Assembly: GCA_028277845.1 (NCBI GenBank)
Contig: JANQFL010000060.1
Location: 1-55,105, forward strand
Origin: Sneathiellales bacterium
Lineage (GTDB): Bacteria > Pseudomonadota > Alphaproteobacteria > JANQFL01
Length of the DNA: 55,105 bases
Direction: 5' to 3'
Shown here: positions 1 through 55,105 of the stretch, piece after piece
Numbering within the stretch: the stretch's first letter is position 1
Layout: every line of letters begins with the position of its first letter
Program-made: the position numbers and the translations under genes
Notes under the pieces: generated by a model
Told to the model about the DNA's origin: nothing
Databases searched by the model: none
Seen by the model: only the letters and a program-made list of their open reading frames with translations

Positions 1-19
1 ATGGAAGCATTCTGACGGA

Positions 20-39
20 GCGTATTGGCGCCAATACGC
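20..39. promoter_or_regulatory. perfect 20-bp palindrome, possible operator
   Basis: Positions 20-39 form a perfect palindrome without a spacer, centred on TTGGCGCCAA, in the 193 bases left of the thiolase gene. A second, unrelated inverted repeat follows at 90-110. A perfect palindrome of this length fits a homodimeric repressor site better than a terminator, since no T-run follows on either strand. The first 15 bases could also be the last codons of an upstream plus-strand gene (ending TGA at 13-15), in which case the site would be just downstream of it. No regulator gene is visible in the window, so the binding partner is unknown. Confidence 0.35.
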
Positions 40-89
40 CCGTCCCTCCGGGTTTCCGAGCGGCCGCCCCCCACGGCGTCAGACGGCTT

Positions 90-110
90 GCGCGATGCCC
101 GGCATCGCGC
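90..110. repeat. inverted repeat, 10-bp arms around one base
   Basis: Two perfect 10-bp arms (90-99 and 101-110) flank a single central base. The site is 84 bases downstream of the stop codon of the minus-strand thiolase. It could be a second operator or a poor transcript-end hairpin; no T-run follows on the minus strand, so I do not call it a terminator. Confidence 0.3.
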
Positions 111-193
111 TGCCCCGTCTTCCTGGTGGCCATGTGCGTTTCTTGGCAGGCCGCTCGAGAAACAGAATGGATTCCATCTAAAGAGGAACTGCT

Positions 194-1399
194 CTAAACC
201 CGTTCGATCACCATGGCGATACCTTGCCCCACGCCAATGCACATGGTGGTCAGGGCGTATTTGCCGCCGGTGCGGTGAAGTTGGTACATGGCCGTCGTCA
301 CGAGGCGGGCGCCGGAGGCGCCGAGGGGGTGACCGAGAGCAATGGCCCCGCCGTTGGGATTGACGTGTTCGGCGTCATCGGGAATACCCAGATCACGCAA
401 TACCGCAAGCGCCTGCCCGGCAAAGGCTTCGTTCAGCTCGATCACGTCCATGTCGTCGAGGGTCAGACCGGTGACTTCGAGAACCTTGCGCGTGGCGGGC
501 GCCGGCCCGATGCCCATGATTCTTGGCGGCACGCCGGCGCTGCATGTGGCCAGAATGCGGGCTTTCGGCGTCAATCCGTACTCCGACACCGCCTTCTCGG
601 AGGCCAGCAAAAGCGCACACGCACCGTCGTTCACGCCGGATGCATTGCCCGCCGTCACGGTGCCGCCGTCGCGGAACGGGGCGGGCAACTTGGCAAGGGC
701 CTCCATTGTGGTGCCGGCGCGCGGGTGTTCATCCGTATCGATGACAACGGGGTCGCCCTTGCGCTTGGGAATGGTCACGGAAACGAGTTCATCGTCAAAC
801 CGTCCGGCTGCCTGCGCCGCCGCGGTACGCTGCTGGCTGCGATAGGCAAAGGCATCCTGGTCTTCCCGGTTGATCTGCCGCTCCTCCACCAGGTTTTCGG
901 CGGTTTCCGGCATGGAATCGACGCCGTAGTCGGCTTTCATCTTGGGATTGATGAAACGCCAGCCGATGGTCGTGTCGTAGATGTCGGCCTTGCGCGAGAA
1001 CGGTGTTTCCGCCTTGCCCATCACGAACGGCGCCCGGCTCATGCTCTCGACACCACCGGAAATCATCAAATTGGCTTCGCCGGTCTTGATCGCCCGCGCC
1101 GCCGCGCCGGTCGCTTCCATGCCGGATCCGCACAGACGGTTGACGGTGGCGCCGGGAACGTCACTGGACAGGCCGGCGAGCAGGCTGCCCATGCGGGCGA
1201 CATTGCGGTTGTCCTCGCCGGCCTGGTTGACGCAGCCGTAAATCACGTCGTCGACCTTCGACCAGTCCACATCGGCATTGCGTTGCATCAAAGACGTCAT
1301 CGGGACGGCAGCCAGGTCATCGGCCCGGACGGAAGACAGCGCGCCGCCATACCGCCCGATCGGCGTGCGAATGGCATCACAGATATACGCTTCACTCAT
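194..1399 (-). CDS. paaJ: 3-oxoadipyl-CoA thiolase (phenylacetate / beta-ketoadipate route)
   Basis: Thiolase of 401 residues that cleaves 3-oxoadipyl-CoA with CoA to succinyl-CoA and acetyl-CoA in the cytoplasm, the last step of the phenylacetyl-CoA and beta-ketoadipate pathways. The nucleophilic Cys is at residue 90 (NRLCGSG), the NEAFA motif at 323-327, the catalytic His at 357 (GHPLGASGARL) and the acid/base Cys at 387 (CIGVGQG). The N-terminus beginning MSEAYICDAIRTPIGRYGG is typical of the PaaJ/PcaF branch. It follows paaG on the same strand after 85 bases, and the pair of crotonase-fold genes upstream argues for phenylacetate rather than protocatechuate. PcaF would be an equally acceptable name, because the two are the same enzyme family. 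No early phenylacetate genes (paaABCDE, paaK, paaZ) are in the window. Confidence 0.88.
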   Translation of the reverse strand: MSEAYICDAIRTPIGRYGGALSSVRADDLAAVPMTSLMQRNADVDWSKVDDVIYGCVNQAGEDNRNVARMGSLLAGLSSDVPGATVNRLCGSGMEATGAAARAIKTGEANLMISGGVESMSRAPFVMGKAETPFSRKADIYDTTIGWRFINPKMKADYGVDSMPETAENLVEERQINREDQDAFAYRSQQRTAAAQAAGRFDDELVSVTIPKRKGDPVVIDTDEHPRAGTTMEALAKLPAPFRDGGTVTAGNASGVNDGACALLLASEKAVSEYGLTPKARILATCSAGVPPRIMGIGPAPATRKVLEVTGLTLDDMDVIELNEAFAGQALAVLRDLGIPDDAEHVNPNGGAIALGHPLGASGARLVTTAMYQLHRTGGKYALTTMCIGVGQGIAMVIERV

Positions 1400-1484
1400 A
1401 ATTCACCCAGGCCGCAGGCAGCCTGTCCCTGTATAGACGTTGACGACACGGGGCCACACCATAGCCGGCATGGCCACTTGTATG

Positions 1485-2276
1485 CTAGCTGCCTTTGAAC
1501 TCCGCCGGGCGCTTCTGCAGGAAGGCCGCGACACCTTCCATGAAGTCGCCCGTACGTCCGGCAACCCGCTGCAGGTCGCGTTCCAGGTCCAATTGCTGAT
1601 CCAGACTGTTGTCGAGCGATGCACCGATGGCACGCTTGATCAGGCCAAGTGACTTGGTCGGTCCGGCGGCCAGGCGGCAGGCGAGTTCGGTGGCCTCCGT
1701 CATCAGGTTGTCGTCGTCGACGCAGCGCCAGATCATACCCCAGTTTTCGGCCTGTTCGGCGGTGATCGGCTCGCCGGTCATGGCCACGGCAAGCGCCCGC
1801 GCCGAACCGAGCAGCCGCGGCAGAGCATAGGTCCCGCCCGCATCGGGTATCAGGCCGATTTTGACGAAGGCCTGAATGAACTGTGCGGATCGGGCCGCCA
1901 GAACGATGTCGGCCATCAGTGCAAGGTTGGCGCCGGCACCCGCGGCCACGCCATTGACCGCGGCAATCACCGGTTTCTCCAGCCCGCGAATGGTCCGGAT
2001 CAACCGGTTGTAGTCCTTTTCGATCGCGGCACCCAGGTCCGGTGCGCCGTCCTTGACCGGAGTATCCGATTGGCTCAAATCCGCGCCGGAACAGAAGGCA
2101 CGCCCGGCGCCGGTGATCATCACGCAGCGCACGGCCTTGTCCCGGGTGATGGATTTGAACGCCTCGCGCAATTCCTTGTGCATCTGCGAGGTGAAGCAAT
2201 TCAGCACATCGGGGCGGTCCAGGGTGATGGTCGCGACACCCCGGTCGACATCGTATTGGATTGTTTCGAAGTCCAT
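1485..2276 (-). CDS. paaG: PaaG-type 1,2-epoxyphenylacetyl-CoA isomerase
   Basis: Crotonase-fold protein of 263 residues. PaaG isomerises ring-1,2-epoxyphenylacetyl-CoA to the oxepin, and also shifts double bonds later in the pathway. The oxyanion-hole segment is at about 60-66 (AFCSGAD). At the two positions where hydratases carry glutamates this protein has Asn117 (GAGANLAL), and it keeps an Asp at 145 (GLIPDAGG), the isomerase pattern of PaaG. The stretch AAVNGVAAGAGANLAL and the C-terminal EGVAAFLQKRPAEFKG are characteristic of PaaG. It starts 9 bases after the stop of paaF, so the two are surely cotranscribed. A generic enoyl-CoA isomerase is the alternative. Confidence 0.85.
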   Translation of the reverse strand: MDFETIQYDVDRGVATITLDRPDVLNCFTSQMHKELREAFKSITRDKAVRCVMITGAGRAFCSGADLSQSDTPVKDGAPDLGAAIEKDYNRLIRTIRGLEKPVIAAVNGVAAGAGANLALMADIVLAARSAQFIQAFVKIGLIPDAGGTYALPRLLGSARALAVAMTGEPITAEQAENWGMIWRCVDDDNLMTEATELACRLAAGPTKSLGLIKRAIGASLDNSLDQQLDLERDLQRVAGRTGDFMEGVAAFLQKRPAEFKGS

Positions 2277-2285
2277 GTTTCCGTC

Positions 2286-3065
2286 CTAGCGGCCTTTGAA
2301 GTCGCCCTTGCGTTTTTCGACGAAGGCGGCGACGCCTTCCGCCTTGTCCTCGGTGCCGAACAAGGTGGCAAAAGCGCGTCGTTCGAACTCCAGGCCATTC
2401 TCCAGGGTCATGTCGAAGGCCTTCAACACCGCCTGTTTGCCGATGCGGACGGCGAGGGGTGGTTTGGACGCGATGGTTTCGGCCAGGTCCAATGCCCGCT
2501 CGATGGTCGTCTCCTTGGGTGTCACTTCGGCCACGAGGCCGGAGTCGAGTGCCGTCCTGGCGTCGATGAATTCACACGCCAGGATCATTTTCATGGCCAG
2601 CGACTTACCCACGACCTTCGTCAGCCGCTGTGTGCCGCCGGCACCGGGAATAATGCCCAGATTGACCTCCGGTTGGCCAAAGGTGGCATTTTCACCGGCG
2701 ATGATGATGTCGGCATGCATGGCCAACTCGCAACCGCCGCCAAGGGCATAACCGTTCACGGCCGCGACAATCGGCTTCGGAAAGGAGCGAATCGCTTCCC
2801 AATGCGTCGTGCGGGAATCCAACAATATGTCCGAAACGGTCTGCGTCGGAAACTCCTTGATATCCGCTCCGGCGGCAAAGACCTTTTCTCCGCCGGTGAG
2901 CAGAACACAACGGACGTCGTCGTTGTCGCGCGCGGCATTCAGGGTTTCGGCGATTCCGCTGACGACATTGCCGTTCAAGGCATTCAAGGCTTTGGGGCGG
3001 TTGAGGGTGAACTGAACCACGTGGTTACGGGGTTCGGTGACCAGATATTCCTGTTCTTCGGACAT
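2286..3065 (-). CDS. paaF: enoyl-CoA hydratase, PaaF-type
   Basis: Crotonase-fold hydratase of 259 residues; PaaF hydrates 2,3-dehydroadipyl-CoA to 3-hydroxyadipyl-CoA. The oxyanion-hole motif FAAGADIKEF lies at 63-72, and both catalytic glutamates are present, Glu113 (GGGCELAMHAD) and Glu133 (FGQPEVNLGI), 20 residues apart as in crotonase. The start at 3065 is preceded by GGGAGA seven bases upstream; a longer frame upstream begins with TTG and adds a non-conserved tail. It is the first gene of the paaF-paaG-paaJ block. A possible weak promoter on the minus strand has TTGACA at 3147-3152, 17 bases before a poor -10. The specific substrate is inferred from the neighbours; an ordinary short-chain FadB-like hydratase cannot be excluded. 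Confidence 0.82.
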   Translation of the reverse strand: MSEEQEYLVTEPRNHVVQFTLNRPKALNALNGNVVSGIAETLNAARDNDDVRCVLLTGGEKVFAAGADIKEFPTQTVSDILLDSRTTHWEAIRSFPKPIVAAVNGYALGGGCELAMHADIIIAGENATFGQPEVNLGIIPGAGGTQRLTKVVGKSLAMKMILACEFIDARTALDSGLVAEVTPKETTIERALDLAETIASKPPLAVRIGKQAVLKAFDMTLENGLEFERRAFATLFGTEDKAEGVAAFVEKRKGDFKGR

Positions 3066-3230
3066 GCTCTCCCTAGTCCTCGTTGTTGGGGAAGGGCGCG
3101 CAATTTGGTTGCGCCTTGGTCCGAATGTGCCGCCCACGGCGGTCTCTGTCAAACCACGTGGATCAGTTGGTTGAATATTTTATATGGCGGAAAATTTACG
3201 GGAAATAAAAGGCCTTGCACCGATTCGAGC

Positions 3231-3260
3231 AAAACGAGGGCGCTCTCGTTGAGAGCGCCC
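3231..3260 (-). terminator. intrinsic terminator of the diguanylate cyclase gene
   Basis: A perfect 10-bp stem (3238-3247 with 3251-3260) and a 3-base loop lie 40 bases after the stop of the GGDEF gene. Read on the minus strand it is followed closely by TTTT. It separates the cyclase transcript from the paa block. Confidence 0.65.
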
Positions 3261-3300
3261 CGATAACCCTGCGTCAAATTGGAATGCGGGAAATGCGCGC

Positions 3301-4458
3301 CTATTGCAAACTGGCGGGACTGGGGCCCGACGCGTCGGTGTCGCCGAGATAGCCCATCGACAGGCCACCTTCGCGGTCGCTCGAAAGCACCCGATTGCGT
3401 CCACCCTTCTTGGCGCCGTAAAGCGCCTTGTCGGCCCGGCCGATCAGATTCTCCAGGTCCTCGCCGGGATCGTACGTCGATACGCCGAAGGACATGGTGA
3501 TCTTGCCGAAGTCCTCGCCGGTTTTCTTGTTCTTGAGGTTCTTGGTGGAAATCGTTTTGCGGACGTTGTTGGCCACCGTCACGGCGTCCTTCAACCCCGT
3601 ATTCGGCAGGATGATGGCAAATTCCTCACCGCCGTAACGGGCGACGACGTCCTGGCCCTTGACGCAATCGGTCATGGTCGCGGCAACCAGCTTGAGCACC
3701 TGATCGCCGAGCTGGTGACCCCACGTGTCGTTGAATTTCTTGAAGAAATCGATGTCCGCCATCACCAGGGACAACTCGATGCCCGTTTCGCCGGCTTCTT
3801 CCGCCCATTCCTGCAGCTTGGTATCGAAGCACGAGCGGTTGGCGACACCGGTGAGAACGTCGGTCATGGCCTGGCGCCGGAAGTCGTCCAGGTCCGTTTT
3901 CAAGGTATCGATTTCCTTGGCCGAACTGTCCAGCTGGTTGCGCAGAACCTTGTTCTGCTCTTCCATGTCGCGGGTGTCGCGCAGCATATCCTCGACGAGA
4001 GAGCGCAAGTCTTCCCCGGCGGCTCCGGCCTCGACTTTGCCGCTGAACGACTGCAAAGCGTCTCCGTACTTCACGACGCCGTCATTGGCATCGGAGATCA
4101 TCTCCAGCACCTGACCCAGGTTTTCCTGGATCCGGGTACTGGTTTCCCGAATGATCGCGCCTTCCTGATCCGCGTTGTAGAACTCGGAGTAGATTTCGTC
4201 GCAGGCAGCGGAATTGATGACCGTGCCTTTGTCGATCAGTGTGTCGATCGCGCGTTTCAGTCCCGGATTATGGCCCGAACAATAGTCGTACCAGATCATG
4301 TAGTTGCGCGGGTTGGCGATGACCCGATAGCTTTTCATCAAACCGAGCGCCTGACGCGCGAAGCTTACAGCCTGGTTTTCCGTATCACGATAATGCACCG
4401 TAGCAGTCCCTTGACCCAATGTTCCCCAATTCGTTGCGTGCTTGGATGAACGTTCCAT
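3301..4458 (-). CDS. GGDEF diguanylate cyclase
   Basis: Protein of 385 residues with a C-terminal GGDEF domain that should make cyclic di-GMP from two GTP. The active-site loop is GGEEF at 276-280, preceded by the metal/GTP segment with DIDFFKKFNDTWGH at about 235-248. The inhibitory I-site, normally RxxD, reads KGQD at 267-270, so product feedback may be weakened. Residues 30-100 (ALGLMKSYRVIANPRNYMIW...) form a conserved alphaproteobacterial N-terminal region with no transmembrane segment, and residues about 150-195 look like a coiled coil that could drive dimerisation. The first ATG is used; a start near VHYRDT (residue 21) is possible. It is monocistronic, between the liv and paa blocks, with a terminator of its own. 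Confidence 0.88.
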   Translation of the reverse strand: MERSSKHATNWGTLGQGTATVHYRDTENQAVSFARQALGLMKSYRVIANPRNYMIWYDYCSGHNPGLKRAIDTLIDKGTVINSAACDEIYSEFYNADQEGAIIRETSTRIQENLGQVLEMISDANDGVVKYGDALQSFSGKVEAGAAGEDLRSLVEDMLRDTRDMEEQNKVLRNQLDSSAKEIDTLKTDLDDFRRQAMTDVLTGVANRSCFDTKLQEWAEEAGETGIELSLVMADIDFFKKFNDTWGHQLGDQVLKLVAATMTDCVKGQDVVARYGGEEFAIILPNTGLKDAVTVANNVRKTISTKNLKNKKTGEDFGKITMSFGVSTYDPGEDLENLIGRADKALYGAKKGGRNRVLSSDREGGLSMGYLGDTDASGPSPASLQ

Positions 4459-4676
4459 TTTTTGGCAATCACCTGAGGTTGGTCATACAAAATCGCGACA
4501 GCCCGCCACATCGCGGACCCCTCACGGTCCGAATGTATGACCGAACTGTTAACAAAGGGTGTGCGCGGCCAAGAATTTGACCCGCGTTTACTATTGATCT
4601 TATTTAAGAAATATTTGTTTCAATTTACTGTTATTGTTAACTTTATTCAGCAACTGAAATCCTTGAAAAAATTCGA

Positions 4677-5378
4677 TCAGACGCCCAGATACCGGTGTTG
4701 CAGATCTTCGTCCGCAAGTAGCTCCGGCGACGTCCCGTCCCAGACGATTTTGCCTTTTTCAATGATGAAATGATGGTCCGCGATATTCGCCAAGGCATCG
4801 ATGTTCTTGTCGATCACCAGAATGGACTGACCTTCCTTTTTCAGATTGGCCAGGCACTGCCAAATCTCCGCGCGGATCAGTGGCGCCAGACCCTCGGTCG
4901 CTTCGTCCAGAATCAGGAGTTTGGGGTTTGTCATCAGCGCCCGGCCGATGGCCAACATCTGTTGCTCGCCGCCCGAGAGCTGATCGCCCATGCTGCCGAA
5001 CCGCTCAGCCAGGCGTGGGAATAACTCCACAGCGCGATCCAACGTCCACGGATTGTCCGATTGGGTCTTCAGGTCGGCGGCGGCCAGGAGGTTTTCCCGC
5101 ACCGACAGGTTGGGGAAAATCTGGCGGCCCTCGGGGACAAGACCGATTCCGGCCTTGGCGATGCGGTAGGACGCCTGGGCGTGGATGTCGTCACCCATAA
5201 AGGTGATGGTGCCGCTGCGTGCCGGCGTCAGCCCCATGATCGAGCGGATCGTCGTGGTCTTGCCCATGCCGTTCCGGCCCATCAGCGTGACCACCTGGCC
5301 GGCCTCGACCAGCAACGACATGCCGAACAGGATCTGGCTCTGCCCGTAATAGGTTTCGATTGAGTCCACCTTCAGCAT
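4677..5378 (-). CDS. livF: branched-chain-type ABC transporter ATP-binding protein LivF
   Basis: Cytoplasmic ATPase of 233 residues, one half of the LivGF motor of a hydrophobic-amino-acid-type (HAAT) importer. Walker A GRNGMGKT is at 34-41, the ABC signature LSGGEQQ at 134-140 and Walker B LLILDEA at 154-160 with the catalytic Glu159. The compact length and the absence of the LivG-specific insertion identify it as LivF. It is the last gene of the livKHMGF operon, 24 bases after livG. The 218 bases that follow are AT-rich and hold the promoter region of the cyclase; I see no clear terminator for livF. Confidence 0.9.
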   Translation of the reverse strand: MLKVDSIETYYGQSQILFGMSLLVEAGQVVTLMGRNGMGKTTTIRSIMGLTPARSGTITFMGDDIHAQASYRIAKAGIGLVPEGRQIFPNLSVRENLLAAADLKTQSDNPWTLDRAVELFPRLAERFGSMGDQLSGGEQQMLAIGRALMTNPKLLILDEATEGLAPLIRAEIWQCLANLKKEGQSILVIDKNIDALANIADHHFIIEKGKIVWDGTSPELLADEDLQHRYLGV

Positions 5379-5402
5379 TGGAGCGGTCCCTTTGTCCGGT
5401 CC

Positions 5403-6149
5403 TCAGGCATGGTCATCTCCGAGATAGGCCTGGCGGACATCCTCGTTTGCGCGGATTTCGTCGGGAGAACCCGTGGCGATCGCGCGCCCGTACACCAAAA
5501 CGGTAATACGGTCGGCCAGGGCGAATACGGCATCCATATCGTGCTCGATCAACAGGATGGTGATGTCCCCCTTGAGGGACTTCAAGGTGTCGACCATCCT
5601 GCCCGACTCCAAGGTGCCCATGCCCGCCATGGGTTCATCGAGCAACAGCATCTTCGGCTGGGTGGCCAAGGCCATGGCAATTTCCAACTGACGCTGCTCA
5701 CCGTGACTGAGGTTGGACGCGACGATGTCGGCACGCTCGGCCAATCCCACTTTTTCCAATGCTGTCCGCGCCGGCTGCCGCAACCGCGCGTCCGAACGGG
5801 CCGGCTTCCAGAACCGGAAGGAATGGCCGTCGTGCGCCTGGACGGCGAGCGCCACGTTATCCTCGGCGGTGAAGTCCTGGAAGATACTGGTGATCTGGAA
5901 CGAGCGGGCAAGCCCCAACAACGATCGGCTTGAGGCGCTTTCCCGGGTGATGTCGCTTCCGTCGAACAGAACCGTACCGGTGTCCGACTTCATTTCACCA
6001 CTCAACTGATTGATCAGTGTGGTCTTGCCGGCGCCGTTGGGTCCGATAATGGCGTGGATTTCGCCTTTGACGACATCGATGTGCACGTTGTCCGTCGCGA
6101 CGATGCCGCCGAAACGCTTCTGCATTCCCTTGACTTCCAGCATCGTCAC
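5403..6149 (-). CDS. livG: branched-chain-type ABC transporter ATP-binding protein LivG
   Basis: ATPase of 248 residues that pairs with LivF. Walker A GPNGAGKT is at 36-43, the signature LSHGEQRQ at 147-154, and Walker B LLLDEP at about 168-173. The signature motif LSHGEQ and the C-terminal VYGRAIATGSPDEIRANEDVR are typical of LivG. Its ATG overlaps the stop of livM by four bases, which points to translational coupling. Confidence 0.9.
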   Translation of the reverse strand: MTMLEVKGMQKRFGGIVATDNVHIDVVKGEIHAIIGPNGAGKTTLINQLSGEMKSDTGTVLFDGSDITRESASSRSLLGLARSFQITSIFQDFTAEDNVALAVQAHDGHSFRFWKPARSDARLRQPARTALEKVGLAERADIVASNLSHGEQRQLEIAMALATQPKMLLLDEPMAGMGTLESGRMVDTLKSLKGDITILLIEHDMDAVFALADRITVLVYGRAIATGSPDEIRANEDVRQAYLGDDHA

Positions 6150-7153
6150 GCTCCGTCCCGGCTTTGTGCGGCGGCCTTCGGTTTGCGTTCAACCAGATTT
6201 GCCAGGGCCTGTATGAGACCGTCGATGCCGCCCTTGCCGAAAATGACGATGAGGATCAGCAACGGACCGAAGAACAGCTGCCAGTACTCGGTGTAGCTGG
6301 ACAGGATTTCCTCCACCAGCAGGAACCCGACCGTACCCAGAAGCGGCCCGAACAGGGTGCCCATGCCGCCCAGGACCACCATGATGATCAGGTCGCCGGA
6401 CCGGGTCCAATGCATCATGTCGGGACTGACGAAATCCGTGCGGTTGGCCAGCAATGCGCCGGCGAAGCCGCAGATCGTCGCGGCGATGACGAAGCAGGTC
6501 AGGCGGTAGCGGTAAGAGGGAATGCCGATCGCCCGGGTCCGCCGTTCGTTGGACTTGATGCTCCGTATCGCGATGCCGAAGCGCGAATTGATCAGCTTGT
6601 AGGAAACGAACAGGGTGAGGAGCAGGGCGACGAAGCAGACATAGTACAACGTGCTGGACTCGTTGAGGTCGAGCCAATCGCCGAATTCGCTGCGCCCGTA
6701 CAGGGTCAGGCCGTCGTCGGCCCCGTAGTATTCGATGCCGACACCCAGGAAATAGACCATCTGGGCAAAGGCCAGCGTGATCATGATGAAATAGACCCCG
6801 CGGGTGCGGAGGCTGATGGCGCCGATGATCAGTCCGAAGACGGCCGATGCAATCAACGCGGCTGGTATTTGCACGTAACCGCTGGCCATCCATTCGATGC
6901 CGTCTTCCACCGAATGGAACGAAAATATGCCGACGACATAGGCGCCGATACCGAGATACACGGCGTGGCCGAAACTGACCATGCCGCCATAGCCCAGCAG
7001 CAAATTCAGACTGCTGGCGCCGATCGCCAGAATCAGCATGCGGGAAAACAGGTCGATATAGAACGGTTCGTCGATGGCGCCCGCGATAACGGGCACGAGG
7101 CCGAGCAGGACCAGAACGGCGGCGGGAACGATCGTACGCAGGCTGAGCGTCAT
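6146..7153 (-). CDS. livM: branched-chain-type ABC transporter permease LivM
   Basis: Inner-membrane permease of 335 residues with about ten hydrophobic segments, including the family stretch GYGGMVSFGHAVYLGIGAYVVG near residue 55 and the EAA-like loop RRTRAIGIPSYRYRL near 205. It forms the translocation pore with LivH. The gene lies three bases after livH and overlaps livG. Confidence 0.88.
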   Translation of the reverse strand: MTLSLRTIVPAAVLVLLGLVPVIAGAIDEPFYIDLFSRMLILAIGASSLNLLLGYGGMVSFGHAVYLGIGAYVVGIFSFHSVEDGIEWMASGYVQIPAALIASAVFGLIIGAISLRTRGVYFIMITLAFAQMVYFLGVGIEYYGADDGLTLYGRSEFGDWLDLNESSTLYYVCFVALLLTLFVSYKLINSRFGIAIRSIKSNERRTRAIGIPSYRYRLTCFVIAATICGFAGALLANRTDFVSPDMMHWTRSGDLIIMVVLGGMGTLFGPLLGTVGFLLVEEILSSYTEYWQLFFGPLLILIVIFGKGGIDGLIQALANLVERKPKAAAQSRDGA

Positions 7154-7156
7154 GGA

Positions 7157-8080
7157 TCAGGCCCCCCTTGGCGGAAACAGGCCCTGGGGCCGGAACGTCA
7201 GGATGACGGCCATCAGGATATAGGTCATCATCGACGAGATCGCCGGTGCCGCGGTGCTTGCCGCCACTTCATCGAGGAACAGGTCCAAGAGATCGGGCAG
7301 GAAGGACCGGCCGATCGTGTCGATGATGCCGACCACCAGTGAGGCAATGAACGCCCCGCGGATCGAGCCGATGCCGCCGATCACGATGACGACGAAAGCC
7401 AGGATGAGAATGTTGGCCCCCATGCCGATTTCGACGGTGAAGATGGGGGCGGCCATCAGTCCGGCGAAACCGGCGAGAACGGCGCCCAGTCCGAACACCA
7501 GCGTGAACAGCATCTGGATGTTGATGCCCAGCGCGCCGATCATTTCCCGGTTCGAGGCGCCGGCACGGATGCGCATGCCGATCCGTGTCTTGGTCACCAG
7601 AATGTACAGGAACAGGGCGATCAGCAATCCGGTCAGAATGATGGCCAGCCGGTAGGTCGGATAGGGAACGCCCGGCAGGATCTCGAAACTGGTTTCGAGG
7701 AAGTCCGGCAGCGGCACGTCGAGGCCGGCGGGCCCCCAGATCAGGCGGACGAATTCGTCGAAGAACAGAATCAATCCGAACGTCGCCAGGACCTGATCCA
7801 GATGATCGCGGTCGTAGAGCCGCCTGAGCGTCACCACCTCGACCACCACGCCGAGCAGGAGACAGGCGGGCAGGGTCAGCAATGCCGCGAGCATGAAGGA
7901 GTCGGTCCAGCCGACGAACGTGGCCATGAAGTAGGCACCCATCATGTAGAGGGAGCCGTGGGCCAGGTTGATCAGGTCCATGATACCGAACACCAGGGTC
8001 AGCCCCGCCGCGAGGAGGAACAGAAGGATGCCCAGTTGGAACCCGTTGAGGAACTGCTCAAAGAGCAGAATCCAGTTCAT
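7157..8080 (-). CDS. livH: branched-chain-type ABC transporter permease LivH
   Basis: Permease of 307 residues, eight or so membrane segments. The N-terminal QLGILLFLLAAGLTLVFGIMDLINLAHG is the LivH hallmark, and MRIRAGASNREMIGALGIN near 190 is the ATPase-contacting loop. The acidic loop 260-275 (LLDLFLDEVAAST) is unusually long. It is separated from livK by 89 bases that contain a strong hairpin, so the permease and ATPase genes are probably expressed below the level of the binding protein. Confidence 0.88.
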   Translation of the reverse strand: MNWILLFEQFLNGFQLGILLFLLAAGLTLVFGIMDLINLAHGSLYMMGAYFMATFVGWTDSFMLAALLTLPACLLLGVVVEVVTLRRLYDRDHLDQVLATFGLILFFDEFVRLIWGPAGLDVPLPDFLETSFEILPGVPYPTYRLAIILTGLLIALFLYILVTKTRIGMRIRAGASNREMIGALGINIQMLFTLVFGLGAVLAGFAGLMAAPIFTVEIGMGANILILAFVVIVIGGIGSIRGAFIASLVVGIIDTIGRSFLPDLLDLFLDEVAASTAAPAISSMMTYILMAVILTFRPQGLFPPRGA

Positions 8081-8122
8081 GGGTCTAGCCAGCTTTTTTC
8101 TGTGAGGACATGGGGGTATGCG

Positions 8123-8150
8123 GAAGGGGCGTCAGAAGAGACGCCCCTTC
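8123..8150 (-). terminator. intercistronic hairpin between livK and livH
   Basis: An 11-bp perfect stem (8123-8133 with 8140-8150), rich in G-C, with a 6-base loop, lies just after the livK stop. No T-run follows on the minus strand, so it is more likely a stabiliser of the livK message or an attenuator than a full terminator. Hairpins at this place are usual where a binding-protein gene precedes its permease genes. Confidence 0.5.
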
Positions 8151-8169
8151 GCAACGGGTCTGTTGGCCC

Positions 8170-9342
8170 TTACCAGGACATCTTGCAGTCTTTGGCGTAG
8201 GTGTCCTGATGGTTTTCGTAGACCGTGCTGACGATCTTGGTGGTGAACTTGCCTTCGGAATCCTTCACCACCTGACGCAGATAGAAGTTCTGGATCGGGA
8301 AGTGGTTGTTGCCGTAGGAGTACTTGCCACGGATCGAATCGAAGTTGGCCTGGCGCATGGCGGCGCGGATGCCGGCCCGGTTGCCGAGATCTCCGCTGAC
8401 GGCCTCGACGGCGCTCTTGATCAGCATGATCGTGTCGTAGGATTGCGCGGCGTAGAACGACGGGTAGGTGCCGTTCTTGGCCTTGAAGTCCGCGACGAAC
8501 TTCTTGTTGGCCGCGTTGTCCAGATCAGGTGCCCAGAACTGGGTCATCAGGCTGCCTTCCGCCAAGTCCTTGAGACGCGGCAGGCTGATCGAATCCACGG
8601 TGAACACCGTGTAGAGCGGAACCTGATCCTTCAAGCCGGCCTGCGAGTACTGTTTCATGAACTGGGCGCCGTGCTTGCCCGGATAGAAGACGAACAGCGC
8701 GTCGGGCTTGGCGGCGCGGACCTTGGCCAACTCGGCCGAGAAGTCCAGCTGGGCCGGGAACTTGGTCATATCCTGACCGGTGATGTTGCCCTTGAAGGTG
8801 CGCTTGACGCCGGCCACCATGTTCTTACCGGCCGCATAGTTCGGCGCCATGATGTACAGGTTCTTGATACCGCGCTGATTGAGCACTTCACCCATCGCCA
8901 TGGGAGTCTGGTCGTTCTGCCAGGAGGTCGAGAAGAAGTCCTTGTGGCAGAGCTTGCCGGCCAGCGGCGAGGGGCCTGCGTTCGAGCTGATGAGGAAAGT
9001 CTTGTTCTTCAGCGGCACGTTGCGCGACGCGAGCAGGACGTGCGACCAGATATAACCGGCGACGAAATCGACTTTGTCTTTCTTGACCAGTTTCTCGGTC
9101 TTTTGTTTGCCGATTTCCGGTTTGAAGCCATCATCCTCGTAAATGACCTCGACCTTCTTACCCGCCATCTCATGGCCAATGTGATCCAATGCCAATTCGA
9201 CGGCATTGCGCATGTCCTTACCGATGACGCCGGCGCCGGTCGTCAAGGTCGTGACAAATCCGATTTTCACAGAGTCCTGAGCGATGGCCGGAGACGCAAG
9301 AAGCGCCAGGGCAGAAGCCATCCCGATCAGCTTGAGTTTCAT
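8170..9342 (-). CDS. periplasmic substrate-binding protein of a liv-type ABC importer
   Basis: Protein of 390 residues with a signal peptide cut after residue 21 (ALLASPAIA before QD) and a type-I periplasmic binding fold (Peripl_BP_6). It captures the ligand for LivHMGF. The body (SVKIGFVTTLTTGAGVIGKD..., ALFVFYPGKHGAQFMKQY) is closer in feel to the aromatic-acid and small-carboxylate binders of this family than to E. coli LivJ; that is an impression and not a proof. Two cysteines (LCHKDFF and near the C-terminus, AKDCKMSW) could form a disulfide. It is first in the operon and carries a 334-base upstream region with a strong dyad. Leucine/isoleucine/valine, amides or aromatic acids are all possible ligands. 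Confidence 0.85.
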   Translation of the reverse strand: MKLKLIGMASALALLASPAIAQDSVKIGFVTTLTTGAGVIGKDMRNAVELALDHIGHEMAGKKVEVIYEDDGFKPEIGKQKTEKLVKKDKVDFVAGYIWSHVLLASRNVPLKNKTFLISSNAGPSPLAGKLCHKDFFSTSWQNDQTPMAMGEVLNQRGIKNLYIMAPNYAAGKNMVAGVKRTFKGNITGQDMTKFPAQLDFSAELAKVRAAKPDALFVFYPGKHGAQFMKQYSQAGLKDQVPLYTVFTVDSISLPRLKDLAEGSLMTQFWAPDLDNAANKKFVADFKAKNGTYPSFYAAQSYDTIMLIKSAVEAVSGDLGNRAGIRAAMRQANFDSIRGKYSYGNNHFPIQNFYLRQVVKDSEGKFTTKIVSTVYENHQDTYAKDCKMSW

Positions 9343-9676
9343 TGCAGTGTTCCTCCCATGGTGTCCGGCATTTGATCCCGGACGATTAAGCCGTGAAGCC
9401 CCTTCGGATAGTACTGAACCTTCAGTGAGAGCTAAACCCCCAATTCCCCTACGGATACTCGGGGCACTCCGAAGCCAAAAAAAGCAAGTTAAAATGTTTA
9501 GTTACCAAACATTTTATGCCTAAAATATCTTCGTCGGGTATGCAAGACAGTGCAAGAATTTTTTTACTGCGTGTTGGATTCGCCGGAATTCAGGCGATTA
9601 CCGACGGTTTTAAATCGGCAGGTTATGACCATAGGTAGCGTGACGATCCGCTGCCGCATCTTAAGGTGATCGGCGG
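9343..9676. promoter_or_regulatory. livK upstream region (334 bases, no gene)
   Basis: This gap between the start of livK and the stop of the bamE-like gene holds no convincing coding frame. It contains an imperfect hairpin near the livK start (arms GTCCGG/CCGGAC around 9362-9384), an AT-rich block at 9480-9560, and the long dyad annotated separately. The livK promoter must lie here on the minus strand, but I cannot fix its -35 and -10 with confidence. Confidence 0.5.
9490..9516. promoter_or_regulatory. long dyad upstream of livK, candidate repressor operator
   Basis: Arms of 10 bp (9490-9499 and 9507-9516) around a 7-base centre make a nearly complete dyad whose core is TGTTTAGTTACCAAACA. 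The core has the look of a TetR-family operator. It lies about 150 bases upstream of livK in the AT-rich part of the gap. The regulator is not encoded in the window. Confidence 0.4.
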
Positions 9677-10150
9677 CTACTTGTTGAAGCGGCCGAAATT
9701 ACCAAACATCTGTTCGAAAAACCCAAGCTCCTTGCCACGGGTCGGGGTAATGCGGTCGACCATCTCGATATCTTCGCCGTCTTCGAGATTGAAGCGCCGG
9801 ACCTGTTTGACGACACCGTTGTCATCGAAATCCACGGCGACGACCGAGCGCTCGACGATTTCCGGGCTCAGGAATGCAATAGTCTCTGTCTTGCTTGAGA
9901 TGTAATACCACGTGTCATTGTGCGATTCGAATGAGGCCAGACTGGAGGGCGAGCCCAATATGCGCTTGACGTCCGTTTGCTTTTGCTTGCCCGGTTCGAT
10001 CTGTGCGATGAGGTCATCGTCCGGAACATAACCGGCGACATGCGTGCGCGTGGCGCAGGCCGACAGCGCCAAGCCGCATATCAGCAAAACTGTCGCGGCT
10101 CGCAATACACTGGAGCGCAAGTCCGGAGTCGCCATTCGAGAAGGTTCCAT
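9677..10150 (-). CDS. bamE: outer-membrane lipoprotein, BamE/SmpA-OmlA family
   Basis: Lipoprotein of 157 residues. The signal peptide ends in a lipobox LALSAC with the lipidated Cys at 32. Residues about 40-120 match the SmpA/OmlA fold (IEPGKQKQTDVKRILGSPSS... WYYISSKTETIAF), used by BamE, the small subunit that stabilises the BamA-BamD outer-membrane assembly complex. Its C-terminus is longer than E. coli BamE. An ATG at 10135 is an alternative start and leaves the signal peptide intact. It is divergent from the bc1 chaperone gene, with 92 bases between them, a pairing common in alphaproteobacteria. Confidence 0.82.
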   Translation of the reverse strand: MEPSRMATPDLRSSVLRAATVLLICGLALSACATRTHVAGYVPDDDLIAQIEPGKQKQTDVKRILGSPSSLASFESHNDTWYYISSKTETIAFLSPEIVERSVVAVDFDDNGVVKQVRRFNLEDGEDIEMVDRITPTRGKELGFFEQMFGNFGRFNK

Positions 10151-10242
10151 GATACTTAGTCGCCGACGCCTCCCATATGGAAACGGGGCGACATCCGCAT
10201 TTGTCTTAACCTACAAAATTGCCACGGATATTACCCATCCCG

Positions 10243-10770
10243 ATGATCCTGACCAAGCTTTTTCCCGGCAAGGCGTACTCATCCGAAGCGCACCGGCTTT
10301 ATACGGAAATCGTCGAACAAGCGCGATCGCCCGTGTTCTACCGCGAGCGCGGAGTGCCCGATACGTTGGATGGCCGCTTTGAGTTGATTGTCCTCCACGT
10401 TTTTCTAGTGCTGCACCGGCTCAAAGAGGAGGACGGGGTCGATACCCTGTCGCAGGATGTCTTTGACGTCATGTTCGCCGATTTGGATCAATCGCTGCGG
10501 GAAATGGGCGTCGGTGACCTGAGTGTCGGCAAGAAGGTGAAGGTCATGGCGCAATCGTTCTACGGCCACGTTGCCGCCTACGATCAGGCGATCAACGACG
10601 AAACCGCTATGGATGATGCGCTGCGGCGCAATCTTTACGGCACCGTGACGCCATCCGACGACGACGTTGCCTTCATGAGGACCTACGTCCTCAATCAACG
10701 TCAACATATGTCCGAAATGGCCGTTGCCGCGTTTCTTGCCGGAAACGCAAATTTCAAGACCGTGTCATAG
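10243..10770 (+). CDS. ubiquinol-cytochrome c chaperone (CBP3/UQCC1 family)
   Basis: Protein of 175 residues of the ubiq_cyt_C_chap family. The mitochondrial members (CBP3/UQCC1) help to make and assemble cytochrome b of the bc1 complex. The motif RGVPDTLDGRFELIVLHVFLVLHRLK near residues 28-53 and DLSVGKKVKVMAQSFYGHVAAYD near 93-115 are the family's conserved blocks. The ATG at 10243 gives the usual short N-terminus; an upstream TTG at 10219 would add eight residues. No bc1 genes are nearby. The bacterial role is inferred from the mitochondrial one. Confidence 0.85.
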   Translation: MILTKLFPGKAYSSEAHRLYTEIVEQARSPVFYRERGVPDTLDGRFELIVLHVFLVLHRLKEEDGVDTLSQDVFDVMFADLDQSLREMGVGDLSVGKKVKVMAQSFYGHVAAYDQAINDETAMDDALRRNLYGTVTPSDDDVAFMRTYVLNQRQHMSEMAVAAFLAGNANFKTVS

Positions 10771-10869
10771 GTCCCGATGGCCGCTGCGGGCGATATTTCC
10801 GGCGTGACTGGCCAATCGGTCCAGGCCTGTTTTTGTCGAGAAACAGGCGAAAAAAGGCTGTCTAGGACG

Positions 10870-10898
10870 TTGACGGAAAGGAATCATCCGACTATTGT
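10870..10898 (+). promoter_or_regulatory. sigma-70-type promoter of the DUF177-rpmF operon
   Basis: TTGACG (10870-10875), a 17-base spacer and TATTGT (10893-10898). This predicts a transcript start near 10905 and an untranslated leader of about 90 bases containing the inverted repeat at 10938-10972. Confidence 0.5.
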
Positions 10899-10937
10899 CC
10901 GCCGGTTCTTACGGTCGCCCAATTATCCGGCCGTTAG

Positions 10938-10972
10938 GATCGGACGAATTTGGTGTCAAAGATCGTCCGATC
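10938..10972 (+). promoter_or_regulatory. leader hairpin upstream of the DUF177-rpmF operon
   Basis: Perfect 10-bp arms GATCGGACGA (10938-10947) and TCGTCCGATC (10963-10972) enclose a 15-base loop. The element is 24 bases before the DUF177 start codon and downstream of the predicted promoter, so it would fold in the mRNA leader. The Shine-Dalgarno region that follows (AACCTTCAGGTT) can form a small second hairpin. It could also be a DNA operator. Confidence 0.45.
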
Positions 10973-10996
10973 GCTACAGAAACCTTCAGGTTGATT

Positions 10997-11602
10997 ATGA
11001 CTGGGACGCAAGCGGAAGCTGGGTTCAGCCGCGTGATTGCGGTTGATGATCTTCGCTTTGGTGACGAACGCACTGAGACCTTTTCGGCCGATCACGAAGA
11101 GCGCCGGAAAGTTGCGCTCGCGTTTGATCTGGCGTCGTTGGATCGCCTCGAAGCGTCCGTACGTTTGAAGCGGATCAAGTCAGGCGCCGTACGAGCGGAG
11201 TTCACGTACGGGGCGGACGTGCAACAGACCTGCGTCGTGACGCTTGAACCCGTAAAAAACACAATCACGGAAACATTCCATCTTGTATTCGAACCGGCGG
11301 ACAAAGACGGTGAAAACGAGCCGCCAACTGCCGTTTCCGACGTCGATGTCATCATTGAGAACGATGACCCGCCGGAGCAAATGCACGGCAATCGCTTTGA
11401 TGCCGGCCAATTCGTCGTCGAGTTTTTGGCCCTTGCACTGGATCCGTACCCGCGCAAGGAGGGCATTCGCCTGGAAGAAGTGCCGGAGTATTCGTTGCTC
11501 AACGACAATAATGAGCCCACGGCGGAATCCCGGAACACCGAACGCGACAACCCGTTTTCAGTGCTCAGACGGTTGACTGAAACCACAAGTAGGAATAGTT
11601 AG
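10997..11602 (+). CDS. yceD: YceD family protein (DUF177)
   Basis: Protein of 201 residues of the DUF177/YceD family, almost always encoded directly before rpmF as here. In plants and E. coli members act in 23S rRNA accumulation or ribosome maturation; the bacterial biochemistry is little known. Conserved features visible are SRVIAVDDL near the N-terminus, the cysteine-containing TCVVTLEPV near residue 77, and the acidic FEPADKDGENEP region near 100. The usual alphaproteobacterial C-terminus is present (QFVVEFLALALDPYPRKEG). The ATG at 10997 follows CAGG at a good distance; a TTG at 10895 would extend into the predicted leader. It is first in the DUF177-rpmF-plsX-fabH operon. Confidence 0.85.
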   Translation: MTGTQAEAGFSRVIAVDDLRFGDERTETFSADHEERRKVALAFDLASLDRLEASVRLKRIKSGAVRAEFTYGADVQQTCVVTLEPVKNTITETFHLVFEPADKDGENEPPTAVSDVDVIIENDDPPEQMHGNRFDAGQFVVEFLALALDPYPRKEGIRLEEVPEYSLLNDNNEPTAESRNTERDNPFSVLRRLTETTSRNS

Positions 11603-11675
11603 CACTCTGAGCGAGCGCCTTGTCACAATCTGGAAATACGCAAACTCGCAATTGTTGAGGTTGAAAGAGTAAATC

Positions 11676-11861
11676 ATGGCTGTACCCAAGAAAAAGACGA
11701 CCACGTCGAAACGGAACATGCGCCGCTCGCACGACGCCCTTTCGAGTTCGGCCCGCGTCGAATGCCCGAACTGCGGTGAGTTGATGCGTCCGCACCATGT
11801 TTGCGGCGCATGCGGACATTATAAGGGGCGTGAAGTCGTCGACGTCAGCGACGACATTTAG
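11676..11861 (+). CDS. rpmF: 50S ribosomal protein L32
   Basis: L32, 61 residues, starting [22 protein letters not shown] as the family does. It keeps the four zinc-binding cysteines (30, 33, 43, 46), so it is the zinc form. It sits 73 bases after DUF177 and just before plsX, the standard arrangement that ties ribosome and membrane lipid synthesis together. Confidence 0.97.
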
Positions 11862-11886
11862 TTTCAACAGGACCGGAACCGTTCCT

Positions 11887-12936
11887 TTGTCAAATCCAGC
11901 GACAATCGCCCTCGATGCCATGGGTGGCGATGATGCGCCTGAGATCGTTGTCGAAGGAACGGCCATCGCCCACGAACGTGCGCGCCAAGCCCGTTTCATC
12001 CTGTTCGGCGATCAAGACCGAATCACGCCGCTTATCGCGAAATATCCTGGATTGTCCGATGTCTGCTCCGTCGAGCACACGACCGAATCCGTAGCCGACG
12101 CGGACAAGCCAAGCCAAGCCCTGAGAAAAGGCCGCAATACAAGCATGCGGCTGGCGATCGACGCCGTCAAAAACGGCGCCGCGGACGGCATCGTGTCCGC
12201 CGGCAACACCGGCGCGCTGATGGCGATGTCCAAGGTGGTCCTCAAGACCCTTCCGGGCATTGAACGGCCCGCCCTGTCGACCTTCATCCCGACGTTACGG
12301 GGTGAATGCGTCATGCTCGACCTGGGCGCCAACATCGAATGCAGCGAAGACAACCTCATCCAGTTTGCTTTGATGGGAGCGGACTTTTTCCGGGCCGTCA
12401 AAGGTGTCAATGCTCCCACGGTCGGCCTGCTCAATGTCGGCGTCGAGGACCTCAAGGGCAATGAAACGGTTAAAAACGCGGCACATATTTTGCGCTCTGC
12501 CGCCATGCCGTTCGACTTCTACGGATTTGTCGAAGGCGACGACATCACCAAAGGCACCACCAATGTGGTGGTGACTGACGGCTTTACCGGCAATGTCGCC
12601 CTGAAAACAGCCGAAGGCGCCGTGCGCATGTTCATCCGGTCGCTCGAATCGTCCTACCGTGGATCATTGCTGGCCAAGCTGGGTTATCTCCTGTCACGGA
12701 ATGCTTTGCGCTCCATGCGCGACAGCCTCGACCCGCGTACGCACAACGGTGCCGTTTTCCTCGGACTTAACGGAATCGCGGTGAAGAGCCACGGCGGAAC
12801 CGACGGCCTCGGTTTCGCCAACGCTGTGACTCTGGCGGTCAACATGGTCGAACAGAACTTGATCGCCCGGATCATGGACGACTTCGACGAATACAAAATT
12901 GAGTCCATTCCCCAACAAAAGGCTGCGATTTCGTGA
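11887..12936 (+). CDS. plsX: phosphate acyltransferase PlsX
   Basis: PlsX turns acyl-ACP and phosphate into acyl-phosphate for PlsY, at the membrane surface, in phospholipid synthesis. The length of about 349 residues is normal. The N-terminal [14 protein letters not shown] and the later [40 protein letters not shown] and [16 protein letters not shown] are the family's conserved blocks. I place the start at the TTG at 11887, which encodes the residue before [13 protein letters not shown]; the frame stays open upstream into rpmF but that extension is not conserved. The stop overlaps the GTG of fabH. Confidence 0.93.
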
Positions 12937-13910
12937 CTGTTTGGCGTTCCGTTATTACCGGTGTCGGCGGGTATCTACCTGATCGGGTAATGACCAATGC
13001 CGAAATGGCTCGGATCGTCGACACCAGCGACGAGTGGATCGTCAGCCGGTCGGGAATCCGCCAACGGCACATCGCGGCCGACGGCGAGAAGACCTCCGAT
13101 CTGGCACTCAATGCGGCGCAGCGTGCGCTGGATTCGGCCGGCACGAGCGCATCCGAAATCGACCTGATCGTGCTGGCGACCGCGACTCCGGACGAAACGT
13201 TTCCGGCGACGGCAACGACGGTTCAAGCTGCACTGGGGATCACCGGTTTTCCTGCATTTGACGTACAAGCCGTGTGTACCGGATTCATCTATGCGTTGGC
13301 CACGGCGGACAATTTCGTTCGGGCGGGACAGTCGAAGAACGCCCTGGTCATCGGCGCGGAGACGTTTTCCCGGATCCTGGACTGGGAGGACCGCACCACC
13401 TGCGTGCTGTTTGGTGACGGCGCCGGCGCAGTCGTTCTTAGTGCGGCGGAGGCAACGGGCACGCCGCAGGACCGTGGCATCCTGAGTACCCATCTTCATG
13501 CCGATGGCACGAAACACGACATGCTCTATGTCGACGGCGGGCCGTCCTCGACCCAGACAACCGGCCATTTGCGCATGCTGGGGCGGGAGGTCTTCCGGCA
13601 CGCCGTTACCAATTTGAGCGCCGTTGTGCACGAGGCGCTGTCGGCAAATGACATGACGCCGAACGACATCGACTGGCTTGTTCCCCATCAGGCCAACAAA
13701 CGTATCCTCGACGGCACCGCGAAAAAACTAAGTCTGCCGGCCGAGCGCGTCGTCGTCACCGTGGACCGGCACGGCAACACCTCGGCGGCATCGGTTCCTC
13801 TTGCCTTGGCCGAGGCCGTTCAGGACGGCCGTATCCAAAAGAACCATATCGTTCTGATGGAAGCCATGGGCGGCGGTTTCACCTGGGGATCGTGTTTGGC
13901 GCGCTGGTAA
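12933..13910 (+). CDS. fabH: 3-oxoacyl-ACP synthase III (FabH)
   Basis: Condenses acetyl-CoA with malonyl-ACP to begin fatty acid synthesis. 325 residues. The catalytic triad is complete: Cys115 (AVCTGF), His252 (PHQANKRI) and Asn282 ([10 protein letters not shown]). GTG start at 12933, overlapping the plsX stop (GTGA), so translation is coupled. A 6-bp hairpin at 13912-13930 follows without a T-run and may be a weak transcript end. Confidence 0.95.
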
Positions 13911-13973
13911 GCCAACGTGTGTGTCGTTGGGGCTCCCTGACGCACATAAAGATCATGCTTTATCCCATTGATA

Positions 13974-14002
13974 TTGACGGCTTTCTACCGTCGCGCTAGG
14001 GT
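13974..14002 (+). promoter_or_regulatory. sigma-70-type promoter of ihfA
   Basis: TTGACG (13974-13979), 17-base spacer, TAGGGT (13997-14002), 25 bases before the ihfA start. It gives ihfA its own transcript in addition to any read-through from fabH. Confidence 0.5.
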
Positions 14003-14026
14003 TGCCGTCTTGCAGGTGGAGGACTC

Positions 14027-14341
14027 ATGGCTGGCAATACCGTCACGCGCGCACAACTCAGCGAAGCTGTTTACCAGGAAGTTGGACTGTCGCGAAACGA
14101 ATCGGCTGAACTTGTCGAATCCGTGCTCGATGAGATCGTCAACAATCTCGTAAAGGGCGAAACGGTCAAAATCTCATCCTTTGGCAGCTTCCAAGTCCGA
14201 AGCAAAGGCGGGCGAGTCGGAAGAAATCCGAAAACCGGTGACGAGGTGCCGATCTTGCCCAGGCGGGTGTTGATCTTCCGGGCGTCTCACGTACTCAAGG
14301 ATCGCATCAATCGCATGCTCAGCAGCAAGGCGGCAGAATAG
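14027..14341 (+). CDS. ihfA: integration host factor subunit alpha
   Basis: DNA-bending protein of 104 residues, partner of IhfB, which is not in the window. The beta-arm carries the intercalating proline at 68 in [12 protein letters not shown], and [15 protein letters not shown] is the conserved core. Strong GGAGG ribosome site before the ATG. Followed after three bases by the MerR gene, a fixed pair in alphaproteobacteria. Confidence 0.95.
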
Positions 14342-14344
14342 GCT

Positions 14345-14815
14345 ATGTCAGAGAACGCGGGCGTCGACCACGGTGGTCGCCGCGGCGGAAAGTCTCCCGA
14401 AGCTTTTCGCACAATCAGTGAAGTATCCAAGGAGCTGGATATCCCGCAACATGTGTTGCGTTTCTGGGAAACCAAATTCTCGCACATCAAACCGCTGAAG
14501 CGTGCCGGGGGGCGGCGCTATTACCGCCCCGACGACATCGAGCTTCTGCGGCGCATTCAAAGCCTGCTTTACACTGACGGATATACCATCAAGGGCGTGC
14601 AGAAGATGCTGCGCGAAAACGGCGTGAAGTCCTTGTTGTCGGATGCCAGCATCGTTCTCGACAACACGTCGGAAACGCCGGCGGAAGGCACCAAAGCGTC
14701 GCCGGAGGGCAACGGAACCGGAAGCTTAAGCGTCGTGCAAAAAGGCGAGATTTCTGCGGTTTTGGAAGATCTGCAAAAAGTCAGAAATCTCTTGTCCAAG
14801 TCCCAGGGCAATTAA
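14345..14815 (+). CDS. MerR family transcriptional regulator
   Basis: Protein of 156 residues. The winged helix-turn-helix at about 22-90 ([23 protein letters not shown]... [18 protein letters not shown]) is followed by a short dimerisation helix and a low-complexity tail. There is no cysteine in the protein, so it is not a thiolate metal sensor. It is likely cotranscribed with ihfA. The target and ligand cannot be read from the sequence. Confidence 0.88.
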
Positions 14816-14849
14816 GGCCCCGATCGAGTGGGATTTTGCCACCGGAGCA

Positions 14850-14878
14850 TTGCCTGGGCCGATTGCCGTGGTTATATT
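14850..14878 (+). promoter_or_regulatory. promoter of tRNA-Pro
   Basis: TTGCCT (14850-14855), 17-base spacer, TATATT (14873-14878), which puts the start near 14885 and about 32 bases of 5' leader before the tRNA for RNase P to remove. Confidence 0.5.
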
Positions 14879-14916
14879 GCCGCCGTGACGTCCCAAGGGA
14901 CGGATTTACACACGGT

Positions 14917-14994
14917 CGGAGCGTGGCGCAGCCTGGTTAGCGCACCACACTGGGGGTGTGGGGGTCGGTGGTTCGAATCCACTCGCTCCGACCA
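14917..14994 (+). tRNA. tRNA-Pro (anticodon GGG), CCA encoded
   Basis: Cloverleaf of 78 bases. The acceptor CGGAGCG (14917-14923) pairs with CGCTCCG before the discriminator A at 14991, and CCA is encoded at 14992-14994. The anticodon stem CCACA/TGTGG encloses the loop CTGGGGG with anticodon GGG; the T-arm holds GGTTCGAATCC. It reads CCC codons and, by wobble, CCU. No integrase or direct repeat of its 3' end is seen nearby, so it is not an occupied integration site here. Confidence 0.95.
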
Positions 14995-15052
14995 TTTCTT
15001 CAAAACGGATATCGAAAACAGACGCACCGGTTCGGTGCGGGCGAGCTGATTC

Positions 15053-15799
15053 GTGCTCATCGATCCGGTCTTTCTTCTCGCTGCGGTTCCCGCAGTCGTC
15101 ATTACCGGCATATCGAAGGGAGGGTTTGGCGGCGGCCTGGGCAGTATGGCCGTACCGCTCATGGCCCTGGTGATATCCCCGGTGCAGGCGGCCGCCATCA
15201 TGTTGCCCATACTGTGCTGCATGGACCTGTTCGGCCTTTGGGCCTATTGGCGGAAATGGAGTGTGCGGCACCTGATGATCATTTTTCCCGCCGCCGTACT
15301 CGGTATCGTCCTCGGAACCGCCACGTTCCGGTACCTTGACGCTGATTTCATCCGCTTGCTGATCGGTTCGATCGCCGTGATGTTTCCGGCCTACTGTTGG
15401 CTGAAGGCACGCAATCAGGGTTTCGGTTCGCCGAAAACCTGGGTCGGCCGTGCGTGCGGCACGCTGGCCGGGTTCACAAGCTTCGTCGCCCACGCCGGCG
15501 GGCCGCCGATCAATATGTACCTGTTGCCGCAAAAACTGGACCGCACCGTGTACCAGGCGACGACCGTCATCTTTTTCACCGGGGTCAACTACGTCAAGCT
15601 GCTGCCGTACGGTTGGCTCGGGCAGTTGTCCGGCGAAAATCTGGGAACGTCCTTAATTCTGTTGCCATTGGTTCCCGTTGGCATGGGGCTTGGCATATGG
15701 CTGCACAAACGTGTCAGCGAACGGCTGTTTTACCGCGTTTGCTATCTGTTTTTGTTTCTGACTGGCTGTAAATTGATCTACGACGGTGTAGTCGCCTAA
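15053..15799 (+). CDS. TauE/SafE family membrane permease
   Basis: Inner-membrane protein of 248 residues with seven or eight hydrophobic helices. The repeated family motif appears as ISKGGFGGGLGSMAVPLMAL near residue 20 and GTLAGFTSFVAHAGGPPINMY near 137. Family members export sulfite, sulfoacetate or related anions; the substrate here is unknown. GTG start. It opens a plus-strand run of unrelated genes that ends with ilvD. Confidence 0.88.
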   Translation: MLIDPVFLLAAVPAVVITGISKGGFGGGLGSMAVPLMALVISPVQAAAIMLPILCCMDLFGLWAYWRKWSVRHLMIIFPAAVLGIVLGTATFRYLDADFIRLLIGSIAVMFPAYCWLKARNQGFGSPKTWVGRACGTLAGFTSFVAHAGGPPINMYLLPQKLDRTVYQATTVIFFTGVNYVKLLPYGWLGQLSGENLGTSLILLPLVPVGMGLGIWLHKRVSERLFYRVCYLFLFLTGCKLIYDGVVA

Positions 15800-15819
15800 G
15801 TGAGGAATCTGACCCCGAA

Positions 15820-18486
15820 ATGACAAATGCGTCGCCAGCCGCTCGTTCAGAGGCACCAAAGGAAATTCGATTGGCGGATTATTCTCCGCCGGCTTTTCGA
15901 ATCGTATCCGTTGACCTGGTATTCGAACTTCAGCCGGATCGGACCGTCGTTGAAACCGAGTTGTCGGTTCGCGCCAATCCCGATGCGGAAAAAAGCGACG
16001 TTTTCGAACTCGACGGCGACGAATTGGAATTGTTGGACATCCAGCTCGATGGCGAAGCGATCGGCTCGGACCGCTACGTCCTTTCCCCGTCCGGGTTGAG
16101 CGTATCGGACGTTCCGGAGGAGTTCGTTCTCAAGACCAGGGTCGCGGTCAAGCCGTCCGCCAATACGAAACTGGAAGGACTGTACATTTCCAGCCAGACC
16201 TTCTGTACGCAATGCGAGGCGGAAGGCTTCCGGCGGATCACTTTTTATCCCGACCGCCCGGACGTCCTGTCGGTCTTCAAGACCACATTGCGTGCCGACA
16301 AATCGAGCTTTCCCGTTCTGTTGTCCAACGGCAACCGCGTTTCTCAGAGCGATCTTCCCGATGGCCGGCACGAAGCCGTCTGGCACGACCCGTTTCCCAA
16401 GCCGTCGTATCTGTTCGCATTGGTGGCGGGTGATCTGGCGAGCGTCGAAGACACGTTCACAACGCAATCGGGGCGCGAAGTCACCTTGCGCATTTTTGTC
16501 GAACACGGAAACGAACCCAAATGCGCCTATGCCATGGACAGTCTCAAACGATCCATGCGCTGGGACGAAGAGGTTTATGGCCGCGAGTACGACCTCGATA
16601 TCTTCAACATTGTCGCGGTGAGCGACTTCAATATGGGGGCGATGGAGAACAAGAGCCTCAACGTCTTCAATTCGAAATATGTTCTGGCCGAGCCCGATAC
16701 GGCGACCGACGCCGATTATGCGGCGATCGAGGCGATCGTTGCCCATGAGTACTTCCACAATTGGACCGGTAATCGGATAACCTGCCGGGATTGGTTCCAG
16801 TTGAGCCTGAAGGAAGGACTGACGGTCTATCGGGATCAATGCTTCAGTGCGGACATGCGTTCAAAGGCGGTCAAACGCATTCAGGATGTGCGCGCATTGC
16901 GTGCCCGGCAATTTCCCGAAGACGCCGGTCCATTGGCCCATCCGGTACGTCCCGAATCTTATGTCGAGATCAACAACTTCTATACCGCCACGGTTTATGA
17001 GAAAGGCGCGGAAGTGATCGGCATGCTGCATACCTTGTTGGGCGATGCCGGCTACCGCAAAGGGTTGGATCTGTATTTTGAACGCCATGACGGGCAGGCG
17101 GTGACATGCGATGACTTCGTTCAGGCATTGTCCGATGCCAGTCATTCGGATCTCACCCAGTTCAAACACTGGTACCGCCAGGCCGGCACGCCGAGAATTC
17201 GAGCCGCCGGACGTTACGACGGCGAAGCGAAGACATATGAGCTGACGCTGGAACAATGGTGCCCGGCTACACCGGGCCAGGACAGCAAGGACGCCTACCT
17301 GATGCCGATCCGCGTCGGCTTGCTCAGCCGGGACGGCAAGGCACTTTCGCCGGTATTGAACGGCCAACAGGATGGCACGGCCCGGCCGGAACATGTTCTG
17401 TCTCTCTCTGAGAAGTCTCAATCATTTGTCTTCGAACAGGTCGAAAACGAGCCGGTATTGTCTCTGAACCGGCGGTTTTCCGCGCCGATCATCATCGAAA
17501 CCAGTAGCAGCAGTTCCGACCTGGCCTTCCTGATGGCGAATGACGGCGATCCGTTCAATCGCTGGGAGGCCGGTCAGCGGTACGCTACGCAAATCATGTT
17601 GAGCACCGTCGAACGGCTTCAGAACGGAGATACACCGATCGAGGAACCGGCTTTTGTCGACGCACTCGGGAAGACCCTGGCCGGCAAGACCTTCGACAAG
17701 GCCTTCGTTGCACTGGCCATTTCCTTGCCGTCCGAATCCTTCATTGCCGATCAAATGTCCGTCGTGGACCCCGATGGCATTCATGCCGCAAGGGAGTGGC
17801 TGCGCACGCAGATCGCCGGAACACTGTCGGCCCAGCTGCGCGAGACTTACGAAACCAACCGATCGAACAAACCGTACGCTCCGGACGCGGTTCAATCGGG
17901 CGAACGCGCACTCAAAAACGCGGCGTTGAGTTATCTCGTCAAACAGAACGGGCGTTACGGGGTCGATCTCGCCTTCGAGCAATTCCAGACGGCCGCCAAT
18001 ATGACGGATCGCATGGCGGCCCTGTCGCTGCTGAACGACGAAAACGTCGCGGAACGCAATCAGGCGCTGGACGAGTTTTATGAGATGTTCAGAAACGATG
18101 CGCTCGTCATCGACAAATGGTTGTCCCTGCAAGCCATGACGTGCCTGCCGACAGCCTTGAACACGGTCAAGCAGCTCACGTCGCACGACGCTTTCAACCT
18201 GAAAAATCCGAACAAGGTACGAGCGCTGATCGGCGGATACGCCTCGGGAAATCAGTTGCGATTTCATGCGTCGGATGGCGGTGGCTACGCCTTCCTTGCC
18301 GATCAGATTCTCGCCCTGGACAAAATCAATCCGCAAGTCGCCGCCCGGCTGACGTCGCCACTCGGACAATGGCGCCGGCAGGACGAAACGAGAGCGCGCT
18401 TGATGCGCGGCGAATTGTCGAGGATTCTGGAGCAGCAGGGATTGTCGAAGGATGTCTACGAAATCGCCGACAAGTCTCTGAACTGA
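15820..18486 (+). CDS. pepN: aminopeptidase N (M1 family)
   Basis: Zinc aminopeptidase of 888 residues, normal for the E. coli PepN type. The exopeptidase motif GAMEN is at 273-277, and the zinc site is HEYFH at 309-313 with the third ligand Glu332. It trims N-terminal residues of peptides in the cytoplasm. It starts 20 bases after the TauE-like gene. Confidence 0.96.
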   Translation: MTNASPAARSEAPKEIRLADYSPPAFRIVSVDLVFELQPDRTVVETELSVRANPDAEKSDVFELDGDELELLDIQLDGEAIGSDRYVLSPSGLSVSDVPEEFVLKTRVAVKPSANTKLEGLYISSQTFCTQCEAEGFRRITFYPDRPDVLSVFKTTLRADKSSFPVLLSNGNRVSQSDLPDGRHEAVWHDPFPKPSYLFALVAGDLASVEDTFTTQSGREVTLRIFVEHGNEPKCAYAMDSLKRSMRWDEEVYGREYDLDIFNIVAVSDFNMGAMENKSLNVFNSKYVLAEPDTATDADYAAIEAIVAHEYFHNWTGNRITCRDWFQLSLKEGLTVYRDQCFSADMRSKAVKRIQDVRALRARQFPEDAGPLAHPVRPESYVEINNFYTATVYEKGAEVIGMLHTLLGDAGYRKGLDLYFERHDGQAVTCDDFVQALSDASHSDLTQFKHWYRQAGTPRIRAAGRYDGEAKTYELTLEQWCPATPGQDSKDAYLMPIRVGLLSRDGKALSPVLNGQQDGTARPEHVLSLSEKSQSFVFEQVENEPVLSLNRRFSAPIIIETSSSSSDLAFLMANDGDPFNRWEAGQRYATQIMLSTVERLQNGDTPIEEPAFVDALGKTLAGKTFDKAFVALAISLPSESFIADQMSVVDPDGIHAAREWLRTQIAGTLSAQLRETYETNRSNKPYAPDAVQSGERALKNAALSYLVKQNGRYGVDLAFEQFQTAANMTDRMAALSLLNDENVAERNQALDEFYEMFRNDALVIDKWLSLQAMTCLPTALNTVKQLTSHDAFNLKNPNKVRALIGGYASGNQLRFHASDGGGYAFLADQILALDKINPQVAARLTSPLGQWRRQDETRARLMRGELSRILEQQGLSKDVYEIADKSLN

Positions 18487-18511
18487 ATTAAGTCCGGACG
18501 GGCGTGTTGAA

Positions 18512-19348
18512 ATGTTGAACTCCCATCAAGTCGCGGCATTCAAGGAAAATGGATACCTGGTCCTGCCGGAGTTTGTATCCGCCGCCCAATGCCGGTCGCT
18601 GATGGACCGGGCCGGTCAATTGATCGACACGTTCGATCCGGGCGATCATCCGAGTATCTTCACGACCCATGAGCAACGCCGCCATACCGATCTGTATTTT
18701 CTCGAGTCGGCGGACCGTATTTCCTTTTTTCTGGAAGAGGAGGCCTGCGACGGCAACGGCCACCTTCTGGTCCCAAAACACCGTGCGGTGAACAAGATCG
18801 GCCATGCACAGCACGATCTGGATCCCGTCTATGGGCAATTCTCGCGGACGGATGACTTGGCCGAACTGTGTGCGGACGTCGGGTTCGCGGATCCGCTGCT
18901 GCTTCAGTCGATGCACATATTCAAGCATCCGGAAATCGGCGGCGAAGTGACTTGCCATCAGGACTCCACGTTCTTGTACACCGACCCCATGACATGCACG
19001 GGGTTCTGGTTTGCGCTGGAAGACGCAACGCTCGAAAACGGCTGCCTCCAAGCCATACCTGGGGGACACAAGAGCGGACTGAAATCGCGGTTTCTCAGGC
19101 ACGGAACAGACGTATCCTTCGATCATGAGGACACCGCTCCGTGGCCCATGGAGAAACTGGTCCCGCTCGAGGTGGCGCAAGGCACGCTGATCGTCCTGGA
19201 CGGGCTGCTGCCGCACTATTCGGCGGCCAATCGCTCCGGCAGATCCCGCCAGGCGTACACATTGCATCTGATTGATGGACAGGCACATTACCCGGATGAC
19301 AACTGGCTGCAGCGATCGCCGGATATGCCGCCGCGGGGGTTCAACTGA
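18512..19348 (+). CDS. phytanoyl-CoA dioxygenase (PhyH) family protein
   Basis: Fe(II)/2-oxoglutarate oxygenase of 278 residues. The iron ligands are His149 and Asp151 (CHQDSTF) and His235 (LLPHYSAANRS), and Arg246 is placed to bind 2-oxoglutarate. It is closest in layout to the PHYHD1 branch, whose substrate is not settled. The neighbours give no hint of a natural-product pathway. The active-site set is intact, so an active oxygenase is likely. Confidence 0.88.
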   Translation: MLNSHQVAAFKENGYLVLPEFVSAAQCRSLMDRAGQLIDTFDPGDHPSIFTTHEQRRHTDLYFLESADRISFFLEEEACDGNGHLLVPKHRAVNKIGHAQHDLDPVYGQFSRTDDLAELCADVGFADPLLLQSMHIFKHPEIGGEVTCHQDSTFLYTDPMTCTGFWFALEDATLENGCLQAIPGGHKSGLKSRFLRHGTDVSFDHEDTAPWPMEKLVPLEVAQGTLIVLDGLLPHYSAANRSGRSRQAYTLHLIDGQAHYPDDNWLQRSPDMPPRGFN

Positions 19349-19383
19349 CACAATTGCCGACCCGCAGATGAAGGATTGAAACC

Positions 19384-19731
19384 ATGTCCGATATCGCTTC
19401 CGACGATCCGGTCTTCGTCTACGTCACCACGGACGGTTCGGACGAGGCATTCGCCATAGCCGAAGCCCTGGTGACCGATCAACTCGCCGCATGCGCCAAT
19501 ATCATTCCCGGCATGGCCTCCGTCTACCGCTGGCAAGGCGAAGTGCAACACGGTGAAGAGGCCGTGTTGATCGTCAAGACCCGGCAATCCCTGGTGCCCA
19601 GGATCACGTGGAGAATTCAGGACCTGCATAGCTACGACTGTCCCTGTGTCGTGGCGCTGCCCATTGCGGGCGGAAATCCTGAATTCCTGTCGTGGATATC
19701 CGAACAGACACAGCCCACCGGCCTGGCCTGA
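19384..19731 (+). CDS. cutA: CutA divalent-ion tolerance protein
   Basis: Trimeric ferredoxin-like protein of 115 residues. The conserved stretch AACANIIPGMASVYRWQGEVQHGEEAVLIVKT lies at about 36-67, and the core ends with LHSYDCPCVVALPI. The physiological role of CutA is uncertain despite its copper-tolerance name. It follows the PhyH gene by 35 bases. Confidence 0.93.
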   Translation: MSDIASDDPVFVYVTTDGSDEAFAIAEALVTDQLAACANIIPGMASVYRWQGEVQHGEEAVLIVKTRQSLVPRITWRIQDLHSYDCPCVVALPIAGGNPEFLSWISEQTQPTGLA

Positions 19732-19833
19732 GCGCCACCGTTGACGATCCGTTTACCATATCGGTCAATCGACCGTTAATTGCCCGCCCCTAATATCCGC
19801 GTTCCTTGGGGACCGGAAAAAGGGAAGAGGGCA

Positions 19834-20760
19834 GTGCGGAGAGTATTGACGATCGACGGTGGCGGCCATCAAGTCGGGTTTGCCGCGTCCTTTCTCTCTT
19901 CGATCGAAGCTTCCGAACGCATTCGTATCGCGGACTATTTCGACATCATCGCCGGTATCGGCAGCGGTGGCGTGTTGGCCATCGCATTGGGTCTCAACGT
20001 TCCGGCCAAGACCCTGATGGGTTGGGGGGCTCTGGACAGTACGACACACAACCCCGTCGCGGACAGTGATCCGACCGGGTCCGCCAGGCTCAATGAATTG
20101 CGGCGCATTCAAGCCGGAACGCTCAGCGATATCTTTCAAGGCAAGCAACTGTCCGACAGCGCGACCAGATTGCTCATTCCCGGTTACGACGACCAAGCCG
20201 GAGAAGTGATTGTCTTCGACAGTGAACCGGATGGCGCGGCTCCGTCGGCATCGGCGGCGGCCGTGGCGGCGGCCACATTGTCGGTCCCCACGGTCGACAC
20301 GGCCTATCCCGCGCGGCATTCTCCGGCCGCGACCATGGAATGCGCCGTGTCCAACAATCCTCTGGATATCGCCGTCACGCGCGCGTTCGGTCTGTGGGGA
20401 CAGGGTTCCGGCGGCCTCAAGTTTCTCAGTATCGGTAAACGCGTCGGTCATTCGGACGCGGCGCCCGAGCAGATGGCGCGCCATTCGATCATCCGGTCGC
20501 AGTCGCAGTTCGCGATGGAGTTGGCCCGCACGCTGGTGGGGTCGTCGAACGTGCTGCGCGTCGAATACAACGACCGGGACAAATCGGTACAGGCGTCCAA
20601 CGACCACCAGTGGCACGCGCTGGAAGTCGGCGAAGCCGAGGCAAATCGATTGATGCCGTTGCTGAAGGCGAATTACCTTGCCCGGCCGGTTGAACGGCCG
20701 CCGGCGTCGGCCACCGTGGTCAGGCTCGATTTCGACCGGGGTAGGAAACGGTCGGCCTGA
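19834..20760 (+). CDS. patatin-fold protein lacking the catalytic dyad
   Basis: Protein of about 308 residues with a patatin-like phospholipase fold. The glycine-rich oxyanion loop is kept (TIDGGGHQVGF at 6-16), but the nucleophile elbow, normally GTSTGG, reads GIGSGG at 41-46, with Gly43 in place of the serine. The DGG of the second motif is replaced: before the conserved NNP at 174-176 the sequence is Met168-Glu-Cys instead of Asp-Gly-Gly. Other family blocks remain (LSDSATRLLIPGYDD, ATLSVPTVDTAYPA, GLKFLSIGK). The start is the GTG at 19834 with a GGAAGAGGG ribosome site; a TTG at 19780 would add 18 residues. It should be non-hydrolytic, perhaps a lipid-binding or regulatory protein. The reading frame is intact and codon use resembles the neighbours. 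Confidence 0.8.
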   Translation: MRRVLTIDGGGHQVGFAASFLSSIEASERIRIADYFDIIAGIGSGGVLAIALGLNVPAKTLMGWGALDSTTHNPVADSDPTGSARLNELRRIQAGTLSDIFQGKQLSDSATRLLIPGYDDQAGEVIVFDSEPDGAAPSASAAAVAAATLSVPTVDTAYPARHSPAATMECAVSNNPLDIAVTRAFGLWGQGSGGLKFLSIGKRVGHSDAAPEQMARHSIIRSQSQFAMELARTLVGSSNVLRVEYNDRDKSVQASNDHQWHALEVGEAEANRLMPLLKANYLARPVERPPASATVVRLDFDRGRKRSA

Positions 20761-20874
20761 ACGGTTTGCGCCCTCCTGCATGGAAGCTTTGCGATTTCCG
20801 CAGATGACACTGCTGTCGCGCCCTGCGAGACTGTGCCGTAACAAGTTCAAGGAACAGTCGCACGGTACGATTTG

Positions 20875-22068
20875 ATGACGCCAACTCAACGCTGGTTGCC
20901 GCTGGCCTTCGGCAATGTCGCGCATACCTACACGCACCTGTTTACGTTGCTCTACGCGACGGTCGTGCTGGCTTTGGAGGCGGAGTGGGGCCTGAGCTAC
21001 TCCGAGCTGTTCGCCGTTTCGATCCCGGCCACCGTCATGTTGGGAGCGGGTGCCCTGCCGGCGGGCTGGCTCGGCGACAAGTGGGGCGCGAGCCAGATGA
21101 TGGCGGTGTTTTTCGTCGGTGTCGGCGCCGGAGCGGTCCTGACGGGCTTGATGAGTACGCCGTTCGGCATCGGTGTCGGTCTGGCGGTCATGGGCCTGTT
21201 TGCCTCGATCTACCATCCTGTCGGCATCCCCTGGCTGATTCGGCGGGCCACCAACAAGGGCCGGGCCCTCGGTATCAACGGCTTGTTCGGCAGCGGCGGC
21301 ACCGCGGGCGCCGCCATTGTGTCAGGCTTTCTGGTCGACTATTTCGGTTGGCGCTCGGCCTTCATCATCCCCGGAACGATTGCCTTGCTGACCGGGGCCG
21401 CGTTTCTGTTCGCGATGCAACTGGGATACATTCCCCGCGGCAAACCGGTCCCCAAGGAAGTATCGCGCACGGAAACGGCCGATTTCAGGCGGGTTTTGAC
21501 GACTTTGGCCGTTACGGTGCTGTGTACCGGGTTGATTTACCAGTCCACGGCATTTGCGTTGCCCAAAATGTTCAGCGAACGGCTGTCGTCCTGGTCCGGT
21601 GACGGCATTATGGGAATCGGCGGTATGGTGACCGTCTGTTATCTCGTGGCGGCGTTTTCGCAGATCGTTGCCGGCGAGCTGGCGGACCGGTTTCGGCTGC
21701 GCAGCGTCTATCTGGCCGCCCAGATTTCGCAGCTCCCGGTCATTCTGCTCGCCTTCGGCCTGCACAATCCCGCCCTGATCCCGGCCGCCGCCATGATGAT
21801 CAGCCTCAATGTCGCCGGCCAACCCGCCGAAAACGCCATCCTGGCCAAATATACGCCCGATCATTGGCGGGGACGGGTGTTTGGCGCCAAATTTATCCTG
21901 ACGTTCGGGGTCAGCACCCTCGGTGTGACCATGATTCCGGTGGTGCATGCCCTGACCGGCAGCCTTGAGTTCGTTTACATCATGCTGGCCGCCTTTGCCG
22001 CGACGGCGGGCCTGGCCGCCTTTATGCTGCCGCGTGAGCCCCACCGCCGGGCCGTCGCCGCCGAGTAG
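20875..22068 (+). CDS. MFS transporter
   Basis: Twelve-helix major facilitator of 397 residues. The loop 2-3 motif is [13 protein letters not shown] at about 63-75. The fold starts directly with [21 protein letters not shown], which resembles the fosmidomycin-resistance/nitrate-type branch, but the substrate cannot be told. The ATG at 20875 is used; the preceding TTG is in frame. The 114 bases upstream have no clear signal. Confidence 0.85.
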
Positions 22069-22135
22069 CGCTTGCTCCATGCGATCAACCGCGATAGGTA
22101 ACACTCAAAGGAACCGCGTTGAGGGAGGCGTACCG

Positions 22136-23989
22136 ATGCCCGCATATCGTTCACACACGACCACCAAAGGCCGCAATATGGCGGGTGCCCGGGCCCTGTG
22201 GCGGGCCACGGGCATGCAGGAAAGCGATTTCGACAAACCGATTATCGCCGTGGCCAACAGCTTCACCCAGTTCGTGCCCGGTCACGTGCACCTGAAGGAC
22301 CTGGGCCAGATGGTTGCCCGCGAGATCGAACGGGTCGGCGGCGTGGCCAAGGAATTCAACACCATAGCCGTCGACGACGGCATCGCCATGGGCCATGACG
22401 GCATGCTCTACAGCCTGCCGTCCCGCGACCTGATCGCCGACGCGGTGGAATACATGGTCAACGCCCACTGTGCCGATGCGCTGGTCTGTATTTCCAATTG
22501 CGACAAAATCACCCCGGGCATGCTCAACGCGGCCCTGCGGCTGAATATCCCGACCGTGTTCGTCTCCGGCGGCCCGATGGAAGCCGGCAAGGTCAAGATC
22601 GGCACCGAGGAACGCGCCCTCGATCTCGTCGACGCCATGATCGCGGCGGCGGACCCGCAGGTCTCCGACGAACAGAGCCTGGCCATGGAACGGTCCGCCT
22701 GTCCGACCTGCGGGTCGTGCTCAGGCATGTTCACGGCCAACTCCATGAATTGCCTGACCGAGGCTCTTGGCCTGTCGCTGCCCGGAAACGGCAGTCTGCT
22801 GGCGACCCACGCCGACCGCAGGGAGCTGTTTCTGCAGGCCGGCCGGCTGATCGTCGATATCACCCGGCGCTACTACGAACTCGAGGAAGAGAACCTGTTG
22901 CCCCGCAACATCGCCAACTTCGCCGCCTTCGAAAACGCCATGACCTTGGACATCGCCATGGGCGGATCGACCAATACGGTGCTGCATTTGCTGGCGGCGG
23001 CGCAGGAAGGCGACGTCGGGTTCTCGATCTCGGATATCGACCGCCTGTCCCGCGGGGTGCCGCATCTCAGCAAGGTCGCCCCGTCGACACCCGACTACCA
23101 TATGGAAGACGTGCACCGGGCCGGCGGCGTCATCGGCATCCTCGGCGAACTGGAGCGTGCCGGACTGATCCACACCGATGTCGGCACCGTGCATTCGCAG
23201 ACCCTGGGTGAAGCGTTGGAGCAGTGGGATATCCGCCGCACGCAACGGGATGACGTGAAGACGTTCTACATGGCGGCGCCGGGTGGGGTCATCACCTCGG
23301 AAGCCTTCAGCCAGGAACGCCGCTACGACTCCCTCGACGACGACCGGGCCAACGGCTGCATCCGCGACCTCGAACACGCCTACTCGAAAGACGGCGGCCT
23401 GGCCGTGCTGTTCGGCAACATTGCCACGGACGGCTGTATCGTCAAAACCGCCGGCGTGGACGAGAGCATTCTCAAGTTCTCCGGGCCCGCCCGCATTTTC
23501 GAAAGCCAGGATTCCGCCTGCATCGGCATTCTCGACGGAACCATCAAATCCGGCGATGTGGTCGTCATCCGCTATGAAGGCCCGCGTGGCGGTCCCGGCA
23601 TGCAGGAAATGCTCTATCCCACGAGCTACATCAAATCGATGGGGCTGGGCAAGGAATGCGCGCTCATCACGGACGGGCGATTCTCGGGCGCGACGTCGGG
23701 CCTCAGCGTCGGCCACATCTCGCCGGAAGCGGCCGAGGGCGGCGCCATCGGATTGATCCGGGACGGCGACATCATTGACTTCGATATCCCCGAACGCTCC
23801 GTCAATGTCCGCCTCAGCGACGATGAACTCGCGCAACGCCGCAAAGACATGGACGCCAAGGGCGCGGCGGCCTGGAAACCGGAAGAAAAACGCGAACGGG
23901 TCGTGTCGGCGGCGCTACGAGCCTATGCGGCGCTGACCACCAGCGCATCGCGTGGCGCGGTCCGCGACGTCAGCCAGGTGGAACGCTGA
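22136..23989 (+). CDS. ilvD: dihydroxy-acid dehydratase
   Basis: Iron-sulfur dehydratase of 617 residues, close to the 616 of E. coli IlvD, for the last common step of isoleucine and valine synthesis. Cys122 (CISNCDK) and Cys195 ([10 protein letters not shown]) match the cluster ligands of the oxygen-sensitive [4Fe-4S] form. A GGGAGG ribosome site precedes the ATG at 22136; the frame is open further upstream inside the MFS gene but that part is not conserved. It meets the EamA gene tail to tail with seven bases between and no visible terminator. Confidence 0.96.
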
Positions 23990-23996
23990 CCGGCGG

Positions 23997-24896
23997 CTAC
24001 GGCTGCGTGGCCTGTCTGTCTTTGGTCCGCCATCCGGACACCGTCAAGGCGGCGAGAACCAGCGCGCTCCCGGCGTACTGGGTTCCCGTCATGCGTTCTC
24101 CCAGGATCAGCGCCGCGGCGATGATGGACACCAAAGGCTCCAGGTTCAGCACAAGCGCGGTGGACACCGCACCCGATCGTCGGACGGCCGCGAACATGAG
24201 CGCCATCGCCACGACAAAGAAACCACACGCGGCGGCCAGGCCCAACTGACCGTCTTCCGTGACCGGAAATTTCGGTCCGGATAACGCGAACAGCAGGGTT
24301 GCAAAAACGGGCAGGGCGAGCAGGTTGACGAAAAAGTTCGTCGTCGCGACCGGTAAATCGGGCCGCAACCGGCCCGTCACTTGCAACAGAACAGCGACCG
24401 ACAGCGCTCCAAGCAGCGCCAGGGCAATGCCACGCCAATCGGTTTCTTCGAAAGACGGCCCCAGCGCGACGCACAGCCCGGCAAATGCCAGGATGAATCC
24501 GGCCAATTTCAATGGCTCGGGTTTTTCCCGGGCGCCGGCCATGTTCCACAACGCGACCATCAACGGGAACGTATAGAAGATGATCGCGGCCAAACCCACG
24601 GGGATGTATGCGACCGCGCCCAGATACAAGACTCCCATGGCAACCGTACACAACGCGATTATCCCGAGAGCCGGCCAATCCGATATGGCCGGAATGATAA
24701 ATGCGCGTTGCAGCAGCAGGTATCCGCCAACGACAACGACCAGGAACAGGCTTCGCATCAGGACAACGGTGAATACGTCGCTGCCACCGTCGTAGGCCAC
24801 GCGGGCAAATGTCGTGATGACGCCAAACGCGATCGCCGTGAAGACAGCCAACAACGGACCTGTCCAATCGGCGCTTTTATGGAACCCGAAATTCAT
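23997..24896 (-). CDS. EamA/DMT superfamily permease
   Basis: Protein of 299 residues with ten hydrophobic helices in two EamA halves (about 15-140 and 155-290). The second half carries the family stretch ALVLNLEPLVSIIAAALILGERMT. This family exports metabolites or amino acids; the substrate is not evident. It is transcribed toward ilvD. Confidence 0.87.
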   Translation of the reverse strand: MNFGFHKSADWTGPLLAVFTAIAFGVITTFARVAYDGGSDVFTVVLMRSLFLVVVVGGYLLLQRAFIIPAISDWPALGIIALCTVAMGVLYLGAVAYIPVGLAAIIFYTFPLMVALWNMAGAREKPEPLKLAGFILAFAGLCVALGPSFEETDWRGIALALLGALSVAVLLQVTGRLRPDLPVATTNFFVNLLALPVFATLLFALSGPKFPVTEDGQLGLAAACGFFVVAMALMFAAVRRSGAVSTALVLNLEPLVSIIAAALILGERMTGTQYAGSALVLAALTVSGWRTKDRQATQP

Positions 24897-24938
24897 CGCC
24901 GGGTTCAGGTATGCGACGTAACGGCATGGGTTAACCGG

Positions 24939-25343
24939 CTACGATCCACGATGGTCCCGGTATTTCGGCAACTGATCGTCGACATCGAACCAAGCGATTT
25001 TCGATTTGGTCCACAAATGATCCTCGGGGGGCATGTTGGACGGATCGTCCAACGTCGCGACGGAAATATCGATGTTCTCCCGTGATCCCGTGTACTGGAA
25101 AGTCAATGTGGTTCCGCAACGGGGGCAGAATCCGCGCTCTGCAACGTCGGACGAGGAGTAGAACTGGATGACGCTCTGATCCAGTTCGACCTGAGATACC
25201 GGGAACTCAGCCCACACGACAACCGGCCCTCCGGTGGCGCGGCGGCAAGTTGCGCAGTGGCAGTAGCAAACATTGTTGGGGGGATCCTCGACACGGTAAC
25301 GCACGTTTCCACACAAGCACCCGCCCTTAAGCGCCTCACTCAT
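24939..25343 (-). CDS. GFA-family (CENP-V fold) zinc protein
   Basis: Small protein of 134 residues with the GFA zinc-site cysteines: Cys9 and Cys11 (GGCLCGNVRY), Cys28, Cys30 and Cys33 (CYCHCATC), and Cys73 and Cys76 (FCPRCG). The family is named after glutathione-dependent formaldehyde-activating enzyme, but most members have no proven activity. The start at 25343 is preceded by AAAGG; a longer upstream frame is not conserved. It is 42 bases upstream of the EamA gene on the same strand and may be cotranscribed with it. Confidence 0.85.
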   Translation of the reverse strand: MSEALKGGCLCGNVRYRVEDPPNNVCYCHCATCRRATGGPVVVWAEFPVSQVELDQSVIQFYSSSDVAERGFCPRCGTTLTFQYTGSRENIDISVATLDDPSNMPPEDHLWTKSKIAWFDVDDQLPKYRDHRGS

Positions 25344-25468
25344 ATCGACAACCTTTTCGTTCTCCGTGTCCCCCCCAAAGATTGCTTGCGGGAAACTGTA
25401 AAGCCGAGGGTGACGATCGACCAGACAATTTCCGGCGCAAGCATAAGTAATGAATGACGATGGAGCCG

Positions 25469-26245
25469 CTATACCGCTTCGGATAGCTCGCACCAGATCG
25501 GCGTATGGTCGGATGCCTTGGGCTTACCGCGTGGGCCACGATCGATTTCACAACCGACCAAACGATCGGCGGCCCGTGGCGAAAGCAGCAAATGGTCGAT
25601 CCGCACGCCATTGTCCTTTTGCCATGCACCGCGCTGATAATCCCAGTAGGTGTAAGCGATGACGGAAGGGTGCAGCGCGCGGTAGGCTTCCGTCAATCCG
25701 AGATTGAGCAGGGCGCGGAACCGGTTGCGGGATTCCGGTTGGCACAACGCGTCGTCCGAAAATCCCTGGGGGTCGAAGCAGTCTTCATCACGCGGGCAGA
25801 CATTGTAGTCACCGCCCAACACAAAACACTCTTCCGCCTCAAGCAGACCCCTGGCCCGTTCAATCAGCCGGTTCATCCATCCCAGTTTGTAGGGAAACTT
25901 TTCGCTGTCGATGGGGTTGCCGTTGGGCAGGTAAATCGTCGCCACACGCACGCCGTCGACCGTCGCCTCCAGGTAACGCGCTTGTTCATCCGTCTCGTCA
26001 CCGGGCAGGCCCGCCATCGTGTCTTCGATCGGCCGTTTCGAGAGGATGGCGACACCGTTGTAGGTTTTCTGGCCGTGGATGGCCACGTTGTAGCCCAAGT
26101 CTTCGATTTCCAGACTCGGAAACGTCTCGTCCGTGGATTTGGTTTCCTGAAGCAAGATGACGTCGGGTCCGGCTTCACCAAGATATTCCAGGACGCGAGG
26201 CAGGCGGGCTTTGATCGAATTGACGTTCCAGGTGGCGATTTTCAC
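25469..26245 (-). CDS. xthA: exodeoxyribonuclease III
   Basis: Endonuclease/exonuclease-fold DNA repair enzyme of 258 residues for abasic sites. The catalytic residues are visible as Asn7 (WNVNS), Glu34 (LLQETK), the DYN motif in GGDYNVCPRDEDCFD and the final SDHTPI. The length is normal. It lies 72 bases downstream of erpA but behind a terminator. Confidence 0.94.
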   Translation of the reverse strand: MKIATWNVNSIKARLPRVLEYLGEAGPDVILLQETKSTDETFPSLEIEDLGYNVAIHGQKTYNGVAILSKRPIEDTMAGLPGDETDEQARYLEATVDGVRVATIYLPNGNPIDSEKFPYKLGWMNRLIERARGLLEAEECFVLGGDYNVCPRDEDCFDPQGFSDDALCQPESRNRFRALLNLGLTEAYRALHPSVIAYTYWDYQRGAWQKDNGVRIDHLLLSPRAADRLVGCEIDRGPRGKPKASDHTPIWCELSEAV

Positions 26246-26260
26246 AGGGGCGTTTCTCCG

Positions 26261-26290
26261 GCAAACAAAAACCCGGCACGTGGCCGGGTT
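26261..26290 (-). terminator. intrinsic terminator of erpA
   Basis: A perfect 8-bp stem AACCCGGC/GCCGGGTT (26270-26277 with 26283-26290) with a 5-base loop, followed on the minus strand by TTTTTGTTTG. It lies 28 bases after the erpA stop and separates it from xthA. Confidence 0.8.
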
Positions 26291-26317
26291 CCGTTCATAC
26301 CATGCCCGGAGCGGTGC

Positions 26318-26671
26318 TTACACGGAAAACGATGAGCCGCAGCCGCACTGCGCCGTCGCATTCGGGTTCTTGATTTGGAACGATGCGCCGATCAGGTCTT
26401 CGACGAAATCGATCTCGGCGCCACCCATGTAGAGCAACGACATGGAATCGACCAACACGGTGACCCCATCCTTTTCGATTACCAAGTCGTCTTCGCTACG
26501 CGTGTCATCGAAACTGAATCCGTATTGAAAACCCGAGCATCCGCCGCCCGATATCGAGACGCGCAACATGAGGTTATCGTCATCCTCGTCCTTGAGGATT
26601 TCTGCAATCCGCTTCGCGGCGCTATCCGACAGGGATACCAAAGGCTTGTCGGTCGTGGCGGTTTCCGTCAT
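26318..26671 (-). CDS. erpA: iron-sulfur cluster insertion protein ErpA
   Basis: A-type Fe-S carrier of 117 residues that delivers clusters to apoproteins. The three ligand cysteines are Cys45 (GGGCSGFQY), Cys109 and Cys111 (CGCGSSF). The start at 26671 gives the normal length. It is divergent from dgt with 128 bases between, an arrangement widespread in alphaproteobacteria. Confidence 0.93.
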
Positions 26672-26799
26672 AAGACACTCGTAATCCAAGCTTCGCCCAG
26701 TAATTACATGATAAGTAGGCATTTTGGGCGTCTTGTCAAACCAGGGACGGCATGGTTTGGGAATGGCCGAAAACGGCAGGCGGAAATCTGTTGAACTCC

Positions 26800-27963
26800 A
26801 TGAATCTAGCCAATTACGCGTGCCATCCGGAAGAAACACGCGGTAGACGATATTCCGAACCGGAAAGCGCCAGCCGTTCGCCGTTTCAGCGGGACCGGGA
26901 TCGCATCATTCATTCGTCCGCATTCCGGCGCATGAAACACAAAACCCAGGTGTTCGTGTATCACGAAGGCGATCACTACCGGACAAGATTGACCCACTCC
27001 CTCGAAGTCGCTCAAATTGCCCGGACGTTGTGCCGTGCCCTGGGATTGAACGAGGATTTGGCGGAAGCCCTGGCGTTGGCCCATGATCTGGGGCATACGC
27101 CGTTCGGTCACGCCGGCGAAGACGCTTTAAACATATCCATGTCCGAGTTCGGCGGTTTTGACCACAACGCGCAGACGGTCAGGGTTTTGACCAAGCTCGA
27201 GGCCCGTTATGCCGAGTTCGACGGCCTGAACCTGACCTGGGAGTGTCTGGAGGGCGTGGCCAAGCACAATGGACCGCTTGTCGGGCCAGGCATTGAAACG
27301 CCGGTTCCGTTCGCGATCACGGAATATGCCGCTCAACACGACCTGGAATTGGCAACCTGGCCCGGTGCGGAAGCCCAGGTCGCGGCCCTGTCGGACGATA
27401 TCGCCTACAACAACCATGATATTGACGACGGCTTGAGGGCCGGGCTGTTCAGCGTTGACGACCTGCGCGAACTGCCGCTGGTCGGCCCTGTGTTCCGGGA
27501 AGTGCTCGACCGGTATCCCGATTTGGAAATCAGCCGGATCATCCACGAATCCGTTCGGCGGTTGATCGACCGGATGGCCACGGACCTCCTGGACGAGACA
27601 CGCAGCCGTATCCAGGCGAGCGGAGTCGAAAACGCCAAAGACGTTCGCATGCTGGGAAAACCCCTGGTTGCCTTTTCCGACGAAATGTCCCGGCACGACG
27701 GCACCCTGAAATCCTTTCTGTTCGCCAACATGTACCGGCATGAAAAAGTCGCCTCCATGACCAGTGAAGCCAGGCATGTTGTCGCCGAATTGTTTGACGT
27801 GTATATAAACGCGCCGCAATTGCTGCCCCCGGAATGGCTGGCCCGTTGGCAGGGCGGCGACACCTCAAAACACCGGACCGCGCGCATTGTCGCCGACTAC
27901 ATAGCCGGTATGACGGACCGTTTCGCGTTGGCGGAACACCGCAAACACTGTGGATCAGAGTAA
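26800..27963 (+). CDS. dgt: deoxyguanosinetriphosphate triphosphohydrolase-like protein
   Basis: HD-domain dNTPase of 387 residues. The metal site has His66 (RLTHSLEV) and the His95-Asp96 pair ([17 protein letters not shown]), and the N-terminal [26 protein letters not shown] is the family signature. Type 2 (alphaproteobacterial) dGTPase-like proteins hydrolyse dNTPs to nucleosides and triphosphate. The ATG at 26800 is chosen because the earlier residues are not conserved. It overlaps the GTG that precedes argS. Confidence 0.92.
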
Positions 27964-27967
27964 ACCG

Positions 27968-29725
27968 ATGGACGTGTTCAAGATTTTCGCGCGCAAGGTC
28001 GTGGAAGCCGTCGAAGCCGCCGGGCGGGAAGGCCAGCTGCCGGACGGTATGGACGCAAAAGGCATCGTGGCGGAACCGCCCCGCGATCCCAGCCATGGCG
28101 ACATCGCGACCAACGCCGCCATGGTGCTGGCGCGTCAGGCCAAAATGAAACCGCGGGACATTGCGGAAATCCTGACCGCCCGTTTGGCCGCGGACGCCTC
28201 CGTCGAACATTGCGACATTGCCGGCCCCGGTTTCATCAATCTCAAGATCGCGCCGTCTGTGTGGCAGAACGTTGTCAGCGAAATTATCGAAGCGGGCGCA
28301 GATTTCGGGGATGCGGATTCCGGGCAATCGACTCCGATCAATGTGGAATATGTCTCGGCAAACCCGACCGGCCCGCTGCACGTCGGCCATGTCCGTGGGG
28401 CTGTCTATGGCGACGCCTTGGCCAATCTGCTCGCCAAGGCCGGCTATGATGTTTGCCGTGAATACTACATCAACGACGCCGGCGCGCAGATCGATGTCCT
28501 GGCCAAGTCGACGTATCTGAGATACCGCGAAGCCCTCGGTCATGATATCGGCGACATACCGGAAGGATTGTATCCCGGCGATTATCTGATTGCCGTGGGT
28601 AAGCAAATCGCGTCTGAGGATGGAGAACGTTGGCTCGATGTGGATGAGGCCGACTGGCTCGCCACGTTCCGGCAAAAAGCGGCCAATGCGATGATGGCCC
28701 TGATCCGGGAGGATCTCGAAACGCTCGGCATTCGGCAGGAAACGTTTTCGTCCGAGTTGGCCCTGCACCGGGATGGCCGGGTACAACAGGCCGTCGATTG
28801 GCTGGCGGACCGTGATTTGGTCTACACCGGCGTATTGGAGCCCCCGAAAGGCAAGAAACCGGACGATTGGGAACCGCGACCGCAATTGCTGTTCAAGGCG
28901 ACACAGTTCGGTGACGACGTCGACCGGCCGTTGAAAAAATCGGACGGCACCTGGACCTATTTCGCCGCCGACATCGCCTATCATTTCGACAAGTTCCAGC
29001 GCGGCTACCCCAATATGATCGACGTCCTGGGCGCGGACCATGGCGGCTACGTCAAGCGGATGAAGGCGGCCGTCAAGGCGATTACCGATTCGAGCGGCGA
29101 ACTGGACGCGCGCATCTGCCAGTTGGTCAATCTCATGGATCAGGGCCAACCCGTCAAAATGTCCAAACGCGCCGGCAGTTTCGTGACCTTGCGGGATGTC
29201 GTCGACGAAGTCGGGCGGGATGTCGTGCGGTTCATCATGCTGACCCGCAAGAACGAAGCGCCCCTGGACTTCGATTTTGCGAAAGTCACGGAACAGTCCC
29301 GCGACAATCCGGTATTCTACGTGCAGTATGCCCATGCGCGGACACGGTCGGTCATCATGCGCAATGCGCCACCGGCCTTGCCGGGCGTGGATCTGTCCGA
29401 TGCCGCGTTGTCGGGAGCCGATTTGACGCTGTTGAATGACGAAAACGAACTGTCCTTGATCCGCAACATGGCGTCGTGGCCGAGAATCGTGGAATCAGCC
29501 GCCGACGCCCATGAACCGCACCGGATCGCGTTCTATCTGTATGATCTGGCTTCCGATTTTCATGGCTTGTGGAACAAGGGTAAGGAAGACCCGTCCTTGC
29601 GGTTTATCGTCGAAGGAAATGAAGCCCTGTCGCTGGCACGGATCGCCATGGTACGGGCCTTGGGGCTGGTGATTGCCTCTGGCCTCGCGGTTCTGGGAGT
29701 CGAACCGGCGGAAGAGATGCGCTGA
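27968..29725 (+). CDS. argS: arginyl-tRNA synthetase
   Basis: Class I synthetase of 585 residues. The HIGH motif reads HVGH at 138-141 ([13 protein letters not shown]) and the KMSKS motif KMSKR at 397-401. The C-terminal DALR anticodon domain is present. The ATG at 27968 gives the usual MDVFKIF start; a GTG at 27950 overlaps the dgt stop and would add six residues. Confidence 0.96.
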
Positions 29726-30562
29726 ATGGCGACGCGGACGGACACGAAGAAAAACCCGGCAGGCCGCAGCGCGGACGGCCAGCCTGCGAGCCGTGTCCGC
29801 CGATTTGTTCCTGTATTCATTGCCGCCGTGACCGTGTCGGCGTTTCTGGCGGGCGTTTGGTACGCCTACGATCAAGGTGTCAAACAGGGTGTACGGCTGA
29901 AACCGCCGCTCATAAAAGCGGAACCGGGCCCCACCAAGGTGGTGCCTGAAAATCCCGGCGGACTGCAGGTTCCCAACCAGGACAAACAGGTGTTCGAACG
30001 AATCACGTCGACGCCGGAAAAGCCGAAGGTGGAACGGCTACTGCCACCGCAAGAGACGCCGTTACCGGAGGAGCCCGATCCGATACCGGTGGAACCGCCG
30101 CAGGCTTCCGCCGAAGTCATAAAGGAAACGCAGCCGACAGTGGAAGAATCCGAGACCGCTGCGTCCGAGACCGCCGCGAATGTGGAACCCTCTGTCCCGG
30201 CGCCGACTGTCAATCAGGACAACGCGGCCAGGCAAGTGGTTCAGGCCGCAAAAAGTGAAGCCGCCATCGAAAAACCGGCTTCGCCGAATCAGGCGGTTAC
30301 GCTCGACCCTATCCGCGTCCAACTGGCGGCGTTTCGCAGTACCGAAGCCGCGCGAGAGGGATGGAAACGGCTCAAGAGGAAGCACGGCGCCTTGCTGTCA
30401 AACCTTGATCCCCACGTCGTCAAGGCCGATCTAGGAGCAGAGAAGGGCATTTTCTACCGTCTGCAGGCCGGCCCGATGGACGACAAGGAAGCGGCATCAC
30501 GGCTTTGCCAGGAATTGAAGGCAAAAAAGCAGCCATGCTTGGTCGTCGGACCAAGCAGGTAA
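29726..30562 (+). CDS. SPOR-domain inner-membrane protein
   Basis: Protein of 278 residues that begins immediately after the argS stop. It has a cytoplasmic basic N-terminus, one transmembrane helix at about 27-47, a long Pro/Glu-rich linker, and a C-terminal SPOR domain from about 195 (IRVQLAAFRSTEAAREGWKRLK... FYRLQAGPMDDKEAASRLCQELKAKKQPCLVV). SPOR domains bind denuded peptidoglycan at the division site, so a septal role is expected, in keeping with the neighbouring nagZ. Confidence 0.88.
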   Translation: MATRTDTKKNPAGRSADGQPASRVRRFVPVFIAAVTVSAFLAGVWYAYDQGVKQGVRLKPPLIKAEPGPTKVVPENPGGLQVPNQDKQVFERITSTPEKPKVERLLPPQETPLPEEPDPIPVEPPQASAEVIKETQPTVEESETAASETAANVEPSVPAPTVNQDNAARQVVQAAKSEAAIEKPASPNQAVTLDPIRVQLAAFRSTEAAREGWKRLKRKHGALLSNLDPHVVKADLGAEKGIFYRLQAGPMDDKEAASRLCQELKAKKQPCLVVGPSR

Positions 30563-30575
30563 GGACAGGAAACAC

Positions 30576-31592
30576 GTGCAATCGGTAATATTCGGCTGTT
30601 CCGGACTGGTTCTGACGGATGAGGAAAAGCGGTTCTTTGAATCCATCGACCCGCTGGGCTTTATTCTGTTCGCCCGAAACTGCGAGTCGCCCGGTCAAGT
30701 CACCACTCTGGTCGAGGACCTCCGCGGCTCGGTCGGACGTGACGCGCCGGTGTTGATCGATCAGGAGGGTGGCCGGGTTCAACGCCTCAATCCGCCCCAT
30801 TGGCGCAAAGCGCCGGCTGCCAGACAGTTTGGCGGCCTTTACGCCATTGACCCGGACGCCGCGCGAGAGGCTGTCACGATCAACTCCCGCCTGATCGCTT
30901 GCGAGCTCAAGGCGCTGGGCGTGGATGTGGATTGCCTGCCGGTCCTGGATGTGCCGATCGAATCGGCCCACGATGTCATTGGTGACAGGGCCTACGGGAC
31001 GGCGCCGGATGTCGTGGCCGATCTGGGCCGCGCCGCCGGCGAAGGTCTGACGGTCGAAGGCGTGGACCCGGTGATCAAACACATGCCCGGACACGGCCGG
31101 GCCATGGTCGACAGCCACCACGATCTTCCCGTGGTCGATATATCTCTTGAAACGTTGGAGCAAACGGACTTCGCCCCGTTCCGGTCCCTCAATGACTTGC
31201 CTTGGGGGATGACGGCACACGTGGTCTATACGGCCATCGACGCGGACAACCCGGCAACTTTGTCCGCCCCTGTCATTGACCGGGTTATTCGCGGGCATAT
31301 CGGCTTCCAAGGCATCCTGATGACCGATGATCTTTCCATGAAGGCCCTGCACGGCGGACTGGCCGAACGGACACACGCCGCCTTCACCGCCGGGTGCGAT
31401 ATCGCCTTGCACTGCAACGGTGAGATGGCGGAGATGGTGCAGGTGGCCGACGGTGTCGGGCCCGTGACGGATCGGGTGCAAACCCTGTACGAGGAGCGAC
31501 TCAGCCGCCGGACAGGCGAAAGCACGACAAACACGGATGAACTGCGCATTCGGTTGGGCGACCTGTTGGCGCCGGCCGCTTCGGGAGTATAG
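30576..31592 (+). CDS. nagZ: beta-N-acetylhexosaminidase NagZ
   Basis: Cytoplasmic GH3 enzyme of 338 residues that removes GlcNAc from anhydro-muropeptides in cell-wall recycling. The signature KHMPGHGRAMVDSHHDLP is at 168-185, and the nucleophile is Asp251 (MTDDLSM). GTG start behind AAGGACAGGA. Confidence 0.93.
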   Translation: MQSVIFGCSGLVLTDEEKRFFESIDPLGFILFARNCESPGQVTTLVEDLRGSVGRDAPVLIDQEGGRVQRLNPPHWRKAPAARQFGGLYAIDPDAAREAVTINSRLIACELKALGVDVDCLPVLDVPIESAHDVIGDRAYGTAPDVVADLGRAAGEGLTVEGVDPVIKHMPGHGRAMVDSHHDLPVVDISLETLEQTDFAPFRSLNDLPWGMTAHVVYTAIDADNPATLSAPVIDRVIRGHIGFQGILMTDDLSMKALHGGLAERTHAAFTAGCDIALHCNGEMAEMVQVADGVGPVTDRVQTLYEERLSRRTGESTTNTDELRIRLGDLLAPAASGV

Positions 31593-31594
31593 CT

Positions 31595-32275
31595 TTGGAA
31601 GCCGTCATTCTGCAGGTTTCGGCGCTGGTTATCCCCGTTCTCATCGCCATCACGTTTCACGAGGCGGCGCACGGCTACGTTGCCTGGCGTCTGGGCGACG
31701 ACACGGCGGCACGCATGGGCCGCGTGACGTTCAACCCGCTGAAGCATATCCATCCATTCGGCACCGTTTTGCTTCCCGCCATGCTGTTCCTGCTCAAGGC
31801 GCCGTTTCTGTTCGGGTACGCCAAGCCTGTGCCGGTGAATTTCGCCCGACTGCGGCAGCCGCGGCGGGATATGGTCTGGGTGGCCCTGGCGGGACCCGGA
31901 TCGAATATCCTTCTGGCCGTGATTTCCGCCATTTTGATCAACGTTGCCATTCAGCTGCCGACGCCGGTCGCCCGGTGGTCCCTCAGCGCCCTCGACGCTT
32001 CGATCATGATCAATCTGGTTCTGGCGGTATTCAATATGCTGCCGTTGCCGCCGCTGGACGGCGGCCGGGTCGCCGTGGGTCTTCTGCCCGACCGCTATGC
32101 GATCCCGCTGGCCCGCCTGGAGCGTTTCGGTGTTTTCATTCTGATCGGCCTGCTGTTTATCCTGCCCATAATGGGGCGGCAAATCGGCATCGATCTCAAT
32201 CTCTTTCAAACCGTGGTATTTGTTCCCGTATCAATACTGTATGATGTCATCATCTCGATGACGATATTTGTTTGA
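31595..32275 (+). CDS. site-2 protease family (M50) membrane protein
   Basis: Membrane metalloprotease of 226 residues with five or six helices. The zinc site is HEAAH at 22-26 and the third ligand Asp155 lies in LPPLDGGRV. There is no PDZ domain, so it belongs to the short SREBP-like group and not to RseP. The TTG start lies two bases after the nagZ stop. It is regularly found between nagZ and scpA in alphaproteobacteria; the substrate is unknown. Confidence 0.88.
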   Translation: MEAVILQVSALVIPVLIAITFHEAAHGYVAWRLGDDTAARMGRVTFNPLKHIHPFGTVLLPAMLFLLKAPFLFGYAKPVPVNFARLRQPRRDMVWVALAGPGSNILLAVISAILINVAIQLPTPVARWSLSALDASIMINLVLAVFNMLPLPPLDGGRVAVGLLPDRYAIPLARLERFGVFILIGLLFILPIMGRQIGIDLNLFQTVVFVPVSILYDVIISMTIFV

Positions 32276-32292
32276 GCATAAGCGATCGCGGA

Positions 32293-33054
32293 ATGACCGC
32301 AGAAATCACCGAATTCGAAAAACCGGCGAGTAGCCCGCTGATCGTCGATCTGGACGGCTATGAAGGGCCTCTCGACGTGTTGCTGGCATTGGCGCGCGAC
32401 CAGAAGGTGGATCTGATCAAGATTTCCATACTGGCCCTTGCCGAGCAGTATCTCGTGTTTATCAACGAGGCCCGGCGGCTGCGTCTTGAACTGGCCGCCG
32501 ATTATCTCGTGATGGCCGCCTGGCTGGCGTATCTCAAATCGCGCCTGCTGATTCCCGACACCAGCGGCGACGACGAACCATCGGGTGAGGAAATGGCCGC
32601 CCGGCTGGCGTTTCAGTTGCGCCGGCTCGAAGCCATGCGCGATGTTTCGGCCCGGCTGATGTCCCGCGAACGGACGGGATACGACGTTTTCCTGCGCGGC
32701 AATCCGGAAGGCATTCGGGTGGTCCGCAATTCGGTTTACGACGTCAGTCTGTACGAATTGCTCAAGGCCTATGCCGATCAGACCGTGCGCAAGGGCACTG
32801 ACGAGCCGTTGCGGCTGCGGCGGGACTTCATCACGTCGGTGGAGGAAGCCCTCAACCGGTTGGAGGAGGTGCTCGGCCGCATGCCCGATTGGACTATTTT
32901 GCAAAACTTTCTGCCCGGCGGTCTGGCCAATCCGCTGGAAACCCGGTCGGCGACGGCTTCGACGTTCGCGGCCAGTCTGGAACTGGCCAAACAAGGCCGG
33001 GTCAAGTTGCGCCAGGGCCAGGCCTTCGGTCCCATCTATCTTCGCAAGTCGTAA
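32293..33054 (+). CDS. scpA: condensin subunit ScpA
   Basis: Kleisin of 253 residues that bridges the SMC heads in chromosome segregation. The N-terminal DLDGYEGPLDVLLALARDQKVDLIKISILALAEQYL and the helix LAADYLVMAAWLAYLKSRLLIP are typical. ATG at 32293; a TTG at 32272 overlapping the previous stop is an alternative. Confidence 0.92.
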   Translation: MTAEITEFEKPASSPLIVDLDGYEGPLDVLLALARDQKVDLIKISILALAEQYLVFINEARRLRLELAADYLVMAAWLAYLKSRLLIPDTSGDDEPSGEEMAARLAFQLRRLEAMRDVSARLMSRERTGYDVFLRGNPEGIRVVRNSVYDVSLYELLKAYADQTVRKGTDEPLRLRRDFITSVEEALNRLEEVLGRMPDWTILQNFLPGGLANPLETRSATASTFAASLELAKQGRVKLRQGQAFGPIYLRKS

Positions 33055-33069
33055 AGAGTGACACGTGGC

Positions 33070-33777
33070 ATGTCTGTGAACCCGCTCCACATCCGTATGG
33101 TCGAAGCCCTGTTGTTCGCGGCGGAGGAACCGCTGGATGAAGGCAGCCTGCAAGCCCGGCTGCCGGAAGACGTCGACGTGGCCGAAACCCTCGCCGCCCT
33201 GGCCGAACACTACAAGGGGCGGGGCGTCGAGGTGGTGCAATTGGCCGGACGCTGGACATTCCGGACGGCGCCGGACCTGGCCCAGTTGCTGGAGGAACAC
33301 AAACAGGTTTCCCGCCGGCTGTCCCGGGCCGCGGTCGAGACCCTCGCCATCATCGCCTACCATCAGCCTATCACCCGGGCCGAGATCGAGGAGGTGCGGG
33401 GGGTATCCATCAGCAAGGGGACCCTGGATGTCCTGATGGAGGCCGGCTGGATCAAGCTGAAGGGCCGCCGCAGGACGCCGGGCCGTCCCGTGACCTTCGG
33501 TACCACCGACGATTTCCTCATTCATTTCGGGCTGAACCGCCTCGATGAACTGCCCGGCGTCGAGGAACTCAAGGCCACCGGTCTTTTGTCGGCCACGCCG
33601 CCGCCGGGCTGGTCGCCGGCCTCGGAAGAAGACGAGCGGGACGAGGACACCGACGGTGAGGACGGACTGGACGACATCGTTGGGGAAGAGGCCGACGGCG
33701 TTGATTCGCACGACGTCCCCGAGGACGGTTCGGAGCCTCCGGTCGACACTGAAACCGCGAACAATCCGGCCGTTTAA
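33070..33777 (+). CDS. scpB: condensin subunit ScpB
   Basis: Protein of 235 residues with two winged-helix domains (about 1-80 and 85-165; LAIIAYHQPITRAEIEEVRGV, GRPVTFGTTDDFLIHFGL). It binds ScpA. The last 65 residues are highly acidic. A GTG at 33058 is an alternative start. It ends the dgt-to-scpB run. Confidence 0.92.
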   Translation: MSVNPLHIRMVEALLFAAEEPLDEGSLQARLPEDVDVAETLAALAEHYKGRGVEVVQLAGRWTFRTAPDLAQLLEEHKQVSRRLSRAAVETLAIIAYHQPITRAEIEEVRGVSISKGTLDVLMEAGWIKLKGRRRTPGRPVTFGTTDDFLIHFGLNRLDELPGVEELKATGLLSATPPPGWSPASEEDERDEDTDGEDGLDDIVGEEADGVDSHDVPEDGSEPPVDTETANNPAV

Positions 33778-33821
33778 CTGGCTTGAAATACTCTTAAATC
33801 CCGCGAATTTCCAAGCAGTTT

Positions 33822-33840
33822 GCAAATGATTGTCAATTGC
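33822..33840. promoter_or_regulatory. Fur-box-like operator of the iron permease operon
   Basis: The 19-base near-palindrome GCAAATGATTGTCAATTGC agrees at 12 of 19 positions with the classical Fur box (GATAATGATAATCATTATC). It lies 105 bases upstream of an iron(III) permease gene and just before a possible TTGACT -35 (33854-33859; the matching -10 is poor). Repression by Fur under iron sufficiency is the simple reading. Confidence 0.55.
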
Positions 33841-33944
33841 GTTCTTCCTGCGCTTGACTTTTAATAACAGCTTGCTCATACGCACAGTCTGCGTAGGGAT
33901 ATTCCGCCCATCGACGCGGTGGCGGACCGCAAGGAACAGAACCG

Positions 33945-35645
33945 TTGGATTACTCCGTAGCCAGTGCAGATGCCGCACACCCGCGCCGCCGGACCATCAG
34001 GCGCGGTTTCAGCGGCTGGAGCCTGTTCGCGGTTCTCGTCGCCCTGTTGGTATCGATCCCCGTCCTCGTGGTGTTTTCCTTCGTCTTCCAGCCGGCCGGC
34101 GACGTTTGGCGCCATCTTGTGGACACCGTCCTGGGCCGATACGTCTGGAACACGGTCGGTCTGATGATCGGCGTGGCGTTGTCCACCCTGATCACCGGGG
34201 TCGGAACGGCATGGCTTGTCACCATGTGCCGCTTTCCGGGCCGGCGGTATTTCGAGTGGTCCCTGTTGCTGCCCCTGGCCGTTCCGGCCTATGTCATCGC
34301 CTACACCTATACCGGCATGCTCGAATTTGCCGGACCGTTCCAGACCCTGATCCGCGATGTCTTCGGCTGGACCAAGGCCGACTACTGGTTTCCCGAGATC
34401 CGCACGCTCGGCGGTGCCATCATGATGATGGGATTGGTGCTGTACCCCTATGTCTATATGCTGACCCGCGCCGCGTTTCTTGAACAATCCGTTTGTGTGC
34501 TGGAGATCAGCCGGACCCTGGGCCGCAATCCATGGGGTGGTTTTTTCCAAGTCGCCCTGCCGTTGGCCCGGCCCGCCATCGTCACCGGCATGTCGCTGGC
34601 GCTGATGGAGGCATTGAGCGACTTCGGCACGGTCCAGTTCTTCGCCGTTGATACCTTTACGACCGGCATCTTCCGGACCTGGTTCGGCCTTGGCGATACC
34701 GCGGCCGCGGCGCAGCTCGCGGCTGTATTGATGGTCTTCGTGCTCACGGTCATTCTCCTGGAACGCTATTCCCGCGGTAAGGCGAAGTTTCACCATACGA
34801 CGACCAAATACCGCCCGCTGCCCCGGTACCGCCTGACCGGGTTGCGCGCCGCCGCGGCATTTATCGCCTGTTTCGCCCCTGTATTTTTCGGCTTTCTCCT
34901 GCCCGCCATATTCCTGGGGATCTGGTCGGTCGAAACCGCTGAGGAAATGATCGACGACCGGTTTTGGGTCTTGATGGTCAACAGTTTCTGGATCGCCGGC
35001 TTGGCCGCGTTCGTGGCGCTGGTCTTTGCCGTCCTGCTGGCGTACGGACAGAGGCTCAAATCGACGTCGGTCTCCGTCGGCGCGACGCGTGTGGCCAGCA
35101 TGGGATATGCCGTGCCGGGCCCGGTGATCGCGGTCGGCGTTCTGGTCCCGTTTGCCTGGATCGACAACACGGTCGACTCTTGGGCGCGCGAAGCCCTGGG
35201 CGTCTCCACCGGTCTGTTGCTCAGCGGAACATTCGTCGCCCTTGTCTTCGCCTATCTGGTGCGGTTTCTGGCGGTATCCTTGAACACCGTCGAGAGCAGC
35301 CTCGGGAAAATCACCTTCAATATGGACCGGGCCGCGCGCAGCCTGGGGTCCACCCCCGGCGGCACGCTGGTTCGGGTACATGCGCCGATCATGTGGGGCA
35401 GTATGCTGACCGCGGCGATATTGGTCTTCGTCGACGTCATGAAGGAACTGCCGGCGACGCTGATCCTGCGGCCGTTCAATTTCAACACTCTGGCGGTGCG
35501 GACGTTCGAACTGGCAGCGGACGAGCGATTGCACGAATCGGCGAGCGCGGCGCTGGCGATCGTTCTGACCGGTATCATACCAGTAATCTTGATCAGCGTA
35601 GCGATCGCCAGGGGACGCCCCGGCCAAAAGGGGCATCAACCGTGA
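33945..35645 (+). CDS. fbpB: iron(III) ABC transporter permease, fused FbpB type
   Basis: Permease of 566 residues with about twelve helices in two BPD_transp_1 halves; each half has its EAA loop (EISRTLGRNPWGGFFQVALPLARPA near 186-210 and RAARSLGSTPGGTLVRVHAP near 462-481). The double-length permease and LPLAVPAYVIAYTY near 104 are typical of FbpB/AfuB/SfuB. The start appears to be the TTG at 33945, behind AAGGAA. The stop overlaps the GTG of the ATPase gene. No substrate-binding protein gene accompanies it. Confidence 0.9.
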   Translation: MDYSVASADAAHPRRRTIRRGFSGWSLFAVLVALLVSIPVLVVFSFVFQPAGDVWRHLVDTVLGRYVWNTVGLMIGVALSTLITGVGTAWLVTMCRFPGRRYFEWSLLLPLAVPAYVIAYTYTGMLEFAGPFQTLIRDVFGWTKADYWFPEIRTLGGAIMMMGLVLYPYVYMLTRAAFLEQSVCVLEISRTLGRNPWGGFFQVALPLARPAIVTGMSLALMEALSDFGTVQFFAVDTFTTGIFRTWFGLGDTAAAAQLAAVLMVFVLTVILLERYSRGKAKFHHTTTKYRPLPRYRLTGLRAAAAFIACFAPVFFGFLLPAIFLGIWSVETAEEMIDDRFWVLMVNSFWIAGLAAFVALVFAVLLAYGQRLKSTSVSVGATRVASMGYAVPGPVIAVGVLVPFAWIDNTVDSWAREALGVSTGLLLSGTFVALVFAYLVRFLAVSLNTVESSLGKITFNMDRAARSLGSTPGGTLVRVHAPIMWGSMLTAAILVFVDVMKELPATLILRPFNFNTLAVRTFELAADERLHESASAALAIVLTGIIPVILISVAIARGRPGQKGHQP

Positions 35646-36667
35646 CGTCATTGTCCTTGCGTTCGATTTCTCATGCGTTCGACGACCGTAAGGTGGTCGA
35701 CGATGTCAGCCTGGATTTAGGCACCGGAGAGATTCTTTGCCTGCTCGGCCCCTCGGGTTGCGGCAAGACCACGACGCTGCGTATCGCCGCCGGCCTCGAA
35801 GAACTGCAGCACGGTACCGTCTTCATGGATGGGCAGATCGTTGCCGATCAGAATGTCCTGGTACCGCCGGAAGAGCGCGGTGTCGGACTGGTGTTCCAGG
35901 ACTACGCGCTGTTTCCGCATTTGAAAGTGATCGACAATGTCGCTTTTGGCGTGGAGAACGGCAACACCGACGCCAAACGCCGCCGCGCCATGGACATGCT
36001 GGAACGGGTCGGCATGTCCCACCATGCCCACGATTACCCGCACATGCTCTCGGGCGGTGAGCAGCAGCGGGTGGCGCTGGCCCGGGCTCTGGCGCCGGAA
36101 CCGGGCGTTATGTTGATGGACGAACCGTTTTCCGGCCTGGATGTGCGTTTGCGGGACCGGGTGCGGGACGACACATTGGCGCTGCTCAAGGAAATGCAGA
36201 CCGCGACCTTGCTGGTCACCCACGACCCCGAGGAAGCCATGCGCATGGCCGACCATATCGCCCTCATGAAGGATGGCCGGATCGTCCAGCAGGGCACCCC
36301 GGTGGACCTCTATAACCGCCCGGTCGACGCCTTCGTCACCCGGTTTTTCTCGGAAACCAACGAAATGTCGGGGAAAGTGAGCAATGGCGCCGCACCATCG
36401 CCGTTCGGCGACCTGCCGACAAACGGTTTGGCAGATGGGACAGGAGTCTCAATACTAATCCGCCCCGAGGCATTAAGTCCTAAACGGGATGGTGCGCCGA
36501 CAAAGATTTTGTCCTCCCGTATCCTCGGCGCCTACACATTGGTCCGCTTCGTCGTTGAATCCACAGGCACGGAAATGACGGCGCGGGTCCCGGGAGTGCT
36601 TGAAATTGCGCCGGAAAACATCAATGTGGGACTTGATCGTAGTCAGTGCTTCATATTTCCGCACTAG
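35642..36667 (+). CDS. fbpC: iron(III) ABC transporter ATP-binding protein
   Basis: ATPase of 341 residues, GTG start overlapping the permease stop (GTGA). Walker A GPSGCGKT is at 36-43, the signature LSGGEQQ at 136-142 and Walker B VMLMDEP at 156-162. A C-terminal TOBE-like region follows after about 245. It powers the permease upstream; iron as substrate is inferred from the permease type and the Fur box. Confidence 0.9.
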   Translation: MTSLSLRSISHAFDDRKVVDDVSLDLGTGEILCLLGPSGCGKTTTLRIAAGLEELQHGTVFMDGQIVADQNVLVPPEERGVGLVFQDYALFPHLKVIDNVAFGVENGNTDAKRRRAMDMLERVGMSHHAHDYPHMLSGGEQQRVALARALAPEPGVMLMDEPFSGLDVRLRDRVRDDTLALLKEMQTATLLVTHDPEEAMRMADHIALMKDGRIVQQGTPVDLYNRPVDAFVTRFFSETNEMSGKVSNGAAPSPFGDLPTNGLADGTGVSILIRPEALSPKRDGAPTKILSSRILGAYTLVRFVVESTGTEMTARVPGVLEIAPENINVGLDRSQCFIFPH

Positions 36668-36698
36668 GTAAACGGCGGGGATGGGTCCTGTCGATTGA

Positions 36699-36727
36699 TT
36701 GCGCCCCAGGGGCCTTTCTGACATTAT
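36699..36727 (+). promoter_or_regulatory. candidate promoter of tatABC
   Basis: TTGCGC (36699-36704), 17-base spacer, CATTAT (36722-36727), 46 bases before tatA. The -35 is weak. Confidence 0.35.
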
Positions 36728-36773
36728 GCGATTCAAACCAGCCCTCGGGCGAGGATAATCAGGAGTTTTTGCA

Positions 36774-37016
36774 ATGGGTATAGGTATTTGGCAGCTGGTG
36801 TTGATCCTGGCGATCGTCGTGCTGCTGTTCGGCGCGCGCAAACTTCCCAGCGTTGCCGGTGACGTCGCCAAGGCGATCAAGAGCTTCAAGTCCGGGATGT
36901 CGCCGGAGGAAGCCAAAGAGGCCAAGGATGCCACGGTCGCCGCCAAATCCGTCGAGGATGCCTCCGCGTCCGAAAGTGAGACCGTGGTCAAGAAGGACCA
37001 GGCCGCGCAGGGCTGA
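36774..37016 (+). CDS. tatA: Sec-independent translocase subunit TatA
   Basis: Protein of 80 residues with one N-terminal helix (IGIWQLVLILAIVVLLFG) followed by the ARKLPSVAGDVAKAIKSFKSGM amphipathic helix, the TatA pattern with the FG hinge. It forms the pore-like element of the twin-arginine system. First gene of tatABC. Confidence 0.95.
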   Translation: MGIGIWQLVLILAIVVLLFGARKLPSVAGDVAKAIKSFKSGMSPEEAKEAKDATVAAKSVEDASASESETVVKKDQAAQG

Positions 37017-37062
37017 TCTTGTTTTTCGTTTTCCTTTGAACCACGGGCGGTAGCAGCGGGCC

Positions 37063-37560
37063 ATGTTCGACATCGGCTGGACAGAAATGATGGTATTGGC
37101 CGTCATCGCCGTCGTGGTCGTCGGCCCGAAAGACCTGCCCAAAATCATTCGGACCGTCGGCAAATGGGTGGGCAAGGCCCGCTCGATGGCGCGGGAATTC
37201 CAGTCCAGCCTCGATGATATCGCCAAGGAAGCCGAACTGGACGATATCAAAAAGCAGATCGACAAAGCCGGCGCCGATTTCGAAAAGGCGGCCCAGGACA
37301 CCGCGGAACAAGCGGACTTCGGCCGCGAACTGGAACATACGGTCGACCCTTCGGGAACGCTGGACAAGGTCTTCGATACGTCCGACCCGGCGGTCGATTC
37401 CAGCACCGACCTGCCCGATGGCGAGGAAACCGCTTCAGGGAAACCTGTAACCGTACAGGACCCCTACGCGGCACCGGCGGCTCCCGCGCACAGCCTTTCG
37501 CCGGAAGACGACGCCGAGCAGGATGAGCCGGTGGCGGCGAACTCCCGAACCGGGACTTAA
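37063..37560 (+). CDS. tatB: Sec-independent translocase subunit TatB
   Basis: Protein of 165 residues. The N-terminus MFDIGWTEMMVLAVIAVVVVGPKDLPKIIRTVG carries the Glu8 and GPKDLP that separate TatB from TatA. It is part of the signal-peptide receptor with TatC. The tail is acidic and disordered. Confidence 0.94.
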   Translation: MFDIGWTEMMVLAVIAVVVVGPKDLPKIIRTVGKWVGKARSMAREFQSSLDDIAKEAELDDIKKQIDKAGADFEKAAQDTAEQADFGRELEHTVDPSGTLDKVFDTSDPAVDSSTDLPDGEETASGKPVTVQDPYAAPAAPAHSLSPEDDAEQDEPVAANSRTGT

Positions 37561-37563
37561 ATC

Positions 37564-38352
37564 GTGAGTGAACAGGACATCGAATCGAGCAAGATGCCCT
37601 TGCTGGAGCATCTGATCGAGCTTCGCCAGCGCCTCGTATGGTCCATTGGCGCGTTGTTTGTCGCATTCCTCGTTTGCTACTACTTCAAGGAACATATCTA
37701 CGGCTTCCTTGTGCAGCCCTATGCCGACGCGGTTGCCGGCAAGGAAGGCAAGCGCCTGATTTACACGGCGCTGCACGAGGCGTTCTTCACCTATATCAAG
37801 GTCTCTCTGTTCGCCGCATTCTTCGTCTCCTTTCCGGTCATCGCCAGCCAACTGTGGATGTTCGTGGCGCCCGGCCTCTACAAGCACGAAAAAAAGGCCT
37901 TCCTGCCGTTCCTGCTCGTCACGCCGATCCTATTCCTGGCCGGTGCGTCCATGGTCTACTACTTCATCTTTCCGCTGGCCTGGCAGTTCTTCCTCAGCTT
38001 CGAAACCATGGGCGGTGACGGGACCCTGGCTATTCAATTGGAAGCCAAGGTCAACGAGTATCTGTCCCTGGTGATGAAGCTGATCCTGGCGTTCGGTATC
38101 AGCTTCCAGTTACCCGTGCTGTTGACGTTGCTGGCGCGGGTGGGCCTGGCAACCTCTCAGGGCCTCAAGGAAAAACGGAAATACGCCGTGATCGGCGTCT
38201 TCGTGGTCGCCGCCGTGTTGACACCACCCGACATCATCAGTCAGGTCGGCCTGGCGATCCCGATCCTGGTGTTGTACGAAGTGTCGATCTACTGCGCCAA
38301 GGTCGTGGAGAAGAAACGGGAAGAACGGGAAGCCGCCGATCTGGCGTCCTGA
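37564..38352 (+). CDS. tatC: Sec-independent translocase subunit TatC
   Basis: Six-helix receptor of 262 residues. The N-terminal MPLLEHLIELRQRLVWS and the FVAPGLYKHEKKAFLPF loop are family hallmarks. GTG start, four bases after tatB. Confidence 0.95.
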   Translation: MSEQDIESSKMPLLEHLIELRQRLVWSIGALFVAFLVCYYFKEHIYGFLVQPYADAVAGKEGKRLIYTALHEAFFTYIKVSLFAAFFVSFPVIASQLWMFVAPGLYKHEKKAFLPFLLVTPILFLAGASMVYYFIFPLAWQFFLSFETMGGDGTLAIQLEAKVNEYLSLVMKLILAFGISFQLPVLLTLLARVGLATSQGLKEKRKYAVIGVFVVAAVLTPPDIISQVGLAIPILVLYEVSIYCAKVVEKKREEREAADLAS

Positions 38353-38393
38353 CACGATCCCGCGGCGAAATTCGGCGCAATTTCATCCCAGTC

Positions 38394-38422
38394 TGGACCG
38401 TTCAGCGGACGCGGCGTATAAA
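38394..38422 (+). promoter_or_regulatory. candidate promoter of serS
   Basis: TGGACC (38394-38399), 17-base spacer, TATAAA (38417-38422), 68 bases before the serS ATG. Confidence 0.45.
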
Positions 38423-38490
38423 TCGCCCGGTCTTTCAACGTCCGGCGCCCAAATTGACGGGGCCGCCGGCCATTTACCTCCGAGTTCGAC

Positions 38491-39768
38491 ATGCACGACA
38501 TCAGATGGATTCGCGAAAACCCGCAGGAGTTTGACGCCGGGCTGGCCAAGCGTGGCCAGGAGCCGGTGGCGGAGACGATCCTCTCGCTGGACCAGGAGCT
38601 GCGGGCCTGCAAGACCGCCCTGCAGGACGATCAGGCGCGGCGCAACGAGGCATCGAAAGCCATCGGCGGCGTCAAGGCCAAGGGCGGCGACGCCAACGAA
38701 CTCATCGCCGAGGTTTCGTCCCTGAAGGCGCGCATCCAGGAAACGGAGGAACGCGAGCGGACACTGGCCGAGCAGTTGGACGGCATCATGGCCGGGTTGC
38801 CGAACATACCGGCCGACGATGTCCCCCTCGGTGCGGACGAAGACGACAATGTGGAAATCCGCCGCTTCGGAGAGAAACCGGAGTTTGGTTTTGAACCGAA
38901 AGAGCATTTCGACATCGGCGAAACCCTCGGGCTGATGGATTTTGAAACGGCAGCTAAACTGTCGGGCAGCCGTTTTGTCGTCTTGAGCGGCGCCCTGGCG
39001 CGGCTCGAACGTGCCCTGGGCCTGTTCATGCTGGACACCCACACCACCGAGTTCGGATACACGGAAATCTCGCCACCGGTCTTGGTGCGTGACGACGCGG
39101 CCTACGGCACGGCCAACCTGCCGAAATTCGCCGAGGACCTGTTCCGCACGGATAACGGCTTCTGGCTGATTCCGACGGCCGAAATGCCGCTGACCAACAT
39201 AGTGCGCGAGTCGATCGTCGACCCCGAGACCTTGCCGCGCCGCTACACGGCCATGACTCATTGCTTCCGGTCCGAGGCCGGCGCCGCGGGCAAGGACACG
39301 CGCGGCATGATCCGCCAGCACCAGTTCATCAAGGTGGAAATGGTCAGCGTCACGGCACAGGAGCAGTCGAACGAGGAACACGAGCGCATGACGTCCTGCG
39401 CCGAAGAAATCCTCAAACGGCTGGGCCTGCACTACCGGGTCGTCACGCTGTGCGCCGGCGATATGGGCGCCGCGGCGCGCAAGACCTACGACATCGAGGT
39501 CTGGCTGCCGGGGCAGGGGCGGTTCCGGGAAATTTCGAGCTGCTCCAACTGCGGCGACTTCCAGGCCCGGCGCATGCGGGCCCGCTACCGTCCGGAAGGT
39601 GAAAAGGGCACCAAGTTCGTCCATACCCTGAACGGCTCGGGACTGGCGGTCGGACGCACATTGATTGCCGTTCTGGAGAACTATCAGCAGGCCGACGGCT
39701 CGGTCGTGATCCCTGACGTTCTGCGTCCGTACATGGGCGGCATGGAAAAGATCGACGCCGCCGGCTGA
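38491..39768 (+). CDS. serS: seryl-tRNA synthetase
   Basis: Class II synthetase of 425 residues. The N-terminal arm is a coiled coil (about 30-100). Motif 2 is [23 protein letters not shown] near 256-278 and motif 3 [18 protein letters not shown] near 382-399. The tatC-serS-surE-pcm order is common in alphaproteobacteria. Confidence 0.96.
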
Positions 39769-39790
39769 GCATCAGTAATAGGAGATTTGT

Positions 39791-40546
39791 GTGAGAATTC
39801 TCGTCACCAACGATGACGGCATCAACGCGCCCGGATTGAAGTCCTTGACCAAGATCGCCCGGGAACTCAGCAACGATATCTGGGTCGTGGCTCCTGAAAC
39901 GGAACAGAGCGGCGCCAGTCATTCGCTCACACTGACCGAACCGTTGCGGATCCGAAAACTGTCGTCGCGCAAGTACGCCGTACGCGGGACGCCGACGGAT
40001 TGCGTCATGCTGGGTATCCACGAAATCGTCAAGGGCGCCAAGCCGGATCTGGTGCTGTCCGGTGTCAACCGCGGCGCCAATCTGGGCGAGGACGTGACCT
40101 ATTCCGGCACCATCGCTGCAGCCATGGAAGGCACTATGCTGCGGGTGCCGTCCATCGCCCTGAGCCAGGTGTTCCAATTCGGCCATCCTGTGAAATGGGC
40201 GACGGCGGAACATCATGGACCCAAGGTCGTGCGCAAGCTGCTGAAGACCGGCTGGACCAGGGACGTGCTCGTCAACGTCAACTTCCCGGACGTGGTGCAC
40301 ACCGCAGTGAAGGGCATCGAAGTCTGCAATCAAGGCCGGCGCAATGTGGCGGATCTCATGTTCGACGCCCGCGTCGACGCCCGGGGCGTGCCGTACTACT
40401 GGCTGGGTTTCCGCCGCGAGGTCGGCGAGCCGCATCCGTCGTCGGATTTGGCGGTCGTGGCGCGCGGCGGGATTGCGGTAACGCCGCTGCAGCTCGATCT
40501 GACCCACAAGCGCACTTTGAACGCGTTGAAAAAGGCCTTCGCGTGA
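39791..40546 (+). CDS. surE: 5'/3'-nucleotidase SurE
   Basis: Survival protein E of 251 residues, a metal-dependent nucleoside monophosphate phosphatase. The metal ligands Asp8 and Asp9 (ILVTNDDGINAPG), Ser39-region (QSGASHS) and Asn of SGVNRGANLG are present. GTG start behind AGGAG. Its stop overlaps the GTG of pcm. Confidence 0.95.
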   Translation: MRILVTNDDGINAPGLKSLTKIARELSNDIWVVAPETEQSGASHSLTLTEPLRIRKLSSRKYAVRGTPTDCVMLGIHEIVKGAKPDLVLSGVNRGANLGEDVTYSGTIAAAMEGTMLRVPSIALSQVFQFGHPVKWATAEHHGPKVVRKLLKTGWTRDVLVNVNFPDVVHTAVKGIEVCNQGRRNVADLMFDARVDARGVPYYWLGFRREVGEPHPSSDLAVVARGGIAVTPLQLDLTHKRTLNALKKAFA

Positions 40547-41184
40547 CCGCCGATGCCCGCATGGTCCGGCTCATCATGGAGCTGCGCCGTGAGGGCATCG
40601 ATGACACGCGCGTCCTGTCGGCCCTGGAGCGGGTTCCACGCGACACGTTCGTGCCCGGTCCGTTCCAGGAGCAGGCCTACGACAATATCGCCTTGCCCAT
40701 CGGGCAGGGGCAAACCATCAGCCAGCCATTCGTCGTCGCCTTCATGACCCAGGAACTGGAGGTGGGCGACCGGATGAAGGTGTTGGAAATCGGAACCGGG
40801 TCAGGCTACCAGACCGCGGTTCTCGCGCATTTGTGCCGGCGGGTTTACACGGTGGAGCGCTACCGCACCTTGCTCCGGTTGGCGGAGCAACAATTCACCA
40901 AGCTTCGCCTGCACAACATCACGACGCGGTTCGGAGACGGCAACGACGGTTGGCCGGAACAGGCGCCGTTCGAGCGGATCATCGTGACCGCGGCGGCGCC
41001 GGAGATCCCGATGTCGCTGGCCGAACAACTGGATATCGGCGGCAAGATGATCGTGCCGGTCGGCGCGAGCTCCATGGGGCAGGAGATCATTCGGCTGACC
41101 CGCACCGAAGAGGGCTTCGAAAGCGAATCGCTCTTGCCGGTGCGGTTCGTGCCGTTGGTCAAGGGCGTCGCGCGCGAAACCTGA
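40543..41184 (+). CDS. pcm: protein-L-isoaspartate O-methyltransferase
   Basis: Repair methyltransferase of 213 residues that starts the conversion of isoaspartyl residues back to aspartate. The substrate-site GQTISQPFVVAFMTQ and the SAM motif VLEIGTGSGYQTAVLA are intact, and the C-terminal RFVPLVKG is typical. GTG at 40543 overlaps the surE stop (GTGA); ATG at 40561 is an alternative. Confidence 0.94.
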   Translation: MTADARMVRLIMELRREGIDDTRVLSALERVPRDTFVPGPFQEQAYDNIALPIGQGQTISQPFVVAFMTQELEVGDRMKVLEIGTGSGYQTAVLAHLCRRVYTVERYRTLLRLAEQQFTKLRLHNITTRFGDGNDGWPEQAPFERIIVTAAAPEIPMSLAEQLDIGGKMIVPVGASSMGQEIIRLTRTEEGFESESLLPVRFVPLVKGVARET

Positions 41185-41212
41185 CGAACCGCCCATGATC
41201 CCGGCAGTTTCG

Positions 41213-41851
41213 TCAATCGACGAAAATCTCGATTCGTTCCTTGCCCTTCCCGATGTTGTTTCGCTTGAGCCGAATGTTTCCGACTTCGCCCGTGCGGCGT
41301 AAATGCGTGCCGCCGCAGGGTACCCGCGCGAAGCCGTCGATCTGCCAGTACCGCCGCTCGTTCGCTTCGTCACTGAACGCGCTGCCGATCGGCTGGTCAA
41401 ATGCGACGATCCGGCTTGCCTCGTCCAACAACCCCGGAAACGCTTCCGAGATGTTGCCTTGCCAGGCAAAATCGATACGTGCCTTGTCTTCGGCAATGTG
41501 GGCGCCGACTTTCTCGGTACCGGGATATTGCTTGTAGACAAGCTCCAATATCAGCTCCGCCGCAAAATGGAGCCGCATCAGCGCATACCGCCGCGCCCAG
41601 TCGATCGCGATATCCACGTCGTCGCCTTCGCACAGACCGTGCCCGGACGGCAACGTGTAAATCAAACTGGTGCCGACTATCTCCGCAAGCAGAACGTCCA
41701 GGCCCGCGATGGTCGCCTTGTCGCTTTCCTGTCCGCCCGATTGGGCGTAGATGATGGTTTCCTCCAATTCGACCTTGGCGCCGTCGACCGTGGAAATACG
41801 CGTGGAGTGGGTCGAAAGATAGGGATCTTGCCAAAATACTTTGTGCGTCAT
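41213..41851 (-). CDS. alanyl-tRNA editing protein (AlaX-like)
   Basis: Protein of 212 residues related to the editing domain of alanyl-tRNA synthetase, which removes serine or glycine wrongly attached to tRNA-Ala. The zinc pair CGGTH is present (Cys179, His183). The first motif, normally HxxxH, reads His95-F-A-A-Glu99, so one ligand may be Glu. The start at 41851 is the conserved MTHKVFWQDPYL. It stands tail to tail with pcm and has a 203-base divergent region toward the LysM gene. Confidence 0.83.
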   Translation of the reverse strand: MTHKVFWQDPYLSTHSTRISTVDGAKVELEETIIYAQSGGQESDKATIAGLDVLLAEIVGTSLIYTLPSGHGLCEGDDVDIAIDWARRYALMRLHFAAELILELVYKQYPGTEKVGAHIAEDKARIDFAWQGNISEAFPGLLDEASRIVAFDQPIGSAFSDEANERRYWQIDGFARVPCGGTHLRRTGEVGNIRLKRNNIGKGKERIEIFVD

Positions 41852-42054
41852 GGATATGCTGGACTCAATCGAAGGGAGACATATTTGCCGGTATCCTAGT
41901 ATTTGACGACCTGTTGCCAAAATGATTCACTTGCGGGCGAAAACGAACGAAGCCGGACTCTAAGGATTCGTTCACGGTTGATCGATCACAATTCGAGAGT
42001 TACCTTGCGGATTCTTCCCGCGACCAAGCCGACACTGTCGATGGGATACCGGTC

Positions 42055-43005
42055 ATGACCCGCGCTATACTCGTTTTGATTTCCGTACTCATCGCCGCCG
42101 CCTGTACCCGCGGCGACCCGGCGCCCATCGTGTATGGCGGCACCTGGAACCCCGTGTCCACCAAGGCACCTGGGCAGCCGCAACGACAGGTCAGATACAC
42201 GGCGTCCAGGTGGGTGCCGTTGCCGGATGTCAAACCCGCGGCGTTTCGGACGTCCCTAAGTGCTTACACCGTCCCTAAACCCGCTGCCAAATCCGTTGCC
42301 CGTGAGGGTACGCATATCGTCGTGGCCGGCGATACCGTGTACAGCATTTCCCGGCGCTACGGTGCCGATTTGCAGACACTCATTCGCGACAACAAGCTGA
42401 GATATCCCTTCCGGCTGCGGATCGGGCGCGTGTTGTGGGTGCCGAACTCCGCCAAGCCGCAAGCACGCACCTTTCAGATCGCCAAAGCGGCGGCATCGAG
42501 GCCGGCGGCAAAAGCGGCTACTCCAAAGCGGATCGATCAGCCGTCCGCCGCCCGCAAACCAGCAGCCGCATCCGCACGCCCGACGAAACGCTCGGCATCG
42601 GGACCGCAATTCGACTGGCCCACCCGGGGCCGGATCATTTCACGTTACGGCGTGAAGCGCGGGGGACTGCACAACGACGGCATCAACATCGCCGTCGCCA
42701 AGGGGGCACCGGTCCGCGCCTCGGCCGACGGCGAGGTCGTTTATGCCGGTAACGAATTGCGCGGGTTCGGCAATCTGGTGCTCATCCGTCATCCGGGCGG
42801 CTGGACCACCGCTTACGCCCACAACGATGCGCTTCTGGTCAAACGCGGCGACAAGGTGCGGCGCGGCCATTTGCTGGCCCGTGCCGGCTCCAGCGGAAGC
42901 GTCAAGCGCACACAGCTGCACTTCGAAATCCGCAAGGGCACCGAGGCGGTCGACCCCATGCGGTTCCTGGCCAGTGGCCGGAAAGTGGCTGCCAAGTCCG
43001 GTTAG
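42055..43005 (+). CDS. LysM-LytM lipoprotein, NlpD/DipM-like
   Basis: Lipoprotein of 316 residues. The lipobox LIAAAC ends at Cys17. A LysM repeat is at about 83-126 (THIVVAGDTVYSISRRYGADLQTLIRDN), then a basic Ala/Lys linker, then a LytM (M23) domain from about 185. Zinc ligands are degenerate: the first motif is HNDGIN, with Asn where the Asp stands, and the final HxH reads QLHFEI. It therefore looks like an amidase activator of the NlpD/EnvC/DipM kind and not like an endopeptidase. Confidence 0.85.
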   Translation: MTRAILVLISVLIAAACTRGDPAPIVYGGTWNPVSTKAPGQPQRQVRYTASRWVPLPDVKPAAFRTSLSAYTVPKPAAKSVAREGTHIVVAGDTVYSISRRYGADLQTLIRDNKLRYPFRLRIGRVLWVPNSAKPQARTFQIAKAAASRPAAKAATPKRIDQPSAARKPAAASARPTKRSASGPQFDWPTRGRIISRYGVKRGGLHNDGINIAVAKGAPVRASADGEVVYAGNELRGFGNLVLIRHPGGWTTAYAHNDALLVKRGDKVRRGHLLARAGSSGSVKRTQLHFEIRKGTEAVDPMRFLASGRKVAAKSG

Positions 43006-43016
43006 CGCACTAGATT

Positions 43017-43874
43017 CTAGTCCAGGGTCTTGCCGAGACGCCCCGCCAAATCCTGAACGAACTGCCACGCCACGCGGCCCGACCGGCTGCCGCGGGTGAC
43101 CGTCCATTCCTTGGCCTGGGCCTGTAGGTCCTCGGGTGCGATATCCAGGCCGTACCTTCGGGCATAGCCTTCGATCATGGCCATGTATTCCTCCTGGCTG
43201 CAGCTGTGGAAGCCGAGCCAGAGGCCGAAGCGGTCACTGAGGCTGACTTTTTCTTCGACGACCTCGGCCGGGTTGATGGCGGTGGACCGTTCGTTTTCCA
43301 TCATGTCCCGTGGCATCAGGTGCCGCCGGTTGGACGTCGCATAAAAAATGATGTTCTCCGGCCGGCCTTCGAGGCCGCCTTCCAGAACCGCCTTGAGGGA
43401 TTTGTAGGACGTGTCTTCTCCGTCGAAGGACAGATCATCGCAGAAGATGAGACATCTGCGGCCGGAGCGGCCCAGTTGCTTCAGAAGTACGGGCAGGGAC
43501 GGGATATCCTCACGGTGGATTTCCACCAGGGCGAGTTGCCCCGGCGAATTGGCGTTGATTTCGGCGTGCACCGCCTTGACCAGCGAGCTTTTGCCCATGC
43601 CGCGGGCGCCCCACAGCAAGGCATTGTTGGCCGGCAACTGCTCAGCAAACCGGCGGGTGTTGTCCAAGAGAATATCGCGGACCCGGTCGATACCGCGCAG
43701 CAGGTCCAGATCGACCCGGTTGACCGTGTGGACGGGTTCCAGCCGGTTATCGTCGGCGCGCCAAACGAAAGCATCGGCGGCCGACAGGTCCAGGTCCTCC
43801 TGTACCGCCGGCGCCAGGCGCTCCAGGGCCTGCGCAATGCGGGTCAAAACATCTTTCAAATCGTGTTCAGCCAT
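43017..43874 (-). CDS. DUF815 family AAA ATPase
   Basis: P-loop ATPase of 285 residues. Walker A GARGMGKSS is at 89-97 and Walker B CLIFCDDLSF at about 142-151, with sensor-like YATSNRRHLMPRDMMENE following. The protein is cytoplasmic with no membrane segment. DUF815 genes beside yajC-secDF are usual in alphaproteobacteria; their function is not established. It is divergent from yajC. Confidence 0.88.
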   Translation of the reverse strand: MAEHDLKDVLTRIAQALERLAPAVQEDLDLSAADAFVWRADDNRLEPVHTVNRVDLDLLRGIDRVRDILLDNTRRFAEQLPANNALLWGARGMGKSSLVKAVHAEINANSPGQLALVEIHREDIPSLPVLLKQLGRSGRRCLIFCDDLSFDGEDTSYKSLKAVLEGGLEGRPENIIFYATSNRRHLMPRDMMENERSTAINPAEVVEEKVSLSDRFGLWLGFHSCSQEEYMAMIEGYARRYGLDIAPEDLQAQAKEWTVTRGSRSGRVAWQFVQDLAGRLGKTLD

Positions 43875-44082
43875 ATGCTGGAATCAATCTCTTTAATCCA
43901 AACCATGCCCAAGGCCCTCTGGCCTTAGGGGAAGGCGGGAAGGGCGTCAAGAGCGGGTGCACAGGGGCACCCGGGCCATGTTAAGCATAATTGCCTTCCG
44001 GCTGGCGCGGAGCGATGTTCACAATTTGTGGTAAAGCCCTGGAATTCTGGCGATTTCCGTCCATATAAGCGCGTGATCGTGT

Positions 44083-44110
44083 TTGCATTTCCCGGGCGGA
44101 AGGCTATAGT
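44083..44110 (+). promoter_or_regulatory. promoter of yajC-secD-secF
   Basis: TTGCAT (44083-44088), 16-base spacer, TATAGT (44105-44110). The predicted start is about 30 bases before the yajC ribosome site AAGGAGA. The rest of the 274-base divergent gap toward the DUF815 gene holds two small G-C hairpins (43911-43926 and 43954-43973) without T-runs and no gene. Confidence 0.5.
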
Positions 44111-44148
44111 CCCGCAGTTTTTCGCCGTGCGATTCTTAAGGAGAGATC

Positions 44149-44571
44149 ATGTTCGTTACTCCGGCGTTTGCCCAGGCAGCCGGTGGTGCTGGCGGTCTAG
44201 ATTTGACTTCCATGCTGCCCCTGGTGCTGATTTTCGTCGTTTTCTATTTCCTGCTGATTCGTCCCCAGCAGAAGAAAATGAAAGCGCACCGGGAAATGGT
44301 CGCGTCCGTACGGCGTGGCGACAACGTGGTGACGGCCGGCGGTGTCCTCGGCAAAGTCAGCAAGGTGATCGACGACGCGACCGTGCAGGTCGAAATCGCC
44401 GAAGGGGTGAAGATCAAGGTTCTCAAGGGAACCCTGTCCGAGGTCCGCAGCAAGGGCGAACCGGTCAAGGAAGGTGGCGAGAAGGACTCGTCCGATGCCG
44501 GCTCGGACAAGACGCCGACCGTTCAGAAGCACGACGGCAGCAGCCTGCTTTCCCGATTCCTGAAAAAATAG
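44149..44571 (+). CDS. yajC: preprotein translocase subunit YajC
   Basis: Small membrane protein of 140 residues with one helix (MLPLVLIFVVFYFLLIRPQQKKMKAHREM) and the soluble block VRRGDNVVTAGGVLGKVSKV. It associates with SecDF. It is first in the operon with secD and secF, and its C-terminal tail is longer and more charged than in E. coli. Confidence 0.94.
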   Translation: MFVTPAFAQAAGGAGGLDLTSMLPLVLIFVVFYFLLIRPQQKKMKAHREMVASVRRGDNVVTAGGVLGKVSKVIDDATVQVEIAEGVKIKVLKGTLSEVRSKGEPVKEGGEKDSSDAGSDKTPTVQKHDGSSLLSRFLKK

Positions 44572-44586
44572 CCGCCGGTAACCGAG

Positions 44587-46209
44587 ATGCTCTATTTCGC
44601 CAAGTGGAAGGTCGCGCTGGTGCTGGCAATCTGTCTTGCCGGCCTTGCATTCACGGCGCCGAACTTCGTGTCCAAGGAGTCCGCCCAGTCGATTCCCGAC
44701 TGGTTGCCGCACAACCAGCTGTCGCTCGGACTTGATCTGCAGGGCGGCGCGCACCTTCTGGTCGAGGTGGATGTCGACGGCGTCATCAAGGAGTATCTCG
44801 AAACCACGCGCAGCGATATGCGCCGGGCACTGCGCAAGGAGCGCATCGGCTACACCGGACTGCGTATCAAGGACAAAGCCGTTCTCGTCACCGTTCGCAA
44901 GCCTGAGCAACTGGATCAGGCCGTCGAACTGATCCGGGATCTGGCCCAGCCCATCGGCGGCGGCATTCTGGGCGGCGGCGGCACCGATATCGTCGTCACG
45001 ACCGACGGCAACCAGGTCGGCGCCAACCTGACGGAGGTGGCGATCCGCGACCGCGGCACGTCGGCGATCGAGCAAACCATCGAGGTTATCCGGCGCCGGG
45101 TCGACGCCTTCGGTGTGGCAGAAGCGTCCATTCAGCGCCAAGGCGCCGACCGGGTGCTCATCCAATTGCCAGGCGTGCGCAACGTCGACGACTTCAAGAA
45201 CCGCTTCCTCGAACAGGCCAAGCTGGCCTTCCGCATGGTCGATTACAACGCTTCGGTCGCCGAGGCGGAATCCGGACAACTGTCGCCGGCATCGGAGCTG
45301 CTGGAGGAATATGTCGATCCGGAAGCGGAAAACCCGCCGCCGGCACAGAAATGGGTCGTGCGCAAGGAAATCCTGGTCACCGGCGAAATGCTGGTTGATG
45401 CTTCCGCGGGCCTGGATTCCCGCACCAACCAGCCGGTGGTGAACTTCCGTTTCAACCAGGCCGGCGCCAAGCGCTTCGCCACCGTGACCCAGGAAAATGT
45501 CGGCCGGCCGTTCGCCATCGTGCTCGACGGCAAGGTCCTGAGCGCGCCGGTCATCCGCGAGCCGATCCTGGGCGGTTCGGGCCAGATCAGCGGCAACTTC
45601 ACCTTCAAGTCGGCCAACGAACTGGCGATCCTGCTGCGCGCCGGCGCCTTGCCCGCCGCCCTGAAGTTCCTGGAGGAACGCACGGTCGGTCCCGACCTGG
45701 GCGCCGACACCATCGAGGCCGGCAAGATGGCCAGCATGATCGGCTTGGCGCTCGTCGTCATATTCATGATCGCCGCCTACGGCCTGTTCGGCCTGGCGGC
45801 CAACGTGGCGCTGATGGTCAACATGTTCCTGATCGCCGGCGGCCTATCCGTCCTGCAGGCCACCCTGACGTTGCCGGGTATCGCCGGCATCGTGCTGACA
45901 ATCGGTATGGCGGTCGACGCCAATGTGCTGATCTTCGAGCGCATCCGCGAGGAAATCGCCAGTGGCAAGAGTCCGTTCAATGCCGTCGAGGCCGGCTACA
46001 AACGCGCCTTCACCACGATTGTCGACGCCAATGTGACGACCGGTATCGCGGCGTTGATCCTGTTCGCCCTGGGTTCCGGTCCGGTCAAGGGCTTTGCCGT
46101 GACCTTGGGCCTGGGTATCGCCAGTTCGATGTTCACCGCGACGGTGCTGACACGGTTGCTGGTGGCCACCTATCTCAAACGCCGCCGCCCGGCGACACTG
46201 GCCATATAG
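44587..46209 (+). CDS. secD: protein translocase subunit SecD
   Basis: Proton-driven Sec accessory protein of 540 residues with six helices. The D1 motif LGLDLQGGAHLLVEVD is near 49-64, the large periplasmic P1 domain follows, and the second half carries AAYGLFGLAANVALMVNMFLIAGG and GMAVDANVLIFERIREE near 440-456 with the conserved Asp. Confidence 0.96.
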   Translation: MLYFAKWKVALVLAICLAGLAFTAPNFVSKESAQSIPDWLPHNQLSLGLDLQGGAHLLVEVDVDGVIKEYLETTRSDMRRALRKERIGYTGLRIKDKAVLVTVRKPEQLDQAVELIRDLAQPIGGGILGGGGTDIVVTTDGNQVGANLTEVAIRDRGTSAIEQTIEVIRRRVDAFGVAEASIQRQGADRVLIQLPGVRNVDDFKNRFLEQAKLAFRMVDYNASVAEAESGQLSPASELLEEYVDPEAENPPPAQKWVVRKEILVTGEMLVDASAGLDSRTNQPVVNFRFNQAGAKRFATVTQENVGRPFAIVLDGKVLSAPVIREPILGGSGQISGNFTFKSANELAILLRAGALPAALKFLEERTVGPDLGADTIEAGKMASMIGLALVVIFMIAAYGLFGLAANVALMVNMFLIAGGLSVLQATLTLPGIAGIVLTIGMAVDANVLIFERIREEIASGKSPFNAVEAGYKRAFTTIVDANVTTGIAALILFALGSGPVKGFAVTLGLGIASSMFTATVLTRLLVATYLKRRRPATLAI

Positions 46210-46221
46210 GGGAGAAAGCGC

Positions 46222-47172
46222 ATGTACAAGATCAAGCTTGTCCCCGCCAACACCAACTATCCGTTCATGCGGATGCGCTTTGCCGCGTTCATCCTGTCGG
46301 GGCTGCTCATTCTGGCCTCGCTCGGTATGTTCTTCATTCAGGGTCTGAACAAGGGTATCGACTTCGAGGGCGGTATCCTGGTCGAGGTTGGCCTGCAGCA
46401 GGACGCCGATCTCGGCGCCATGCGCTCGGCCTTGTCGGGCATGGGTTTGGGCGAGGTCGCCCTGCAGGAGTTCGGCCGGCCGCAGGATGTGTTGATCCGT
46501 ATCGAACGCCAACCGGGCGACGCCGAGGCGCAAAACGCCGCCGTCGCCGCGGTCAAGGAGCGGCTGGCGACCACCATCGGCGGCGATATCAGCTACCGGC
46601 GTGTCGAATTTGTCGGGCCCAAGATCAGCGGCGAACTGGTCGAGGCGGGGCGCAACGCCGTGCTGATCGCCGTGGCCTGCATGCTGATCTACATCTGGTT
46701 CCGATTCGAGTGGCAGTTCAGTATCGGCGCCGTGGCCGCCCTGGTGCACGACGTGCTGCTGACCATCGGCATGTTCGCCATCACCGGCATCGAATTCAAC
46801 CTGTCCTCGGTGGCCGCTATTCTGACCATCGTCGGCTATTCGGTGAACGATACCGTGGTGGTCTACGACCGCGTGCGGGAGAACCTCCGGCGTTACAAGT
46901 CGCTCGGCCTGGTCGACCTGCTCAACAAGAGCATCAACGAGACCCTGGCCCGGACGACCATGACCTCGGTGACCACATTGCTGGCGCTGTTCGCCCTGTT
47001 CCTGCTGGGCGGCGAGATCATCCGCGGTTTCTCGTTCGCCATGATCTGGGGCGTCGTCATCGGAACCTACTCGTCGATCTTCGTCGCCACGCCGCTGCTG
47101 ATTCATCTTAAACTGCAGCGCCGGGGCAAGAGTGCCGACGACGACGTGGCCGAGGAAGCCGCGTCCTCCTGA
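46222..47172 (+). CDS. secF: protein translocase subunit SecF
   Basis: Partner of SecD, 316 residues with six helices. The stretch GIDFEGGILVEV near 43-54 and SVNDTVVVYDRVREN near 208-222 are the SecF signatures. It lies 12 bases after secD. Confidence 0.96.
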   Translation: MYKIKLVPANTNYPFMRMRFAAFILSGLLILASLGMFFIQGLNKGIDFEGGILVEVGLQQDADLGAMRSALSGMGLGEVALQEFGRPQDVLIRIERQPGDAEAQNAAVAAVKERLATTIGGDISYRRVEFVGPKISGELVEAGRNAVLIAVACMLIYIWFRFEWQFSIGAVAALVHDVLLTIGMFAITGIEFNLSSVAAILTIVGYSVNDTVVVYDRVRENLRRYKSLGLVDLLNKSINETLARTTMTSVTTLLALFALFLLGGEIIRGFSFAMIWGVVIGTYSSIFVATPLLIHLKLQRRGKSADDDVAEEAASS

Positions 47173-47189
47173 CCCGGGAGGGGTCCGGC

Positions 47190-47561
47190 ATGGAGATCAA
47201 CCAAACCCCCGCGGGACCGCAAGTCATCAACGGCTACGGTGACGGGGGGTTCCGCATCGGCGGGATCCGCTACGAAGGATCCGTCCTGGTGTTCCCGACG
47301 GTGACGCTGCCTTGGCCGGTGACCGCCTTCGACGACATTCAGCCGGATACGCTGTCTCCGGTCGGGGAACAGGACCCGGCCGTTGAGATACTGTTGTTGG
47401 GCTGCGGTCCGTCGATTGAGTTCGTTCCACACACCCTGCGCGCCGTCATGAAGGAGAAGGGCGTGGTCATCGAAGCCATGGACACCGGCGCCGCGGCCCG
47501 GACGTTTAACGTCCTGTTCGCCGAGGAACGCCGGGTCGCCGCCGCCCTCATCGCCATTTAG
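47190..47561 (+). CDS. Mth938-like protein (DUF498, NDUFAF3 family)
   Basis: Protein of 123 residues of the DUF498/DUF598 family. It has GGFRIGGIRYEGSVLVFP near 27-42 and the turn LLLGCGPSIEFVPHTLRAVMKEKGVVIEAMDTGAAARTFNVL at 70-111, the conserved core. The mitochondrial homologue NDUFAF3 is a complex I assembly factor, and its bacterial counterparts follow secDF, as here. The bacterial function is inferred from that homology. Confidence 0.88.
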   Translation: MEINQTPAGPQVINGYGDGGFRIGGIRYEGSVLVFPTVTLPWPVTAFDDIQPDTLSPVGEQDPAVEILLLGCGPSIEFVPHTLRAVMKEKGVVIEAMDTGAAARTFNVLFAEERRVAAALIAI

Positions 47562-47579
47562 AGCATCGCTATCTAAGGC

Positions 47580-47610
47580 AAAAAAATTGGGGCCCCGAAG
47601 GGCCCCAATT
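47580..47610 (-). terminator. intrinsic terminator of the PuuD-like gene
   Basis: An 11-bp perfect stem (47585-47595 with 47600-47610) closed by a four-base loop, TTCG on the minus strand. There it is followed by a run of at least six T. It lies just after the stop of the minus-strand membrane protein gene. The plus strand has no T-run, but the hairpin could still end the secDF transcript in part. Confidence 0.85.
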
Positions 47611-47633
47611 CCATTCCATCCCTGAGGATCGAA

Positions 47634-48236
47634 TTAGTAGATGTTCTGCGCCGATACCATGGCGAACAGCATCGGAATGGACAGCAGCGTGTTGGTCCGC
47701 GAGAACAGCATGGCCGTGCGGGCCGACTTGGCTTTCGTGTCCGCGTCCGCCTCGACGATGCCCAGGGCGCGTTTCTGGTTCGGCCAGATGACGAACCAGA
47801 CGTTGAACCACATGATGGTGCCGAGCCACATGCCGATACCGATGGCCATGTGCTTGCCGACGCCGTCCATCAGGCCGATGGTGATGGCCTCCATGAGGTA
47901 GCCGTTCATCAGGGCCAGGATCAGGCCGGTGATGATGGTCGCCATGGCGGCCCAGCGGAACCAGAACAGGGCTGCCGGCGCGATAACCTTGCCGATGGCC
48001 GGCTTCTGTTCGTCCGGGATGTTCGGCATGTTGGGAATCTGCACGAAGTTGAAATACCACAGCAGGCCGATCCACATCACGCCACTCAAAACGTGCAGCC
48101 AGCGGAAAAAGAATGCAAACCAGGCGTGGTCAAATGCGGGCGCCCCCATCGCCCCGCCGACAACTGCGACCATGATGATCGTCAGTACCACGCCGGCGAT
48201 GACCGTGTTTTGAAGGGAAGTCAGAATATTTGCCAT
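47634..48236 (-). CDS. PuuD-like membrane protein (Urate_ox_N domain only)
   Basis: Integral membrane protein of 200 residues with about five helices and the block FAFFFRWLHVLSGVMWIGLLWYFNFVQIPNMP near 40-71. That region matches the membrane part of the PuuD urate hydroxylase. The C-terminal cytochrome c domain of genuine PuuD is absent, so urate oxidation should not be assumed. Conserved histidines (His49, His129 region) could bind haem. It is inserted on the opposite strand between the DUF498 and squalene-synthase-like genes and has its own terminator. Confidence 0.75.
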   Translation of the reverse strand: MANILTSLQNTVIAGVVLTIIMVAVVGGAMGAPAFDHAWFAFFFRWLHVLSGVMWIGLLWYFNFVQIPNMPNIPDEQKPAIGKVIAPAALFWFRWAAMATIITGLILALMNGYLMEAITIGLMDGVGKHMAIGIGMWLGTIMWFNVWFVIWPNQKRALGIVEADADTKAKSARTAMLFSRTNTLLSIPMLFAMVSAQNIY

Positions 48237-48506
48237 CTCGTCTTGCTCGAAATTATTGTTCCGTCGGATCGCGCGGTTCCGACTTCACGAGGCAAACCGT
48301 TGTGCCTGACCCCATGAAACGGAACCGAAATCGATGCTCACTCTTGTAGCGAGTGCCGCATCCTACGCCACCCGGTTACACTTGTCATTCGCCGCGCGAA
48401 TAATATGCGGCGAAATAACAGCAAGCTATTTAAAGTGACGAACGGAAAAGAACAGACCGAACCGCGCAAGCCATCCGATGAATACCGGCGAACCCACAAG
48501 ATAAAA

Positions 48507-49316
48507 ATGGATTCTGTTTCACAGACGAAACCGGACACTTCGGCGGACAGCGCGTTCGACTATTGCGAAACCGAGGTTCGCGCGAACGATCCCGACCGAT
48601 ACTTCGCCGTGTTGTTCGCATCGGCCGACAAGCGGCGCTCAATACTTTCGTTGTATGCGCTGGATGGCGAGTTGAAACGGGTTCGCCGTTCGGTCCGCAA
48701 CCCGGTGCTGGGGGAAATCCGTCTGCAATGGTGGTCGGACGCCATCGGCGAGATGTTCGCGGGCAACGTGCGCGAACAGCCCGTGGCCCGGGCCTTGTCG
48801 CAGACGATAGCGCAAACCGACCTGTCCAAGGAGCCGTTGATTCGGTTGACGGAAGCGTATTTCGGCGACCTCGCGGAGTATGACTCCCGATCTGCCGCCG
48901 AAATTGCTGCGTTTGCCGATCAGTCGTCGGGCACCTTGATGCAGCTCACGGCGCGTCTGCTCGGTGGCGACGACACCACGCAAGCGGCGGCATGCGACGC
49001 CGGCGCGGCGATGGGTATGGTCGATTTCGTTCTGTCGGTTCCCTCCCGCGGGCCGCAAACCGAGTCCCTCGAACGGCAGGTGCCCGCGCTGTGCGATTTG
49101 GCATCCGAACGTTTGGAAACGGTTCGCGGAACCTACGGGACCCTCTCGGCGGCCTGCCTGCCGGCGTTCATCCCGGCAACGCTCGCCGCGTGGCGATTGC
49201 GGCGCCTGCAACGGGACCGTTTCCCCGATAACCTTGCGCGTGCCGAATTGGGATCGGCCGGAAGACTGTTGCGGCTCTACCGCGCGGCGCTGTGGTACCG
49301 GCTGAGAAACCGATAG
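48507..49316 (+). CDS. squalene/phytoene synthase family protein, NDUFAF6-like
   Basis: Protein of about 269 residues with the all-helical prenyl synthase fold. The block DPDRYFAVLFASADKRRSILSLYALDGELKRVR... GEIRLQWWSDAI near 24-76 is that of the NDUFAF6 branch. The aspartate-rich DXXXD motifs needed to bind prenyl diphosphates are not evident, so it should not make squalene. NDUFAF6 is a mitochondrial complex I assembly factor. The ATG at 48507 is chosen; an ATG at 48405 would add 34 poorly conserved residues. Confidence 0.8.
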   Translation: MDSVSQTKPDTSADSAFDYCETEVRANDPDRYFAVLFASADKRRSILSLYALDGELKRVRRSVRNPVLGEIRLQWWSDAIGEMFAGNVREQPVARALSQTIAQTDLSKEPLIRLTEAYFGDLAEYDSRSAAEIAAFADQSSGTLMQLTARLLGGDDTTQAAACDAGAAMGMVDFVLSVPSRGPQTESLERQVPALCDLASERLETVRGTYGTLSAACLPAFIPATLAAWRLRRLQRDRFPDNLARAELGSAGRLLRLYRAALWYRLRNR

Positions 49317-49322
49317 CGCGGG

Positions 49323-50684
49323 CTATTCGGCCGCCGTTCCGATGGACGCGCCGTCGACCGTTTGCCGCCAAATGTTCAGATCCGCCAACGCCCGCCGGCT
49401 CATGGCCTGACGGCGTTCCTTCTTCTTGACCCGCTGCTCGAGCGGTGGGAACAAACCGAAGTTGACGTTCATGGGTTGGAACGTATCGGCGACGGCGCCG
49501 CCGCTGATATGACCGATCAGGGCACCCAGCGCGGTCGTGGCCGGCGGCGGCACGACGTCCCGCCCGGCGCGTTCCATGGCGGCGAACAGGCCGGTCAGCA
49601 GGCCGACGGCGGCGCTCTCCACATACCCCTCGACGCCGGTGATCTGGCCGGCGAACCGCAACCGCGGATCGGCCTTGCAGCGCAGCGTGCCGTCCAGCAC
49701 CTTGGGGCTGCGGATGAAGGTGTTGCGGTGCAGACCGCCGAGGCGGGCGAAGGACGCGTTTTCCAGCCCCGGGATGGTCTGGAAGATCCGCGTCTGTTCG
49801 GCGTATTTCAGCTTGGTCTGGAATCCGACCATGTTGTAGAGGGTGCCGAGCGCGTTGTCCTGGCGCAACTGCACGACGGCGTAGGGCTTGTCGCCGTAGG
49901 GATTGGTCAGGCCGACCGGTTTCATCGGCCCGAAGGCCAGTGTCTCGCGGCCCCGTTCGGCCATGACCTCGATGGGCAGGCAACCATCGAAATAGGGCGT
50001 GCCTTCCCATTCCTTGAAGGCGGTTTTCTCGCCCGCGAGGATGGCGTCGATGAAGGCGTGGTACTGGGCTTCGCTGAGCGGCAGGTTGATATAGTCCTTG
50101 CCGCTGCCGCCGGGACCGGGTTTGTCGTAGCGGGACTGATACCAGGCGATGGAAAAGTCGATGCTGTCCTTGTAGACGATGGGGGCGATGGCGTCGAAGA
50201 AGGCGAGGGAATCCTCGCCCGTCAGGTCGCAAACGGCAGCCGCCAGGGCGGGAGAGGTCAACGGCCCGGTGGCGATGATGACCTTGTCCCAGTCCGACGG
50301 CGGCAATCCGTCGATTTCGTCGCGCTCGACGGTGACACATTCCGATTGCTCGATCGCCGATTGCACGGCGCCGGCGAAGCCGTCCCGGTCGACGGCCAGC
50401 GCGCCGCCGGCCGGCACCTTGTTGGCGTCCGCCGCCTGCATGATGAGCGACCCGCAGCGGCGCATTTCCTCATGCAGCAGTCCGACGGCATTGTTCTCGT
50501 GGTCGTCGGAGCGGAAGGAGTTGGAGCACACCAACTCGGCCAACGTATCGGTCTGGTGGGCGTCGGTCTTGCGGACCGGCCGCATTTCATGCAGCACGAC
50601 CGGGATTTGGCGCCGGGAAAGCTGCCATGCGGCTTCGCATCCGGCCAGCCCTCCGCCGACGATGTGTACGGGCTTTATCGTCAT
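49323..50684 (-). CDS. trmFO: folate-dependent tRNA m5U54 methyltransferase TrmFO
   Basis: FAD protein of 453 residues that methylates U54 in the T-loop of tRNA using methylene-tetrahydrofolate. The dinucleotide motif is [16 protein letters not shown] at 6-21, and the signature [26 protein letters not shown] follows at about 50-75. The start at 50684 lies 14 bases after uvrA, so the two form an operon. It stands tail to tail with the squalene-synthase-like gene. Confidence 0.95.
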
Positions 50685-50698
50685 CTCTCCCGTCCCGA

Positions 50699-53557
50699 CT
50701 ATTCGGCGGCCTGGCCCGACAGCTTGACCCGGCTGCCGAGATGGCCCTTCAGATACTGGCCGGTGTAACTGCGCTCGCAGGCCGCCACTTCCTCGGGCGT
50801 GCCTTCCACGACGATCTCGCCGCCGCCGTCGCCGCCTTCCGGCCCGAGATCCAGGATCCAGTCCGCTGTCTTGATGACTTCGAGATTGTGTTCGATGACC
50901 ACCACCGTATTGCCCTGCTCGACCAGGGTGTGCAGGACTTCGAGCAGTTTGCGCACATCCTCGTAGTGCAGACCGGTGGTCGGCTCATCCAGGATGTAGA
51001 GCGTCCGGCCCGTGGCCCGGCGGCTCAGCTCCTTGGCCAGTTTGACGCGCTGGGCTTCGCCGCCCGACAGCGTCGTCGCCGCCTGGCCGATCTTGATGTA
51101 GCCGAGGCCGACCCGCTGCAACGTCGTCAGTTTGTCCCGCACGGCGGGCACGGCCTTGAAGAACTCGGCGCCTTCCTCGACGGTCATGTCGAGCACGTCG
51201 GCAATGGACTTGCCCTTGAATTCGATTTCCAGGGTTTCCCGGTTGTAGCGCGATCCCTTGCAAACGTCGCACTGCACGTAGACATCGGGCAGGAAGTGCA
51301 TTTCGATCTTGATCAGGCCGTCGCCCTGGCACGCCTCGCAGCGGCCGCCCTTGACGTTGAAGGAGAACCGGCCCGGCTTGTAGCCCCGGGTTCCGGCTTC
51401 GGGCAGCCCCGCGAACCAATCCCGGATCGGCGTGAAGGCACCGGTGTAGGTGGCCGGGTTGGAGCGCGGCGTACGGCCGATGGGCGACTGGTCGATATCG
51501 ATGATTTTATCCAGATGCTCCAGGCCGTCGATCGAGTCATGCTGGCCGGGGTGCAGCCGGGCATTGTTCAGTTTCTTGGCCAGGGACTTGTACAGGGTCT
51601 CGATGATCAGGGTCGACTTGCCGCTGCCCGACACGCCGGTGACGCAGGTGAAGGTGCCGAGCGGGATATGCGCCGTCACCGATTTCAGATTGTGCTCCGT
51701 CGCGCCCTTGATGGTCAGCCGCCGCGTCTTCTTCAGTTTCCGCCGCTCGTCGGGAAGCGGGATTTGCCGCATGCCGGTGAGGTACTGACCGGTCAGGCTC
51801 TCGGGCGCCGCCATGATCTGTTCCGGCGTGCCATGGGCCACCACCTCGCCGCCGTGTTCGCCGGCCGCGGGGCCAAGATCGACCACATAGTCGGCGCTGC
51901 GGATGGCGTCCTCGTCGTGTTCCACCACCAGCACCGTATTGCCCAGGTCGCGCAAACGGACCAATGTCTCCAGCAGGCGCGCGTTGTCCCGCTGGTGCAG
52001 GCCGATGGACGGTTCATCGAGCACGTAGAGAACGCCGGTCAGGCCCGAACCGATCTGGGACGCGAGGCGGATCCGCTGGCTTTCCCCGCCGGACAACGTG
52101 CCCGAATTGCGTGACAGGGTGAGGTATTCCAGACCCACATTGTTGAGAAACCCGAGCCGTTCGTTGATTTCCTTCAGGATCCGCTCGGCGATCTCCTGCT
52201 GCTTGTCGTTGAGGTGCTTGGACAGGGACGAGAACCACAGACCGGCTTCGCGGATCGACATTTCCGCCACCTGTCCCACATGCAAGTCGTTGATCTTGAC
52301 CGCCAGGGCCTCGGGTTTCAGACGGAACCCGCCGCAGTCCTCGCAGTGCGTCGTGTTCTGGTAGCGTCCCAGTTCCTCGCGCACCCAGGACGAATCCGTC
52401 TCCTTCCAGCGCCGCGACATGTTGGGCACAACACCTTCGAACGGCCGTTTGGTGGAATAGGAGCGGACGCCGTCGTCGTAGGACATGCCGACGGCCTCGT
52501 CGCCGGAGCCGTTGAGAATGACGTTCCGGGCTTTCTTGGGCAGGGATTTCCAGGGCTTGTTGAGGGCGAACTTGTAATGCTTCGCCAGGCTCTCCAAGGT
52601 CTGCTGGTAATAGGGCGACGTCGACCGCGGCCACGGCGCGATGGCGCCTTCCTCCAGGCTCAGACGCTCGTCCGGAACGACCAGCTCGGGATCGAAATAC
52701 ATGATGGTGCCCAGCCCGTCGCACGTCGGGCAGGCGCCGAACGGGTTGTTGAAGGAAAACAGGCGCGGTTCGATTTCGTCGATGGTGAAACCGGACACGG
52801 GGCAGGCGAATTTGGCCGAAAAGATGGTGCGTTCGCCGGAATCCGCGTCTTCGGCGACGGCCAGGCCGTCGGCCAGTTCCAGAGCGGTCTCGACGCTGTC
52901 GGCCAGACGCTGTTCCAGGCCTTCCTTGACGACGACGCGATCGACCACGACGTCGATATCGTGCTTGATCTTCTTGTTGAGGGCGGGGACGTCCTCGATG
53001 GCGTACATTTCGCCGTCCACCTTCACCCGCTGAAAGCCCTTCTTCATCAGTTCGGCGAATTCCTTGCGGTACTCGCCCTTGCGGCCGCGGATGATCGGCG
53101 CCATCAGGTAGAGCCGCGTACCCTCATCCATGGTCATGATGCGGTCGACCATCTGGCTGACTGTCTGGCTTTCGATGGGCAGGCCCGTGGCCGGTGAATA
53201 GGGAATGCCGACGCGGGCGAACAGCAGGCGCAGATAGTCGTAGATCTCCGTCACCGTGCCGACGGTGGACCGGGGATTGCGCGACGTGGTTTTCTGTTCG
53301 ATGGAGATCGCCGGCGACAGACCTTCGATGTGGTCCACGTCGGGCTTCTGCATCAATTCGAGAAACTGCCGGGCGTAGGCCGACAGGCTTTCGACATAGC
53401 GCCGCTGTCCCTCGGCATAAATCGTGTCGAACGCCAGGGACGATTTGCCGGAGCCCGACAAACCGGTGACGATAACCAGTTGATCGCGGGGAATATCGAC
53501 GTCGATATTCTTCAAATTGTGTTCGCGGGCGCCGCGGACGCTAATCGTTTTGAGCAT
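50699..53557 (-). CDS. uvrA: excinuclease ABC subunit UvrA
   Basis: Nucleotide excision repair damage sensor of 952 residues with two ABC modules (Walker [10 protein letters not shown] near 32-40 and GVSGSGKST in the second half). The first zinc motif has Cys252-P-V-Ser255 in place of CxxC, keeping only the second pair CPTC; the second zinc finger is intact (CEAC ... CDVC). The start at 53557 ([17 protein letters not shown]) is the conserved one. No LexA-type box (GTTC-N7-GTTC) is seen in the 172-base divergent region toward ssb. Confidence 0.96.
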
Positions 53558-53729
53558 GCCTGTTAATTTGATACGTAAAAAAGGGTTGGCAAGGCCCCAA
53601 AACGAAAGGTCAATCGATTGTTTCCATAGTCCCTGATCAAGGACCTGGATGCGCCGCACGATCACACTGGCAGTAAGGGGACCTCGCCAGTATAGTGCCT
53701 CAATCTTAACTCCATTCGCAAGGTAACCC

Positions 53730-54197
53730 ATGGCTGGAAGCGTCAATAAAGTCATCCTCGTTGGAAATCTAGGCCGGGACCCGGAAGTCCGGCAAACCCA
53801 AAGCGGCAGCCCCATCGTGCAACTGTCCGTTGCCACCTCGGAAAACTGGCGCGACCGCCAGACGGGCGAGCGCAAGGAACGCACGGAGTGGCACCGCGTG
53901 GTCATCTTCAACGAGAATCTGGCCAAGGTCGCCGAGCAGTACCTGCGCAAGGGCTCGAAAGTCTACGTCGAAGGCGCCCTGCAGACCCGTAAATGGCAGG
54001 ACCAGTCGGGCCAGGACCGCTACACCACGGAGGTGGTTCTGGGCCGGTTCCGTGGCGAACTGACCATGCTGGACGGCCGCGGTGACGGCGGTGGCGGCGG
54101 CATGTCCGACAGCTTCGGCGGCGGCGGAGCGTCGTCCGGCGGCGGGTCGTCCGCACCGCCCGCGGGCGATGATTTCGACGACGAAATCCCGTTCTGA
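53730..54197 (+). CDS. ssb: single-stranded DNA-binding protein
   Basis: SSB of 155 residues: an OB fold at about 4-110 ([27 protein letters not shown]), a Gly/Ser-rich linker and the acidic tip DFDDEIPF that recruits partner proteins. It is divergent from uvrA. A likely -10 TATAGT lies about 40 bases upstream of the ATG. Confidence 0.97.
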
Positions 54198-54272
54198 CGA
54201 ACAAACCGGAACGGCAATAAATTCCCGCGTAAAATCAAGGCCTTACATCGCCCCATTTGCCCGGGCGAAAGC

Positions 54273-54301
54273 TTGTGGCTTGGTTAATGCCTTGATATAA
54301 A
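54273..54301 (+). promoter_or_regulatory. candidate promoter of gyrA
   Basis: TTGTGG (54273-54278), 17-base spacer, TATAAA (54296-54301), between ssb and gyrA. The -35 is imperfect and the -10 good. Confidence 0.45.
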
Positions 54302-54364
54302 GGTGCGGATAATTCTCATCATATGCGGGCCTGTTGCGGCCTGCTTCGACGCAGAAAAACTGAT

Positions 54365-55105
54365 TTGAACGACGCCTCCACGCCCGCGCCGACATTCGAC
54401 ATCGAACCGGTCACCATCGAAGAGGAGATGAAACGCTCCTACCTCGATTACGCCATGAGCGTGATCGTGAGCCGGGCGCTGCCCGATGTCCGCGACGGCC
54501 TCAAGCCGGTGCATCGGCGCATCCTGTATGCCATGCACGAGCAGGGCATGACCCATGACAAGCCGTACAAGAAGTCGGCCCGCATCGTCGGCGACGTCAT
54601 GGGTAAGTACCACCCGCACGGCGACCAGGCGATCTACGACGCCATGGTGCGCATGGCCCAGTCGTTCTCCATGCGTCTGCCGTTGCTGGACGGCCAGGGC
54701 AATTTCGGATCCATGGACGGCGATCCGCCGGCGGCCATGCGGTACACAGAAATCCGCATGGATACGTCGGCCGAGGCGCTGCTGACGGATATCGACAAGG
54801 AAACCGCCGATTTCCAGCCCAACTACGACGACAGCGAACACGAACCCACGGTCCTGCCGGCGCAGTTCCCCAACCTGCTGGTCAACGGCGCCGGCGGTAT
54901 CGCCGTCGGCATGGCGACGAACATCCCGCCGCACAATCTGGGCGAGGTGATCGATTCCTGTCTTGCCGTCATCGACAACCCGGATATCGACATCAACGCA
55001 CTGATGGAGATCATGCCCGGTCCGGATTTCCCGACCGGCGGCATCATCCTCGGCCGGGCCGGTATCCGTTCGGCCTTCCACACCGGCCGCGGATCGGTGG
55101 TCATG
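54365..55105 (+). CDS. gyrA: DNA gyrase subunit A (5' part, runs off the window)
   Basis: About 247 N-terminal residues of GyrA are present with no stop before the window ends. The conserved opening [22 protein letters not shown] is at about 20-41, and the catalytic tyrosine is in AMRYTEIR. In the quinolone-determining region the sequence reads [10 protein letters not shown], with Gln where E. coli has Ser83; Asp87 is kept. The start is uncertain: TTG at 54365 gives the usual short N-terminus, while an in-frame ATG at 54323 would add 14 atypical residues and almost no leader. GyrA and not ParC is supported by the uvrA-ssb-gyrA context. Confidence 0.93.

Follow-up and report, generated by a model that had tools for sequence, protein, structure and literature searches.

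A CapV-like patatin-fold protein that has lost its catalytic serine and aspartate in a Sneathiellales bacterium

Introduction

The described proteins closest to the one analysed here are CapV, the cGAMP-activated phospholipase with which the anti-phage defence system CBASS cuts membranes (NCBIfam NF041079; PDB 8zr9, 9jeh, 9kh6), and CapE, described as an activated phospholipase of CBASS that responds to cUMP-AMP (PDB 9iom, 9ion). V. cholerae CapV carrying the S62A mutation has no phospholipase activity (PMC12802263). In the E. coli variant CapV Q329R, the S64A mutation leaves the motility and filamentation phenotype in place and the R27A and D197A mutations relieve it; in addition, D197A lowers the binding of cGAMP by E. 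coli CapV (PMC9095652).

We analysed a gene, referred to below as pseudo-CapV, that lies in a stretch of 55,105 nucleotides from a Sneathiellales bacterium (the window) and that an earlier note had described as encoding a protein of patatin fold that lacks both catalytic residues. To our knowledge, bacterial pseudoenzymes that arose from immune effectors are sparsely documented, and in our search of the literature we met no account of a patatin-type CBASS effector that is catalytically dead.

Results

The pseudo-CapV reading frame is open and intact over all of its 308 codons, exactly as the earlier note had given it (Table 1). Its synonymous codon usage (0.284 bits/codon) is like that of the neighbouring genes with a Pfam match (0.155-0.469 bits/codon), and only 1 of 2000 shuffles that preserved codon-position composition was free of stop codons. 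Because of this neighbour-like codon usage and the rarity of stop-free shuffles, we regard the frame as a genuine, host-adapted coding sequence and not as a chance frame, in keeping with the earlier description of an intact, normally composed gene. A consensus scan, which is a weak test, detected no sigma-70-like promoter for it. Elsewhere in the window, two other long open reading frames (25505-26335 and 8110-9375, both on the + strand) had no Pfam match at E 0.001, and the former, whose codon usage is untypical (-0.004 bits/codon), may be foreign or not a gene.

Table 1. Coordinates of pseudo-CapV, its motifs and its flanking genes in the window
Feature	Position	Strand	Remark
CutA	19384..19731	+	Upstream flank of the junction; Pfam PF03091
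pseudo-CapV ORF	19834..20760	+	308 aa; GTG start codon, aligned with the start positions of relatives
Degenerate oxyanion loop DGGGHQV	19855..19875	+	Family form GGGx[K/R]G; motif definition from PMC9095652
Nucleophile elbow GIGSGG	19954..19971	+	Catalytic Ser replaced by Gly43, codon 19960-19962
DSEPD	20218..20232	+	Stands where the CapV-clade KTxHH belongs, by alignment
MECAVSNNP	20335..20361	+	Stands where [I/V]DGGxxANNP belongs; catalytic Asp lost, NNP kept
MFS transporter	20872..22068	+	Downstream flank; in relatives usually directly after CutA

The NCBIfam model for the CBASS cGAMP-activated phospholipase, NF041079, matched pseudo-CapV with E = 1.4e-17 at 63.9 bits, which is far below its curated cut-off of 200 bits, and the match to Pfam Patatin (16.4 bits) was likewise under the cut-off of that model. 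A PADLOC match to CBASS Effector Phospholipase (7.3e-23) is unspecific when taken alone, because further patatins, among them those of Cytophagales, are matched by the PADLOC models too. The best sequence matches in the PDB were patatin entries of the CBASS cGAMP-activated phospholipase kind, and the nearest relatives of pseudo-CapV are less than 30% identical to it. In a tree of 104 rows built by a quick method, pseudo-CapV was placed inside the CapV clade together with CapV proteins of its class and of plasmids (fork support 86); no other branch is as long as its own (2.74). Sequence comparison thus assigns pseudo-CapV to the CapV clade of CBASS cGAMP-activated phospholipases, an assignment that is to be read with its long branch and the quick tree in mind. 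The two proteins share, besides this clade, their length, the register of their starts, the DGGG, FDxIxG and NNP motifs and the C-terminal helices. The earlier note had recognised the patatin fold and missed this kinship with the CBASS effector CapV, to which the NF041079 match points.

Unlike CapV, pseudo-CapV lacks the catalytic Ser, the catalytic Asp, the K/R-G pair of the oxyanion motif and the KTxHH motif. The oxyanion loop, which had been thought to be preserved, is kept only in part: DGGG is present at residues 8-11, but in the sequence GGGHQV the K/R is replaced by Gln13 and the following Gly by Val14, so that only GGG is left of GGGx[K/R]G. The patatin nucleophile elbow GxSxG has become GIGSGG (residues 41-46), with Gly43 in a column that holds Ser in 101/106 distinct relatives of a profile alignment and Gly in the remaining 5/106, which are Cytophagales proteins retrieved by searching specifically for this substitution and hence give no measure of how frequent Ser-to-Gly is. 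In place of the catalytic Asp of the patatin DG[A/G] motif, pseudo-CapV has MECAV before the NNP (MECAVSNNP, residues 168-176). The residue in the Asp column is Glu169 by the profile alignment, in which 105/106 relatives have Asp, and Met168 by MAFFT on eight sequences; as judged from either alignment the catalytic Asp is absent, and both an Asp-to-Glu and an Asp-to-Met change are possible. Both substitutions reported in the earlier note were confirmed in this way, and the combined loss of Ser and Asp is, within this alignment, far from the family background.

The KTxHH motif, a clade feature that we derived in the present analysis and that has no curated definition, was found in 13 of the 18 CapV-clade rows and in none of the 85 other rows. 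We also scored the 59 columns whose residue is shared by 12 or more of 13 CapV-clade rows; of these columns pseudo-CapV has kept 34 and lost 25. The lost columns include G14, T42-S43-T44, Y69, G73, I76-F77, K129-T130, H132-H133, D136, A150-A151 and D169-G170-G171-W172-A173; most of the losses belong to the elbow, the Y..G..IF block, KTxHH or the Asp loop. Positions that remain are the glycines of the core, F36-D37, N174-N175-P176 and L198-S199-G201; compared with seven relatives of its class, pseudo-CapV has kept D8-G11, F36-D37, G41, G45-G46 and N174-N175-P176. This pattern, which is descriptive, was recognised post hoc and has no null model behind it, suggests that the active-site side has decayed more than the core.

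The patatin fold itself is kept. An AlphaFold2 model computed from an alignment with 28 relatives (pLDDT 76.8, pTM 0.80) had its best structural matches among CBASS lipase/CapV entries (9kh6, 9kh7, 9jeh, 9kej; Z 26-28), on which it superposed over nearly its whole length with an rmsd of about 3 A over 257-275 residues. The next matches were CapE, patatin and iPLA2beta; for patatin and CapV structures taken together, Z was 25-28. CapE (Z 23-26) has the same patatin fold and is more distant from pseudo-CapV in sequence. The model and these matches, together with the alignment of 106 relatives, support the description of a protein that has the patatin fold and lacks the Ser-Asp dyad. Because the Asp-loop region of the model (residues 153-171) has a pLDDT below 50, the geometry of a dyad is not readable from it.

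The genes around pseudo-CapV are, in order, M1 aminopeptidase, PhyH-like dioxygenase, CutA, pseudo-CapV, MFS transporter and IlvD. The best matches of IlvD came from Skermanella, Tistrella and Sinorhizobium, which points to an alphaproteobacterial affinity. Among genomes of the class, we found CutA and the related MFS gene in 17, on one strand in each case, and in 15 of these the gap between them is 9-443 bp, compared with 1147 bp here. Since this gap is short in so many genomes of the class, pseudo-CapV is most simply read as a lineage-specific insertion. The CutA-MFS junction showed no repeats that would mark a mobile element. The two other loci with wide gaps contain a second MFS copy (L030) and an RTX-like gene in the opposite orientation (L039). 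The L039 gap, at about 1.2 kb, raises the possibility that the junction is a recurrent insertion point.

In the relatives L172, L173 and L175 the lipase gene adjoins an oligonucleotide cyclase, and in the plasmid relatives L140 and L141 an annotated nucleotidyltransferase stands beside it. Pseudo-CapV differs from CapV in this respect also: no cyclase adjoins it, and the genome, which is 98.5% complete, gave no match to SMODS or PDLC00780. Besides pseudo-CapV the genome has only two clear patatins, L018 and L019, which are of a type unlike CapV; as no cyclase was found either, we rejected a role for pseudo-CapV as a regulator of a resident active CapV.

We found no orthologue of pseudo-CapV in searches with its own peptides of an 84,980-species collection and of viral contigs, in 385 genomes of its class and 398 of its phylum, in phages (tblastn), or by synteny among the relatives of the MFS gene. 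A search of plasmids returned no orthologue and only canonical CapV at no more than 32% identity. A scan of genome contigs for the pattern YFDxIxGxGxGG retrieved, apart from the Cytophagales clade, just two proteins, both unrelated. As the order of the source organism is represented by one genome in the searched collection, the missing orthologues may reflect sampling.

Discussion

We think it probable, if with some reservation, that pseudo-CapV is an orphaned, non-hydrolytic pseudoenzyme derived from CapV that persists as a folded protein. In the sequence of events that we propose, a CapV gene would have entered the CutA-MFS junction in the lineage of the window, would have lost its cyclase or never brought one along, and would have lost hydrolysis. 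Unable to cut lipids, its product would be harmless and could persist in a folded, non-hydrolytic form. Judging from the substituted motifs, lipase activity should probably be absent, and binding of cGAMP is probably impaired, because E. coli CapV binds less of it when the equivalent Asp is mutated; any response to cGAMP would probably be weak. The likeliest remaining activity may be self-association, or a CapV-type binding of membrane or ligand without catalysis. The CapV Q329R variant of E. coli is a precedent for an effect of CapV on cells that is independent of Ser (PMC9095652), but that effect depends on the Arg and Asp motifs, both of which pseudo-CapV lacks.

The idea that the protein has been kept for another role, as the earlier note proposed, is plausible and short of demonstration, because there is no second copy in which selection could be tested. 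That note had itself named a lack of orthologues with the same changes as counting against its proposal, and we found none, although this may be a matter of sampling; for the specific roles that it suggested, lipid sensing or scaffolding, no specific support was found. If pseudo-CapV has been kept for a role, it would exemplify how an effector that is toxic in defence can become a host protein without toxicity. One such role would be that of a domesticated chromosomal decoy, which would bind the cyclic nucleotide, or join the oligomers of incoming CapV as a dead subunit, and so protect the cell from toxic CBASS effectors on mobile elements, but we consider this improbable.

A decaying relic without function is in our judgement possible and less probable than persistence as a folded pseudoenzyme; under this reading, selection ceased once the toxic effector had been inactivated, and the frame stays open for no other reason than that a stop or frameshift has still to become fixed. 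The failure to find an orthologue in any collection searched, the longest branch in the tree, the loss of 25 of 59 clade-conserved columns, the genome in which no cyclase was found and, as a weak point, the promoter scan are all consistent with decay. Neutral drift, however, rarely leaves a frame intact, and pseudo-CapV combines less than 30% identity to its nearest relatives with an open frame and normal codon usage; its losses, moreover, lie mainly at active-site motifs and the core positions stay. The argument from the intact frame is weakened in turn if much of the divergence predates the loss of catalysis, as it may. It is very improbable that pseudo-CapV is still a hydrolase using Ser44 or another Ser with Glu169 as a shifted dyad, even though Ser44 adjoins the nucleophile position and Glu169 occupies the Asp column of the profile alignment. 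The elbow residue is Gly, and the oxyanion K/R-G and the glycines of DGG are lost as well; a shifted elbow would read I-G-S-G-G, with Ile at a position where a nucleophile elbow expects a small residue. Single changes of Ser or Asp in CapV, furthermore, abolish activity or lower ligand binding (PMC12802263, PMC9095652). That sequencing or assembly errors have altered an ordinary active CapV is hardly credible: the genome is a draft of 124 contigs, but such errors would have to explain the losses of Ser, Asp, K/R-G and KTxHH all at once, as several independent motif losses without a frameshift and with normal codon usage. The preferred interpretation of a folded pseudoenzyme carries a caution for annotation, in that matches to CBASS-lipase models can be dead orphans.

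The patatins of the Cytophagales clade (L053, L055, L056, L057, L059), with the elbow G[ST]G[ST]GG, resemble pseudo-CapV in that the nucleophile Ser is replaced by Gly. They differ from it in keeping the DGG Asp and the GGGxR Arg, in forming a separate clade (support 98), and in that the change is common to several species. These nucleophile-less proteins (L053:4167-5207, L055, L056:2916-3953, L057:5870-6937 and L059) are conserved in their lineage, so that selection on them, unlike selection on pseudo-CapV, can be tested.
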